Positions 1 to 64,000 of a stretch of DNA of 64,000 nt are shown piece by piece. Numbering within the stretch: position 1 is the first letter of the stretch; each line of letters begins with the position of its first letter. The notes under the pieces were generated by a model. It did no database searches and had not been told where the DNA came from. It worked only from the letters and a program-made list of their open reading frames with translations. Origin of the DNA: Henricia sp. BOLD:AAB3569 (lineage: Eukaryota; Echinodermata; Asteroidea; Spinulosida; Echinasteridae); contig JBBELK010000492.1 of assembly GCA_037783545.1 (NCBI GenBank), positions 1-64,000 on the forward strand, given 5' to 3'. A program made the position numbers and the translations under genes.

Positions 1-91
1 TTTTATAGAAATGGCTGTCTTTTGGTTGAGCGTCACCTTCAATGTTTCCATTCACCTGCAACCCAAAATTCCCTCCGCTATTTCTCCAGTT

Positions 92-162
92 GCATTGGTG
101 GTTCAGTGGTAGAATTCTCGCCTTCCAAGCGGGAGACCCGGGTTCAATTCCCGGCTAATGCA
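92..162 (+). tRNA. tRNA-Gly (anticodon TCC), reference copy
   Basis: A 71-nt cloverleaf with anticodon TCC at 124-126, predicted to read GGA and GGG. The acceptor stem is GCATTGG with CTAATGC, which leaves one G-U wobble at the sixth pair, followed by discriminator A. The D-stem is GTTC/GAAT, the anticodon stem CTCGC/GCGGG with loop CTTCCAA, and the T-stem CCGGG/CCCGG with loop TTCAATT. No CCA is encoded, as expected for a eukaryotic nuclear gene. It differs from the CCC gene of the same unit at only three positions (anticodon first base, the second base 3' of the anticodon, and one acceptor base), so it is a sister copy of that gene. Confidence 0.96.
99..151 (+). promoter_or_regulatory. Internal Pol III promoter (A and B boxes) of the TCC gene
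   Basis: The A box is TGGTTCAGTGG at 99-109 and the B box GGTTCAATTCC at 141-151. The GCC gene has the same A box (316-326) and B box GGTTCGATTCC (358-368). The CCC gene has them at 490-500 and 532-542. These are the standard TFIIIC-binding elements of tRNA genes, and the A box is identical in all three genes of the unit. Confidence 0.85.
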
Positions 163-182
163 AAATAGCGGGTTCCCTGTAC

Positions 183-186
183 TTTT
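183..186 (+). terminator. First T4 run after the TCC gene
   Basis: The first run of four T residues lies 21 nt after the tRNA end. Pol III normally stops at T4 or longer, so a primary transcript with a trailer of about 20 nt is expected. It recurs in every unit. Confidence 0.6.
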
Positions 187-201
187 CCAGACTAGAAAGA
201 A

Positions 202-244
202 ACGTTTCATAGAAATGGCCGTCTTTTGGTTGAGCGTCACCTTC
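202..244 (+). repeat. Spacer repeat, copy following TCC
   Basis: This 43-bp stretch in the spacer after the TCC gene matches 591-633 in the spacer after the CCC gene with two differences. It shows that the two genes were duplicated together with their 3' flanks. Confidence 0.85.
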
Positions 245-308
245 TTTTCGGCACCCTCTGCGCGGAATTATCCGAATTAGCCGAACATTTAGTCCGCACT
301 TTCGAACA

Positions 309-379
309 GCACCGGTGGTTCAGTGGTAGAATTCTCGCCTGCCACGCGGGAGGCCCGGGTTCGATTCCCGGCCGGTGCA
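309..379 (+). tRNA. tRNA-Gly (anticodon GCC), reference copy
   Basis: A 71-nt cloverleaf with anticodon GCC at 341-343, predicted to read GGC and GGU. The acceptor stem GCACCGG/CCGGTGC is fully paired, with discriminator A. It differs from the CCC gene by compensatory changes in the fourth and fifth acceptor pairs, the anticodon first base, one variable-loop base, and G instead of A in the T-loop (TTCGATT). Its B box is the canonical GGTTCGATTCC. The upstream spacer (about 245-308) is unlike that of the other two genes. Confidence 0.97.
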
Positions 380-406
380 GATTGTTATAGATTCATTGTT
401 TGACAG

Positions 407-410
407 TTTT
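407..410 (+). terminator. First T4 run after the GCC gene
   Basis: The first run of four T residues lies 28 nt after the tRNA end; a further T4 follows at about 423-426. It recurs in every unit. Confidence 0.55.
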
Positions 411-482
411 CTTGCAGGAGTAGTTTTACTTCAAGTGGGAATATGCCCGCAACCAAAATCTCACTTCCAGCTTTTCTCGGGT

Positions 483-553
483 GCATTGGTGGTTCAGTGG
501 TAGAATTCTCGCCTCCCACGCGGGAGACCCGGGTTCAATTCCCGGCCAATGCA
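483..553 (+). tRNA. tRNA-Gly (anticodon CCC), reference copy
   Basis: A 71-nt cloverleaf with anticodon CCC at 515-517, predicted to read GGG. The acceptor stem GCATTGG/CCAATGC is fully paired, with discriminator A. The anticodon loop is CTCCCAC and the T-loop TTCAATT. The upstream flank resembles that of the TCC gene (a CCYGCAACC..AAAAT stretch shortly before each gene), which supports an origin by duplication. One copy of this gene, at 52,982, is interrupted by the 8.1-kb element. Confidence 0.96.
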
Positions 554-590
554 AACTGACTGGTTTCCGTACTTTGCTGGACTCCAAAAT

Positions 591-633
591 ACGTTTTATA
601 GAAATGGCTGTCTTTTGGTTGAGCGTCACCTTC
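591..633 (+). repeat. Spacer repeat, copy following CCC
   Basis: Partner of 202-244: 41 of 43 bases are identical. The bases between each tRNA end and this stretch are also alignable (a GGTTYCC..GTACTTT stretch in both). Confidence 0.85.
594..597 (+). terminator. First T4 run after the CCC gene
   Basis: The first run of four T residues lies 41 nt after the tRNA end. Only T3 runs occur before it, so either the trailer is long or termination is partial at T3. It recurs in every unit. Confidence 0.5.
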
Positions 634-901
634 AATGTTTCCATTCACCTGCAACCCAAAATTCCCTCCGCTATTTCTCCAGTTGCATTGGTGGTTCAGT
701 GGTAGAATTCTCGCCTTCCAAGCGGGAGACCCGGGTTCAATTCCCGGCTAATGCAAAATAGCGGGTTCCCTGTACTTTTCCAGACTAGAAAGAAACGTTT
801 CATAGAAATGGCCGTCTTTTGGTTGAGCGTCACCTTCTTTTCGGCACCCTCTGCGCGGAATTATCCGAATTAGCCGAACATTTAGTCCGCACTTTCGAAC
901 A

Positions 902-972
902 GCACCGGTGGTTCAGTGGTAGAATTCTCGCCTGCCACGCGGGAGGCCCGGGTTCGAGTCCCGGCCGGTGCA
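902..972 (+). tRNA. tRNA-Gly(GCC), T-loop variant
   Basis: As the reference GCC gene except T to G at 958, so the T-loop reads TTCGAGT. Canonical position 59 is naturally variable, so function is probably kept. The same change occurs in the genes starting at 7,380, 10,938 and 13,903. Confidence 0.9.
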
Positions 973-2261
973 GATTGTTATAGATTCATTGTTTGACAGT
1001 TTTCTTGCAGGAGTAGTTTTACTTCAAGTGGGAATATGCCCGCAACCAAAATCTCACTTCCAGCTTTTCTCGGGTGCATTGGTGGTTCAGTGGTAGAATT
1101 CTCGCCTCCCACGCGGGAGACCCGGGTTCAATTCCCGGCCAATGCAAACTGACTGGTTTCCGTACTTTGCTGGACTCCAAAATACGTTTTATAGAAATGG
1201 CTGTCTTTTGGTTGAGCGTCACCTTCAATGTTTCCATTCACCTGCAACCCAAAATTCCCTCCGCTATTTCTCCAGTTGCATTGGTGGTTCAGTGGTAGAA
1301 TTCTCGCCTTCCAAGCGGGAGACCCGGGTTCAATTCCCGGCTAATGCAAAATAGCGGGTTCCCTGTACTTTTCCAGACTAGAAAGAAACGTTTCATAGAA
1401 ATGGCCGTCTTTTGGTTGAGCGTCACCTTCTTTTCGGCACCCTCTGCGCGGAATTATCCGAATTAGCCGAACATTTAGTCCGCACTTTCGAACAGCACCG
1501 GTGGTTCAGTGGTAGAATTCTCGCCTGCCACGCGGGAGGCCCGGGTTCGATTCCCGGCCGGTGCAGATTGTTATAGATTCATTGTTTGACAGTTTTCTTG
1601 CAGGAGTAGTTTTACTTCAAGTGGGAATATGCCCGCAACCAAAATCTCACTTCCAGCTTTTCTCGGGTGCATTGGTGGTTCAGTGGTAGAATTCTCGCCT
1701 CCCACGCGGGAGACCCGGGTTCAATTCCCGGCCAATGCAAACTGACTGGTTTCCGTACTTTGCTGGACTCCAAAATACGTTTTATAGAAATGGCTGTCTT
1801 TTGGTTGAGCGTCACCTTCAATGTTTCCATTCACCTGCAACCCAAAATTCCCTCCGCTATTTCTCCAGTTGCATTGGTGGTTCAGTGGTAGAATTCTCGC
1901 CTTCCAAGCGGGAGACCCGGGTTCAATTCCCGGCTAATGCAAAATAGCGGGTTCCCTGTACTTTTCCAGACTAGAAAGAAACGTTTCATAGAAATGGCCG
2001 TCTTTTGGTTGAGCGTCACCTTCTTTTCGGCACCCTCTGCGCGGAATTATCCGAATTAGCCGAACATTTAGTCCGCACTTTCGAACAGCACCGGTGGTTC
2101 AGTGGTAGAATTCTCGCCTGCCACGCGGGAGGCCCGGGTTCGATTCCCGGCCGGTGCAGATTGTTATAGATTCATTGTTTGACAGTTTTCTTGCAGGAGT
2201 AGTTTTACTTCAAGTGGGAATATGCCCGCAACCAAAATCTCACTTCCAGCTTTTCTCGGGT

Positions 2262-2287
2262 GCATTGGTGGATTCCCGGCCAATGCA
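2262..2287 (+). pseudogene. tRNA-Gly(CCC) remnant with 45-bp internal deletion
   Basis: Only 26 of 71 bases remain: the 5' acceptor strand and start of the D-arm are joined directly to the last part of the T-arm and the 3' acceptor strand. The D-loop, anticodon arm and B box are lost, so it cannot make a tRNA. The neighbouring genes keep their normal spacing apart from the 45 missing bases. Confidence 0.95.
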
Positions 2288-2809
2288 AACTGACTGGTTT
2301 CCGTACTTTGCTGGACTCCAAAATACGTTTTATAGAAATGGCTGTCTTTTGGTTGAGCGTCACCTTCAATGTTTCCATTCACCTGCAACCCAAAATTCCC
2401 TCCGCTATTTCTCCAGTTGCATTGGTGGTTCAGTGGTAGAATTCTCGCCTTCCAAGCGGGAGACCCGGGTTCAATTCCCGGCTAATGCAAAATAGCGGGT
2501 TCCCTGTACTTTTCCAGACTAGAAAGAAACGTTTCATAGAAATGGCCGTCTTTTGGTTGAGCGTCACCTTCTTTTCGGCACCCTCTGCGCGGAATTATCC
2601 GAATTAGCCGAACATTTAGTCCGCACTTTCGAACAGCACCGGTGGTTCAGTGGTAGAATTCTCGCCTGCCACGCGGGAGGCCCGGGTTCGATTCCCGGCC
2701 GGTGCAGATTGTTATAGATTCATTGTTTGACAGTTTTCTTGCAGGAGTAGTTTTACTTCAAGTGGGAATATGCCCGCAACCAAAATCTCACTTCCAGCTT
2801 TTCTCGGGT

Positions 2810-2880
2810 GCATTGGTGGTTCAGTGGTAGAATTCTCGCCTCCCACGCGGGCGACCCGGGTTCAATTCCCGGCCAATGCA
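2810..2880 (+). tRNA. tRNA-Gly(CCC), variable-loop variant
   Basis: A to C at 2,852, just 3' of the anticodon stem; no stem pair is broken. The same unit has C to G in the 3' flank at 2,911. Both changes occur in the unit right after the 45-bp deletion. Confidence 0.88.
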
Positions 2881-5800
2881 AACTGACTGGTTTCCGTACT
2901 TTGCTGGACTGCAAAATACGTTTTATAGAAATGGCTGTCTTTTGGTTGAGCGTCACCTTCAATGTTTCCATTCACCTGCAACCCAAAATTCCCTCCGCTA
3001 TTTCTCCAGTTGCATTGGTGGTTCAGTGGTAGAATTCTCGCCTTCCAAGCGGGAGACCCGGGTTCAATTCCCGGCTAATGCAAAATAGCGGGTTCCCTGT
3101 ACTTTTCCAGACTAGAAAGAAACGTTTCATAGAAATGGCCGTCTTTTGGTTGAGCGTCACCTTCTTTTCGGCACCCTCTGCGCGGAATTATCCGAATTAG
3201 CCGAACATTTAGTCCGCACTTTCGAACAGCACCGGTGGTTCAGTGGTAGAATTCTCGCCTGCCACGCGGGAGGCCCGGGTTCGATTCCCGGCCGGTGCAG
3301 ATTGTTATAGATTCATTGTTTGACAGTTTTCTTGCAGGAGTAGTTTTACTTCAAGTGGGAATATGCCCGCAACCAAAATCTCACTTCCAGCTTTTCTCGG
3401 GTGCATTGGTGGTTCAGTGGTAGAATTCTCGCCTCCCACGCGGGAGACCCGGGTTCAATTCCCGGCCAATGCAAACTGACTGGTTTCCGTACTTTGCTGG
3501 ACTCCAAAATACGTTTTATAGAAATGGCTGTCTTTTGGTTGAGCGTCACCTTCAATGTTTCCATTCACCTGCAACCCAAAATTCCCTCCGCTATTTCTCC
3601 AGTTGCATTGGTGGTTCAGTGGTAGAATTCTCGCCTTCCAAGCGGGAGACCCGGGTTCAATTCCCGGCTAATGCAAAATAGCGGGTTCCCTGTACTTTTC
3701 CAGACTAGAAAGAAACGTTTCATAGAAATGGCCGTCTTTTGGTTGAGCGTCACCTTCTTTTCGGCACCCTCTGCGCGGAATTATCCGAATTAGCCGAACA
3801 TTTAGTCCGCACTTTCGAACAGCACCGGTGGTTCAGTGGTAGAATTCTCGCCTGCCACGCGGGAGGCCCGGGTTCGATTCCCGGCCGGTGCAGATTGTTA
3901 TAGATTCATTGTTTGACAGTTTTCTTGCAGGAGTAGTTTTACTTCAAGTGGGAATATGCCCGCAACCAAAATCTCACTTCCAGCTTTTCTCGGGTGCATT
4001 GGTGGTTCAGTGGTAGAATTCTCGCCTCCCACGCGGGAGACCCGGGTTCAATTCCCGGCCAATGCAAACTGACTGGTTTCCGTACTTTGCTGGACTCCAA
4101 AATACGTTTTATAGAAATGGCTGTCTTTTGGTTGAGCGTCACCTTCAATGTTTCCATTCACCTGCAACCCAAAATTCCCTCCGCTATTTCTCCAGTTGCA
4201 TTGGTGGTTCAGTGGTAGAATTCTCGCCTTCCAAGCGGGAGACCCGGGTTCAATTCCCGGCTAATGCAAAATAGCGGGTTCCCTGTACTTTTCCAGACTA
4301 GAAAGAAACGTTTCATAGAAATGGCCGTCTTTTGGTTGAGCGTCACCTTCTTTTCGGCACCCTCTGCGCGGAATTATCCGAATTAGCCGAACATTTAGTC
4401 CGCACTTTCGAACAGCACCGGTGGTTCAGTGGTAGAATTCTCGCCTGCCACGCGGGAGGCCCGGGTTCGATTCCCGGCCGGTGCAGATTGTTATAGATTC
4501 ATTGTTTGACAGTTTTCTTGCAGGAGTAGTTTTACTTCAAGTGGGAATATGCCCGCAACCAAAATCTCACTTCCAGCTTTTCTCGGGTGCATTGGTGGTT
4601 CAGTGGTAGAATTCTCGCCTCCCACGCGGGAGACCCGGGTTCAATTCCCGGCCAATGCAAACTGACTGGTTTCCGTACTTTGCTGGACTCCAAAATACGT
4701 TTTATAGAAATGGCTGTCTTTTGGTTGAGCGTCACCTTCAATGTTTCCATTCACCTGCAACCCAAAATTCCCTCCGCTATTTCTCCAGTTGCATTGGTGG
4801 TTCAGTGGTAGAATTCTCGCCTTCCAAGCGGGAGACCCGGGTTCAATTCCCGGCTAATGCAAAATAGCGGGTTCCCTGTACTTTTCCAGACTAGAAAGAA
4901 ACGTTTCATAGAAATGGCCGTCTTTTGGTTGAGCGTCACCTTCTTTTCGGCACCCTCTGCGCGGAATTATCCGAATTAGCCGAACATTTAGTCCGCACTT
5001 TCGAACAGCACCGGTGGTTCAGTGGTAGAATTCTCGCCTGCCACGCGGGAGGCCCGGGTTCGATTCCCGGCCGGTGCAGATTGTTATAGATTCATTGTTT
5101 GACAGTTTTCTTGCAGGAGTAGTTTTACTTCAAGTGGGAATATGCCCGCAACCAAAATCTCACTTCCAGCTTTTCTCGGGTGCATTGGTGGTTCAGTGGT
5201 AGAATTCTCGCCTCCCACGCGGGAGACCCGGGTTCAATTCCCGGCCAATGCAAACTGACTGGTTTCCGTACTTTGCTGGACTCCAAAATACGTTTTATAG
5301 AAATGGCTGTCTTTTGGTTGAGCGTCACCTTCAATGTTTCCATTCACCTGCAACCCAAAATTCCCTCCGCTATTTCTCCAGTTGCATTGGTGGTTCAGTG
5401 GTAGAATTCTCGCCTTCCAAGCGGGAGACCCGGGTTCAATTCCCGGCTAATGCAAAATAGCGGGTTCCCTGTACTTTTCCAGACTAGAAAGAAACGTTTC
5501 ATAGAAATGGCCGTCTTTTGGTTGAGCGTCACCTTCTTTTCGGCACCCTCTGCGCGGAATTATCCGAATTAGCCGAACATTTAGTCCGCACTTTCGAACA
5601 GCACCGGTGGTTCAGTGGTAGAATTCTCGCCTGCCACGCGGGAGGCCCGGGTTCGATTCCCGGCCGGTGCAGATTGTTATAGATTCATTGTTTGACAGTT
5701 TTCTTGCAGGAGTAGTTTTACTTCAAGTGGGAATATGCCCGCAACCAAAATCTCACTTCCAGCTTTTCTCGGGTGCATTGGTGGTTCAGTGGTAGAATTC

Positions 5801-7379
5801 TCGCCTCCCACGCGGGAGACCCGGGTTCAATTCCCGGCCAATGCAAACTGACTGGTTTCCGTACTTTGCTGGACTCCAAAATACGTTTTATAGAAATGGC
5901 TGTCTTTTGGTTGAGCGTCACCTTCAATGTTTCCATTCACCTGCAACCCAAAATTCCCTCCGCTATTTCTCCAGTTGCATTGGTGGTTCAGTGGTAGAAT
6001 TCTCGCCTTCCAAGCGGGAGACCCGGGTTCAATTCCCGGCTAATGCAAAATAGCGGGTTCCCTGTACTTTTCCAGACTAGAAAGAAACGTTTCATAGAAA
6101 TGGCCGTCTTTTGGTTGAGCGTCACCTTCTTTTCGGCACCCTCTGCGCGGAATTATCCGAATTAGCCGAACATTTAGTCCGCACTTTCGAACAGCACCGG
6201 TGGTTCAGTGGTAGAATTCTCGCCTGCCACGCGGGAGGCCCGGGTTCGATTCCCGGCCGGTGCAGATTGTTATAGATTCATTGTTTGACAGTTTTCTTGC
6301 AGGAGTAGTTTTACTTCAAGTGGGAATATGCCCGCAACCAAAATCTCACTTCCAGCTTTTCTCGGGTGCATTGGTGGTTCAGTGGTAGAATTCTCGCCTC
6401 CCACGCGGGAGACCCGGGTTCAATTCCCGGCCAATGCAAACTGACTGGTTTCCGTACTTTGCTGGACTCCAAAATACGTTTTATAGAAATGGCTGTCTTT
6501 TGGTTGAGCGTCACCTTCAATGTTTCCATTCACCTGCAACCCAAAATTCCCTCCGCTATTTCTCCAGTTGCATTGGTGGTTCAGTGGTAGAATTCTCGCC
6601 TTCCAAGCGGGAGACCCGGGTTCAATTCCCGGCTAATGCAAAATAGCGGGTTCCCTGTACTTTTCCAGACTAGAAAGAAACGTTTCATAGAAATGGCCGT
6701 CTTTTGGTTGAGCGTCACCTTCTTTTCGGCACCCTCTGCGCGGAATTATCCGAATTAGCCGAACATTTAGTCCGCACTTTCGAACAGCACCGGTGGTTCA
6801 GTGGTAGAATTCTCGCCTGCCACGCGGGAGGCCCGGGTTCGATTCCCGGCCGGTGCAGATTGTTATAGATTCATTGTTTGACAGTTTTCTTGCAGGAGTA
6901 GTTTTACTTCAAGTGGGAATATGCCCGCAACCAAAATCTCACTTCCAGCTTTTCTCGGGTGCATTGGTGGTTCAGTGGTAGAATTCTCGCCTCCCACGCG
7001 GGAGACCCGGGTTCAATTCCCGGCCAATGCAAACTGACTGGTTTCCGTACTTTGCTGGACTCCAAAATACGTTTTATAGAAATGGCTGTCTTTTGGTTGA
7101 GCGTCACCTTCAATGTTTCCATTCACCTGCAACCCAAAATTCCCTCCGCTATTTCTCCAGTTGCATTGGTGGTTCAGTGGTAGAATTCTCGCCTTCCAAG
7201 CGGGAGACCCGGGTTCAATTCCCGGCTAATGCAAAATAGCGGGTTCCCTGTACTTTTCCAGACTAGAAAGAAACGTTTCATAGAAATGGCCGTCTTTTGG
7301 TTGAGCGTCACCTTCTTTTCGGCACCCTCTGCGCGGAATTATCCGAATTAGCCGAACATTTAGTCCGCACTTTCGAACA

Positions 7380-7450
7380 GCACCGGTGGTTCAGTGGTAG
7401 AATTCTCGCCTGCCACGCGGGAGGCCCGGGTTCGAGTCCCGGCCGGTGCA
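7380..7450 (+). tRNA. tRNA-Gly(GCC), T-loop variant
   Basis: Carries T to G at 7,436, the same T-loop change as the gene at 902, eleven units further on. Confidence 0.9.
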
Positions 7451-10400
7451 GATTGTTATAGATTCATTGTTTGACAGTTTTCTTGCAGGAGTAGTTTTAC
7501 TTCAAGTGGGAATATGCCCGCAACCAAAATCTCACTTCCAGCTTTTCTCGGGTGCATTGGTGGTTCAGTGGTAGAATTCTCGCCTCCCACGCGGGAGACC
7601 CGGGTTCAATTCCCGGCCAATGCAAACTGACTGGTTTCCGTACTTTGCTGGACTCCAAAATACGTTTTATAGAAATGGCTGTCTTTTGGTTGAGCGTCAC
7701 CTTCAATGTTTCCATTCACCTGCAACCCAAAATTCCCTCCGCTATTTCTCCAGTTGCATTGGTGGTTCAGTGGTAGAATTCTCGCCTTCCAAGCGGGAGA
7801 CCCGGGTTCAATTCCCGGCTAATGCAAAATAGCGGGTTCCCTGTACTTTTCCAGACTAGAAAGAAACGTTTCATAGAAATGGCCGTCTTTTGGTTGAGCG
7901 TCACCTTCTTTTCGGCACCCTCTGCGCGGAATTATCCGAATTAGCCGAACATTTAGTCCGCACTTTCGAACAGCACCGGTGGTTCAGTGGTAGAATTCTC
8001 GCCTGCCACGCGGGAGGCCCGGGTTCGATTCCCGGCCGGTGCAGATTGTTATAGATTCATTGTTTGACAGTTTTCTTGCAGGAGTAGTTTTACTTCAAGT
8101 GGGAATATGCCCGCAACCAAAATCTCACTTCCAGCTTTTCTCGGGTGCATTGGTGGTTCAGTGGTAGAATTCTCGCCTCCCACGCGGGAGACCCGGGTTC
8201 AATTCCCGGCCAATGCAAACTGACTGGTTTCCGTACTTTGCTGGACTCCAAAATACGTTTTATAGAAATGGCTGTCTTTTGGTTGAGCGTCACCTTCAAT
8301 GTTTCCATTCACCTGCAACCCAAAATTCCCTCCGCTATTTCTCCAGTTGCATTGGTGGTTCAGTGGTAGAATTCTCGCCTTCCAAGCGGGAGACCCGGGT
8401 TCAATTCCCGGCTAATGCAAAATAGCGGGTTCCCTGTACTTTTCCAGACTAGAAAGAAACGTTTCATAGAAATGGCCGTCTTTTGGTTGAGCGTCACCTT
8501 CTTTTCGGCACCCTCTGCGCGGAATTATCCGAATTAGCCGAACATTTAGTCCGCACTTTCGAACAGCACCGGTGGTTCAGTGGTAGAATTCTCGCCTGCC
8601 ACGCGGGAGGCCCGGGTTCGATTCCCGGCCGGTGCAGATTGTTATAGATTCATTGTTTGACAGTTTTCTTGCAGGAGTAGTTTTACTTCAAGTGGGAATA
8701 TGCCCGCAACCAAAATCTCACTTCCAGCTTTTCTCGGGTGCATTGGTGGTTCAGTGGTAGAATTCTCGCCTCCCACGCGGGAGACCCGGGTTCAATTCCC
8801 GGCCAATGCAAACTGACTGGTTTCCGTACTTTGCTGGACTCCAAAATACGTTTTATAGAAATGGCTGTCTTTTGGTTGAGCGTCACCTTCAATGTTTCCA
8901 TTCACCTGCAACCCAAAATTCCCTCCGCTATTTCTCCAGTTGCATTGGTGGTTCAGTGGTAGAATTCTCGCCTTCCAAGCGGGAGACCCGGGTTCAATTC
9001 CCGGCTAATGCAAAATAGCGGGTTCCCTGTACTTTTCCAGACTAGAAAGAAACGTTTCATAGAAATGGCCGTCTTTTGGTTGAGCGTCACCTTCTTTTCG
9101 GCACCCTCTGCGCGGAATTATCCGAATTAGCCGAACATTTAGTCCGCACTTTCGAACAGCACCGGTGGTTCAGTGGTAGAATTCTCGCCTGCCACGCGGG
9201 AGGCCCGGGTTCGATTCCCGGCCGGTGCAGATTGTTATAGATTCATTGTTTGACAGTTTTCTTGCAGGAGTAGTTTTACTTCAAGTGGGAATATGCCCGC
9301 AACCAAAATCTCACTTCCAGCTTTTCTCGGGTGCATTGGTGGTTCAGTGGTAGAATTCTCGCCTCCCACGCGGGAGACCCGGGTTCAATTCCCGGCCAAT
9401 GCAAACTGACTGGTTTCCGTACTTTGCTGGACTCCAAAATACGTTTTATAGAAATGGCTGTCTTTTGGTTGAGCGTCACCTTCAATGTTTCCATTCACCT
9501 GCAACCCAAAATTCCCTCCGCTATTTCTCCAGTTGCATTGGTGGTTCAGTGGTAGAATTCTCGCCTTCCAAGCGGGAGACCCGGGTTCAATTCCCGGCTA
9601 ATGCAAAATAGCGGGTTCCCTGTACTTTTCCAGACTAGAAAGAAACGTTTCATAGAAATGGCCGTCTTTTGGTTGAGCGTCACCTTCTTTTCGGCACCCT
9701 CTGCGCGGAATTATCCGAATTAGCCGAACATTTAGTCCGCACTTTCGAACAGCACCGGTGGTTCAGTGGTAGAATTCTCGCCTGCCACGCGGGAGGCCCG
9801 GGTTCGATTCCCGGCCGGTGCAGATTGTTATAGATTCATTGTTTGACAGTTTTCTTGCAGGAGTAGTTTTACTTCAAGTGGGAATATGCCCGCAACCAAA
9901 ATCTCACTTCCAGCTTTTCTCGGGTGCATTGGTGGTTCAGTGGTAGAATTCTCGCCTCCCACGCGGGAGACCCGGGTTCAATTCCCGGCCAATGCAAACT
10001 GACTGGTTTCCGTACTTTGCTGGACTCCAAAATACGTTTTATAGAAATGGCTGTCTTTTGGTTGAGCGTCACCTTCAATGTTTCCATTCACCTGCAACCC
10101 AAAATTCCCTCCGCTATTTCTCCAGTTGCATTGGTGGTTCAGTGGTAGAATTCTCGCCTTCCAAGCGGGAGACCCGGGTTCAATTCCCGGCTAATGCAAA
10201 ATAGCGGGTTCCCTGTACTTTTCCAGACTAGAAAGAAACGTTTCATAGAAATGGCCGTCTTTTGGTTGAGCGTCACCTTCTTTTCGGCACCCTCTGCGCG
10301 GAATTATCCGAATTAGCCGAACATTTAGTCCGCACTTTCGAACAGCACCGGTGGTTCAGTGGTAGAATTCTCGCCTGCCACGCGGGAGGCCCGGGTTCGA

Positions 10401-10937
10401 TTCCCGGCCGGTGCAGATTGTTATAGATTCATTGTTTGACAGTTTTCTTGCAGGAGTAGTTTTACTTCAAGTGGGAATATGCCCGCAACCAAAATCTCAC
10501 TTCCAGCTTTTCTCGGGTGCATTGGTGGTTCAGTGGTAGAATTCTCGCCTCCCACGCGGGAGACCCGGGTTCAATTCCCGGCCAATGCAAACTGACTGGT
10601 TTCCGTACTTTGCTGGACTCCAAAATACGTTTTATAGAAATGGCTGTCTTTTGGTTGAGCGTCACCTTCAATGTTTCCATTCACCTGCAACCCAAAATTC
10701 CCTCCGCTATTTCTCCAGTTGCATTGGTGGTTCAGTGGTAGAATTCTCGCCTTCCAAGCGGGAGACCCGGGTTCAATTCCCGGCTAATGCAAAATAGCGG
10801 GTTCCCTGTACTTTTCCAGACTAGAAAGAAACGTTTCATAGAAATGGCCGTCTTTTGGTTGAGCGTCACCTTCTTTTCGGCACCCTCTGCGCGGAATTAT
10901 CCGAATTAGCCGAACATTTAGTCCGCACTTTCGAACA

Positions 10938-11008
10938 GCACCGGTGGTTCAGTGGTAGAATTCTCGCCTGCCACGCGGGAGGCCCGGGTTCGAGTCCCGG
11001 CCGGTGCA
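10938..11008 (+). tRNA. tRNA-Gly(GCC), T-loop variant
   Basis: Carries T to G at 10,994, the shared T-loop change, six units after the copy at 7,380. Confidence 0.9.
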
Positions 11009-13902
11009 GATTGTTATAGATTCATTGTTTGACAGTTTTCTTGCAGGAGTAGTTTTACTTCAAGTGGGAATATGCCCGCAACCAAAATCTCACTTCCAGC
11101 TTTTCTCGGGTGCATTGGTGGTTCAGTGGTAGAATTCTCGCCTCCCACGCGGGAGACCCGGGTTCAATTCCCGGCCAATGCAAACTGACTGGTTTCCGTA
11201 CTTTGCTGGACTCCAAAATACGTTTTATAGAAATGGCTGTCTTTTGGTTGAGCGTCACCTTCAATGTTTCCATTCACCTGCAACCCAAAATTCCCTCCGC
11301 TATTTCTCCAGTTGCATTGGTGGTTCAGTGGTAGAATTCTCGCCTTCCAAGCGGGAGACCCGGGTTCAATTCCCGGCTAATGCAAAATAGCGGGTTCCCT
11401 GTACTTTTCCAGACTAGAAAGAAACGTTTCATAGAAATGGCCGTCTTTTGGTTGAGCGTCACCTTCTTTTCGGCACCCTCTGCGCGGAATTATCCGAATT
11501 AGCCGAACATTTAGTCCGCACTTTCGAACAGCACCGGTGGTTCAGTGGTAGAATTCTCGCCTGCCACGCGGGAGGCCCGGGTTCGATTCCCGGCCGGTGC
11601 AGATTGTTATAGATTCATTGTTTGACAGTTTTCTTGCAGGAGTAGTTTTACTTCAAGTGGGAATATGCCCGCAACCAAAATCTCACTTCCAGCTTTTCTC
11701 GGGTGCATTGGTGGTTCAGTGGTAGAATTCTCGCCTCCCACGCGGGAGACCCGGGTTCAATTCCCGGCCAATGCAAACTGACTGGTTTCCGTACTTTGCT
11801 GGACTCCAAAATACGTTTTATAGAAATGGCTGTCTTTTGGTTGAGCGTCACCTTCAATGTTTCCATTCACCTGCAACCCAAAATTCCCTCCGCTATTTCT
11901 CCAGTTGCATTGGTGGTTCAGTGGTAGAATTCTCGCCTTCCAAGCGGGAGACCCGGGTTCAATTCCCGGCTAATGCAAAATAGCGGGTTCCCTGTACTTT
12001 TCCAGACTAGAAAGAAACGTTTCATAGAAATGGCCGTCTTTTGGTTGAGCGTCACCTTCTTTTCGGCACCCTCTGCGCGGAATTATCCGAATTAGCCGAA
12101 CATTTAGTCCGCACTTTCGAACAGCACCGGTGGTTCAGTGGTAGAATTCTCGCCTGCCACGCGGGAGGCCCGGGTTCGATTCCCGGCCGGTGCAGATTGT
12201 TATAGATTCATTGTTTGACAGTTTTCTTGCAGGAGTAGTTTTACTTCAAGTGGGAATATGCCCGCAACCAAAATCTCACTTCCAGCTTTTCTCGGGTGCA
12301 TTGGTGGTTCAGTGGTAGAATTCTCGCCTCCCACGCGGGAGACCCGGGTTCAATTCCCGGCCAATGCAAACTGACTGGTTTCCGTACTTTGCTGGACTCC
12401 AAAATACGTTTTATAGAAATGGCTGTCTTTTGGTTGAGCGTCACCTTCAATGTTTCCATTCACCTGCAACCCAAAATTCCCTCCGCTATTTCTCCAGTTG
12501 CATTGGTGGTTCAGTGGTAGAATTCTCGCCTTCCAAGCGGGAGACCCGGGTTCAATTCCCGGCTAATGCAAAATAGCGGGTTCCCTGTACTTTTCCAGAC
12601 TAGAAAGAAACGTTTCATAGAAATGGCCGTCTTTTGGTTAAGCGTCACCTTCTTTTCGGCACCCTCTGCGCGGAATTATCCGAATTAGCCGAACATTTAG
12701 TCCGCACTTTCGAACAGCACCGGTGGTTCAGTGGTAGAATTCTCGCCTGCCACGCGGGAGGCCCGGGTTCGATTCCCGGCCGGTGCAGATTGTTATAGAT
12801 TCATTGTTTGACAGTTTTCTTGCAGGAGTAGTTTTACTTCAAGTGGGAATATGCCCGCAACCAAAATCTCACTTCCAGCTTTTCTCGGGTGCATTGGTGG
12901 TTCAGTGGTAGAATTCTCGCCTCCCACGCGGGAGACCCGGGTTCAATTCCCGGCCAATGCAAACTGACTGGTTTCCGTACTTTGCTGGACTCCAAAATAC
13001 GTTTTATAGAAATGGCTGTCTTTTGGTTGAGCGTCACCTTCAATGTTTCCATTCACCTGCAACCCAAAATTCCCTCCGCTATTTCTCCAGTTGCATTGGT
13101 GGTTCAGTGGTAGAATTCTCGCCTTCCAAGCGGGAGACCCGGGTTCAATTCCCGGCTAATGCAAAATAGCGGGTTCCCTGTACTTTTCCAGACTAGAAAG
13201 AAACGTTTCATAGAAATGGCCGTCTTTTGGTTGAGCGTCACCTTCTTTTCGGCACCCTCTGCGCGGAATTATCCGAATTAGCCGAACATTTAGTCCGCAC
13301 TTTCGAACAGCACCGGTGGTTCAGTGGTAGAATTCTCGCCTGCCACGCGGGAGGCCCGGGTTCGATTCCCGGCCGGTGCAGATTGTTATAGATTCATTGT
13401 TTGACAGTTTTCTTGCAGGAGTAGTTTTACTTCAAGTGGGAATATGCCCGCAACCAAAATCTCACTTCCAGCTTTTCTCGGGTGCATTGGTGGTTCAGTG
13501 GTAGAATTCTCGCCTCCCACGCGGGAGACCCGGGTTCAATTCCCGGCCAATGCAAACTGACTGGTTTCCGTACTTTGCTGGACTCCAAAATACGTTTTAT
13601 AGAAATGGCTGTCTTTTGGTTGAGCGTCACCTTCAATGTTTCCATTCACCTGCAACCCAAAATTCCCTCCGCTATTTCTCCAGTTGCATTGGTGGTTCAG
13701 TGGTAGAATTCTCGCCTTCCAAGCGGGAGACCCGGGTTCAATTCCCGGCTAATGCAAAATAGCGGGTTCCCTGTACTTTTCCAGACTAGAAAGAAACGTT
13801 TCATAGAAATGGCCGTCTTTTGGTTGAGCGTCACCTTCTTTTCGGCACCCTCTGCGCGGAATTATCCGAATTAGCCGAACATTTAGTCCGCACTTTCGAA
13901 CA

Positions 13903-13973
13903 GCACCGGTGGTTCAGTGGTAGAATTCTCGCCTGCCACGCGGGAGGCCCGGGTTCGAGTCCCGGCCGGTGCA
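13903..13973 (+). tRNA. tRNA-Gly(GCC), T-loop variant
   Basis: Carries T to G at 13,959, the shared T-loop change, five units after the copy at 10,938. Confidence 0.9.
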
Positions 13974-16900
13974 GATTGTTATAGATTCATTGTTTGACAG
14001 TTTTCTTGCAGGAGTAGTTTTACTTCAAGTGGGAATATGCCCGCAACCAAAATCTCACTCCTAGCTTTTCTCGGGTGCATTGGTGGTTCAGTGGTAGAAT
14101 TCTCGCCTCCCACGCGGGAGACCCGGGTTCAATTCCCGGCCAATGCAAACTGACTGGTTTCCGTACTTTGCTGGACTCCAAAATACGTTTTATAGAAATG
14201 GCTGTCTTTTGGTTGAGCGTCACCTTCAATGTTTCCATTCACCTGCAACCCAAAATTCCCTCCGCTATTTCTCCAGTTGCATTGGTGGTTCAGTGGTAGA
14301 ATTCTCGCCTTCCAAGCGGGAGACCCGGGTTCAATTCCCGGCTAATGCAAAATAGCGGGTTCCCTGTACTTTTCCAGACTAGAAAGAAACGTTTCATAGA
14401 AATGGCCGTCTTTTGGTTGAGCGTCACCTTCTTTTCGGCACCCTCTGCGCGGAATTATCCGAATTAGCCGAACATTTAGTCCGCACTTTCGAACAGCACC
14501 GGTGGTTCAGTGGTAGAATTCTCGCCTGCCACGCGGGAGGCCCGGGTTCGATTCCCGGCCGGTGCAGATTGTTATAGATTCATTGTTTGACAGTTTTCTT
14601 GCAGGAGTAGTTTTACTTCAAGTGGGAATATGCCCGCAACCAAAATCTCACTTCCAGCTTTTCTCGGGTGCATTGGTGGTTCAGTGGTAGAATTCTCGCC
14701 TCCCACGCGGGAGACCCGGGTTCAATTCCCGGCCAATGCAAACTGACTGGTTTCCGTACTTTGCTGGACTCCAAAATACGTTTTATAGAAATGGCTGTCT
14801 TTTGGTTGAGCGTCACCTTCAATGTTTCCATTCACCTGCAACCCAAAATTCCCTCCGCTATTTCTCCAGTTGCATTGGTGGTTCAGTGGTAGAATTCTCG
14901 CCTTCCAAGCGGGAGACCCGGGTTCAATTCCCGGCTAATGCAAAATAGCGGGTTCCCTGTACTTTTCCAGACTAGAAAGAAACGTTTCATAGAAATGGCC
15001 GTCTTTTGGTTGAGCGTCACCTTCTTTTCGGCACCCTCTGCGCGGAATTATCCGAATTAGCCGAACATTTAGTCCGCACTTTCGAACAGCACCGGTGGTT
15101 CAGTGGTAGAATTCTCGCCTGCCACGCGGGAGGCCCGGGTTCGATTCCCGGCCGGTGCAGATTGTTATAGATTCATTGTTTGACAGTTTTCTTGCAGGAG
15201 TAGTTTTACTTCAAGTGGGAATATGCCCGCAACCAAAATCTCACTTCCAGCTTTTCTCGGGTGCATTGGTGGTTCAGTGGTAGAATTCTCGCCTCCCACG
15301 CGGGAGACCCGGGTTCAATTCCCGGCCAATGCAAACTGACTGGTTTCCGTACTTTGCTGGACTCCAAAATACGTTTTATAGAAATGGCTGTCTTTTGGTT
15401 GAGCGTCACCTTCAATGTTTCCATTCACCTGCAACCCAAAATTCCCTCCGCTATTTCTCCAGTTGCATTGGTGGTTCAGTGGTAGAATTCTCGCCTTCCA
15501 AGCGGGAGACCCGGGTTCAATTCCCGGCTAATGCAAAATAGCGGGTTCCCTGTACTTTTCCAGACTAGAAAGAAACGTTTCATAGAAATGGCCGTCTTTT
15601 GGTTGAGCGTCACCTTCTTTTCGGCACCCTCTGCGCGGAATTATCCGAATTAGCCGAACATTTAGTCCGCACTTTCGAACAGCACCGGTGGTTCAGTGGT
15701 AGAATTCTCGCCTGCCACGCGGGAGGCCCGGGTTCGATTCCCGGCCGGTGCAGATTGTTATAGATTCATTGTTTGACAGTTTTCTTGCAGGAGTAGTTTT
15801 ACTTCAAGTGGGAATATGCCCGCAACCAAAATCTCACTTCCAGCTTTTCTCGGGTGCATTGGTGGTTCAGTGGTAGAATTCTCGCCTCCCACGCGGGAGA
15901 CCCGGGTTCAATTCCCGGCCAATGCAAACTGACTGGTTTCCGTACTTTGCTGGACTCCAAAATACGTTTTATAGAAATGGCTGTCTTTTGGTTGAGCGTC
16001 ACCTTCAATGTTTCCATTCACCTGCAACCCAAAATTCCCTCCGCTATTTCTCCAGTTGCATTGGTGGTTCAGTGGTAGAATTCTCGCCTTCCAAGCGGGA
16101 GACCCGGGTTCAATTCCCGGCTAATGCAAAATAGCGGGTTCCCTGTACTTTTCCAGACTAGAAAGAAACGTTTCATAGAAATGGCCGTCTTTTGGTTGAG
16201 CGTCACCTTCTTTTCGGCACCCTCTGCGCGGAATTATCCGAATTAGCCGAACATTTAGTCCGCACTTTCGAACAGCACCGGTGGTTCAGTGGTAGAATTC
16301 TCGCCTGCCACGCGGGAGGCCCGGGTTCGATTCCCGGCCGGTGCAGATTGTTATAGATTCATTGTTTGACAGTTTTCTTGCAGGAGTAGTTTTACTTCAA
16401 GTGGGAATATGCCCGCAACCAAAATCTCACTTCCAGCTTTTCTCGGGTGCATTGGTGGTTCAGTGGTAGAATTCTCGCCTCCCACGCGGGAGACCCGGGT
16501 TCAATTCCCGGCCAATGCAAACTGACTGGTTTCCGTACTTTGCTGGACTCCAAAATACGTTTTATAGAAATGGCTGTCTTTTGGTTGAGCGTCACCTTCA
16601 ATGTTTCCATTCACCTGCAACCCAAAATTCCCTCCGCTATTTCTCCAGTTGCATTGGTGGTTCAGTGGTAGAATTCTCGCCTTCCAAGCGGGAGACCCGG
16701 GTTCAATTCCCGGCTAATGCAAAATAGCGGGTTCCCTGTACTTTTCCAGACTAGAAAGAAACGTTTCATAGAAATGGCCGTCTTTTGGTTGAGCGTCACC
16801 TTCTTTTCGGCACCCTCTGCGCGGAATTATCCGAATTAGCCGAACATTTAGTCCGCACTTTCGAACAGCACCGGTGGTTCAGTGGTAGAATTCTCGCCTG

Positions 16901-19900
16901 CCACGCGGGAGGCCCGGGTTCGATTCCCGGCCGGTGCAGATTGTTATAGATTCATTGTTTGACAGTTTTCTTGCAGGAGTAGTTTTACTTCAAGTGGGAA
17001 TATGCCCGCAACCAAAATCTCACTTCCAGCTTTTCTCGGGTGCATTGGTGGTTCAGTGGTAGAATTCTCGCCTCCCACGCGGGAGACCCGGGTTCAATTC
17101 CCGGCCAATGCAAACTGACTGGTTTCCGTACTTTGCTGGACTCCAAAATACGTTTTATAGAAATGGCTGTCTTTTGGTTGAGCGTCACCTTCAATGTTTC
17201 CATTCACCTGCAACCCAAAATTCCCTCCGCTATTTCTCCAGTTGCATTGGTGGTTCAGTGGTAGAATTCTCGCCTTCCAAGCGGGAGACCCGGGTTCAAT
17301 TCCCGGCTAATGCAAAATAGCGGGTTCCCTGTACTTTTCCAGACTAGAAAGAAACGTTTCATAGAAATGGCCGTCTTTTGGTTGAGCGTCACCTTCTTTT
17401 CGGCACCCTCTGCGCGGAATTATCCGAATTAGCCGAACATTTAGTCCGCACTTTCGAACAGCACCGGTGGTTCAGTGGTAGAATTCTCGCCTGCCACGCG
17501 GGAGGCCCGGGTTCGATTCCCGGCCGGTGCAGATTGTTATAGATTCATTGTTTGACAGTTTTCTTGCAGGAGTAGTTTTACTTCAAGTGGGAATATGCCC
17601 GCAACCAAAATCTCACTTCCAGCTTTTCTCGGGTGCATTGGTGGTTCAGTGGTAGAATTCTCGCCTCCCACGCGGGAGACCCGGGTTCAATTCCCGGCCA
17701 ATGCAAACTGACTGGTTTCCGTACTTTGCTGGACTCCAAAATACGTTTTATAGAAATGGCTGTCTTTTGGTTGAGCGTCACCTTCAATGTTTCCATTCAC
17801 CTGCAACCCAAAATTCCCTCCGCTATTTCTCCAGTTGCATTGGTGGTTCAGTGGTAGAATTCTCGCCTTCCAAGCGGGAGACCCGGGTTCAATTCCCGGC
17901 TAATGCAAAATAGCGGGTTCCCTGTACTTTTCCAGACTAGAAAGAAACGTTTCATAGAAATGGCAGTCTTTTGGTTGAGCGTCACCTTCTTTTCGGCACC
18001 CTCTGCGCGGAATTATCCGAATTAGCCGAACATTTAGTCCGCACTTTCGAACAGCACCGGTGGTTCAGTGGTAGAATTCTCGCCTGCCACGCGGGAGGCC
18101 CGGGTTCGATTCCCGGCCGGTGCAGATTGTTATAGATTCATTGTTTGACAGTTTTCTTGCAGGAGTAGTTTTACTTCAAGTGGGAATATGCCCGCAACCA
18201 AAATCTCACTTCCAGCTTTTCTCGGGTGCATTGGTGGTTCAGTGGTAGAATTCTCGCCTCCCACGCGGGAGACCCGGGTTCAATTCCCGGCCAATGCAAA
18301 CTGACTGGTTTCCGTACTTTGCTGGACTCCAAAATACGTTTTATAGAAATGGCTGTCTTTTGGTTGAGCGTCACCTTCAATGTTTCCATTCACCTGCAAC
18401 CCAAAATTCCCTCCGCTATTTCTCCAGTTGCATTGGTGGTTCAGTGGTAGAATTCTCGCCTTCCAAGCGGGAGACCCGGGTTCAATTCCCGGCTAATGCA
18501 AAATAGCGGGTTCCCTGTACTTTTCCAGACTAGAAAGAAACGTTTCATAGAAATGGCCGTCTTTTGGTTGAGCGTCACCTTCTTTTCGGCACCCTCTGCG
18601 CGGAATTATCCGAATTAGCCGAACATTTAGTCCGCACTTTCGAACAGCACCGGTGGTTCAGTGGTAGAATTCTCGCCTGCCACGCGGGAGGCCCGGGTTC
18701 GATTCCCGGCCGGTGCAGATTGTTATAGATTCATTGTTTGACAGTTTTCTTGCAGGAGTAGTTTTACTTCAAGTGGGAATATGCCCGCAACCAAAATCTC
18801 ACTTCCAGCTTTTCTCGGGTGCATTGGTGGTTCAGTGGTAGAATTCTCGCCTCCCACGCGGGAGACCCGGGTTCAATTCCCGGCCAATGCAAACTGACTG
18901 GTTTCCGTACTTTGCTGGACTCCAAAATACGTTTTATAGAAATGGCTGTCTTTTGGTTGAGCGTCACCTTCAATGTTTCCATTCACCTGCAACCCAAAAT
19001 TCCCTCCGCTATTTCTCCAGTTGCATTGGTGGTTCAGTGGTAGAATTCTCGCCTTCCAAGCGGGAGACCCGGGTTCAATTCCCGGCTAATGCAAAATAGC
19101 GGGTTCCCTGTACTTTTCCAGACTAGAAAGAAACGTTTCATAGAAATGGCCGTCTTTTGGTTGAGCGTCACCTTCTTTTCGGCACCCTCTGCGCGGAATT
19201 ATCCGAATTAGCCGAACATTTAGTCCGCACTTTCGAACAGCACCGGTGGTTCAGTGGTAGAATTCTCGCCTGCCACGCGGGAGGCCCGGGTTCGATTCCC
19301 GGCCGGTGCAGATTGTTATAGATTCATTGTTTGACAGTTTTCTTGCAGGAGTAGTTTTACTTCAAGTGGGAATATGCCCGCAACCAAAATCTCACTTCCA
19401 GCTTTTCTCGGGTGCATTGGTGGTTCAGTGGTAGAATTCTCGCCTCCCACGCGGGAGACCCGGGTTCAATTCCCGGCCAATGCAAACTGACTGGTTTCCG
19501 TACTTTGCTGGACTCCAAAATACGTTTTATAGAAATGGCTGTCTTTTGGTTGAGCGTCACCTTCAATGTTTCCATTCACCTGCAACCCAAAATTCCCTCC
19601 GCTATTTCTCCAGTTGCATTGGTGGTTCAGTGGTAGAATTCTCGCCTTCCAAGCGGGAGACCCGGGTTCAATTCCCGGCTAATGCAAAATAGCGGGTTCC
19701 CTGTACTTTTCCAGACTAGAAAGAAACGTTTCATAGAAATGGCCGTCTTTTGGTTGAGCGTCACCTTCTTTTCGGCACCCTCTGCGCGGAATTATCCGAA
19801 TTAGCCGAACATTTAGTCCGCACTTTCGAACAGCACCGGTGGTTCAGTGGTAGAATTCTCGCCTGCCACGCGGGAGGCCCGGGTTCGATTCCCGGCCGGT

Positions 19901-22900
19901 GCAGATTGTTATAGATTCATTGTTTGACAGTTTTCTTGCAGGAGTAGTTTTACTTCAAGTGGGAATATGCCCGCAACCAAAATCTCACTTCCAGCTTTTC
20001 TCGGGTGCATTGGTGGTTCAGTGGTAGAATTCTCGCCTCCCACGCGGGAGACCCGGGTTCAATTCCCGGCCAATGCAAACTGACTGGTTTCCGTACTTTG
20101 CTGGACTCCAAAATACGTTTTATAGAAATGGCTGTCTTTTGGTTGAGCGTCACCTTCAATGTTTCCATTCACCTGCAACCCAAAATTCCCTCCGCTATTT
20201 CTCCAGTTGCATTGGTGGTTCAGTGGTAGAATTCTCGCCTTCCAAGCGGGAGACCCGGGTTCAATTCCCGGCTAATGCAAAATAGCGGGTTCCCTGTACT
20301 TTTCCAGACTAGAAAGAAACGTTTCATAGAAATGGCCGTCTTTTGGTTGAGCGTCACCTTCTTTTCGGCACCCTCTGCGCGGAATTATCCGAATTAGCCG
20401 AACATTTAGTCCGCACTTTCGAACAGCACCGGTGGTTCAGTGGTAGAATTCTCGCCTGCCACGCGGGAGGCCCGGGTTCGATTCCCGGCCGGTGCAGATT
20501 GTTATAGATTCATTGTTTGACAGTTTTCTTGCAGGAGTAGTTTTACTTCAAGTGGGAATATGCCCGCAACCAAAATCTCACTTCCAGCTTTTCTCGGGTG
20601 CATTGGTGGTTCAGTGGTAGAATTCTCGCCTCCCACGCGGGAGACCCGGGTTCAATTCCCGGCCAATGCAAACTGACTGGTTTCCGTACTTTGCTGGACT
20701 CCAAAATACGTTTTATAGAAATGGCTGTCTTTTGGTTGAGCGTCACCTTCAATGTTTCCATTCACCTGCAACCCAAAATTCCCTCCGCTATTTCTCCAGT
20801 TGCATTGGTGGTTCAGTGGTAGAATTCTCGCCTTCCAAGCGGGAGACCCGGGTTCAATTCCCGGCTAATGCAAAATAGCGGGTTCCCTGTACTTTTCCAG
20901 ACTAGAAAGAAACGTTTCATAGAAATGGCCGTCTTTTGGTTGAGCGTCACCTTCTTTTCGGCACCCTCTGCGCGGAATTATCCGAATTAGCCGAACATTT
21001 AGTCCGCACTTTCGAACAGCACCGGTGGTTCAGTGGTAGAATTCTCGCCTGCCACGCGGGAGGCCCGGGTTCGATTCCCGGCCGGTGCAGATTGTTATAG
21101 ATTCATTGTTTGACAGTTTTCTTGCAGGAGTAGTTTTACTTCAAGTGGGAATATGCCCGCAACCAAAATCTCACTTCCAGCTTTTCTCGGGTGCATTGGT
21201 GGTTCAGTGGTAGAATTCTCGCCTCCCACGCGGGAGACCCGGGTTCAATTCCCGGCCAATGCAAACTGACTGGTTTCCGTACTTTGCTGGACTCCAAAAT
21301 ACGTTTTATAGAAATGGCTGTCTTTTGGTTGAGCGTCACCTTCAATGTTTCCATTCACCTGCAACCCAAAATTCCCTCCGCTATTTCTCCAGTTGCATTG
21401 GTGGTTCAGTGGTAGAATTCTCGCCTTCCAAGCGGGAGACCCGGGTTCAATTCCCGGCTAATGCAAAATAGCGGGTTCCCTGTACTTTTCCAGACTAGAA
21501 AGAAACGTTTCATAGAAATGGCCGTCTTTTGGTTGAGCGTCACCTTCTTTTCGGCACCCTCTGCGCGGAATTATCCGAATTAGCCGAACATTTAGTCCGC
21601 ACTTTCGAACAGCACCGGTGGTTCAGTGGTAGAATTCTCGCCTGCCACGCGGGAGGCCCGGGTTCGATTCCCGGCCGGTGCAGATTGTTATAGATTCATT
21701 GTTTGACAGTTTTCTTGCAGGAGTAGTTTTACTTCAAGTGGGAATATGCCCGCAACCAAAATCTCACTTCCAGCTTTTCTCGGGTGCATTGGTGGTTCAG
21801 TGGTAGAATTCTCGCCTCCCACGCGGGAGACCCGGGTTCAATTCCCGGCCAATGCAAACTGACTGGTTTCCGTACTTTGCTGGACTCCAAAATACGTTTT
21901 ATAGAAATGGCTGTCTTTTGGTTGAGCGTCACCTTCAATGTTTCCATTCACCTGCAACCCAAAATTCCCTCCGCTATTTCTCCAGTTGCATTGGTGGTTC
22001 AGTGGTAGAATTCTCGCCTTCCAAGCGGGAGACCCGGGTTCAATTCCCGGCTAATGCAAAATAGCGGGTTCCCTGTACTTTTCCAGACTAGAAAGAAACG
22101 TTTCATAGAAATGGCCGTCTTTTGGTTGAGCGTCACCTTCTTTTCGGCACCCTCTGCGCGGAATTATCCGAATTAGCCGAACATTTAGTCCGCACTTTCG
22201 AACAGCACCGGTGGTTCAGTGGTAGAATTCTCGCCTGCCACGCGGGAGGCCCGGGTTCGATTCCCGGCCGGTGCAGATTGTTATAGATTCATTGTTTGAC
22301 AGTTTTCTTGCAGGAGTAGTTTTACTTCAAGTGGGAATATGCCCGCAACCAAAATCTCACTTCCAGCTTTTCTCGGGTGCATTGGTGGTTCAGTGGTAGA
22401 ATTCTCGCCTCCCACGCGGGAGACCCGGGTTCAATTCCCGGCCAATGCAAACTGACTGGTTTCCGTACTTTGCTGGACTCCAAAATACGTTTTATAGAAA
22501 TGGCTGTCTTTTGGTTGAGCGTCACCTTCAATGTTTCCATTCACCTGCAACCCAAAATTCCCTCCGCTATTTCTCCAGTTGCATTGGTGGTTCAGTGGTA
22601 GAATTCTCGCCTTCCAAGCGGGAGACCCGGGTTCAATTCCCGGCTAATGCAAAATAGCGGGTTCCCTGTACTTTTCCAGACTAGAAAGAAACGTTTCATA
22701 GAAATGGCCGTCTTTTGGTTGAGCGTCACCTTCTTTTCGGCACCCTCTGCGCGGAATTATCCGAATTAGCCGAACATTTAGTCCGCACTTTCGAACAGCA
22801 CCGGTGGTTCAGTGGTAGAATTCTCGCCTGCCACGCGGGAGGCCCGGGTTCGATTCCCGGCCGGTGCAGATTGTTATAGATTCATTGTTTGACAGTTTTC

Positions 22901-22971
22901 TTGCAGGAGTAGTTTTACTTCAAGTGGGAATATGCCCGCAACCAAAATCTCACTTCCAGCTTTTCTCGGGT

Positions 22972-23042
22972 GCATTGGTGGTTCAGTTGTAGAATTCTCG
23001 CCTCCCACGCGGGAGACCCGGGTTCAATTCCCGGCCAATGCA
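22972..23042 (+). tRNA. tRNA-Gly(CCC) with D-loop G to T
   Basis: G to T at 22,988 changes the first of the two conserved D-loop G residues (canonical G18) and the next-to-last base of the A box. G18 normally contacts T-loop position 55, so folding and TFIIIC binding are probably weakened. Possibly a pseudogene. Confidence 0.8.
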
Positions 23043-23173
23043 AACTGACTGGTTTCCGTACTTTGCTGGACTCCAAAATACGTTTTATAGAAATGGCTGT
23101 CTTTTGGTTGAGCGTCACCTTCAATGTTTCCATTCACCTGCAACCCAAAATTCCCTCCGCTATTTCTCCAGTT

Positions 23174-23244
23174 GCATTGGTGGTTCAGTGGTAGAATTCT
23201 CCCCTTCCAAGCGGGAGACCCGGGTTCAATTCCCGGCTAATGCA
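23174..23244 (+). tRNA. tRNA-Gly(TCC) with broken anticodon-stem pair
   Basis: G to C at 23,202 changes the stem strand CTCGC to CTCCC and gives a C-C mismatch next to the pair that closes the loop. It is in the unit that also holds the D-loop mutation at 22,988. Confidence 0.8.
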
Positions 23245-26200
23245 AAATAGCGGGTTCCCTGTACTTTTCCAGACTAGAAAGAAACGTTTCATAGAAATGG
23301 CCGTCTTTTGGTTGAGCGTCACCTTCTTTTCGGCACCCTCTGCGCGGAATTATCCGAATTAGCCGAACATTTAGTCCGCACTTTCGAACAGCACCGGTGG
23401 TTCAGTGGTAGAATTCTCGCCTGCCACGCGGGAGGCCCGGGTTCGATTCCCGGCCGGTGCAGATTGTTATAGATTCATTGTTTGACAGTTTTCTTGCAGG
23501 AGTAGTTTTACTTCAAGTGGGAATATGCCCGCAACCAAAATCTCACTTCCAGCTTTTCTCGGGTGCATTGGTGGTTCAGTGGTAGAATTCTCGCCTCCCA
23601 CGCGGGAGACCCGGGTTCAATTCCCGGCCAATGCAAACTGACTGGTTTCCGTACTTTGCTGGACTCCAAAATACGTTTTATAGAAATGGCTGTCTTTTGG
23701 TTGAGCGTCACCTTCAATGTTTCCATTCACCTGCAACCCAAAATTCCCTCCGCTATTTCTCCAGTTGCATTGGTGGTTCAGTGGTAGAATTCTCGCCTTC
23801 CAAGCGGGAGACCCGGGTTCAATTCCCGGCTAATGCAAAATAGCGGGTTCCCTGTACTTTTCCAGACTAGAAAGAAACGTTTCATAGAAATGGCCGTCTT
23901 TTGGTTGAGCGTCACCTTCTTTTCGGCACCCTCTGCGCGGAATTATCCGAATTAGCCGAACATTTAGTCCGCACTTTCGAACAGCACCGGTGGTTCAGTG
24001 GTAGAATTCTCGCCTGCCACGCGGGAGGCCCGGGTTCGATTCCCGGCCGGTGCAGATTGTTATAGATTCATTGTTTGACAGTTTTCTTGCAGGAGTAGTT
24101 TTACTTCAAGTGGGAATATGCCCGCAACCAAAATCTCACTTCCAGCTTTTCTCGGGTGCATTGGTGGTTCAGTGGTAGAATTCTCGCCTCCCACGCGGGA
24201 GACCCGGGTTCAATTCCCGGCCAATGCAAACTGACTGGTTTCCGTACTTTGCTGGACTCCAAAATACGTTTTATAGAAATGGCTGTCTTTTGGTTGAGCG
24301 TCACCTTCAATGTTTCCATTCACCTGCAACCCAAAATTCCCTCCGCTATTTCTCCAGTTGCATTGGTGGTTCAGTGGTAGAATTCTCGCCTTCCAAGCGG
24401 GAGACCCGGGTTCAATTCCCGGCTAATGCAAAATAGCGGGTTCCCTGTACTTTTCCAGACTAGAAAGAAACGTTTCATAGAAATGGCCGTCTTTTGGTTG
24501 AGCGTCACCTTCTTTTCGGCACCCTCTGCGCGGAATTATCCGAATTAGCCGAACATTTAGTCCGCACTTTCGAACAGCACCGGTGGTTCAGTGGTAGAAT
24601 TCTCGCCTGCCACGCGGGAGGCCCGGGTTCGATTCCCGGCCGGTGCAGATTGTTATAGATTCATTGTTTGACAGTTTTCTTGCAGGAGTAGTTTTACTTC
24701 AAGTGGGAATATGCCCGCAACCAAAATCTCACTTCCAGCTTTTCTCGGGTGCATTGGTGGTTCAGTGGTAGAATTCTCGCCTCCCACGCGGGAGACCCGG
24801 GTTCAATTCCCGGCCAATGCAAACTGACTGGTTTCCGTACTTTGCTGGACTCCAAAATACGTTTTATAGAAATGGCTGTCTTTTGGTTGAGCGTCACCTT
24901 CAATGTTTCCATTCACCTGCAACCCAAAATTCCCTCCGCTATTTCTCCAGTTGCATTGGTGGTTCAGTGGTAGAATTCTCGCCTTCCAAGCGGGAGACCC
25001 GGGTTCAATTCCCGGCTAATGCAAAATAGCGGGTTCCCTGTACTTTTCCAGACTAGAAAGAAACGTTTCATAGAAATGGCCGTCTTTTGGTTGAGCGTCA
25101 CCTTCTTTTCGGCACCCTCTGCGCGGAATTATCCGAATTAGCCGAACATTTAGTCCGCACTTTCGAACAGCACCGGTGGTTCAGTGGTAGAATTCTCGCC
25201 TGCCACGCGGGAGGCCCGGGTTCGATTCCCGGCCGGTGCAGATTGTTATAGATTCATTGTTTGACAGTTTTCTTGCAGGAGTAGTTTTACTTCAAGTGGG
25301 AATATGCCCGCAACCAAAATCTCACTTCCAGCTTTTCTCGGGTGCATTGGTGGTTCAGTGGTAGAATTCTCGCCTCCCACGCGGGAGACCCGGGTTCAAT
25401 TCCCGGCCAATGCAAACTGACTGGTTTCCGTACTTTGCTGGACTCCAAAATACGTTTTATAGAAATGGCTGTCTTTTGGTTGAGCGTCACCTTCAATGTT
25501 TCCATTCACCTGCAACCCAAAATTCCCTCCGCTATTTCTCCAGTTGCATTGGTGGTTCAGTGGTAGAATTCTCGCCTTCCAAGCGGGAGACCCGGGTTCA
25601 ATTCCCGGCTAATGCAAAATAGCGGGTTCCCTGTACTTTTCCAGACTAGAAAGAAACGTTTCATAGAAATGGCCGTCTTTTGGTTGAGCGTCACCTTCTT
25701 TTCGGCACCCTCTGCGCGGAATTATCCGAATTAGCCGAACATTTAGTCCGCACTTTCGAACAGCACCGGTGGTTCAGTGGTAGAATTCTCGCCTGCCACG
25801 CGGGAGGCCCGGGTTCGATTCCCGGCCGGTGCAGATTGTTATAGATTCATTGTTTGACAGTTTTCTTGCAGGAGTAGTTTTACTTCAAGTGGGAATATGC
25901 CCGCAACCAAAATCTCACTTCCAGCTTTTCTCGGGTGCATTGGTGGTTCAGTGGTAGAATTCTCGCCTCCCACGCGGGAGACCCGGGTTCAATTCCCGGC
26001 CAATGCAAACTGACTGGTTTCCGTACTTTGCTGGACTCCAAAATACGTTTTATAGAAATGGCTGTCTTTTGGTTGAGCGTCACCTTCAATGTTTCCATTC
26101 ACCTGCAACCCAAAATTCCCTCCGCTATTTCTCCAGTTGCATTGGTGGTTCAGTGGTAGAATTCTCGCCTTCCAAGCGGGAGACCCGGGTTCAATTCCCG

Positions 26201-28303
26201 GCTAATGCAAAATAGCGGGTTCCCTGTACTTTTCCAGACTAGAAAGAAACGTTTCATAGAAATGGCCGTCTTTTGGTTGAGCGTCACCTTCTTTTCGGCA
26301 CCCTCTGCGCGGAATTATCCGAATTAGCCGAACATTTAGTCCGCACTTTCGAACAGCACCGGTGGTTCAGTGGTAGAATTCTCGCCTGCCACGCGGGAGG
26401 CCCGGGTTCGATTCCCGGCCGGTGCAGATTGTTATAGATTCATTGTTTGACAGTTTTCTTGCAGGAGTAGTTTTACTTCAAGTGGGAATATGCCCGCAAC
26501 CAAAATCTCATTTCCAGCTTTTCTCGGGTGCATTGGTGGTTCAGTGGTAGAATTCTCGCCTCCCACGCGGGAGACCCGGGTTCAATTCCCGGCCAATGCA
26601 AACTGACTGGTTTCCGTACTTTGCTGGACTCCAAAATACGTTTTATAGAAATGGCTGTCTTTTGGTTGAGCGTCACCTTCAATGTTTCCATTCACCTGCA
26701 ACCCAAAATTCCCTCCGCTATTTCTCCAGTTGCATTGGTGGTTCAGTGGTAGAATTCTCGCCTTCCAAGCGGGAGACCCGGGTTCAATTCCCGGCTAATG
26801 CAAAATAGCGGGTTCCCTGTACTTTTCCAGACTAGAAAGAAACGTTTCATAGAAATGGCCGTCTTTTGGTTGAGCGTCACCTTCTTTTCGGCACCCTCTG
26901 CGCGGAATTATCCGAATTAGCCGAACATTTAGTCCGCACTTTCGAACAGCACCGGTGGTTCAGTGGTAGAATTCTCGCCTGCCACGCGGGAGGCCCGGGT
27001 TCGATTCCCGGCCGGTGCAGATTGTTATAGATTCATTGTTTGACAGTTTTCTTGCAGGAGTAGTTTTACTTCAAGTGGGAATATGCCCGCAACCAAAATC
27101 TCACTTCCAGCTTTTCTCGGGTGCATTGGTGGTTCAGTGGTAGAATTCTCGCCTCCCACGCGGGAGACCCGGGTTCAATTCCCGGCCAATGCAAACTGAC
27201 TGGTTTCCGTACTTTGCTGGACTCCAAAATACGTTTTATAGAAATGGCTGTCTTTTGGTTGAGCGTCACCTTCAATGTTTCCATTCACCTGCAACCCAAA
27301 ATTCCCTCCGCTATTTCTCCAGTTGCATTGGTGGTTCAGTGGTAGAATTCTCGCCTTCCAAGCGGGAGACCCGGGTTCAATTCCCGGCTAATGCAAAATA
27401 GCGGGTTCCCTGTACTTTTCCAGACTAGAAAGAAACGTTTCATAGAAATGGCCGTCTTTTGGTTGAGCGTCACCTTCTTTTCGGCACCCTCTGCGCGGAA
27501 TTATCCGAATTAGCCGAACATTTAGTCCGCACTTTCGAACAGCACCGGTGGTTCAGTGGTAGAATTCTCGCCTGCCACGCGGGAGGCCCGGGTTCGATTC
27601 CCGGCCGGTGCAGATTGTTATAGATTCATTGTTTGACAGTTTTCTTGCAGGAGTAGTTTTACTTCAAGTGGGAATATGCCCGCAACCAAAATCTCACTTC
27701 CAGCTTTTCTCGGGTGCATTGGTGGTTCAGTGGTAGAATTCTCGCCTCCCACGCGGGAGACCCGGGTTCAATTCCCGGCCAATGCAAACTGACTGGTTTC
27801 CGTACTTTGCTGGACTCCAAAATACGTTTTATAGAAATGGCTGTCTTTTGGTTGAGCGTCACCTTCAATGTTTCCATTCACCTGCAACCCAAAATTCCCT
27901 CCGCTATTTCTCCAGTTGCATTGGTGGTTCAGTGGTAGAATTCTCGCCTTCCAAGCGGGAGACCCGGGTTCAATTCCCGGCTAATGCAAAATAGCGGGTT
28001 CCCTGTACTTTTCCAGACTAGAAAGAAACGTTTCATAGAAATGGCCGTCTTTTGGTTGAGCGTCACCTTCTTTTCGGCACCCTCTGCGCGGAATTATCCG
28101 AATTAGCCGAACATTTAGTCCGCACTTTCGAACAGCACCGGTGGTTCAGTGGTAGAATTCTCGCCTGCCACGCGGGAGGCCCGGGTTCGATTCCCGGCCG
28201 GTGCAGATTGTTATAGATTCATTGTTTGACAGTTTTCTTGCAGGAGTAGTTTTACTTCAAGTGGGAATATGCCCGCAACCAAAATCTCACTTCCAGCTTT
28301 TCT

Positions 28304-31300
28304 AGGGTGCATTGGTGGTTCAGTGGTAGAATTCTCGCCTCCCACGCGGGAGACCCGGGTTCAATTCCCGGCCAATGCAAACTGACTGGTTTCCGTACTT
28401 TGCTGGACTCCAAAATACGTTTTATAGAAATGGCTGTCTTTTGGTTGAGCGTCACCTTCAATGTTTCCATTCACCTGCAACCCAAAATTCCCTCCGCTAT
28501 TTCTCCAGTTGCATTGGTGGTTCAGTGGTAGAATTCTCGCCTTCCAAGCGGGAGACCCGGGTTCAATTCCCGGCTAATGCAAAATAGCGGGTTCCCTGTA
28601 CTTTTCCAGACTAGAAAGAAACGTTTCATAGAAATGGCCGTCTTTTGGTTGAGCGTCACCTTCTTTTCGGCACCCTCTGCGCGGAATTATCCGAATTAGC
28701 CGAACATTTAGTCCGCACTTTCGAACAGCACCGGTGGTTCAGTGGTAGAATTCTCGCCTGCCACGCGGGAGGCCCGGGTTCGATTCCCGGCCGGTGCAGA
28801 TTGTTATAGATTCATTGTTTGACAGTTTTCTTGCAGGAGTAGTTTTACTTCAAGTGGGAATATGCCCGCAACCAAAATCTCACTTCCAGCTTTTCTCGGG
28901 TGCATTGGTGGTTCAGTGGTAGAATTCTCGCCTCCCACGCGGGAGACCCGGGTTCAATTCCCGGCCAATGCAAACTGACTGGTTTCCGTACTTTGCTGGA
29001 CTCCAAAATACGTTTTATAGAAATGGCTGTCTTTTGGTTGAGCGTCACCTTCAATGTTTCCATTCACCTGCAACCCAAAATTCCCTCCGCTATTTCTCCA
29101 GTTGCATTGGTGGTTCAGTGGTAGAATTCTCGCCTTCCAAGCGGGAGACCCGGGTTCAATTCCCGGCTAATGCAAAATAGCGGGTTCCCTGTACTTTTCC
29201 AGACTAGAAAGAAACGTTTCATAGAAATGGCCGTCTTTTGGTTGAGCGTCACCTTCTTTTCAGCACCCTCTGCGCGGAATTATCCGAATTAGCCGAACAT
29301 TTAGTCCGCACTTTCGAACAGCACCGGTGGTTCAGTGGTAGAATTCTCGCCTGCCACGCGGGAGGCCCGGGTTCGATTCCCGGCCGGTGCAGATTGTTAT
29401 AGATTCATTGTTTGACAGTTTTCTTGCAGGAGTAGTTTTACTTCAAGTGGGAATATGCCCGCAACCAAAATCTCACTTCCAGCTTTTCTCGGGTGCATTG
29501 GTGGTTCAGTGGTAGAATTCTCGCCTCCCACGCGGGAGACCCGGGTTCAATTCCCGGCCAATGCAAACTGACTGGTTTCCGTACTTTGCTGGACTCCAAA
29601 ATACGTTTTATAGAAATGGCTGTCTTTTGGTTGAGCGTCACCTTCAATGTTTCCATTCACCTGCAACCCAAAATTCCCTCCGCTATTTCTCCAGTTGCAT
29701 TGGTGGTTCAGTGGTAGAATTCTCGCCTTCCAAGCGGGAGACCCGGGTTCAATTCCCGGCTAATGCAAAATAGCGGGTTCCCTGTACTTTTCCAGACTAG
29801 AAAGAAACGTTTCATAGAAATGGCCGTCTTTTGGTTGAGCGTCACCTTCTTTTCGGCACCCTCTGCGCGGAATTATCCGAATTAGCCGAACATTTAGTCC
29901 GCACTTTCGAACAGCACCGGTGGTTCAGTGGTAGAATTCTCGCCTGCCACGCGGGAGGCCCGGGTTCGATTCCCGGCCGGTGCAGATTGTTATAGATTCA
30001 TTGTTTGACAGTTTTCTTGCAGGAGTAGTTTTACTTCAAGTGGGAATATGCCCGCAACCAAAATCTCACTTCCAGCTTTTCTCGGGTGCATTGGTGGTTC
30101 AGTGGTAGAATTCTCGCCTCCCACGCGGGAGACCCGGGTTCAATTCCCGGCCAATGCAAACTGACTGGTTTCCGTACTTTGCTGGACTCCAAAATACGTT
30201 TTATAGAAATGGCTGTCTTTTGGTTGAGCGTCACCTTCAATGTTTCCATTCACCTGCAACCCAAAATTCCCTCCGCTATTTCTCCAGTTGCATTGGTGGT
30301 TCAGTGGTAGAATTCTCGCCTTCCAAGCGGGAGACCCGGGTTCAATTCCCGGCTAATGCAAAATAGCGGGTTCCCTGTACTTTTCCAGACTAGAAAGAAA
30401 CGTTTCATAGAAATGGCCGTCTTTTGGTTGAGCGTCACCTTCTTTTCGGCACCCTCTGCGCGGAATTATCCGAATTAGCCGAACATTTAGTCCGCACTTT
30501 CGAACAGCACCGGTGGTTCAGTGGTAGAATTCTCGCCTGCCACGCGGGAGGCCCGGGTTCGATTCCCGGCCGGTGCAGATTGTTATAGATTCATTGTTTG
30601 ACAGTTTTCTTGCAGGAGTAGTTTTACTTCAAGTGGGAATATGCCCGCAACCAAAATCTCACTTCCAGCTTTTCTAGGGTGCATTGGTGGTTCAGTGGTA
30701 GAATTCTCGCCTCCCACGCGGGAGACCCGGGTTCAATTCCCGGCCAATGCAAACTGACTGGTTTCCGTACTTTGCTGGACTCCAAAATACGTTTTATAGA
30801 AATGGCTGTCTTTTGGTTGAGCGTCACCTTCAATGTTTCCATTCACCTGCAACCCAAAATTCCCTCCGCTATTTCTCCAGTTGCATTGGTGGTTCAGTGG
30901 TAGAATTCTCGCCTTCCAAGCGGGAGACCCGGGTTCAATTCCCGGCTAATGCAAAATAGCGGGTTCCCTGTACTTTTCCAGACTAGAAAGAAACGTTTCA
31001 TAGAAATGGCCGTCTTTTGGTTGAGCGTCACCTTCTTTTCGGCACCCTCTGCGCGGAATTATCCGAATTAGCCGAACATTTAGTCCGCACTTTCGAACAG
31101 CACCGGTGGTTCAGTGGTAGAATTCTCGCCTGCCACGCGGGAGGCCCGGGTTCGATTCCCGGCCGGTGCAGATTGTTATAGATTCATTGTTTGACAGTTT
31201 TCTTGCAGGAGTAGTTTTACTTCAAGTGGGAATATGCCCGCAACCAAAATCTCACTTCCAGCTTTTCTCGGGTGCATTGGTGGTTCAGTGGTAGAATTCT

Positions 31301-34300
31301 CGCCTCCCACGCGGGAGACCCGGGTTCAATTCCCGGCCAATGCAAACTGACTGGTTTCCGTACTTTGCTGGACTCCAAAATACGTTTTATAGAAATGGCT
31401 GTCTTTTGGTTGAGCGTCACCTTCAATGTTTCCATTCACCTGCAACCCAAAATTCCCTCCGCTATTTCTCCAGTTGCATTGGTGGTTCAGTGGTAGAATT
31501 CTCGCCTTCCAAGCGGGAGACCCGGGTTCAATTCCCGGCTAATGCAAAATAGCGGGTTCCCTGTACTTTTCCAGACTAGAAAGAAACGTTTCATAGAAAT
31601 GGCCGTCTTTTGGTTGAGCGTCACCTTCTTTTCGGCACCCTCTGCGCGGAATTATCCGAATTAGCCGAACATTTAGTCCGCACCTTCGAACAGCACCGGT
31701 GGTTCAGTGGTAGAATTCTCGCCTGCCACGCGGGAGGCCCGGGTTCGATTCCCGGCCGGTGCAGATTGTTATAGATTCATTGTTTGACAGTTTTCTTGCA
31801 GGAGTAGTTTTACTTCAAGTGGGAATATGCCCGCAACCAAAATCTCACTTCCAGCTTTTCTCGGGTGCATTGGTGGTTCAGTGGTAGAATTCTCGCCTCC
31901 CACGCGGGAGACCCGGGTTCAATTCCCGGCCAATGCAAACTGACTGGTTTCCGTACTTTGCTGGACTCCAAAATACGTTTTATAGAAATGGCTGTCTTTT
32001 GGTTGAGCGTCACCTTCAATGTTTCCATTCACCTGCAACCCAAAATTCCCTCCGCTATTTCTCCAGTTGCATTGGTGGTTCAGTGGTAGAATTCTCGCCT
32101 TCCAAGCGGGAGACCCGGGTTCAATTCCCGGCTAATGCAAAATAGCGGGTTCCCTGTACTTTTCCAGACTAGAAAGAAACGTTTCATAGAAATGGCCGTC
32201 TTTTGGTTGAGCGTCACCTTCTTTTCAGCACCCTCTGCGCGGAATTATCCGAATTAGCCGAACATTTAGTCCGCACTTTCGAACAGCACCGGTGGTTCAG
32301 TGGTAGAATTCTCGCCTGCCACGCGGGAGGCCCGGGTTCGATTCCCGGCCGGTGCAGATTGTTATAGATTCATTGTTTGACAGTTTTCTTGCAGGAGTAG
32401 TTTTACTTCAAGTGGGAATATGCCCGCAACCAAAATCTTTTCTCGGGTGCATTGGTGGTTCAGTGGTAGAATTCTCGCCTCCCACGCGGGAGACCCGGGT
32501 TCAATTCCCGGCCAATGCAAACTGACTGGTTTCCGTACTTTGCTGGACTCCAAAATACGTTTTATAGAAATGGCTGTCTTTTGGTTGAGCGTCACCTTCA
32601 ATGTTTCCATTCACCTGCAACCCAAAATTCCCTCCGCTATTTCTCCAGTTGCATTGGTGGTTCAGTGGTAGAATTCTCGCCTTCCAAGCGGGAGACCCGG
32701 GTTCAATTCCCGGCTAATGCAAAATAGCGGGTTCCCTGTACTTTTCCAGACTAGAAAGAAACGTTTCATAGAAATGGCCGTCTTTTGGTTGAGCGTCACC
32801 TTCTTTTCAGCACCCTCTGCGCGGAATTATCCGAATTAGCCGAACATTTAGTCCGCACTTTCGAACAGCACCGGTGGTTCAGTGGTAGAATTCTCGCCTG
32901 CCACGCGGGAGGCCCGGGTTCGATTCCCGGCCGGTGCAGATTGTTATAGATTCATTGTTTGACAGTTTTCTTGCAGGAGTAGTTTTACTTCAAGTGGGAA
33001 TATGCCCGCAACCAAAATCTCACTTCCAGCTTTTCTCGGGTGCATTGGTGGTTCAGTGGTAGAATTCTCGCCTCCCACGCGGGAGACCCGGGTTCAATTC
33101 CCGGCCAATGCAAACTGACTGGTTTCCGTACTTTGCTGGACTCCAAAATACGTTTTATAGAAATGGCTGTCTTTTGGTTGAGCGTCACCTTCAATGTTTC
33201 CATTCACCTGCAACCCAAAATTCCCTCCGCTATTTCTCCAGTTGCATTGGTGGTTCAGTGGTAGAATTCTCGCCTTCCAAGCGGGAGACCCGGGTTCAAT
33301 TCCCGGCTAATGCAAAATAGCGGGTTCCCTGTACTTTTCCAGACTAGAAAGAAACGTTTCATAGAAATGGCCGTCTTTTGGTTGAGCGTCACCTTCTTTT
33401 CGGCACCCTCTGCGCGGAATTATCCGAATTAGCCGAACATTTAGTCCGCACTTTCGAACAGCACCGGTGGTTCAGTGGTAGAATTCTCGCCTGCCACGCG
33501 GGAGGCCCGGGTTCGATTCCCGGCCGGTGCAGATTGTTATAGATTCATTGTTTGACAGTTTTCTTGCAGGAGTAGTTTTACTTCAAGTGGGAATATGCCC
33601 GCAACCAAAATCTCACTTCCAGCTTTTCTCGGGTGCATTGGTGGTTCAGTGGTAGAATTCTCGCCTCCCACGCGGGAGACCCGGGTTCAATTCCCGGCCA
33701 ATGCAAACTGACTGGTTTCCGTACTTTGCTGGACTCCAAAATACGTTTTATAGAAATGGCTGTCTTTTGGTTGAGCGTCACCTTCAATGTTTCCATTCAC
33801 CTGCAACCCAAAATTCCCTCCGCTATTTCTCCAGTTGCATTGGTGGTTCAGTGGTAGAATTCTCGCCTTCCAAGCGGGAGACCCGGGTTCAATTCCCGGC
33901 TAATGCAAAATAGCGGGTTCCCTGTACTTTTCCAGACTAGAAAGAAACGTTTCATAGAAATGGCCGTCTTTTGGTTGAGCGTCACCTTCTTTTCGGCACC
34001 CTCTGCGCGGAATTATCCGAATTAGCCGAACATTTAGTCCGCACTTTCGAACAGCACCGGTGGTTCAGTGGTAGAATTCTCGCCTGCCACGCGGGAGGCC
34101 CGGGTTCGATTCCCGGCCGGTGCAGATTGTTATAGATTCATTGTTTGACAGTTTTCTTGCAGGAGTAGTTTTACTTCAAGTGGGAATATGCCCGCAACCA
34201 AAATCTCACTTCCAGCTTTTCTCGGGTGCATTGGTGGTTCAGTGGTAGAATTCTCGCCTCCCACGCGGGAGACCCGGGTTCAATTCCCGGCCAATGCAAA

Positions 34301-34555
34301 CTGACTGGTTTCCGTACTTTGCTGGACTCCAAAATACGTTTTATAGAAATGGCTGTCTTTTGGTTGAGCGTCACCTTCAATGTTTCCATTCACCTGCAAC
34401 CCAAAATTCCCTCCGCTATTTCTCCAGTTGCATTGGTGGTTCAGTGGTAGAATTCTCACCTTCCAAGCGGGAGACCCGGGTTCAATTCCCGGCTAATGCA
34501 AAATAGCGGGTTCCCTGTACTTTTCCAGACTAGAAAGAAACGTTTCATAGAAATT
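28304..34555 (+). repeat. Higher-order repeat, copy 1 (12-unit block)
   Basis: Diagnostic changes at 28,304, 29,262, 30,676, 31,684, 32,227, the 11-bp deletion near 32,438, 32,809, 34,458 and 34,555 all recur exactly 7,105 bp downstream. Coordinates are the outermost shared markers; the true block is 7,105 bp and starts between about 27.45 and 28.30 kb. Confidence 0.93.
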
Positions 34556-37500
34556 GCCGTCTTTTGGTTGAGCGTCACCTTCTTTTCGGCACCCTCTGCG
34601 CGGAATTATCCGAATTAGCCGAACATTTAGTCCGCACTTTCGAACAGCACCGGTGGTTCAGTGGTAGAATTCTCGCCTGCCACGCGGGAGGCCCGGGTTC
34701 GATTCCCGGCCGGTGCAGATTGTTATAGATTCATTGTTTGACAGTTTTCTTGCAGGAGTAGTTTTACTTCAAGTGGGAATATGCCCGCAACCAAAATCTC
34801 ACTTCCAGCTTTTCTCGGGTGCATTGGTGGTTCAGTGGTAGAATTCTCGCCTCCCACGCGGGAGACCCGGGTTCAATTCCCGGCCAATGCAAACTGACTG
34901 GTTTCCGTACTTTGCTGGACTCCAAAATACGTTTTATAGAAATGGCTGTCTTTTGGTTGAGCGTCACCTTCAATGTTTCCATTCACCTGCAACCCAAAAT
35001 TCCCTCCGCTATTTCTCCAGTTGCATTGGTGGTTCAGTGGTAGAATTCTCGCCTTCCAAGCGGGAGACCCGGGTTCAATTCCCGGCTAATGCAAAATAGC
35101 GGGTTCCCTGTACTTTTCCAGACTAGAAAGAAACGTTTCATAGAAATGGCCGTCTTTTGGTTGAGCGTCACCTTCTTTTCGGCACCCTCTGCGCGGAATT
35201 ATCCGAATTAGCCGAACATTTAGTCCGCACTTTCGAACAGCACCGGTGGTTCAGTGGTAGAATTCTCGCCTGCCACGCGGGAGGCCCGGGTTCGATTCCC
35301 GGCCGGTGCAGATTGTTATAGATTCATTGTTTGACAGTTTTCTTGCAGGAGTAGTTTTACTTCAAGTGGGAATATGCCCGCAACCAAAATCTCACTTCCA
35401 GCTTTTCTAGGGTGCATTGGTGGTTCAGTGGTAGAATTCTCGCCTCCCACGCGGGAGACCCGGGTTCAATTCCCGGCCAATGCAAACTGACTGGTTTCCG
35501 TACTTTGCTGGACTCCAAAATACGTTTTATAGAAATGGCTGTCTTTTGGTTGAGCGTCACCTTCAATGTTTCCATTCACCTGCAACCCAAAATTCCCTCC
35601 GCTATTTCTCCAGTTGCATTGGTGGTTCAGTGGTAGAATTCTCGCCTTCCAAGCGGGAGACCCGGGTTCAATTCCCGGCTAATGCAAAATAGCGGGTTCC
35701 CTGTACTTTTCCAGACTAGAAAGAAACGTTTCATAGAAATGGCCGTCTTTTGGTTGAGCGTCACCTTCTTTTCGGCACCCTCTGCGCGGAATTATCCGAA
35801 TTAGCCGAACATTTAGTCCGCACTTTCGAACAGCACCGGTGGTTCAGTGGTAGAATTCTCGCCTGCCACGCGGGAGGCCCGGGTTCGATTCCCGGCCGGT
35901 GCAGATTGTTATAGATTCATTGTTTGACAGTTTTCTTGCAGGAGTAGTTTTACTTCAAGTGGGAATATGCCCGCAACCAAAATCTCACTTCCAGCTTTTC
36001 TCGGGTGCATTGGTGGTTCAGTGGTAGAATTCTCGCCTCCCACGCGGGAGACCCGGGTTCAATTCCCGGCCAATGCAAACTGACTGGTTTCCGTACTTTG
36101 CTGGACTCCAAAATACGTTTTATAGAAATGGCTGTCTTTTGGTTGAGCGTCACCTTCAATGTTTCCATTCACCTGCAACCCAAAATTCCCTCCGCTATTT
36201 CTCCAGTTGCATTGGTGGTTCAGTGGTAGAATTCTCGCCTTCCAAGCGGGAGACCCGGGTTCAATTCCCGGCTAATGCAAAATAGCGGGTTCCCTGTACT
36301 TTTCCAGACTAGAAAGAAACGTTTCATAGAAATGGCCGTCTTTTGGTTGAGCGTCACCTTCTTTTCAGCACCCTCTGCGCGGAATTATCCGAATTAGCCG
36401 AACATTTAGTCCGCACTTTCGAACAGCACCGGTGGTTCAGTGGTAGAATTCTCGCCTGCCACGCGGGAGGCCCGGGTTCGATTCCCGGCCGGTGCAGATT
36501 GTTATAGATTCATTGTTTGACAGTTTTCTTGCAGGAGTAGTTTTACTTCAAGTGGGAATATGCCCGCAACCAAAATCTCACTTCCAGCTTTTCTCGGGTG
36601 CATTGGTGGTTCAGTGGTAGAATTCTCGCCTCCCACGCGGGAGACCCGGGTTCAATTCCCGGCCAATGCAAACTGACTGGTTTCCGTACTTTGCTGGACT
36701 CCAAAATACGTTTTATAGAAATGGCTGTCTTTTGGTTGAGCGTCACCTTCAATGTTTCCATTCACCTGCAACCCAAAATTCCCTCCGCTATTTCTCCAGT
36801 TGCATTGGTGGTTCAGTGGTAGAATTCTCGCCTTCCAAGCGGGAGACCCGGGTTCAATTCCCGGCTAATGCAAAATAGCGGGTTCCCTGTACTTTTCCAG
36901 ACTAGAAAGAAACGTTTCATAGAAATGGCCGTCTTTTGGTTGAGCGTCACCTTCTTTTCGGCACCCTCTGCGCGGAATTATCCGAATTAGCCGAACATTT
37001 AGTCCGCACTTTCGAACAGCACCGGTGGTTCAGTGGTAGAATTCTCGCCTGCCACGCGGGAGGCCCGGGTTCGATTCCCGGCCGGTGCAGATTGTTATAG
37101 ATTCATTGTTTGACAGTTTTCTTGCAGGAGTAGTTTTACTTCAAGTGGGAATATGCCCGCAACCAAAATCTCACTTCCAGCTTTTCTCGGGTGCATTGGT
37201 GGTTCAGTGGTAGAATTCTCGCCTCCCACGCGGGAGACCCGGGTTCAATTCCCGGCCAATGCAAACTGACTGGTTTCCGTACTTTGCTGGACTCCAAAAT
37301 ACGTTTTATAGAAATGGCTGTCTTTTGGTTGAGCGTCACCTTCAATGTTTCCATTCACCTGCAACCCAAAATTCCCTCCGCTATTTCTCCAGTTGCATTG
37401 GTGGTTCAGTGGTAGAATTCTCGCCTTCCAAGCGGGAGACCCGGGTTCAATTCCCGGCTAATGCAAAATAGCGGGTTCCCTGTACTTTTCCAGACTAGAA

Positions 37501-39542
37501 AGAAACGTTTCATAGAAATGGCCGTCTTTTGGTTGAGCGTCACCTTCTTTTCGGCACCCTCTGCGCGGAATTATCCGAATTAGCCGAACATTTAGTCCGC
37601 ACTTTCGAACAGCACCGGTGGTTCAGTGGTAGAATTCTCGCCTGCCACGCGGGAGGCCCGGGTTCGATTCCCGGCCGGTGCAGATTGTTATAGATTCATT
37701 GTTTGACAGTTTTCTTGCAGGAGTAGTTTTACTTCAAGTGGGAATATGCCCGCAACCAAAATCTCACTTCCAGCTTTTCTAGGGTGCATTGGTGGTTCAG
37801 TGGTAGAATTCTCGCCTCCCACGCGGGAGACCCGGGTTCAATTCCCGGCCAATGCAAACTGACTGGTTTCCGTACTTTGCTGGACTCCAAAATACGTTTT
37901 ATAGAAATGGCTGTCTTTTGGTTGAGCGTCACCTTCAATGTTTCCATTCACCTGCAACCCAAAATTCCCTCCGCTATTTCTCCAGTTGCATTGGTGGTTC
38001 AGTGGTAGAATTCTCGCCTTCCAAGCGGGAGACCCGGGTTCAATTCCCGGCTAATGCAAAATAGCGGGTTCCCTGTACTTTTCCAGACTAGAAAGAAACG
38101 TTTCATAGAAATGGCCGTCTTTTGGTTGAGCGTCACCTTCTTTTCGGCACCCTCTGCGCGGAATTATCCGAATTAGCCGAACATTTAGTCCGCACTTTCG
38201 AACAGCACCGGTGGTTCAGTGGTAGAATTCTCGCCTGCCACGCGGGAGGCCCGGGTTCGATTCCCGGCCGGTGCAGATTGTTATAGATTCATTGTTTGAC
38301 AGTTTTCTTGCAGGAGTAGTTTTACTTCAAGTGGGAATATGCCCGCAACCAAAATCTCACTTCCAGCTTTTCTCGGGTGCATTGGTGGTTCAGTGGTAGA
38401 ATTCTCGCCTCCCACGCGGGAGACCCGGGTTCAATTCCCGGCCAATGCAAACTGACTGGTTTCCGTACTTTGCTGGACTCCAAAATACGTTTTATAGAAA
38501 TGGCTGTCTTTTGGTTGAGCGTCACCTTCAATGTTTCCATTCACCTGCAACCCAAAATTCCCTCCGCTATTTCTCCAGTTGCATTGGTGGTTCAGTGGTA
38601 GAATTCTCGCCTTCCAAGCGGGAGACCCGGGTTCAATTCCCGGCTAATGCAAAATAGCGGGTTCCCTGTACTTTTCCAGACTAGAAAGAAACGTTTCATA
38701 GAAATGGCCGTCTTTTGGTTGAGCGTCACCTTCTTTTCGGCACCCTCTGCGCGGAATTATCCGAATTAGCCGAACATTTAGTCCGCACCTTCGAACAGCA
38801 CCGGTGGTTCAGTGGTAGAATTCTCGCCTGCCACGCGGGAGGCCCGGGTTCGATTCCCGGCCGGTGCAGATTGTTATAGATTCATTGTTTGACAGTTTTC
38901 TTGCAGGAGTAGTTTTACTTCAAGTGGGAATATGCCCGCAACCAAAATCTCACTTCCAGCTTTTCTCGGGTGCATTGGTGGTTCAGTGGTAGAATTCTCG
39001 CCTCCCACGCGGGAGACCCGGGTTCAATTCCCGGCCAATGCAAACTGACTGGTTTCCGTACTTTGCTGGACTCCAAAATACGTTTTATAGAAATGGCTGT
39101 CTTTTGGTTGAGCGTCACCTTCAATGTTTCCATTCACCTGCAACCCAAAATTCCCTCCGCTATTTCTCCAGTTGCATTGGTGGTTCAGTGGTAGAATTCT
39201 CGCCTTCCAAGCGGGAGACCCGGGTTCAATTCCCGGCTAATGCAAAATAGCGGGTTCCCTGTACTTTTCCAGACTAGAAAGAAACGTTTCATAGAAATGG
39301 CCGTCTTTTGGTTGAGCGTCACCTTCTTTTCAGCACCCTCTGCGCGGAATTATCCGAATTAGCCGAACATTTAGTCCGCACTTTCGAACAGCACCGGTGG
39401 TTCAGTGGTAGAATTCTCGCCTGCCACGCGGGAGGCCCGGGTTCGATTCCCGGCCGGTGCAGATTGTTATAGATTCATTGTTTGACAGTTTTCTTGCAGG
39501 AGTAGTTTTACTTCAAGTGGGAATATGCCCGCAACCAAAATC
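32438..39542 (+). repeat. Array block C: 12 units between the two 11-bp deletions
   Basis: The block begins where 11 bp are missing just upstream of a CCC gene. CCC genes start at 32449 + 593n, TCC genes at 32651 + 593n and GCC genes at 32868 + 593n, each for n = 0-11. Spacer changes are at 32,809, 34,555, 35,409, 36,367, 37,781, 38,789 and 39,332. Confidence 0.95.
34430..34500 (+). tRNA. tRNA-Gly(TCC) with A-C anticodon-stem mismatch
   Basis: G to A at 34,458 gives stem strand CTCAC and an A-C mismatch. The identical change occurs exactly 7,105 bp downstream at 41,563, so it was copied by the block duplication. Confidence 0.85.
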
Positions 39543-41660
39543 TTTTCTCGGGTGCATTGGTGGTTCAGTGGTAGAATTCTCGCCTCCCACGCGGGAGACC
39601 CGGGTTCAATTCCCGGCCAATGCAAACTGACTGGTTTCCGTACTTTGCTGGACTCCAAAATACGTTTTATAGAAATGGCTGTCTTTTGGTTGAGCGTCAC
39701 CTTCAATGTTTCCATTCACCTGCAACCCAAAATTCCCTCCGCTATTTCTCCAGTTGCATTGGTGGTTCAGTGGTAGAATTCTCGCCTTCCAAGCGGGAGA
39801 CCCGGGTTCAATTCCCGGCTAATGCAAAATAGCGGGTTCCCTGTACTTTTCCAGACTAGAAAGAAACGTTTCATAGAAATGGCCGTCTTTTGGTTGAGCG
39901 TCACCTTCTTTTCAGCACCCTCTGCGCGGAATTATCCGAATTAGCCGAACATTTAGTCCGCACTTTCGAACAGCACCGGTGGTTCAGTGGTAGAATTCTC
40001 GCCTGCCACGCGGGAGGCCCGGGTTCGATTCCCGGCCGGTGCAGATTGTTATAGATTCATTGTTTGACAGTTTTCTTGCAGGAGTAGTTTTACTTCAAGT
40101 GGGAATATGCCCGCAACCAAAATCTCACTTCCAGCTTTTCTCGGGTGCATTGGTGGTTCAGTGGTAGAATTCTCGCCTCCCACGCGGGAGACCCGGGTTC
40201 AATTCCCGGCCAATGCAAACTGACTGGTTTCCGTACTTTGCTGGACTCCAAAATACGTTTTATAGAAATGGCTGTCTTTTGGTTGAGCGTCACCTTCAAT
40301 GTTTCCATTCACCTGCAACCCAAAATTCCCTCCGCTATTTCTCCAGTTGCATTGGTGGTTCAGTGGTAGAATTCTCGCCTTCCAAGCGGGAGACCCGGGT
40401 TCAATTCCCGGCTAATGCAAAATAGCGGGTTCCCTGTACTTTTCCAGACTAGAAAGAAACGTTTCATAGAAATGGCCGTCTTTTGGTTGAGCGTCACCTT
40501 CTTTTCGGCACCCTCTGCGCGGAATTATCCGAATTAGCCGAACATTTAGTCCGCACTTTCGAACAGCACCGGTGGTTCAGTGGTAGAATTCTCGCCTGCC
40601 ACGCGGGAGGCCCGGGTTCGATTCCCGGCCGGTGCAGATTGTTATAGATTCATTGTTTGACAGTTTTCTTGCAGGAGTAGTTTTACTTCAAGTGGGAATA
40701 TGCCCGCAACCAAAATCTCACTTCCAGCTTTTCTCGGGTGCATTGGTGGTTCAGTGGTAGAATTCTCGCCTCCCACGCGGGAGACCCGGGTTCAATTCCC
40801 GGCCAATGCAAACTGACTGGTTTCCGTACTTTGCTGGACTCCAAAATACGTTTTATAGAAATGGCTGTCTTTTGGTTGAGCGTCACCTTCAATGTTTCCA
40901 TTCACCTGCAACCCAAAATTCCCTCCGCTATTTCTCCAGTTGCATTGGTGGTTCAGTGGTAGAATTCTCGCCTTCCAAGCGGGAGACCCGGGTTCAATTC
41001 CCGGCTAATGCAAAATAGCGGGTTCCCTGTACTTTTCCAGACTAGAAAGAAACGTTTCATAGAAATGGCCGTCTTTTGGTTGAGCGTCACCTTCTTTTCG
41101 GCACCCTCTGCGCGGAATTATCCGAATTAGCCGAACATTTAGTCCGCACTTTCGAACAGCACCGGTGGTTCAGTGGTAGAATTCTCGCCTGCCACGCGGG
41201 AGGCCCGGGTTCGATTCCCGGCCGGTGCAGATTGTTATAGATTCATTGTTTGACAGTTTTCTTGCAGGAGTAGTTTTACTTCAAGTGGGAATATGCCCGC
41301 AACCAAAATCTCACTTCCAGCTTTTCTCGGGTGCATTGGTGGTTCAGTGGTAGAATTCTCGCCTCCCACGCGGGAGACCCGGGTTCAATTCCCGGCCAAT
41401 GCAAACTGACTGGTTTCCGTACTTTGCTGGACTCCAAAATACGTTTTATAGAAATGGCTGTCTTTTGGTTGAGCGTCACCTTCAATGTTTCCATTCACCT
41501 GCAACCCAAAATTCCCTCCGCTATTTCTCCAGTTGCATTGGTGGTTCAGTGGTAGAATTCTCACCTTCCAAGCGGGAGACCCGGGTTCAATTCCCGGCTA
41601 ATGCAAAATAGCGGGTTCCCTGTACTTTTCCAGACTAGAAAGAAACGTTTCATAGAAATT
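35409..41660 (+). repeat. Higher-order repeat, copy 2 (12-unit block)
   Basis: Carries the same nine markers at +7,105 bp (35,409; 36,367; 37,781; 38,789; 39,332; deletion near 39,543; 39,914; 41,563; 41,660). 7,105 equals 12 x 593 minus 11. Confidence 0.93.
41535..41605 (+). tRNA. tRNA-Gly(TCC) with A-C anticodon-stem mismatch (duplicate)
   Basis: Same G to A change (41,563) as the gene at 34,430, one 7,105-bp period downstream, with the same linked spacer change (41,660 versus 34,555). Confidence 0.85.
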
Positions 41661-42344
41661 GCCGTCTTTTGGTTGAGCGTCACCTTCTTTTCGGCACCCT
41701 CTGCGCGGAATTATCCGAATTAGCCGAACATTTAGTCCGCACTTTCGAACAGCACCGGTGGTTCAGTGGTAGAATTCTCGCCTGCCACGCGGGAGGCCCG
41801 GGTTCGATTCCCGGCCGGTGCAGATTGTTATAGATTCATTGTTTGACAGTTTTCTTGCAGGAGTAGTTTTACTTCAAGTGGGAATATGCCCGCAACCAAA
41901 ATCTCACTTCCAGCTTTTCTCGGGTGCATTGGTGGTTCAGTGGTAGAATTCTCGCCTCCCACGCGGGAGACCCGGGTTCAATTCCCGGCCAATGCAAACT
42001 GACTGGTTTCCGTACTTTGCTGGACTCCAAAATACGTTTTATAGAAATGGCTGTCTTTTGGTTGAGCGTCACCTTCAATGTTTCCATTCACCTGCAACCC
42101 AAAATTCCCTCCGCTATTTCTCCAGTTGCATTGGTGGTTCAGTGGTAGAATTCTCGCCTTCCAAGCGGGAGACCCGGGTTCAATTCCCGGCTAATGCAAA
42201 ATAGCGGGTTCCCTGTACTTTTCCAGACTAGAAAGAAACGTTTCATAGAAATGGCCGTCTTTTGGTTGAGCGTCACCTTCTTTTCGGCACCCTCTGCGCG
42301 GAATTATCCGAATTAGCCGAACATTTAGTCCGCACTTTCGAACA

Positions 42345-42415
42345 GCGCCGGTGGTTCAGTGGTAGAATTCTCGCCTGCCACGCGGGAGGCCCGGGTTCGA
42401 TTCCCGGCCGGTGCA
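42345..42415 (+). tRNA. tRNA-Gly(GCC) with G3:U70 acceptor pair
   Basis: A to G at 42,347 turns the third acceptor pair from A-U into G-U. A G3:U70 pair with discriminator A is the main recognition signal of alanyl-tRNA synthetase (established knowledge). Here it sits on a tRNA with a glycine anticodon, so misacylation with alanine is possible. It is the only such gene among the 281 in the window. The rest of the cloverleaf and both promoter boxes are intact. Confidence 0.88.
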
Positions 42416-45400
42416 GATTGTTATAGATTCATTGTTTGACAGTTTTCTTGCAGGAGTAGTTTTACTTCAAGTGGGAATATGCCCGCAACCAAAATCTCAC
42501 TTCCAGCTTTTCTCGGGTGCATTGGTGGTTCAGTGGTAGAATTCTCGCCTCCCACGCGGGAGACCCGGGTTCAATTCCCGGCCAATGCAAACTGACTGGT
42601 TTCCGTACTTTGCTGGACTCCAAAATACGTTTTATAGAAATGGCTGTCTTTTGGTTGAGCGTCACCTTCAATGTTTCCATTCACCTGCAACCCAAAATTC
42701 CCTCCGCTATTTCTCCAGTTGCATTGGTGGTTCAGTGGTAGAATTCTCGCCTTCCAAGCGGGAGACCCGGGTTCAATTCCCGGCTAATGCAAAATAGCGG
42801 GTTCCCTGTACTTTTCCAGACTAGAAAGAAACGTTTCATAGAAATGGCCGTCTTTTGGTTGAGCGTCACCTTCTTTTCGGCACCCTCTGCGCGGAATTAT
42901 CCGAATTAGCCGAACATTTAGTCCGCACTTTCGAACAGCACCGGTGGTTCAGTGGTAGAATTCTCGCCTGCCACGCGGGAGGCCCGGGTTCGATTCCCGG
43001 CCGGTGCAGATTGTTATAGATTCATTGTTTGACAGTTTTCTTGCAGGAGTAGTTTTACTTCAAGTGGGAATATGCCCGCAACCAAAATCTCACTTCCAGC
43101 TTTTCTCGGGTGCATTGGTGGTTCAGTGGTAGAATTCTCGCCTCCCACGCGGGAGACCCGGGTTCAATTCCCGGCCAATGCAAACTGACTGGTTTCCGTA
43201 CTTTGCTGGACTCCAAAATACGTTTTATAGAAATGGCTGTCTTTTGGTTGAGCGTCACCTTCAATGTTTCCATTCACCTGCAACCCAAAATTCCCTCCGC
43301 TATTTCTCCAGTTGCATTGGTGGTTCAGTGGTAGAATTCTCGCCTTCCAAGCGGGAGACCCGGGTTCAATTCCCGGCTAATGCAAAATAGCGGGTTCCCT
43401 GTACTTTTCCAGACTAGAAAGAAACGTTTCATAGAAATGGCCGTCTTTTGGTTGAGCGTCACCTTCTTTTCGGCACCCTCTGCGCGGAATTATCCGAATT
43501 AGCCGAACATTTAGTCCGCACTTTCGAACAGCACCGGTGGTTCAGTGGTAGAATTCTCGCCTGCCACGCGGGAGGCCCGGGTTCGATTCCCGGCCGGTGC
43601 AGATTGTTATAGATTCATTGTTTGACAGTTTTCTTGCAGGAGTAGTTTTACTTCAAGTGGGAATATGCCCGCAACCAAAATCTCACTTCCAGCTTTTCTC
43701 GGGTGCATTGGTGGTTCAGTGGTAGAATTCTCGCCTCCCACGCGGGAGACCCGGGTTCAATTCCCGGCCAATGCAAACTGACTGGTTTCCGTACTTTGCT
43801 GGACTCCAAAATACGTTTTATAGAAATGGCTGTCTTTTGGTTGAGCGTCACCTTCAATGTTTCCATTCACCTGCAACCCAAAATTCCCTCCGCTATTTCT
43901 CCAGTTGCATTGGTGGTTCAGTGGTAGAATTCTCGCCTTCCAAGCGGGAGACCCGGGTTCAATTCCCGGCTAATGCAAAATAGCGGGTTCCCTGTACTTT
44001 TCCAGACTAGAAAGAAACGTTTCATAGAAATGGCCGTCTTTTGGTTGAGCGTCACCTTCTTTTCGGCACCCTCTGCGCGGAATTATCCGAATTAGCCGAA
44101 CATTTAGTCCGCACTTTCGAACAGCACCGGTGGTTCAGTGGTAGAATTCTCGCCTGCCACGCGGGAGGCCCGGGTTCGATTCCCGGCCGGTGCAGATTGT
44201 TATAGATTCATTGTTTGACAGTTTTCTTGCAGGAGTAGTTTTACTTCAAGTGGGAATATGCCCGCAACCAAAATCTCACTTCCAGCTTTTCTCGGGTGCA
44301 TTGGTGGTTCAGTGGTAGAATTCTCGCCTCCCACGCGGGAGACCCGGGTTCAATTCCCGGCCAATGCAAACTGACTGGTTTCCGTACTTTGCTGGACTCC
44401 AAAATACGTTTTATAGAAATGGCTGTCTTTTGGTTGAGCGTCACCTTCAATGTTTCCATTCACCTGCAACCCAAAATTCCCTCCGCTATTTCTCCAGTTG
44501 CATTGGTGGTTCAGTGGTAGAATTCTCGCCTTCCAAGCGGGAGACCCGGGTTCAATTCCCGGCTAATGCAAAATAGCGGGTTCCCTGTACTTTTCCAGAC
44601 TAGAAAGAAACGTTTCATAGAAATGGCCGTCTTTTGGTTGAGCGTCACCTTCTTTTCGGCACCCTCTGCGCGGAATTATCCGAATTAGCCGAACATTTAG
44701 TCCGCACTTTCGAACAGCACCGGTGGTTCAGTGGTAGAATTCTCGCCTGCCACGCGGGAGGCCCGGGTTCGATTCCCGGCCGGTGCAGATTGTTATAGAT
44801 TCATTGTTTGACAGTTTTCTTGCAGGAGTAGTTTTACTTCAAGTGGGAATATGCCCGCAACCAAAATCTCACTTCCAGCTTTTCTCGGGTGCATTGGTGG
44901 TTCAGTGGTAGAATTCTCGCCTCCCACGCGGGAGACCCGGGTTCAATTCCCGGCCAATGCAAACTGACTGGTTTCCGTACTTTGCTGGACTCCAAAATAC
45001 GTTTTATAGAAATGGCTGTCTTTTGGTTGAGCGTCACCTTCAATGTTTCCATTCACCTGCAACCCAAAATTCCCTCCGCTATTTCTCCAGTTGCATTGGT
45101 GGTTCAGTGGTAGAATTCTCGCCTTCCAAGCGGGAGACCCGGGTTCAATTCCCGGCTAATGCAAAATAGCGGGTTCCCTGTACTTTTCCAGACTAGAAAG
45201 AAACGTTTCATAGAAATGGCCGTCTTTTGGTTGAGCGTCACCTTCTTTTCGGCACCCTCTGCGCGGAATTATCCGAATTAGCCGAACATTTAGTCCGCAC
45301 TTTCGAACAGCACCGGTGGTTCAGTGGTAGAATTCTCGCCTGCCACGCGGGAGGCCCGGGTTCGATTCCCGGCCGGTGCAGATTGTTATAGATTCATTGT

Positions 45401-45483
45401 TTGACAGTTTTCTTGCAGGAGTAGTTTTACTTCAAGTGGGAATATGCCCGCAACCAAAATCTCACTTCCAGCTTTTCTCGGGT

Positions 45484-45554
45484 GCATTGGTGGTTCAGTG
45501 GTAGAATTCTCGCCTTCCAAGCGGGAGACCCGGGTTCAATTCCCGGCTAATGCA
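45484..45554 (+). tRNA. tRNA-Gly(TCC) fused to the upstream flank of a CCC gene
   Basis: The 5' flank is that of a CCC gene, while the body from the anticodon on and the 3' flank are those of a TCC gene. The unit is 202 bp short, exactly the CCC-to-TCC start distance. This is the product expected from unequal recombination between the two near-identical genes. The tRNA is intact; the unit has lost its CCC gene. Confidence 0.93.
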
Positions 45555-46293
45555 AAATAGCGGGTTCCCTGTACTTTTCCAGACTAGAAAGAAACGTTTC
45601 ATAGAAATGGCCGTCTTTTGGTTGAGCGTCACCTTCTTTTCGGCACCCTCTGCGCGGAATTATCCGAATTAGCCGAACATTTAGTCCGCACTTTCGAACA
45701 GCACCGGTGGTTCAGTGGTAGAATTCTCGCCTGCCACGCGGGAGGCCCGGGTTCGATTCCCGGCCGGTGCAGATTGTTATAGATTCATTGTTTGACAGTT
45801 TTCTTGCAGGAGTAGTTTTACTTCAAGTGGGAATATGCCCGCAACCAAAATCTCACTTCCAGCTTTTCTCGGGTGCATTGGTGGTTCAGTGGTAGAATTC
45901 TCGCCTCCCACGCGGGAGACCCGGGTTCAATTCCCGGCCAATGCAAACTGACTGGTTTCCGTACTTTGCTGGACTCCAAAATACGTTTTATAGAAATGGC
46001 TGTCTTTTGGTTGAGCGTCACCTTCAATGTTTCCATTCACCTGCAACCCAAAATTCCCTCCGCTATTTCTCCAGTTGCATTGGTGGTTCAGTGGTAGAAT
46101 TCTCGCCTTCCAAGCGGGAGACCCGGGTTCAATTCCCGGCTAATGCAAAATAGCGGGTTCCCTGTACTTTTCCAGACTAGAAAGAAACGTTTCATAGAAA
46201 TGGCCGTCTTTTGGTTGAGCGTCACCTTCTTTTCGGCACCCTCTGCGCGGAATTATCCGAATTAGCCGAACATTTAGTCCGCACTTTCGAACA

Positions 46294-46364
46294 GCACCGG
46301 TGGTTCAGTGGTATAATTCTCGCCTGCCACGCGGGAGGCCCGGGTTCGATTCCCGGCCGGTGCA
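46294..46364 (+). tRNA. tRNA-Gly(GCC) with broken D-stem pair
   Basis: G to T at 46,314 removes the C13-G22 pair of the D-stem (GAAT becomes TAAT). It lies just after the A box. Folding may be weakened. Confidence 0.82.
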
Positions 46365-49300
46365 GATTGTTATAGATTCATTGTTTGACAGTTTTCTTGC
46401 AGGAGTAGTTTTACTTCAAGTGGGAATATGCCCGCAACCAAAATCTCACTTCCAGCTTTTCTCGGGTGCATTGGTGGTTCAGTGGTAGAATTCTCGCCTC
46501 CCACGCGGGAGACCCGGGTTCAATTCCCGGCCAATGCAAACTGACTGGTTTCCGTACTTTGCTGGACTCCAAAATACGTTTTATAGAAATGGCTGTCTTT
46601 TGGTTGAGCGTCACCTTCAATGTTTCCATTCACCTGCAACCCAAAATTCCCTCCGCTATTTCTCCAGTTGCATTGGTGGTTCAGTGGTAGAATTCTCGCC
46701 TTCCAAGCGGGAGACCCGGGTTCAATTCCCGGCTAATGCAAAATAGCGGGTTCCCTGTACTTTTCCAGACTAGAAAGAAACGTTTCATAGAAATGGCCGT
46801 CTTTTGGTTGAGCGTCACCTTCTTTTCGGCACCCTCTGCGCGGAATTATCCGAATTAGCCGAACATTTAGTCCGCACTTTCGAACAGCACCGGTGGTTCA
46901 GTGGTAGAATTCTCGCCTGCCACGCGGGAGGCCCGGGTTCGATTCCCGGCCGGTGCAGATTGTTATAGATTCATTGTTTGACAGTTTTCTTGCAGGAGTA
47001 GTTTTACTTCAAGTGGGAATATGCCCGCAACCAAAATCTCACTTCCAGCTTTTCTCGGGTGCATTGGTGGTTCAGTGGTAGAATTCTCGCCTCCCACGCG
47101 GGAGACCCGGGTTCAATTCCCGGCCAATGCAAACTGACTGGTTTCCGTACTTTGCTGGACTCCAAAATACGTTTTATAGAAATGGCTGTCTTTTGGTTGA
47201 GCGTCACCTTCAATGTTTCCATTCACCTGCAACCCAAAATTCCCTCCGCTATTTCTCCAGTTGCATTGGTGGTTCAGTGGTAGAATTCTCGCCTTCCAAG
47301 CGGGAGACCCGGGTTCAATTCCCGGCTAATGCAAAATAGCGGGTTCCCTGTACTTTTCCAGACTAGAAAGAAACGTTTCATAGAAATGGCCGTCTTTTGG
47401 TTGAGCGTCACCTTCTTTTCGGCACCCTCTGCGCGGAATTATCCGAATTAGCCGAACATTTAGTCCGCACTTTCGAACAGCACCGGTGGTTCAGTGGTAG
47501 AATTCTCGCCTGCCACGCGGGAGGCCCGGGTTCGATTCCCGGCCGGTGCAGATTGTTATAGATTCATTGTTTGACAGTTTTCTTGCAGGAGTAGTTTTAC
47601 TTCAAGTGGGAATATGCCCGCAACCAAAATCTCACTTCCAGCTTTTCTCGGGTGCATTGGTGGTTCAGTGGTAGAATTCTCGCCTCCCACGCGGGAGACC
47701 CGGGTTCAATTCCCGGCCAATGCAAACTGACTGGTTTCCGTACTTTGCTGGACTCCAAAATACGTTTTATAGAAATGGCTGTCTTTTGGTTGAGCGTCAC
47801 CTTCAATGTTTCCATTCACCTGCAACCCAAAATTCCCTCCGCTATTTCTCCAGTTGCATTGGTGGTTCAGTGGTAGAATTCTCGCCTTCCAAGCGGGAGA
47901 CCCGGGTTCAATTCCCGGCTAATGCAAAATAGCGGGTTCCCTGTACTTTTCCAGACTAGAAAGAAACGTTTCATAGAAATGGCCGTCTTTTGGTTGAGCG
48001 TCACCTTCTTTTCGGCACCCTCTGCGCGGAATTATCCGAATTAGCCGAACATTTAGTCCGCACTTTCGAACAGCACCGGTGGTTCAGTGGTAGAATTCTC
48101 GCCTGCCACGCGGGAGGCCCGGGTTCGATTCCCGGCCGGTGCAGATTGTTATAGATTCATTGTTTGACAGTTTTCTTGCAGGAGTAGTTTTACTTCAAGT
48201 GGGAATATGCCCGCAACCAAAATCTCACTTCCAGCTTTTCTCGGGTGCATTGGTGGTTCAGTGGTAGAATTCTCGCCTCCCACGCGGGAGACCCGGGTTC
48301 AATTCCCGGCCAATGCAAACTGACTGGTTTCCGTACTTTGCTGGACTCCAAAATACGTTTTATAGAAATGGCTGTCTTTTGGTTGAGCGTCACCTTCAAT
48401 GTTTCCATTCACCTGCAACCCAAAATTCCCTCCGCTATTTCTCCAGTTGCATTGGTGGTTCAGTGGTAGAATTCTCGCCTTCCAAGCGGGAGACCCGGGT
48501 TCAATTCCCGGCTAATGCAAAATAGCGGGTTCCCTGTACTTTTCCAGACTAGAAAGAAACGTTTCATAGAAATGGCCGTCTTTTGGTTGAGCGTCACCTT
48601 CTTTTCGGCACCCTCTGCGCGGAATTATCCGAATTAGCCGAACATTTAGTCAGCACTTTCGAACAGCACCGGTGGTTCAGTGGTAGAATTCTCGCCTGCC
48701 ACGCGGGAGGCCCGGGTTCGATTCCCGGCCGGTGCAGATTGTTATAGATTCATTGTTTGACAGTTTTCTTGCAGGAGTAGTTTTACTTCAAGTGGGAATA
48801 TGCCCGCAACCAAAATCTCACTTCCAGCTTTTCTCGGGTGCATTGGTGGTTCAGTGGTAGAATTCTCGCCTCCCACGCGGGAGACCCGGGTTCAATTCCC
48901 GGCCAATGCAAACTGACTGGTTTCCGTACTTTGCTGGACTCCAAAATACGTTTTATAGAAATGGCTGTCTTTTGGTTGAACGTCACCTTCAATGTTTCCA
49001 TTCACTTGCAACCCAAAATTCCCTCCGCTATTTCTCCAGTTGCATTGGTGGTTCAGTGGTAGAATTCTCGCCTTCCAAGCGGGAGACCCGGGTTCAATTC
49101 CCGGCTAATGCAAAATAGCGGGTTCCCTGTACTTTTCCAGACTAGAAAGAAACGTTTCATAGAAATGGCCGTCTTTTGGTTGAGCGTCACCTTCTTTTCG
49201 GCACCCTCTGCGCGGAATTATCCGAATTAGCCGAACATTTAGTCCGCACTTTCGAACAGCACCGGTGGTTCAGTGGTAGAATTCTCGCCTGCCACGCGGG

Positions 49301-50025
49301 AGGCCCGGGTTCGATTCCCGGCCGGTGCAGATTGTTATAGATTCATTGTTTGACAGTTTTCTTGCAGGAGTAGTTTTACTTCAAGTGGGAATATGCCCGC
49401 AACCAAAATCTCACTTCCAGCTTTTCTCGGGTGCATTGGTGGTTCAGTGGTAGAATTCTCGCCTCCCACGCGGGAGACCCGGGTTCAATTCCCGGCCAAT
49501 GCAAACTGACTGGTTTCCGTACTTTGCTGGACTCCAAAATACGTTTTATAGAAATGGCTGTCTTTTGGTTGAGCGTCACCTTCAATGTTTCCATTCACCT
49601 GCAACCCAAAATTCCCTCCGCTATTTCTCCAGTTGCATTGGTGGTTCAGTGGTAGAATTCTCGCCTTCCAAGCGGGAGACCCGGGTTCAATTCCCGGCTA
49701 ATGCAAAATAGCGGGTTCCCTGTACTTTTCCAGACTAGAAAGAAACGTTTCATAGAAATGGCCGTCTTTTGGTTGAACGTCACCTTCTTTTCGGCACCCT
49801 CTGCGCGGAATTATCCGAATTAGCCGAACATTTAGTCCGCACTTTCGAACAGCACCGGTGGTTCAGTGGTAGAATTCTCGCCTGCCACGCGGGAGGCCCG
49901 GGTTCGATTCCCGGCCGGTGCAGATTGTTATAGATTCATTGTTTGACAGTTTTCTTGCAGGAGTAGTTTTACTTCAAGTGGGAATATGCCCGCAACCAAA
50001 ATCTCACTTCCAGCTTTTCTCGGGT

Positions 50026-50096
50026 TCATTGGTGGTTCAGTGGTAGAATTCTCGCCTCCCACGCGGGAGACCCGGGTTCAATTCCCGGCCAATGCA
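50026..50096 (+). tRNA. tRNA-Gly(CCC) with G1 to T
   Basis: G to T at 50,026 removes the first acceptor pair (G1-C72). RNase P cleavage and aminoacylation probably suffer. The internal promoter is intact, so transcription is still expected. Confidence 0.8.
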
Positions 50097-52807
50097 AACT
50101 GACTGGTTTCCGTACTTTGCTGGACTCCAAAATACGTTTTATAGAAATGGCTGTCTTTTGGTTGAGCGTCACCTTCAATGTTTCCATTCACCTGCAACCC
50201 AAAATTCCCTCCGCTATTTCTCCAGTTGCATTGGTGGTTCAGTGGTAGAATTCTCGCCTTCCAAGCGGGAGACCCGGGTTCAATTCCCGGCTAATGCAAA
50301 ATAGCGGGTTCCCTGTACTTTTCCAGACTAGAAAGAAACGTTTCATAGAAATGGCCGTCTTTTGGTTGAGCGTCACCTTCTTTTCGGCACCCTCTGCGCG
50401 GAATTATCCGAATTAGCCGAACATTTAGTCCGCACTTTCGAACAGCACCGGTGGTTCAGTGGTAGAATTCTCGCCTGCCACGCGGGAGGCCCGGGTTCGA
50501 TTCCCGGCCGGTGCAGATTGTTATAGATTCATTGTTTGACAGTTTTCTTGCAGGAGTAGTTTTACTTCAAGTGGGAATATGCCCGCAACCAAAATCTCAC
50601 TTCCAGCTTTTCTCGGGTGCATTGGTGGTTCAGTGGTAGAATTCTCGCCTCCCACGCGGGAGACCCGGGTTCAATTCCCGGCCAATGCAAACTGACTGGT
50701 TTCCGTACTTTGCTGGACTCCAAAATACGTTTTATAGAAATGGCTGTCTTTTGGTTGAGCGTCACCTTCAATGTTTCCATTCACCTGCAACCCAAAATTC
50801 CCTCCGCTATTTCTCCAGTTGCATTGGTGGTTCAGTGGTAGAATTCTCGCCTTCCAAGCGGGAGACCCGGGTTCAATTCCCGGCTAATGCAAAATAGCGG
50901 GTTCCCTGTACTTTTCCAGACTAGAAAGAAACGTTTCATAGAAATGGCCGTCTTTTGGTTGAGCGTCACCTTCTTTTCGGCACCCTCTGCGCGGAATTAT
51001 CCGAATTAGCCGAACATTTAGTCCGCACTTTCGAACAGCACCGGTGGTTCAGTGGTAGAATTCTCGCCTGCCACGCGGGAGGCCCGGGTTCGATTCCCGG
51101 CCGGTGCAGATTGTTATAGATTCATTGTTTGACAGTTTTCTTGCAGGAGTAGTTTTACTTCAAGTGGGAATATGCCCGCAACCAAAATCTCACTTCCAGC
51201 TTTTCTCGGGTGCATTGGTGGTTCAGTGGTAGAATTCTCGCCTCCCACGCGGGAGACCCGGGTTCAATTCCCGGCCAATGCAAACTGACTGGTTTCCGTA
51301 CTTTGCTGGACTCCAAAATACGTTTTATAGAAATGGCTGTCTTTTGGTTGAGCGTCACCTTCAATGTTTCCATTCACCTGCAACCCAAAATTCCCTCCGC
51401 TATTTCTCCAGTTGCATTGGTGGTTCAGTGGTAGAATTCTCGCCTTCCAAGCGGGAGACCCGGGTTCAATTCCCGGCTAATGCAAAATAGCGGGTTCCCT
51501 GTACTTTTCCAGACTAGAAAGAAACGTTTCATAGAAATGGCCGTCTTTTGGTTGAGCGTCACCTTCTTTTCGGCACCCTCTGCGCGGAATTATCCGAATT
51601 AGCCGAACATTTAGTCCGCACTTTCGAACAGCACCGGTGGTTCAGTGGTAGAATTCTCGCCTGCCACGCGGGAGGCCCGGGTTCGATTCCCGGCCGGTGC
51701 AGATTGTTATAGATTCATTGTTTGACAGTTTTCTTGCAGGAGTAGTTTTACTTCAAGTGGGAATATGCCCGCAACCAAAATCTCACTTCCAGCTTTTCTC
51801 GGGTGCATTGGTGGTTCAGTGGTAGAATTCTCGCCTCCCACGCGGGAGACCCGGGTTCAATTCCCGGCCAATGCAAACTGACTGGTTTCCGTACTTTGCT
51901 GGACTCCAAAATACGTTTTATAGAAATGGCTGTCTTTTGGTTGAGCGTCACCTTCAATGTTTCCATTCACCTGCAACCCAAAATTCCCTCCGCTATTTCT
52001 CCAGTTGCATTGGTGGTTCAGTGGTAGAATTCTCGCCTTCCAAGCGGGAGACCCGGGTTCAATTCCCGGCTAATGCAAAATAGCGGGTTCCCTGTACTTT
52101 TCCAGACTAGAAAGAAACGTTTCATAGAAATGGCCGTCTTTTGGTTGAGCGTCACCTTCTTTTCGGCACCCTCTGCGCGGAATTATCCGAATTAGCCGAA
52201 CATTTAGTCCGCACTTTCGAACAGCACCGGTGGTTCAGTGGTAGAATTCTCGCCTGCCACGCGGGAGGCCCGGGTTCGATTCCCGGCCGGTGCAGATTGT
52301 TATAGATTCATTGTTTGACAGTTTTCTTGCAGGAGTAGTTTTACTTCAAGTGGGAATATGCCCGCAACCAAAATCTCACTTCCAGCTTTTCTCGGGTGCA
52401 TTGGTGGTTCAGTGGTAGAATTCTCGCCTCCCACGCGGGAGACCCGGGTTCAATTCCCGGCCAATGCAAACTGACTGGTTTCCGTACTTTGCTGGACTCC
52501 AAAATACGTTTTATAGAAATGGCTGTCTTTTGGTTGAGCGTCACCTTCAATGTTTCCATTCACCTGCAACCCAAAATTCCCTCCGCTATTTCTCCAGTTG
52601 CATTGGTGGTTCAGTGGTAGAATTCTCGCCTTCCAAGCGGGAGACCCGGGTTCAATTCCCGGCTAATGCAAAATAGCGGGTTCCCTGTACTTTTCCAGAC
52701 TAGAAAGAAACGTTTCATAGAAATGGCCGTCTTTTGGTTGAGCGTCACCTTCTTTTCGGCACCCTCTGCGCGGAATTATCCGAACATTTAGTCCGCACTT
52801 TCGAACA

Positions 52808-52878
52808 GCACCGGTGGTTCAGTGGTAGAATTCTCGCCTGCCACGCGGGAGGCCCGAGTTCGATTCCCGGCCGGTGCA
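52808..52878 (+). tRNA. tRNA-Gly(GCC) with T-stem and B-box change
   Basis: G to A at 52,857 breaks a T-stem G-C pair and changes the first base of the B box (AGTTCGATTCC). It is the last complete gene before the insertion, and its upstream spacer has the 9-bp deletion. Confidence 0.82.
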
Positions 52879-52981
52879 GATTGTTATAGATTCATTGTTT
52901 GACAGTTTTCTTGCAGGAGTAGTTTTACTTCAAGTGGGAATATGCCCGCAACCAAAATCTCACTTCCAGCTTTTCTCGGGT

Positions 52982-52997
52982 GCATTGGTGGTTCAGT
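52982..52997 (+). pseudogene. 5' part of tRNA-Gly(CCC) split by the insertion
   Basis: The first 16 bases of a CCC gene, ending in GGTTCAGT in the D-loop, run directly into element sequence. The remaining 55 bases lie at 61,146-61,200, and 16 + 55 = 71, so no target base is lost. The A box is cut before its last two bases. Confidence 0.95.
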
Positions 52998-53073
52998 AAT
53001 CTATTTGCACAACCGTCTTTGTTTCCGTCCGACTCCGGTATCTATAGGGTTTAGATATGGGGTGAGATGGATT
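52998..53073 (-). repeat. Split direct repeat B2 (element end)
   Basis: A 76-bp sequence repeated at 53,338-53,413 with a single difference (C at 53,001, A at 53,341). It forms the left border next to the tRNA half-gene. Confidence 0.93.
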
Positions 53074-53277
53074 GAGCATAGAAACCGAAGCCAGAGGAAA
53101 GCTCAGAAATGAAGAAGGAGGTCGAGTGGGCGGGAAAAAAAAAAATATATAATAATACTCACCAGAAGCTGGCCGCCGAGGCCAAACTATTATCTTACCA
53201 CCGTTGAGACATACAACCGTACCGTCCTCTGCCGACTCGTTCCTTCTCGTCCAAATACTCCCCACCTGCCACCTTGA
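53074..53277. other. 204-bp segment between A2 and B2
   Basis: No gene recognised. It includes an A-run at about 53,135-53,145 followed by AT-rich sequence. The open frame across it on the minus strand only reads through the repeats. Confidence 0.5.
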
Positions 53278-53337
53278 TATACTCGAGACTGCGTAGATTC
53301 CTACGCTGCCCTCAACGTCGACGGATGTGCAAATAGT
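53278..53337 (-). repeat. Split direct repeat A2 (internal)
   Basis: A 60-bp sequence identical to 61,086-61,145 (A1). It ends in AGT at 53,335-53,337 and abuts B1 without a gap. Confidence 0.93.
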
Positions 53338-53357
53338 AATATATTTGCACAACCGTC
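53320..53357. promoter_or_regulatory. Candidate tyrosine-recombinase crossover site at the A2/B1 junction
   Basis: Two 16-bp inverted arms (53,320-53,335 and 53,342-53,357, one mismatch) flank a 6-bp centre GTAATA. Tyrosine recombinase sites have this form: inverted arms of roughly 11-13 bp or more around a 6-8 bp spacer. The AGT used at the insertion borders overlaps the left edge of the centre. The target D-loop has GTGGTA at the matching place. That this is the joined-circle site is my inference. Confidence 0.6.
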
Positions 53358-53413
53358 TTTGTTTCCGTCCGACTCCGGTATCTATAGGGTTTAGATATGG
53401 GGTGAGATGGATT
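53338..53413 (-). repeat. Split direct repeat B1 (internal)
   Basis: 76 bp, matching B2 with one difference. Together with A2 it forms the joined B1A2 block typical of split-direct-repeat elements. Confidence 0.93.
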
Positions 53414-54223
53414 TCGCCAAAACCTGCCCCCTAGGCCGCCGAGAACCCCAAAAACCTGCCCAAATACACCCCAAACCTTACCCAAACCTCAAATGAAAGT
53501 GGGATACCATATCAGATACAAAGGAAAGAAAACTGGACTAGCTGTCTTGCCGCCTTTCTTCCATTCTCTTTTCTTCTCCTTTCTTTTCTCAAGCTGTCGC
53601 GCCCAAATTAGTACACCCTAAGCCGTGAATCCGCGTGCGACCTTCCGAGTCACGATCGATCAAAAAACATAGGGTGTCCAGTGGTGTGCTGACTCCAGAT
53701 CCTCCCCTTCAGTACCGCATCCTTTGCCTAGATGCTACCGCAGAAATCGGTCCAACGCTGCAAATGAGTCTGCTCTTTTGCACTTCACATCCATGCTTAT
53801 CCAACTTGTTTGCTCGTTCTGTCAGCCTGGTTGCCACACTGATCATCTTCCAAAAGGGAAAACAAAACGCTCTTGTGAAGAAAAAGGGGGGGGGGGGGTG
53901 TGCCTGATTGAAGAATAAATTTAGCATTATATTGCGATTCCCGAGGGCAAGCCCGAAACGGATGTTAACAACAGCCGCAGCTTGCGCTGGAGCTTAGATA
54001 TCCCATAATCGATAGGTGCACATTGTCCGCAAGATCCTACTGCACGATGCAATTGTTCGAGAAAAACTGCCAGTTAGCTTTATGACAGACATCTTTCAAT
54101 GATGAGTTGACTACGGCGACTGAGCGATTGATACCCACCATCTTGGTTTGGCACACTGAGGAAAGAACGAATATGCATCTTGGGAATTCTTCCCTGATCA
54201 GTTGGGAAACAGTTGGGAAAATT
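53414..54223. other. Non-coding stretch between B1 and the pol remnant
   Basis: It holds a C/A-rich stretch (about 53,417-53,490), a pyrimidine-rich stretch (about 53,546-53,592) and a G13 run at 53,886-53,898. Decayed RNase H C-terminal coding may reach to about 54,040 on the minus strand. A recombinase gene would be expected here for this element class, but I see none. Confidence 0.5.
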
Positions 54224-55581
54224 CTATAGCGAATCAAAGACTGAGAGCAACACAAAATATAGGTCAAGGGCCTCCTTGCAACATATACCCGTATGTGCCA
54301 AGATGTCTGCAGACCGGTAATCTCCGAAACTTACACTACCGTCTGGTAAGACTAGGGTACCGCCCCATTTATATCCAGATACGTCTGCCGACAGTGCTAT
54401 GCGATAACAAGGTGGCGGTCTTGTCTTCAAGCAAGGGATCAGCTGCAAGAAGCTATCAACGAACCTCCAAAATAAAATCTCCTCCCACACTTGTGGCGAC
54501 AGAGGCGTAGGCAAGAGATTATAAAGTGTGGATATGAAGGAGGTGCATTCCCTTAGAAACAAGGATGCAGCCGGAAACACCAGAGCAAAACTTTGGCCTT
54601 TGCCCACAAATCGTCGCATCTGCTTTAAGAGCACTTTATCCTTCCCCAAAATTGTCTCTCGTACCTTAGCGAATGATACCTTTTTATGCTCAGGAATCGA
54701 AAATGACAGGGTTTGGAGCAGATGCCGAACCCGAGATGCACCATGCTGTTCGATGGCTGCCGATGACTTTTCTTTAAGTTGCTGAACAAGCCGAGCTTTA
54801 ACTGTATGTAGCATACGACGTAAACGGCCCTTAGAGCTCTGATGTAGAAACCGTCCCCATGCATGTCCTGTTCACACCGCAATAAAACAAACACGACTGA
54901 AGTGTTTAAAACCTTCGTATACTTTGCCCCTCCATCGCTGGGATGGCACTCACCAATGAAACGGTCGTCTATCCAGATTTCTGTATGTATACCTCTGATC
55001 TTAAGCCATGCAGAGAGACAAAAGCCAATGGATGAGTAAACATATGCACTGTTTTTAAAACCAAAGGGAAGAGTGGAGTCGATGAAGTAAAAGCCCGCCC
55101 ACTTGAAGCCGCAAAGGTTCTGGACTCCTTGGTTAAGAAGATTTGCTTGTATCCCTGGCTGTCGTCGGTACTTGAGAAGAAGAAGAAAAGAAAAAAACAT
55201 TGCCTGAAGGTACCACACTGAAAGGTGTGTCCTTGCGCCAAAGATTAGGTCCCTTCATTGATAGAACCAGACGCGGCTTCTTGGGTTCAACTTTTACACA
55301 CTTCGGCGGCTGTACTTCCTTGACCCTACCTAAAACTTCTATAGAGTCCTCTATCAACCGCTTGGTGATTGTGTCTAAGATAAAGGCGACATAATCTTGA
55401 CAAACGGGCGCATTTAAAAATACCTCTCGGTGGGCAAACCGGAACAGCAATTCCTGCCCCTGTATCGGCCATTAAACGGCTGGAAGAAATCATACAGACT
55501 AACTCCATGATGAAGCCAACCATGAACTTCGTCCCTATTGAGCGACTCAGCTAAGATATCGTCCCAAAACACCAGGATCAT
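54224..55581 (-). pseudogene. Reverse transcriptase / RNase H remnant of a DIRS-like retrotransposon
   Basis: The pol polyprotein of this class copies element RNA into DNA and removes the template. The remnant reads in at least four overlapping minus-strand frames, so it has several frameshifts. Segment 55,581-55,414 starts with Met and has the WDDILAESL...GWLHHGVS stretch seen before the RT in this class. Segment 55,450-55,133 has an upstream RT motif KPRLVL. Segment 55,218-54,625 has TLPFGFKNSAYVY and the catalytic IDDR (residues 83-86). Segment 54,814-54,224 has the connector RRFVGKGQSFAL...PAASLF (residues 67-86) and RNase H motifs ADVSGYKWGG (143-152) and KEA (180-182). These are typical of DIRS/Ngaro/PAT RT-RNase H rather than of LTR or LINE elements. 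Assignment within the class needs a phylogeny. No intact product is possible from these frames. Confidence 0.85.
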
Positions 55582-55794
55582 TGTTTAATGTTCCGGCTAC
55601 AAAATAATTGGATCTCTGAATCTGAACGCCTGTAAATCTGGCTGTAGTCTACCAGAGAGAACGTCAGCTGGGGTTGGTGTAAAAGGGACCGGCAAGCCAC
55701 ATGGTTTGCCATTATATAGGCGTCCGTAAAGGGATCTGGTTGCTGAGATTAGCCGACTTAAGTCGTTGCCCTGTAGCCACCTAGGAGGTTCTTC

Positions 55795-56012
55795 AGCATG
55801 GCCACGAAGTGTGAGAGAACAGGAAGAAATTATCAGTTTTAGAGGTGGGAGGAAAGCCCCACACACTAACGTGTATGGGGGAAAACCCCCGGAATCAGAC
55901 AGGGACTGAGAACCCAATCCACATACTGACCCGGACGGGATTCGAACCTGGACGAAATTCGAACCGGGCCACATTGATGGGAGGCGAGGAAAGAGCCGTA
56001 CGCCAACCTGAC
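55795..56012 (-). mobile_element. Possible tRNA-derived SINE-like sequence
   Basis: On the minus strand an A-box-like TGGCGTACGGC (56,005-55,995) lies about 40 nt before a B-box-like GGTTCGAATTT (55,965-55,955). A second GGTTCGAATCC follows at 55,948-55,938, and then sequence unrelated to tRNA. Head spacing fits a tRNA-derived SINE. The 3' boundary is unknown and may extend to about 55,690. It sits upstream of pol, where gag would be expected, and the open frame at 55,597-56,019 runs through it. Confidence 0.4.
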
Positions 56013-56374
56013 TTGCCATTGAAAACTACCCATTGGGAGGTGTCTCGTTTCCGCTTCGCTGGGATCAAAAAATTGATCAAAATATCTCTCCCACATCTCC
56101 AATATTTTCAAAAACCACTGGTACTCAAATGCTTTTCCTTTACATCTTCGGCAGACAATGGCTCGAACTCGTCCACGTATTCTCTAATCACGGTCATGAC
56201 GTAGGCAACATTGCGATCATAGCCCGTCTCCATGCACGCTTGAGCAGCTGCAGGCGTCTTGGCCTGCATGTATGGAACAAACCATCACATAATTTGTTGA
56301 CGTACTAACAGGGTCCGCCGCTCGACCTTTCATAAACGCACAAACCACGGCACGTTGTATGTAATAACCCACTA

Positions 56375-56560
56375 CAGAGGCCCGTCCTCTGGTTTTTTTT
56401 TTTTTTGCTTGTCTGTTCGTTTGTTGGGTTGTTTGTTTGCTTTTTATTTATTTATTTATTTTTTATTATTATTATTATTTTTTTTAAGGTAATTCAAAAC
56501 TTTTAAAGTTAATCAAAACTGCAAATACATACATATATATATATGTATATATGTATCATA
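56375..56560. repeat. Homopolymer and microsatellite tract
   Basis: After a hairpin motif at 56,375-56,391 come a T-run, GT-rich sequence, TTTA repeats (about 56,444-56,461), TTA repeats (about 56,462-56,478) and an AT-rich run near 56,530-56,556. No gene. Confidence 0.8.
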
Positions 56561-57375
56561 AACATGGCATCCAGAGGCCCGTCCTCTGCCTAGCACAGAG
56601 TACATATATGCGAAAAAGAAGTACATTGTACCATAAACATAGTATACGGAGGCCCGTCCTCTGTCTGGCACAGAGCACATATATGCAAAATCTAAATACA
56701 TTGTACCATAAACATGGCATTCTGAGGCCCGTCCTTGCGAAAAAGAAGTACATTGTACCATAAACATGGTATTCGGAGGCCCGTCCTCTGTCCAGCCCAG
56801 AGCAAGTATATGCGAAATAGAAATATATTGTACCATAAACATGGCATTCTGAGGCCCGTCCTCTGCCTAGCACAGAGTATATGCGAAATGGAAGTACATT
56901 GTACCATAAACATGGCATTCAGAGGCCCGTCCTCTACCTAGCACAAAAATACATATATGCGAAATAGAAGTACATTGTACCATAAACATGGCATTCAGAG
57001 GCCCGTCCTCTGCCAGTACAGAGTACATACGGTGTATATGCAAAATAAAGTTACATTGTACATTGTACCATACAACCTGGCATTCGGAGGCCCGTCCTCT
57101 GCCTAGTACAGAGTACATACGGTGTATATGCAAAATAGAGTTACATTGCACATGTACCATACAACCTGGCATTCAGAGGCCCGTCCTCTGCCTAGTACAG
57201 AGTACATACGGTGTATATGCAAAATAGAGTTACATTGCACATGTACCATACAACCTGGCATTCAGAGGCCCGTCCTCTGCCTAGTACAGAGTACATACGG
57301 TGTATATGCAAAATAGAGTTACATTGCACATGTACCATAAACCTGGCATTTAGAGGCACGCCCTCAGCCTAGTAC
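56561..57375. repeat. Minisatellite with hairpin core, 75-bp and 89-bp units
   Basis: Tandem units share the core CAGAGGCCCGTCCTCTG, whose ends CAGAGG and CCTCTG can pair around a CCCGT loop. Core starts are at 56,572, 56,647, 56,722, 56,774, 56,849, 56,920, 56,996, 57,085, 57,174, 57,263 and 57,351. The left part steps by about 75 bp (one short step of 52). The right part steps by 88-89 bp with nearly identical units. Between cores are GTACATTGTACCATAAACATG-like words. Open frames here are by-products of the repeat. Confidence 0.9.
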
Positions 57376-59200
57376 AGAGTACACATGCAAATTCAAGGGT
57401 ACATTTAGATTGGTTCCTGATCCCTACAGATTAGATGCTTATTGCGAAAATATAGGGATCGGTAAAGGGCAGCCATGACGGGCAGAATTCTGCCCGTCAC
57501 GCGGTTATTATTATTATATATTGTTGGTAAGCGCGCATATTTTGACATTTGTATCCCGGCCGTGCGTGTCAACATATCCAATTATGTAAATAAAGCGCAA
57601 TGCCTAAAGCAAAGGGCTTCGCCAATTTTAAAATATATAACATACAATGCGCACGCGCAAAGACGACCAATCACAGATCAAGATGAAGCGCCCTCTACCT
57701 GTCCTTACACTCTCCTACGTGGAACATGTGGACGGGAACCAGTCTGGGGTACATTCATTCAGAGGCCCTGCGCAGCGCCCCTGCGATATAGATGCTCATT
57801 AAGCTTGGCGTTCAGAGGCCCGCCCTCTGTCAAGCACACATGCCATACATGTATATGGGTATATTACACTCGACCTACAGGGACCCGTCCTGCGTCTAGT
57901 ACCTGTATCTATACACATAGAAAACATGGGCACATTAAAATTTGGCATTCATTAAAATTGACTTTTATTGAAATGTTGTATTCAGAGACCCGTCCTCATA
58001 ATAAACTTGGTATTTGGAGGCACGCACTCTATCTAGTATATATAGTACGTGGGAAATATTGATATCATTTTCTCGGCATTCAGAGGTCCGTCCTCTGTCT
58101 AATACAGAGTACATGTGGAATATATAGTGTATTACCACTTGGAATTCAGAGGCCCGACCTCTGGCTATTTACATGTAAACTATGAGTACTTTCAAACTTG
58201 CCCTTTAGAGGCCCGTCCTCGGCTTATACAGATTGTGACTAGGGTTATGACGAAACTTAGTATGTTAAGCCCAACCTCTAGTGCACCTGTATATTGCTGC
58301 TTAATGGCGAAAGATATATATCACTCAGTCTAATGGACGTGCTCACGAACAACCGCATAGCATTCAGAGGCCCATCCTCTGCCTCCTCAACCAGTCCTGG
58401 TCCATAGAAACACGGCCTAGGCCTTGGTACTCGGAAGCCCTACCCGTGCTTCGTAAATTGTCTAACAAAAAAAGGGTGCTGAAATTGCGCGTAGGGGGAG
58501 CCCGTCCTCCACTTCATAAATCTAGCAAGCCAGAGTACATTAACTTGCCACTTAGGGCCTGTTCTATTATCTATGAGGTTGCTAACACAGGTACCTTAAA
58601 ACAAAAAGCCAGAACCAGATTTTCCAAATGCTAGGCTGACTCCTTTATATTGCTATATTCCACTCGTTATACATGTTCGAGCAATATACTATGTTAGTTG
58701 ACCTCGAGAACGCACGAGACCACTGTTAATTCCGGGCATAACACCATATCTCTTCAACGTACATCGCAAGCGAAATTTATAGATTATTTTGTTTACGCAG
58801 GTTTTTGTAAACTCACACGGCCCAAAACGCGTATCTATAAATAATAATTTTTTTTTTTTTTTTTTTTTCCCGTTTTGGGAGAAAATTATGCGTATTATAT
58901 ATTGTAAAAACATATTAGTTACCCGATTCACATTCGGGTCAGGTTGTAGACTTAAGATTGGACAGAAATATTTATATAAAAACAAACAAAATTTCGCCCG
59001 TGTTATAAGAATAGGCGTTTCAGTCGTGTTGTGCCCAAAAGCTCAGATTTGACCTTTGCCGCAAGACTTACATAGTCTAAAACAAAACAAAAATTGTGAG
59101 GGCACTTTTCGAACTATGGATCTTGAAAGAGGCCCGCCCTCTATCGTCCAACGAACCTGCAAACTGGTATTTTAATTATGATGATTCAAGGGCGTGCCCT
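57376..59200. repeat. Dispersed, diverged copies of the hairpin core
   Basis: Recognisable but decayed cores (GAGGCCCGYCCTC-like) recur at irregular spacing near 57,757, 57,811, 57,981, 58,080, 58,146, 58,207, 58,362, 58,498 and 59,130. Conservation falls with distance from the regular array, as expected for an older flank. A T21 run lies at 58,848-58,868. No gene is supported. Confidence 0.6.
57476..57499. repeat. Perfect 24-bp palindrome
   Basis: The half-site TGACGGGCAGAA is followed at once by its exact reverse complement. It could extrude as a cruciform or bind a dimeric protein; no function is evident. Confidence 0.85.
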
Positions 59201-59541
59201 GCTTATAAACATGCTAGAATTGCACACTGAGCCAAGTTTGCCCGTTGGTCGATGTCTTCCCGACCATCCTAAGCAAGATCCTTAAAATCACTTAGATGAA
59301 ACGTTAAAAGTGCTGCACAGGCCTTTATATAAGGAGCTTGCTGAGTTCACGCAGACGCACACTGTACCTGGGCCGCCTGGCTCCATAAAAAGGCGGAGAA
59401 GAGCACTGTTTCTGAGACGCGTGTGTCAAACTGCCCTTTACCTTTTTTTTAATTTTTTTTATTTATGTTTTTTTTGTTTTTTGTTTTTTACATATTATAA
59501 TACATATAATATGTACATACATATACGTATACTCTTTCGCT
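59201..59541. other. Unassigned stretch
   Basis: No gene or repeat family recognised. It is T-rich from about 59,443 to 59,490 with AT-rich sequence after it. Confidence 0.4.
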
Positions 59542-59593
59542 ATTAGGACGACCGGTTATGGGTAAAAAGGGCGTATTGAGACGACCACCGTCG

Positions 59594-59622
59594 TTAGCGC
59601 GACCGACGGCCGGTCGCGCTAA
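59594..59622. repeat. Strong hairpin, 12-bp stem
   Basis: TTAGCGCGACCG and its exact reverse complement flank the 5-nt loop ACGGC. GC-rich stem in an AT-rich region. Confidence 0.8.
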
Positions 59623-59635
59623 TGATAAATGCTTC

Positions 59636-59723
59636 AAAAACCATCTTTATTAGGTCGAAAACCATTTTCATTAGGTTTCTCACCATTGTTGTTAGGTTAC
59701 AAACCATTTTCGTTTAGGTCAAA
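59636..59723. repeat. Short imperfect repeats, ACCATTTTTATTAGGT-like
   Basis: Four or so tandem copies of a roughly 22-24 bp unit. The same unit reappears at 60,137-60,200, on the other side of an AT repeat (59,874-59,896). Confidence 0.7.
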
Positions 59724-60136
59724 AAACATGTTGATGAGACCTTTAAGTCGAGAAAATTTGGTTTAGTTGTCTTTGTGAGCTCTCTTCCCATTTTGGTCGT
59801 CCTAATGCGGGGCTCTACTTTACACAAGGAGCGGTACAAAATCAATCAAAAACTGGGATAGGTTTTAGTTCACCATATATATATATATATATATATAATT
59901 TTTTTTTTGTGGATACCTCCACTCGTCAGGGAATTGTAATGGCATTCTCGAAACATTCTACCTGTGCATCAAGTTGGGGGACGCGCGAACGCAAAAACGT
60001 AAAAACGCGCGCTGGGATTGCGGGCGTATGTTGACAACATGACGCTGGCGTGGGGAAATATGGCCGTGCCCGAACTACCTAGTTTATATACTACCTAATT
60101 TTAATTTCCCACTAACGAAAATTTTTTTTTTTTTTT

Positions 60137-60200
60137 AGGTTTCAGACCATTTTTATTAGGTCACAAACCATTTTTATTAGGTTACAAACCATTTTTGTAG
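60137..60200. repeat. Second cluster of the ACCATTTTTATTAGGT-like repeat
   Basis: Three copies, cleaner than the first cluster, following a T-run. Confidence 0.7.
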
Positions 60201-61085
60201 ATTTGGGTAAAGATAGTTAGTGTTCATTAGAAAAGATTTTACCGAAAATTTGGTGGTCCTTTAAAAGAGGGTTCCCTTAAAACATTTTTTTTTTTTTGCA
60301 AAATTTCCCCCTTCAATTCAATCTAGCGGAGTATTATATATATATATTCTTATAGTGCGTACTCGCGAATGGTAGGCTTTTAGCCCAAACCTAATTTAAA
60401 GAGTCGTATGCCGCATTTTTATACGCAAATAATATTTGGCAGTATACATGTGTACCTGTCGAATGCCTGGGCCCGCGTCGCCACACGGGCGATACCTACA
60501 AAATACGGGCCTGAGGCTACTCGGCCTAATTCGTCATGTTTATGGGCCTGACAGATGCTTTACCAAAACTGAATATTATCTTATGACATATAAAGCATTC
60601 GAGCAATTCGTATCTCAACTAAGGTGTAAATCATGTCCATCTTCCGCACATTCAACCAACGAGTACATGTAGTTGGAAACTTGTCCAGTACATAAAACAC
60701 CGCCGCGGCCGCATAACCCGCACATATAGCATTGGCCCTGTAGCCTGTAATACACGTGCATTTCTGGAACTACTGGAGCGCGCTCTACCATTTTAAGAAA
60801 AAGCCAATTTGACTATGTGCAAAACGTATAGGCTCTATCCCCGCGTAGTGCCAACCGTGCGTGCGGGAACGACGATTGCTGAAAGCCGCCGTAATGATAC
60901 AATTGTTTAAATGCCTCTAAATTACTCTGGTTACCTGATTTCGCCAGAGACGTGGAGTGGTCTCTGATTTCGCCTTACAAAACCTCCCAGACTCGACGCT
61001 AGGTGACACACAACTGCACTTTCATGAGAATTTAAAACCATTAATTATCCCGAGCGATCACACAGACGTCCACCAGACGGGTTGC
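60201..61085. other. Unassigned stretch next to A1
   Basis: This is where the 5' leader or gag of the element would lie on the minus strand. I see no supported coding sequence; short open frames are not conserved-looking. Confidence 0.4.
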
Positions 61086-61145
61086 TATACTCGAGACTGC
61101 GTAGATTCCTACGCTGCCCTCAACGTCGACGGATGTGCAAATAGT
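61086..61145 (-). repeat. Split direct repeat A1 (element end)
   Basis: 60 bp identical to A2, ending in AGT at 61,143-61,145, right at the 3' half of the tRNA gene. Confidence 0.93.
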
Positions 61146-61200
61146 GGTAGAATTCTCGCCTCCCACGCGGGAGACCCGGGTTCAATTCCCGGCCAATGCA
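61146..61200 (+). pseudogene. 3' part of tRNA-Gly(CCC) split by the insertion
   Basis: Bases 17-71 of the interrupted gene, from GGTAGAATTC to the discriminator A. The CCC anticodon and intact B box (GGTTCAATTCC) are retained. The preceding AGT (61,143-61,145) restores part of the D-loop, but the 5' half is 8.1 kb away. Confidence 0.95.
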
Positions 61201-64000
61201 AACTGACTGGTTTCCGTACTTTGCTGGACTCCAAAATACGTTTTATAGAAATGGCTGTCTTTTGGTTGAGCGTCACCTTCAATGTTTCCATTCACCTGCA
61301 ACCCAAAATTCCCTCCGCTATTTCTCCAGTTGCATTGGTGGTTCAGTGGTAGAATTCTCGCCTTCCAAGCGGGAGACCCGGGTTCAATTCCCGGCTAATG
61401 CAAAATAGCGGGTTCCCTGTACTTTTCCAGACTAGAAAGAAACGTTTCATAGAAATGGCCGTCTTTTGGTTGAGCGTCACCTTCTTTTCGGCACCCTCTG
61501 CGCGGAATTATCCGAATTAGCCGAACATTTAGTCCGCACTTTCGAACAGCACCGGTGGTTCAGTGGTAGAATTCTCGCCTGCCACGCGGGAGGCCCGGGT
61601 TCGATTCCCGGCCGGTGCAGATTGTTATAGATTCATTGTTTGACAGTTTTCTTGCAGGAGTAGTTTTACTTCAAGTGGGAATATGCCCGCAACCAAAATC
61701 TCACTTCCAGCTTTTCTCGGGTGCATTGGTGGTTCAGTGGTAGAATTCTCGCCTCCCACGCGGGAGACCCGGGTTCAATTCCCGGCCAATGCAAACTGAC
61801 TGGTTTCCGTACTTTGCTGGACTCCAAAATACGTTTTATAGAAATGGCTGTCTTTTGGTTGAGCGTCACCTTCAATGTTTCCATTCACCTGCAACCCAAA
61901 ATTCCCTCCGCTATTTCTCCAGTTGCATTGGTGGTTCAGTGGTAGAATTCTCGCCTTCCAAGCGGGAGACCCGGGTTCAATTCCCGGCTAATGCAAAATA
62001 GCGGGTTCCCTGTACTTTTCCAGACTAGAAAGAAACGTTTCATAGAAATGGCCGTCTTTTGGTTGAGCGTCACCTTCTTTTCGGCACCCTCTGCGCGGAA
62101 TTATCCGAATTAGCCGAACATTTAGTCCGCACTTTCGAACAGCACCGGTGGTTCAGTGGTAGAATTCTCGCCTGCCACGCGGGAGGCCCGGGTTCGATTC
62201 CCGGCCGGTGCAGATTGTTATAGATTCATTGTTTGACAGTTTTCTTGCAGGAGTAGTTTTACTTCAAGTGGGAATATGCCCGCAACCAAAATCTCACTTC
62301 CAGCTTTTCTCGGGTGCATTGGTGGTTCAGTGGTAGAATTCTCGCCTCCCACGCGGGAGACCCGGGTTCAATTCCCGGCCAATGCAAACTGACTGGTTTC
62401 CGTACTTTGCTGGACTCCAAAATACGTTTTATAGAAATGGCTGTCTTTTGGTTGAGCGTCACCTTCAATGTTTCCATTCACCTGCAACCCAAAATTCCCT
62501 CCGCTATTTCTCCAGTTGCATTGGTGGTTCAGTGGTAGAATTCTCGCCTTCCAAGCGGGAGACCCGGGTTCAATTCCCGGCTAATGCAAAATAGCGGGTT
62601 CCCTGTACTTTTCCAGACTAGAAAGAAACGTTTCATAGAAATGGCCGTCTTTTGGTTGAGCGTCACCTTCTTTTCGGCACCCTCTGCGCGGAATTATCCG
62701 AATTAGCCGAACATTTAGTCCGCACTTTCGAACAGCACCGGTGGTTCAGTGGTAGAATTCTCGCCTGCCACGCGGGAGGCCCGGGTTCGATTCCCGGCCG
62801 GTGCAGATTGTTATAGATTCATTGTTTGACAGTTTTCTTGCAGGAGTAGTTTTACTTCAAGTGGGAATATGCCCGCAACCAAAATCTCACTTCCAGCTTT
62901 TCTCGGGTGCATTGGTGGTTCAGTGGTAGAATTCTCGCCTCCCACGCGGGAGACCCGGGTTCAATTCCCGGCCAATGCAAACTGACTGGTTTCCGTACTT
63001 TGCTGGACTCCAAAATACGTTTTATAGAAATGGCTGTCTTTTGGTTGAGCGTCACCTTCAATGTTTCCATTCACCTGCAACCCAAAATTCCCTCCGCTAT
63101 TTCTCCAGTTGCATTGGTGGTTCAGTGGTAGAATTCTCGCCTTCCAAGCGGGAGACCCGGGTTCAATTCCCGGCTAATGCAAAATAGCGGGTTCCCTGTA
63201 CTTTTCCAGACTAGAAAGAAACGTTTCATAGAAATGGCCGTCTTTTGGTTGAGCGTCACCTTCTTTTCGGCACCCTCTGCGCGGAATTATCCGAATTAGC
63301 CGAACATTTAGTCCGCACTTTCGAACAGCACCGGTGGTTCAGTGGTAGAATTCTCGCCTGCCACGCGGGAGGCCCGGGTTCGATTCCCGGCCGGTGCAGA
63401 TTGTTATAGATTCATTGTTTGACAGTTTTCTTGCAGGAGTAGTTTTACTTCAAGTGGGAATATGCCCGCAACCAAAATCTCACTTCCAGCTTTTCTCGGG
63501 TGCATTGGTGGTTCAGTGGTAGAATTCTCGCCTCCCACGCGGGAGACCCGGGTTCAATTCCCGGCCAATGCAAACTGACTGGTTTCCGTACTTTGCTGGA
63601 CTCCAAAATACGTTTTATAGAAATGGCTGTCTTTTGGTTGAGCGTCACCTTCAATGTTTCCATTCACCTGCAACCCAAAATTCCCTCCGCTATTTCTCCA
63701 GTTGCATTGGTGGTTCAGTGGTAGAATTCTCGCCTTCCAAGCGGGAGACCCGGGTTCAATTCCCGGCTAATGCAAAATAGCGGGTTCCCTGTACTTTTCC
63801 AGACTAGAAAGAAACGTTTCATAGAAATGGCCGTCTTTTGGTTGAGCGTCACCTTCTTTTCGGCACCCTCTGCGCGGAATTATCCGAATTAGCCGAACAT
63901 TTAGTCCGCACTTTCGAACAGCACCGGTGGTTCAGTGGTAGAATTCTCGCCTGCCACGCGGGAGGCCCGGGTTCGATTCCCGGCCGGTGCAGATTGTTAT
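61146..64000 (+). repeat. Array block F: the array resumes after the insertion
   Basis: After the 3' part of the interrupted CCC gene the array continues in the same orientation. TCC genes start at 61332 + 593n (n = 0-4), GCC genes at 61549 + 593n (n = 0-4) and CCC genes at 61723 + 593n (n = 0-3). I saw no change from the reference unit here. The last GCC gene ends at 63,991, and the array continues past the window edge. Confidence 0.96.

Follow-up and report, generated by a model that had tools for sequence, protein, structure and literature searches.

A tRNA-Gly(CCC) gene of the sea star Henricia sp. is split in its D-arm by an inserted element of 8148 bp (52998-61145, with the left AGT counted as target), which raises the questions of what kind of element this is, how it entered the gene and whether the tRNA gene is a special target. 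All coordinates refer to the window, that is, the whole stretch of 64,000 nucleotides that was analysed.

Anatomy and borders of the insertion

The following features describe the split gene and the repeats of the element.

52982..52997, plus strand: 5' portion of the interrupted tRNA-Gly(CCC) gene, with AGT as its last bases (from the flank sequence)
52998..61145, minus strand: inserted element, 8148 bp, coding sense minus (from the junctions and RT-like reading frames)
52995..53073, plus strand: A1 repeat, its first three bases, AGT, common with the target
53278..53337, plus strand: B1 repeat, with AGT at its end
53320..53357: copy of the B1/A2 circle junction, 17-bp arms around TAAT, arm match 15/17
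53335..53413, plus strand: A2 repeat, overlapping B1 by AGT
56376..59145: palindromic repeat like AGAGGCCCGTCCTCTG, 18 copies, partly in tandem units of 71-89 bp
61086..61145, plus strand: B2 repeat, the right end of the element
61146..61200, plus strand: 3' portion of the interrupted tRNA-Gly(CCC) gene (from the flank sequence)

The left border string, GGTTCAGT followed by AAT, begins at 52990, and the right border, GCAAATAGT followed by GGTAG, places the end of the element at 61145; each occurs once in the window. The internal B1/A2 junction reads GCAAATAGTAAT, with AGT at 53335-53337. AGT is thus present at both borders and at this junction, and all three junctions are as claimed in an earlier note on this DNA, which had proposed an insertion sharing AGT with the tRNA-Gly gene. 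Indeed, when the element is removed in silico, the joined flanks (52982-52997 and 61146-61200) give the exact 71-nt tRNA-Gly(CCC) sequence, demonstrating that no target bases were lost. These borders, together with the intact target, support the proposed recombination of a circle junction through a short shared sequence. The same 71-nt sequence has 88 exact intact copies within the window, and GGTTCAGTGGTAG sites number 279 in the window alone. ARAGORN predicted 281 tRNA-Gly genes in the window, with none between 52878 and 61331, where the split gene was not rebuilt.

The split direct repeats follow the order A1-B1-A2...B2, with A1 and A2 (79 bp) differing by one mismatch and B1 and B2 (60 bp) identical. 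The frames with reverse-transcriptase (RT) similarity lie on the minus strand and, read in this sense, the element has the order A1-ORFs-B1A2-B2, which is that of Ngaro-like tyrosine-recombinase (YR) retrotransposons in the excerpted text of PMC9210276, PMC8547959 and PMC6681497. This layout agrees by anatomy with the YR-type retroelement of the earlier note, and the narrower assignment to the Ngaro-like class is likewise made by anatomy. The element has the same split repeats as the Ngaro-like elements of these excerpts, along with RT-like pieces, and its relatives carry an SGNH-like piece, but the window copy differs in its broken RT and in the loss of the presumed recombinase region. In the excerpted text of PMC9210276 the hydrolase is placed after the YR, whereas the SGNH-like piece precedes the presumed YR in relatives of the window element. 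Across the 30 copies read, the two junction arms match at 12-17 of 17 positions (at least 15 in 25 copies and 12-14 in the other five), and two subfamilies are distinguished by a matching change in both arms, from GAC...GTC to GGC...GCC.

Relatives across the genome and the choice of target

The host genome (740.7 Mb) contains many dispersed copies: the A-end pattern with at most one mismatch gave 191 matches genome-wide versus 0 for the reversed-pattern control. We read 40 left ends, the best 40 of 512 candidates, and 40 right ends, comprising 39 from the best 40 of 466 candidates and that of L048, both sets leaning to close relatives. Distinct flanks were present in 39 of the 40 left and 37 of the 40 right ends, the rest being repeats of another in the set, and about 60 bases of flank each were available for left ends L081-L090 and right ends L051-L080. 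The left ends read A followed by GTAAY in 39 of 40 cases, with T in the single exception. Right ends read AATA followed by G in 39 of 40, the next base being T in 26, C in 11, G in two and A in one. AGT as the shared sequence therefore holds for the three junctions of the window, but across the family the left border has a single invariant base, the G.

Among ten paired copies, the left and right 3-mers were unlike in six, which indicates recombination at (A)G(T) rather than a 3-bp target duplication; the right end of L042, for example, is AGC. Empty sites are provided by neighbouring units of a tRNA-Pro array and of a 205-bp satellite. The satellite units have TTTTAGCAGGC in eight of the 12 sites found and T after AG in none of the 12, whereas the borders of the insertion read TTTTAGT (left) and AGCAGGC (right), which assigns the left T to the element. 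The remaining four pairs, with AGT on both sides, would also suit an AGT-preferring DNA transposon with a 3-bp target duplication. To this reading we give almost no credence, since the mismatched ends and the empty sites rule it out and the split direct repeats and RT suit a retroelement. Unrelated 3-bp flanking duplications, which the earlier note had named as evidence against its own reading, were not seen among the genome copies checked. As in YR retrotransposons of the DIRS order, there is no target duplication and a short identity between circle junction and target. The window family has in common with DIRS1-like elements the integration model excerpted from PMC3266345, in which the 3 bp of the circle junction recombine with the same sequence in the genome and no target duplication arises. 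However, the terminal repeats of DIRS1-like elements are inverted, whereas those of the window element are direct, and the 3-bp match is often incomplete in the window family.

The earlier note had further likened the insertion to phage-style integration into tRNA genes. The precise insertion in the D-arm, a second copy at the identical tRNA position on the same contig (C492) and another copy in a tRNA-Pro array would fit site-specific targeting of tRNA genes, as by phages and Dada transposons. However, a whole-genome pattern search for exact left ends (GGTTCAGT followed by AAT) found at least two, both on C492 in the same array as the window, versus hundreds of sites, and in the remaining 38 of the 40 copies read the left flank is not tRNA-Gly. 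The tRNA-Pro array copy sits in a spacer, outside the gene, and no tRNA gene was found in 27 of the 28 loci with 1.5-kb left flanks (C492 pair aside). In addition, the 593-bp array unit contains YAGT seven times on the plus strand (three in tRNA genes) and three times on the minus strand (two in tRNA genes), so that, given entry into the array, a single hit in a tRNA gene calls for no special explanation. Among the copies read, most insertions do not lie in the same tRNA gene, and in the window no working tRNA gene is rebuilt. Targeting of tRNA genes, rejected on the pattern search and the copy flanks, is thus highly improbable and largely refuted; nothing marks the tRNA gene as a special target, and relatives of the element lie at many unrelated places.

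Phages and genomic islands that integrate into tRNA genes share a short identical core with the gene, rebuild it and use the tRNA as their regular site. A short core is likewise common to circle and tRNA gene here, but the window element splits the gene and the site is incidental. Dada DNA transposons also insert in the A-box region of tRNA genes, with a tRNA-Gly family known, but neither the 6-7 bp target duplication nor the target specificity given for them in the excerpted text of PMC8869645 holds for the window element.

The two C492 copies are probably one insertion that was duplicated along with the array. They show 13 differences among 8144 sites and, among seven copies compared, privately share a TT deletion near 56392, an A at 56450 and a poly-T gap near 58868, two of these three features being in homopolymers. 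That this tRNA position was hit twice independently is unlikely given these private features and the whole-genome pattern search, which found no further exact occurrence of the junction. Independence would be favoured by L032, a copy elsewhere that is almost as close (16 substitutions versus 13), and by the 1.5-kb left flanks, which are set apart by a single-base difference and by a deletion of 9 bp carried on the window side only (484 and 544 of 1507 bases lie outside this comparison).

Coding remnants and the proposed route of insertion

The coding capacity of the window copy is reduced to the following remnants.

54628..55254, minus strand: reverse-transcriptase piece with broken frame (seven database relatives)
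55136..55584, minus strand: pieces of the RT N-terminus in two further frames (55136-55471 and 55417-55584), by eye similar to P0002-P0005
54227..54871, minus strand: C-terminal RT / RNase H-like piece, the RNase H label assigned by eye
54040..54330, minus strand: remnant similar by eye to the SGNH/GDSL-like piece of relatives L043 and L048
53600..53602: site of about 0.9-1.2 kb extra in seven diverged relatives (L042, L044, L046-L050)

For the RT piece at 54628..55254, the best relative has 51% identity over 65%, and others have 67-77% over 31-35%. Six of these seven relatives had weak RVT_1 (Pfam) matches, the best with an E-value of 3e-5, and all were below the curated cut-off; the overlapping window ORF had no RT match in the Pfam scan of selected pieces. 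The same scan gave no match for 55136-55471, Stb3 alone, below the cut-off, for the ORF at 54224-54814, and no GDSL match for the remnant at 54040..54330 itself. Ngaro-like elements differ from DIRS/PAT in having no methyltransferase-like domain.

In the relatives, the SGNH-like piece lies between the RT and a piece of 124 aa whose motif pattern, read by eye, is YR-like and marks the presumed recombinase. The C-terminus of this presumed recombinase falls within the extra segment at 53600..53602 where listed (L042, L046, L048, L049), and the segment is absent from the window copy. The presumed recombinase pieces had no match in the Pfam scan, in PDB or, at E 0.001, in the protein database. One of two pieces matched a PHROG integrase (E 0.12), slightly behind a family of unknown function (0.085), and NCBIfam gave better-scoring but unrelated matches (HelR, E 0.008; UAAP2, E 0.026); the predicted fold was unusable (pLDDT 39). 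Genome-wide, Pfam integrase profiles gave at least 141 matches (141 scored of 474 candidates), none of them tied to this element family. With its RT broken and the presumed recombinase region missing, the window copy is non-autonomous. Moreover, the window copy, L031, L032 and L035 have in common an identical RT/RNase H piece of 215 aa bounded by the same stops, indicating that this form spread while already broken.

The window element is very probably a non-autonomous Ngaro-like (YR-type, split-direct-repeat) copy inserted by circle-junction recombination, with the C492 pair likely duplicated. An RNA copy would have been reverse-transcribed into a circle, whose B-A junction would form an imperfect palindrome with arms around TAAT; no such circle was observed. 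A tyrosine recombinase, presumably supplied in trans by a relative, would then exchange strands with a genomic site like (A)(T/C)AG(T/C), acting at the edge between arm and spacer, ATAG^T. The D-arm of tRNA-Gly (TTCAG^T) would be one acceptable site among many, and the second copy in the array would most likely stem from array duplication.

Tandem arrays and young copies

The young set comprises 11 events (12 copies at least 97% identical over a 430-bp query, with the C492 pair counted once), of which five lie in or at arrays.

Window, L031: tRNA-Gly array
L010: tRNA-Pro array, in a spacer
L005: histone H2A/H2B array, spacing of about 2430 bp
L004/L033: 205-bp satellite
L003/L032: at a 178-bp satellite, right end only

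L032, with the array on its right side only, may be a recombinant. These five events suggest that tandem multicopy arrays, both multigene and satellite, may preferentially receive or retain young copies, a tentative possibility. If multigene arrays make up 0.3-1% of the genome, the probability that they receive at least three of 39 events is 0.0002 to 0.007, and at 2% it is 0.04; the fraction is assumed, with an estimate for the histone arrays alone, whose 435 pattern matches would amount to about 1.06 Mb (0.14% of the genome) if each is a 2.43-kb unit. Self-similarity of left flanks was seen in five of 11 close versus two of 18 diverged copies (p = 0.07), a count that includes L006, omits histone and uses a threshold set after the values were seen. 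The test as a whole was framed after the cases had been seen. The earlier idea of a safe haven in the tRNA array can be kept in a wider, unproven form, given the young copies in tRNA-Pro, histone and satellite arrays. TATE of trypanosomatids is likewise a YR retroelement in a tandem repeat, but it occupies one relative position in telomeric hexamers in the excerpted text of PMC6681497, whereas the window family is dispersed.

We regard as doubtful the wider picture of a YR family dispersed by sequence (YAG[T/C]-like sites) yet attracted to tandem multicopy arrays (of tRNA-Gly, tRNA-Pro, histone and satellite units). In this picture the borders, which always have the TAAY of the element on the left end and the target on the right, would suggest one-strand exchange at ATAG^T resolved by replication, unlike the YRs of phages and plasmids, which make paired exchanges over an overlap of 6-8 bp. 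Tandem arrays have empty sites next door, so the effect of a YR retrotransposon on its target is directly visible in them, with no loss, no duplication and G as the sole constant base on the left. Should young copies truly gather in tRNA, histone and satellite arrays, this would be a route to tolerant sites without sequence targeting.

The insertion in a tRNA-Gly(CCC) gene

The host genome (740.7 Mb, 2104 contigs) carries in the window (C492:1–64000) an array of tRNA-Gly genes (TCC, GCC and CCC) with a 593-bp unit, 281 genes being called by ARAGORN. Array sequence recurs at 141–151 kb of the same contig (loci L002 and L031). One CCC gene is interrupted after TTCAGT by an element with the following features:

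52998–61145, coding sense on the minus strand: 8148-bp element
A1 and A2 repeats: 79 bp, one mismatch
B1 and B2 repeats: 60 bp, identical
56376–59145: 18 copies of a palindrome like AGAGGCCCGTCCTCTG, partly in 71–89 bp tandem units

Taking the element out restores a 71-nt tRNA-Gly(CCC) gene letter for letter, confirming the precise, loss-free insertion proposed in the earlier note. Another CCC gene (2262–2287) has an internal 45-bp deletion (GCATTGGTGGATTCCCGGCCAATGCA).

The repeats run A1, B1, A2 at one end of the element and B2 at the other, with AGT as the B1/A2 overlap. RT-like frames lie on the minus strand, giving the sense order A1-ORFs-B1A2-B2, which matches the split-direct-repeat layout of Ngaro elements described in PMC9210276, PMC8547959 and PMC6681497. 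Because RT and recombinase family matches are all weak or absent, the element was filed as Ngaro-like by anatomy.

The RT-like pieces are broken and lie in several frames, and the window's own pieces had no RT match in Pfam. The main piece matched seven database proteins (the best at 51% identity over 65%, the rest at 67–77% over 31–35%), six of which match RVT_1 with E-values of 3e-5 to 0.05, under the curated cut-off. The window and three other copies (L031, L032 and L035) have an identical 215-aa piece bounded by the same stops, and therefore this form was already broken when it spread. In seven diverged relatives there is ~0.9–1.2 kb extra at window position 53600; among those with pieces listed, this segment yields a piece of at most 124 aa with the pattern AHSSRA..CQWAS..TYKHYT, which we take to be tyrosine recombinase (YR)-like. 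The presumed recombinase piece had no match in Pfam, PDB or database proteins. One of two such pieces matched a PHROG integrase (E 0.12), with an unknown family scoring better; unrelated NCBIfam models (E 0.008–0.05) also outscore that match, and the predicted fold has a pLDDT of 39. Between the RT and this piece, relatives have an SGNH/GDSL-like piece, matching PF13472 in three of them (E 0.002 to 0.3, under the cut-off). The relatives' translated pieces also show repeats similar to the palindromes of 56376–59145. In a near-identical subfamily in the genome, the presumed recombinase piece is reduced to residues ~34–122, in most cases with a single TGA; this subfamily is perhaps another non-autonomous expansion. 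Overall, the element is probably a non-autonomous copy of a Ngaro-like YR-type retrotransposon, joined to its target by circle-junction recombination.

Borders and exchange point

A genome search with the A1-B1-A2 region gave 512 candidates, of which 40 were scored, and the left end of each was read from a locus (30) or an 86-base piece (10). Each reads N followed by GTAAY, N being A in 39 and T in the tRNA-Pro copy; the preceding base is T in 27, C in 10 and G in 3. A separate search for right ends contributed 39 of its 40 scored matches, and a further copy, L048, brought these to 40. All have AATA, continued by G in 39 cases and A in one, and then by T (26), C (11), G (2) or A (1). Genome-wide, the A-end pattern with at most one mismatch had 191 matches versus 0 for the control, each full copy counting twice. 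Copies of two subfamilies, L052 and L063, have a nearly identical 60-bp right flank, which could mean either that one repeat was struck twice or that copies recombined.

Among ten copies with both ends, the left and right 3-mers agree in four and differ in six, so the 3-bp flanking duplication of a DNA transposon, named in the earlier note as evidence against its reading, was not seen. Around L033, a copy in a 205-bp satellite, 12 empty-like sites read TTTTAGCAGGC (8), TTTTAGCAGGA (1) or TTTTAACAGGC (3), with TTTTAGT at the left border of the insertion and AGCAGGC at the right. In the tRNA-Pro array, where neighbouring units read CCTTGTGCTTGG, CATTGT stands at the left border and AGTGCTTGG at the right; the third base before the G differs (C to A). 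Left TAAY and right ATA therefore belong to the element, and the target keeps its bases, in line with the proposed recombination at a short shared sequence, AGT not being strictly required. Integration is recombination at (A)G(T), alike in kind to the 3-bp circle-junction model of PMC3266345, though the match is less strict here.

A palindrome, GACGGATGTGCAAATAG-TAAT-CTATTTGCACAACCGTC, forms the B1/A2 junction; its arms match at 16/17 positions in the commonest close form and at 17/17 in a diverged form, where both arms are changed (GAC/GTC to GGC/GCC). Arm match is at least 15/17 in 25 of 30 copies (15/17 in the window) and 12–14 in five. The exchange point is the left arm/spacer edge. None of the 40 left ends has target letters replacing TAAY, about half being expected under two-strand exchange across the 4-bp spacer, which suggests that a single strand may be exchanged at this edge, or that the stagger would be very short.

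tRNA genes and tandem arrays as possible targets

Phage-style targeting of tRNA genes, suggested in the earlier note, is not supported by the other copies. Exact GGTTCAGT directly followed by AAY occurs at at least two sites genome-wide, the window and C492:141975, both on C492; the number is a minimum, as the genome sequence searched covers regions around tRNA genes incompletely and did not return even the right border of the window copy. Over 8144 sites these two copies show 13 differences; they have private features in common, and their left flanks (1.5 kb, about two thirds compared) are one base and a 9-bp deletion apart; a single insertion duplicated along with the array is favoured. At 28 additional loci the 1.5 kb of left flank was scanned, and in 27 of them no tRNA gene was found; the other, L010, has the element in a spacer ~60 bp after tRNA-Pro(CGG). 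Site-specific targeting of tRNA genes is thus highly improbable. A tandem array on contig C120 near 1606680 (L039) has three tRNA-Pro genes (TGG, AGG and CGG) per 714-bp unit.

Five of 11 close events touch arrays. The arrays are:

tRNA-Gly
tRNA-Pro
histone H2A/H2B, spacing ~2430 bp on contig C62
205-bp satellite, both sides of the insertion
178-bp satellite, right side only

L006 has a two-fold 351-bp repeat. Left-flank self-similarity (at least 0.35 of 1.5 kb, a threshold chosen after the fact) was found for 5/11 close events (tRNA-Gly, L003, L004, L006 and L010) versus 2/18 diverged ones (L015 and L029; p = 0.07). The H2A pattern had 435 matches genome-wide, and all 100 of the matches listed are on C62. 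Histone H2A/H2B arrays span 26–342 kb of C62 and 254–339 kb of contig C257; several ~9–25 kb gaps separate units on C62, one with L005/L034 and one with a related recombinase piece (289457). For a related subfamily (63 of 150 rows listed, by hand count), one row falls within the C62 array (289457) and another, at 304321 on C257, has histone matches on either side; one of the two may be a duplicate of the other.

In a literature search at the level of titles and abstract openings, covering few subscription papers, no paper described a YR retrotransposon lying within a tRNA gene or one that favours arrays of tRNA or histone genes. A possible array preference of young copies is a lead from post hoc, uncontrolled counts; to that extent the 'safe haven' idea of the earlier note survives for several array kinds, without tRNA genes as a special target. 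The unit adjoining the insertion has a 9-bp spacer deletion (52776) and a G-to-A change in tRNA-Gly(GCC) (52852), each unique in the window; the latter lies outside the flank stretches compared between the two C492 copies. The element may hinder homogenisation of neighbouring array units.
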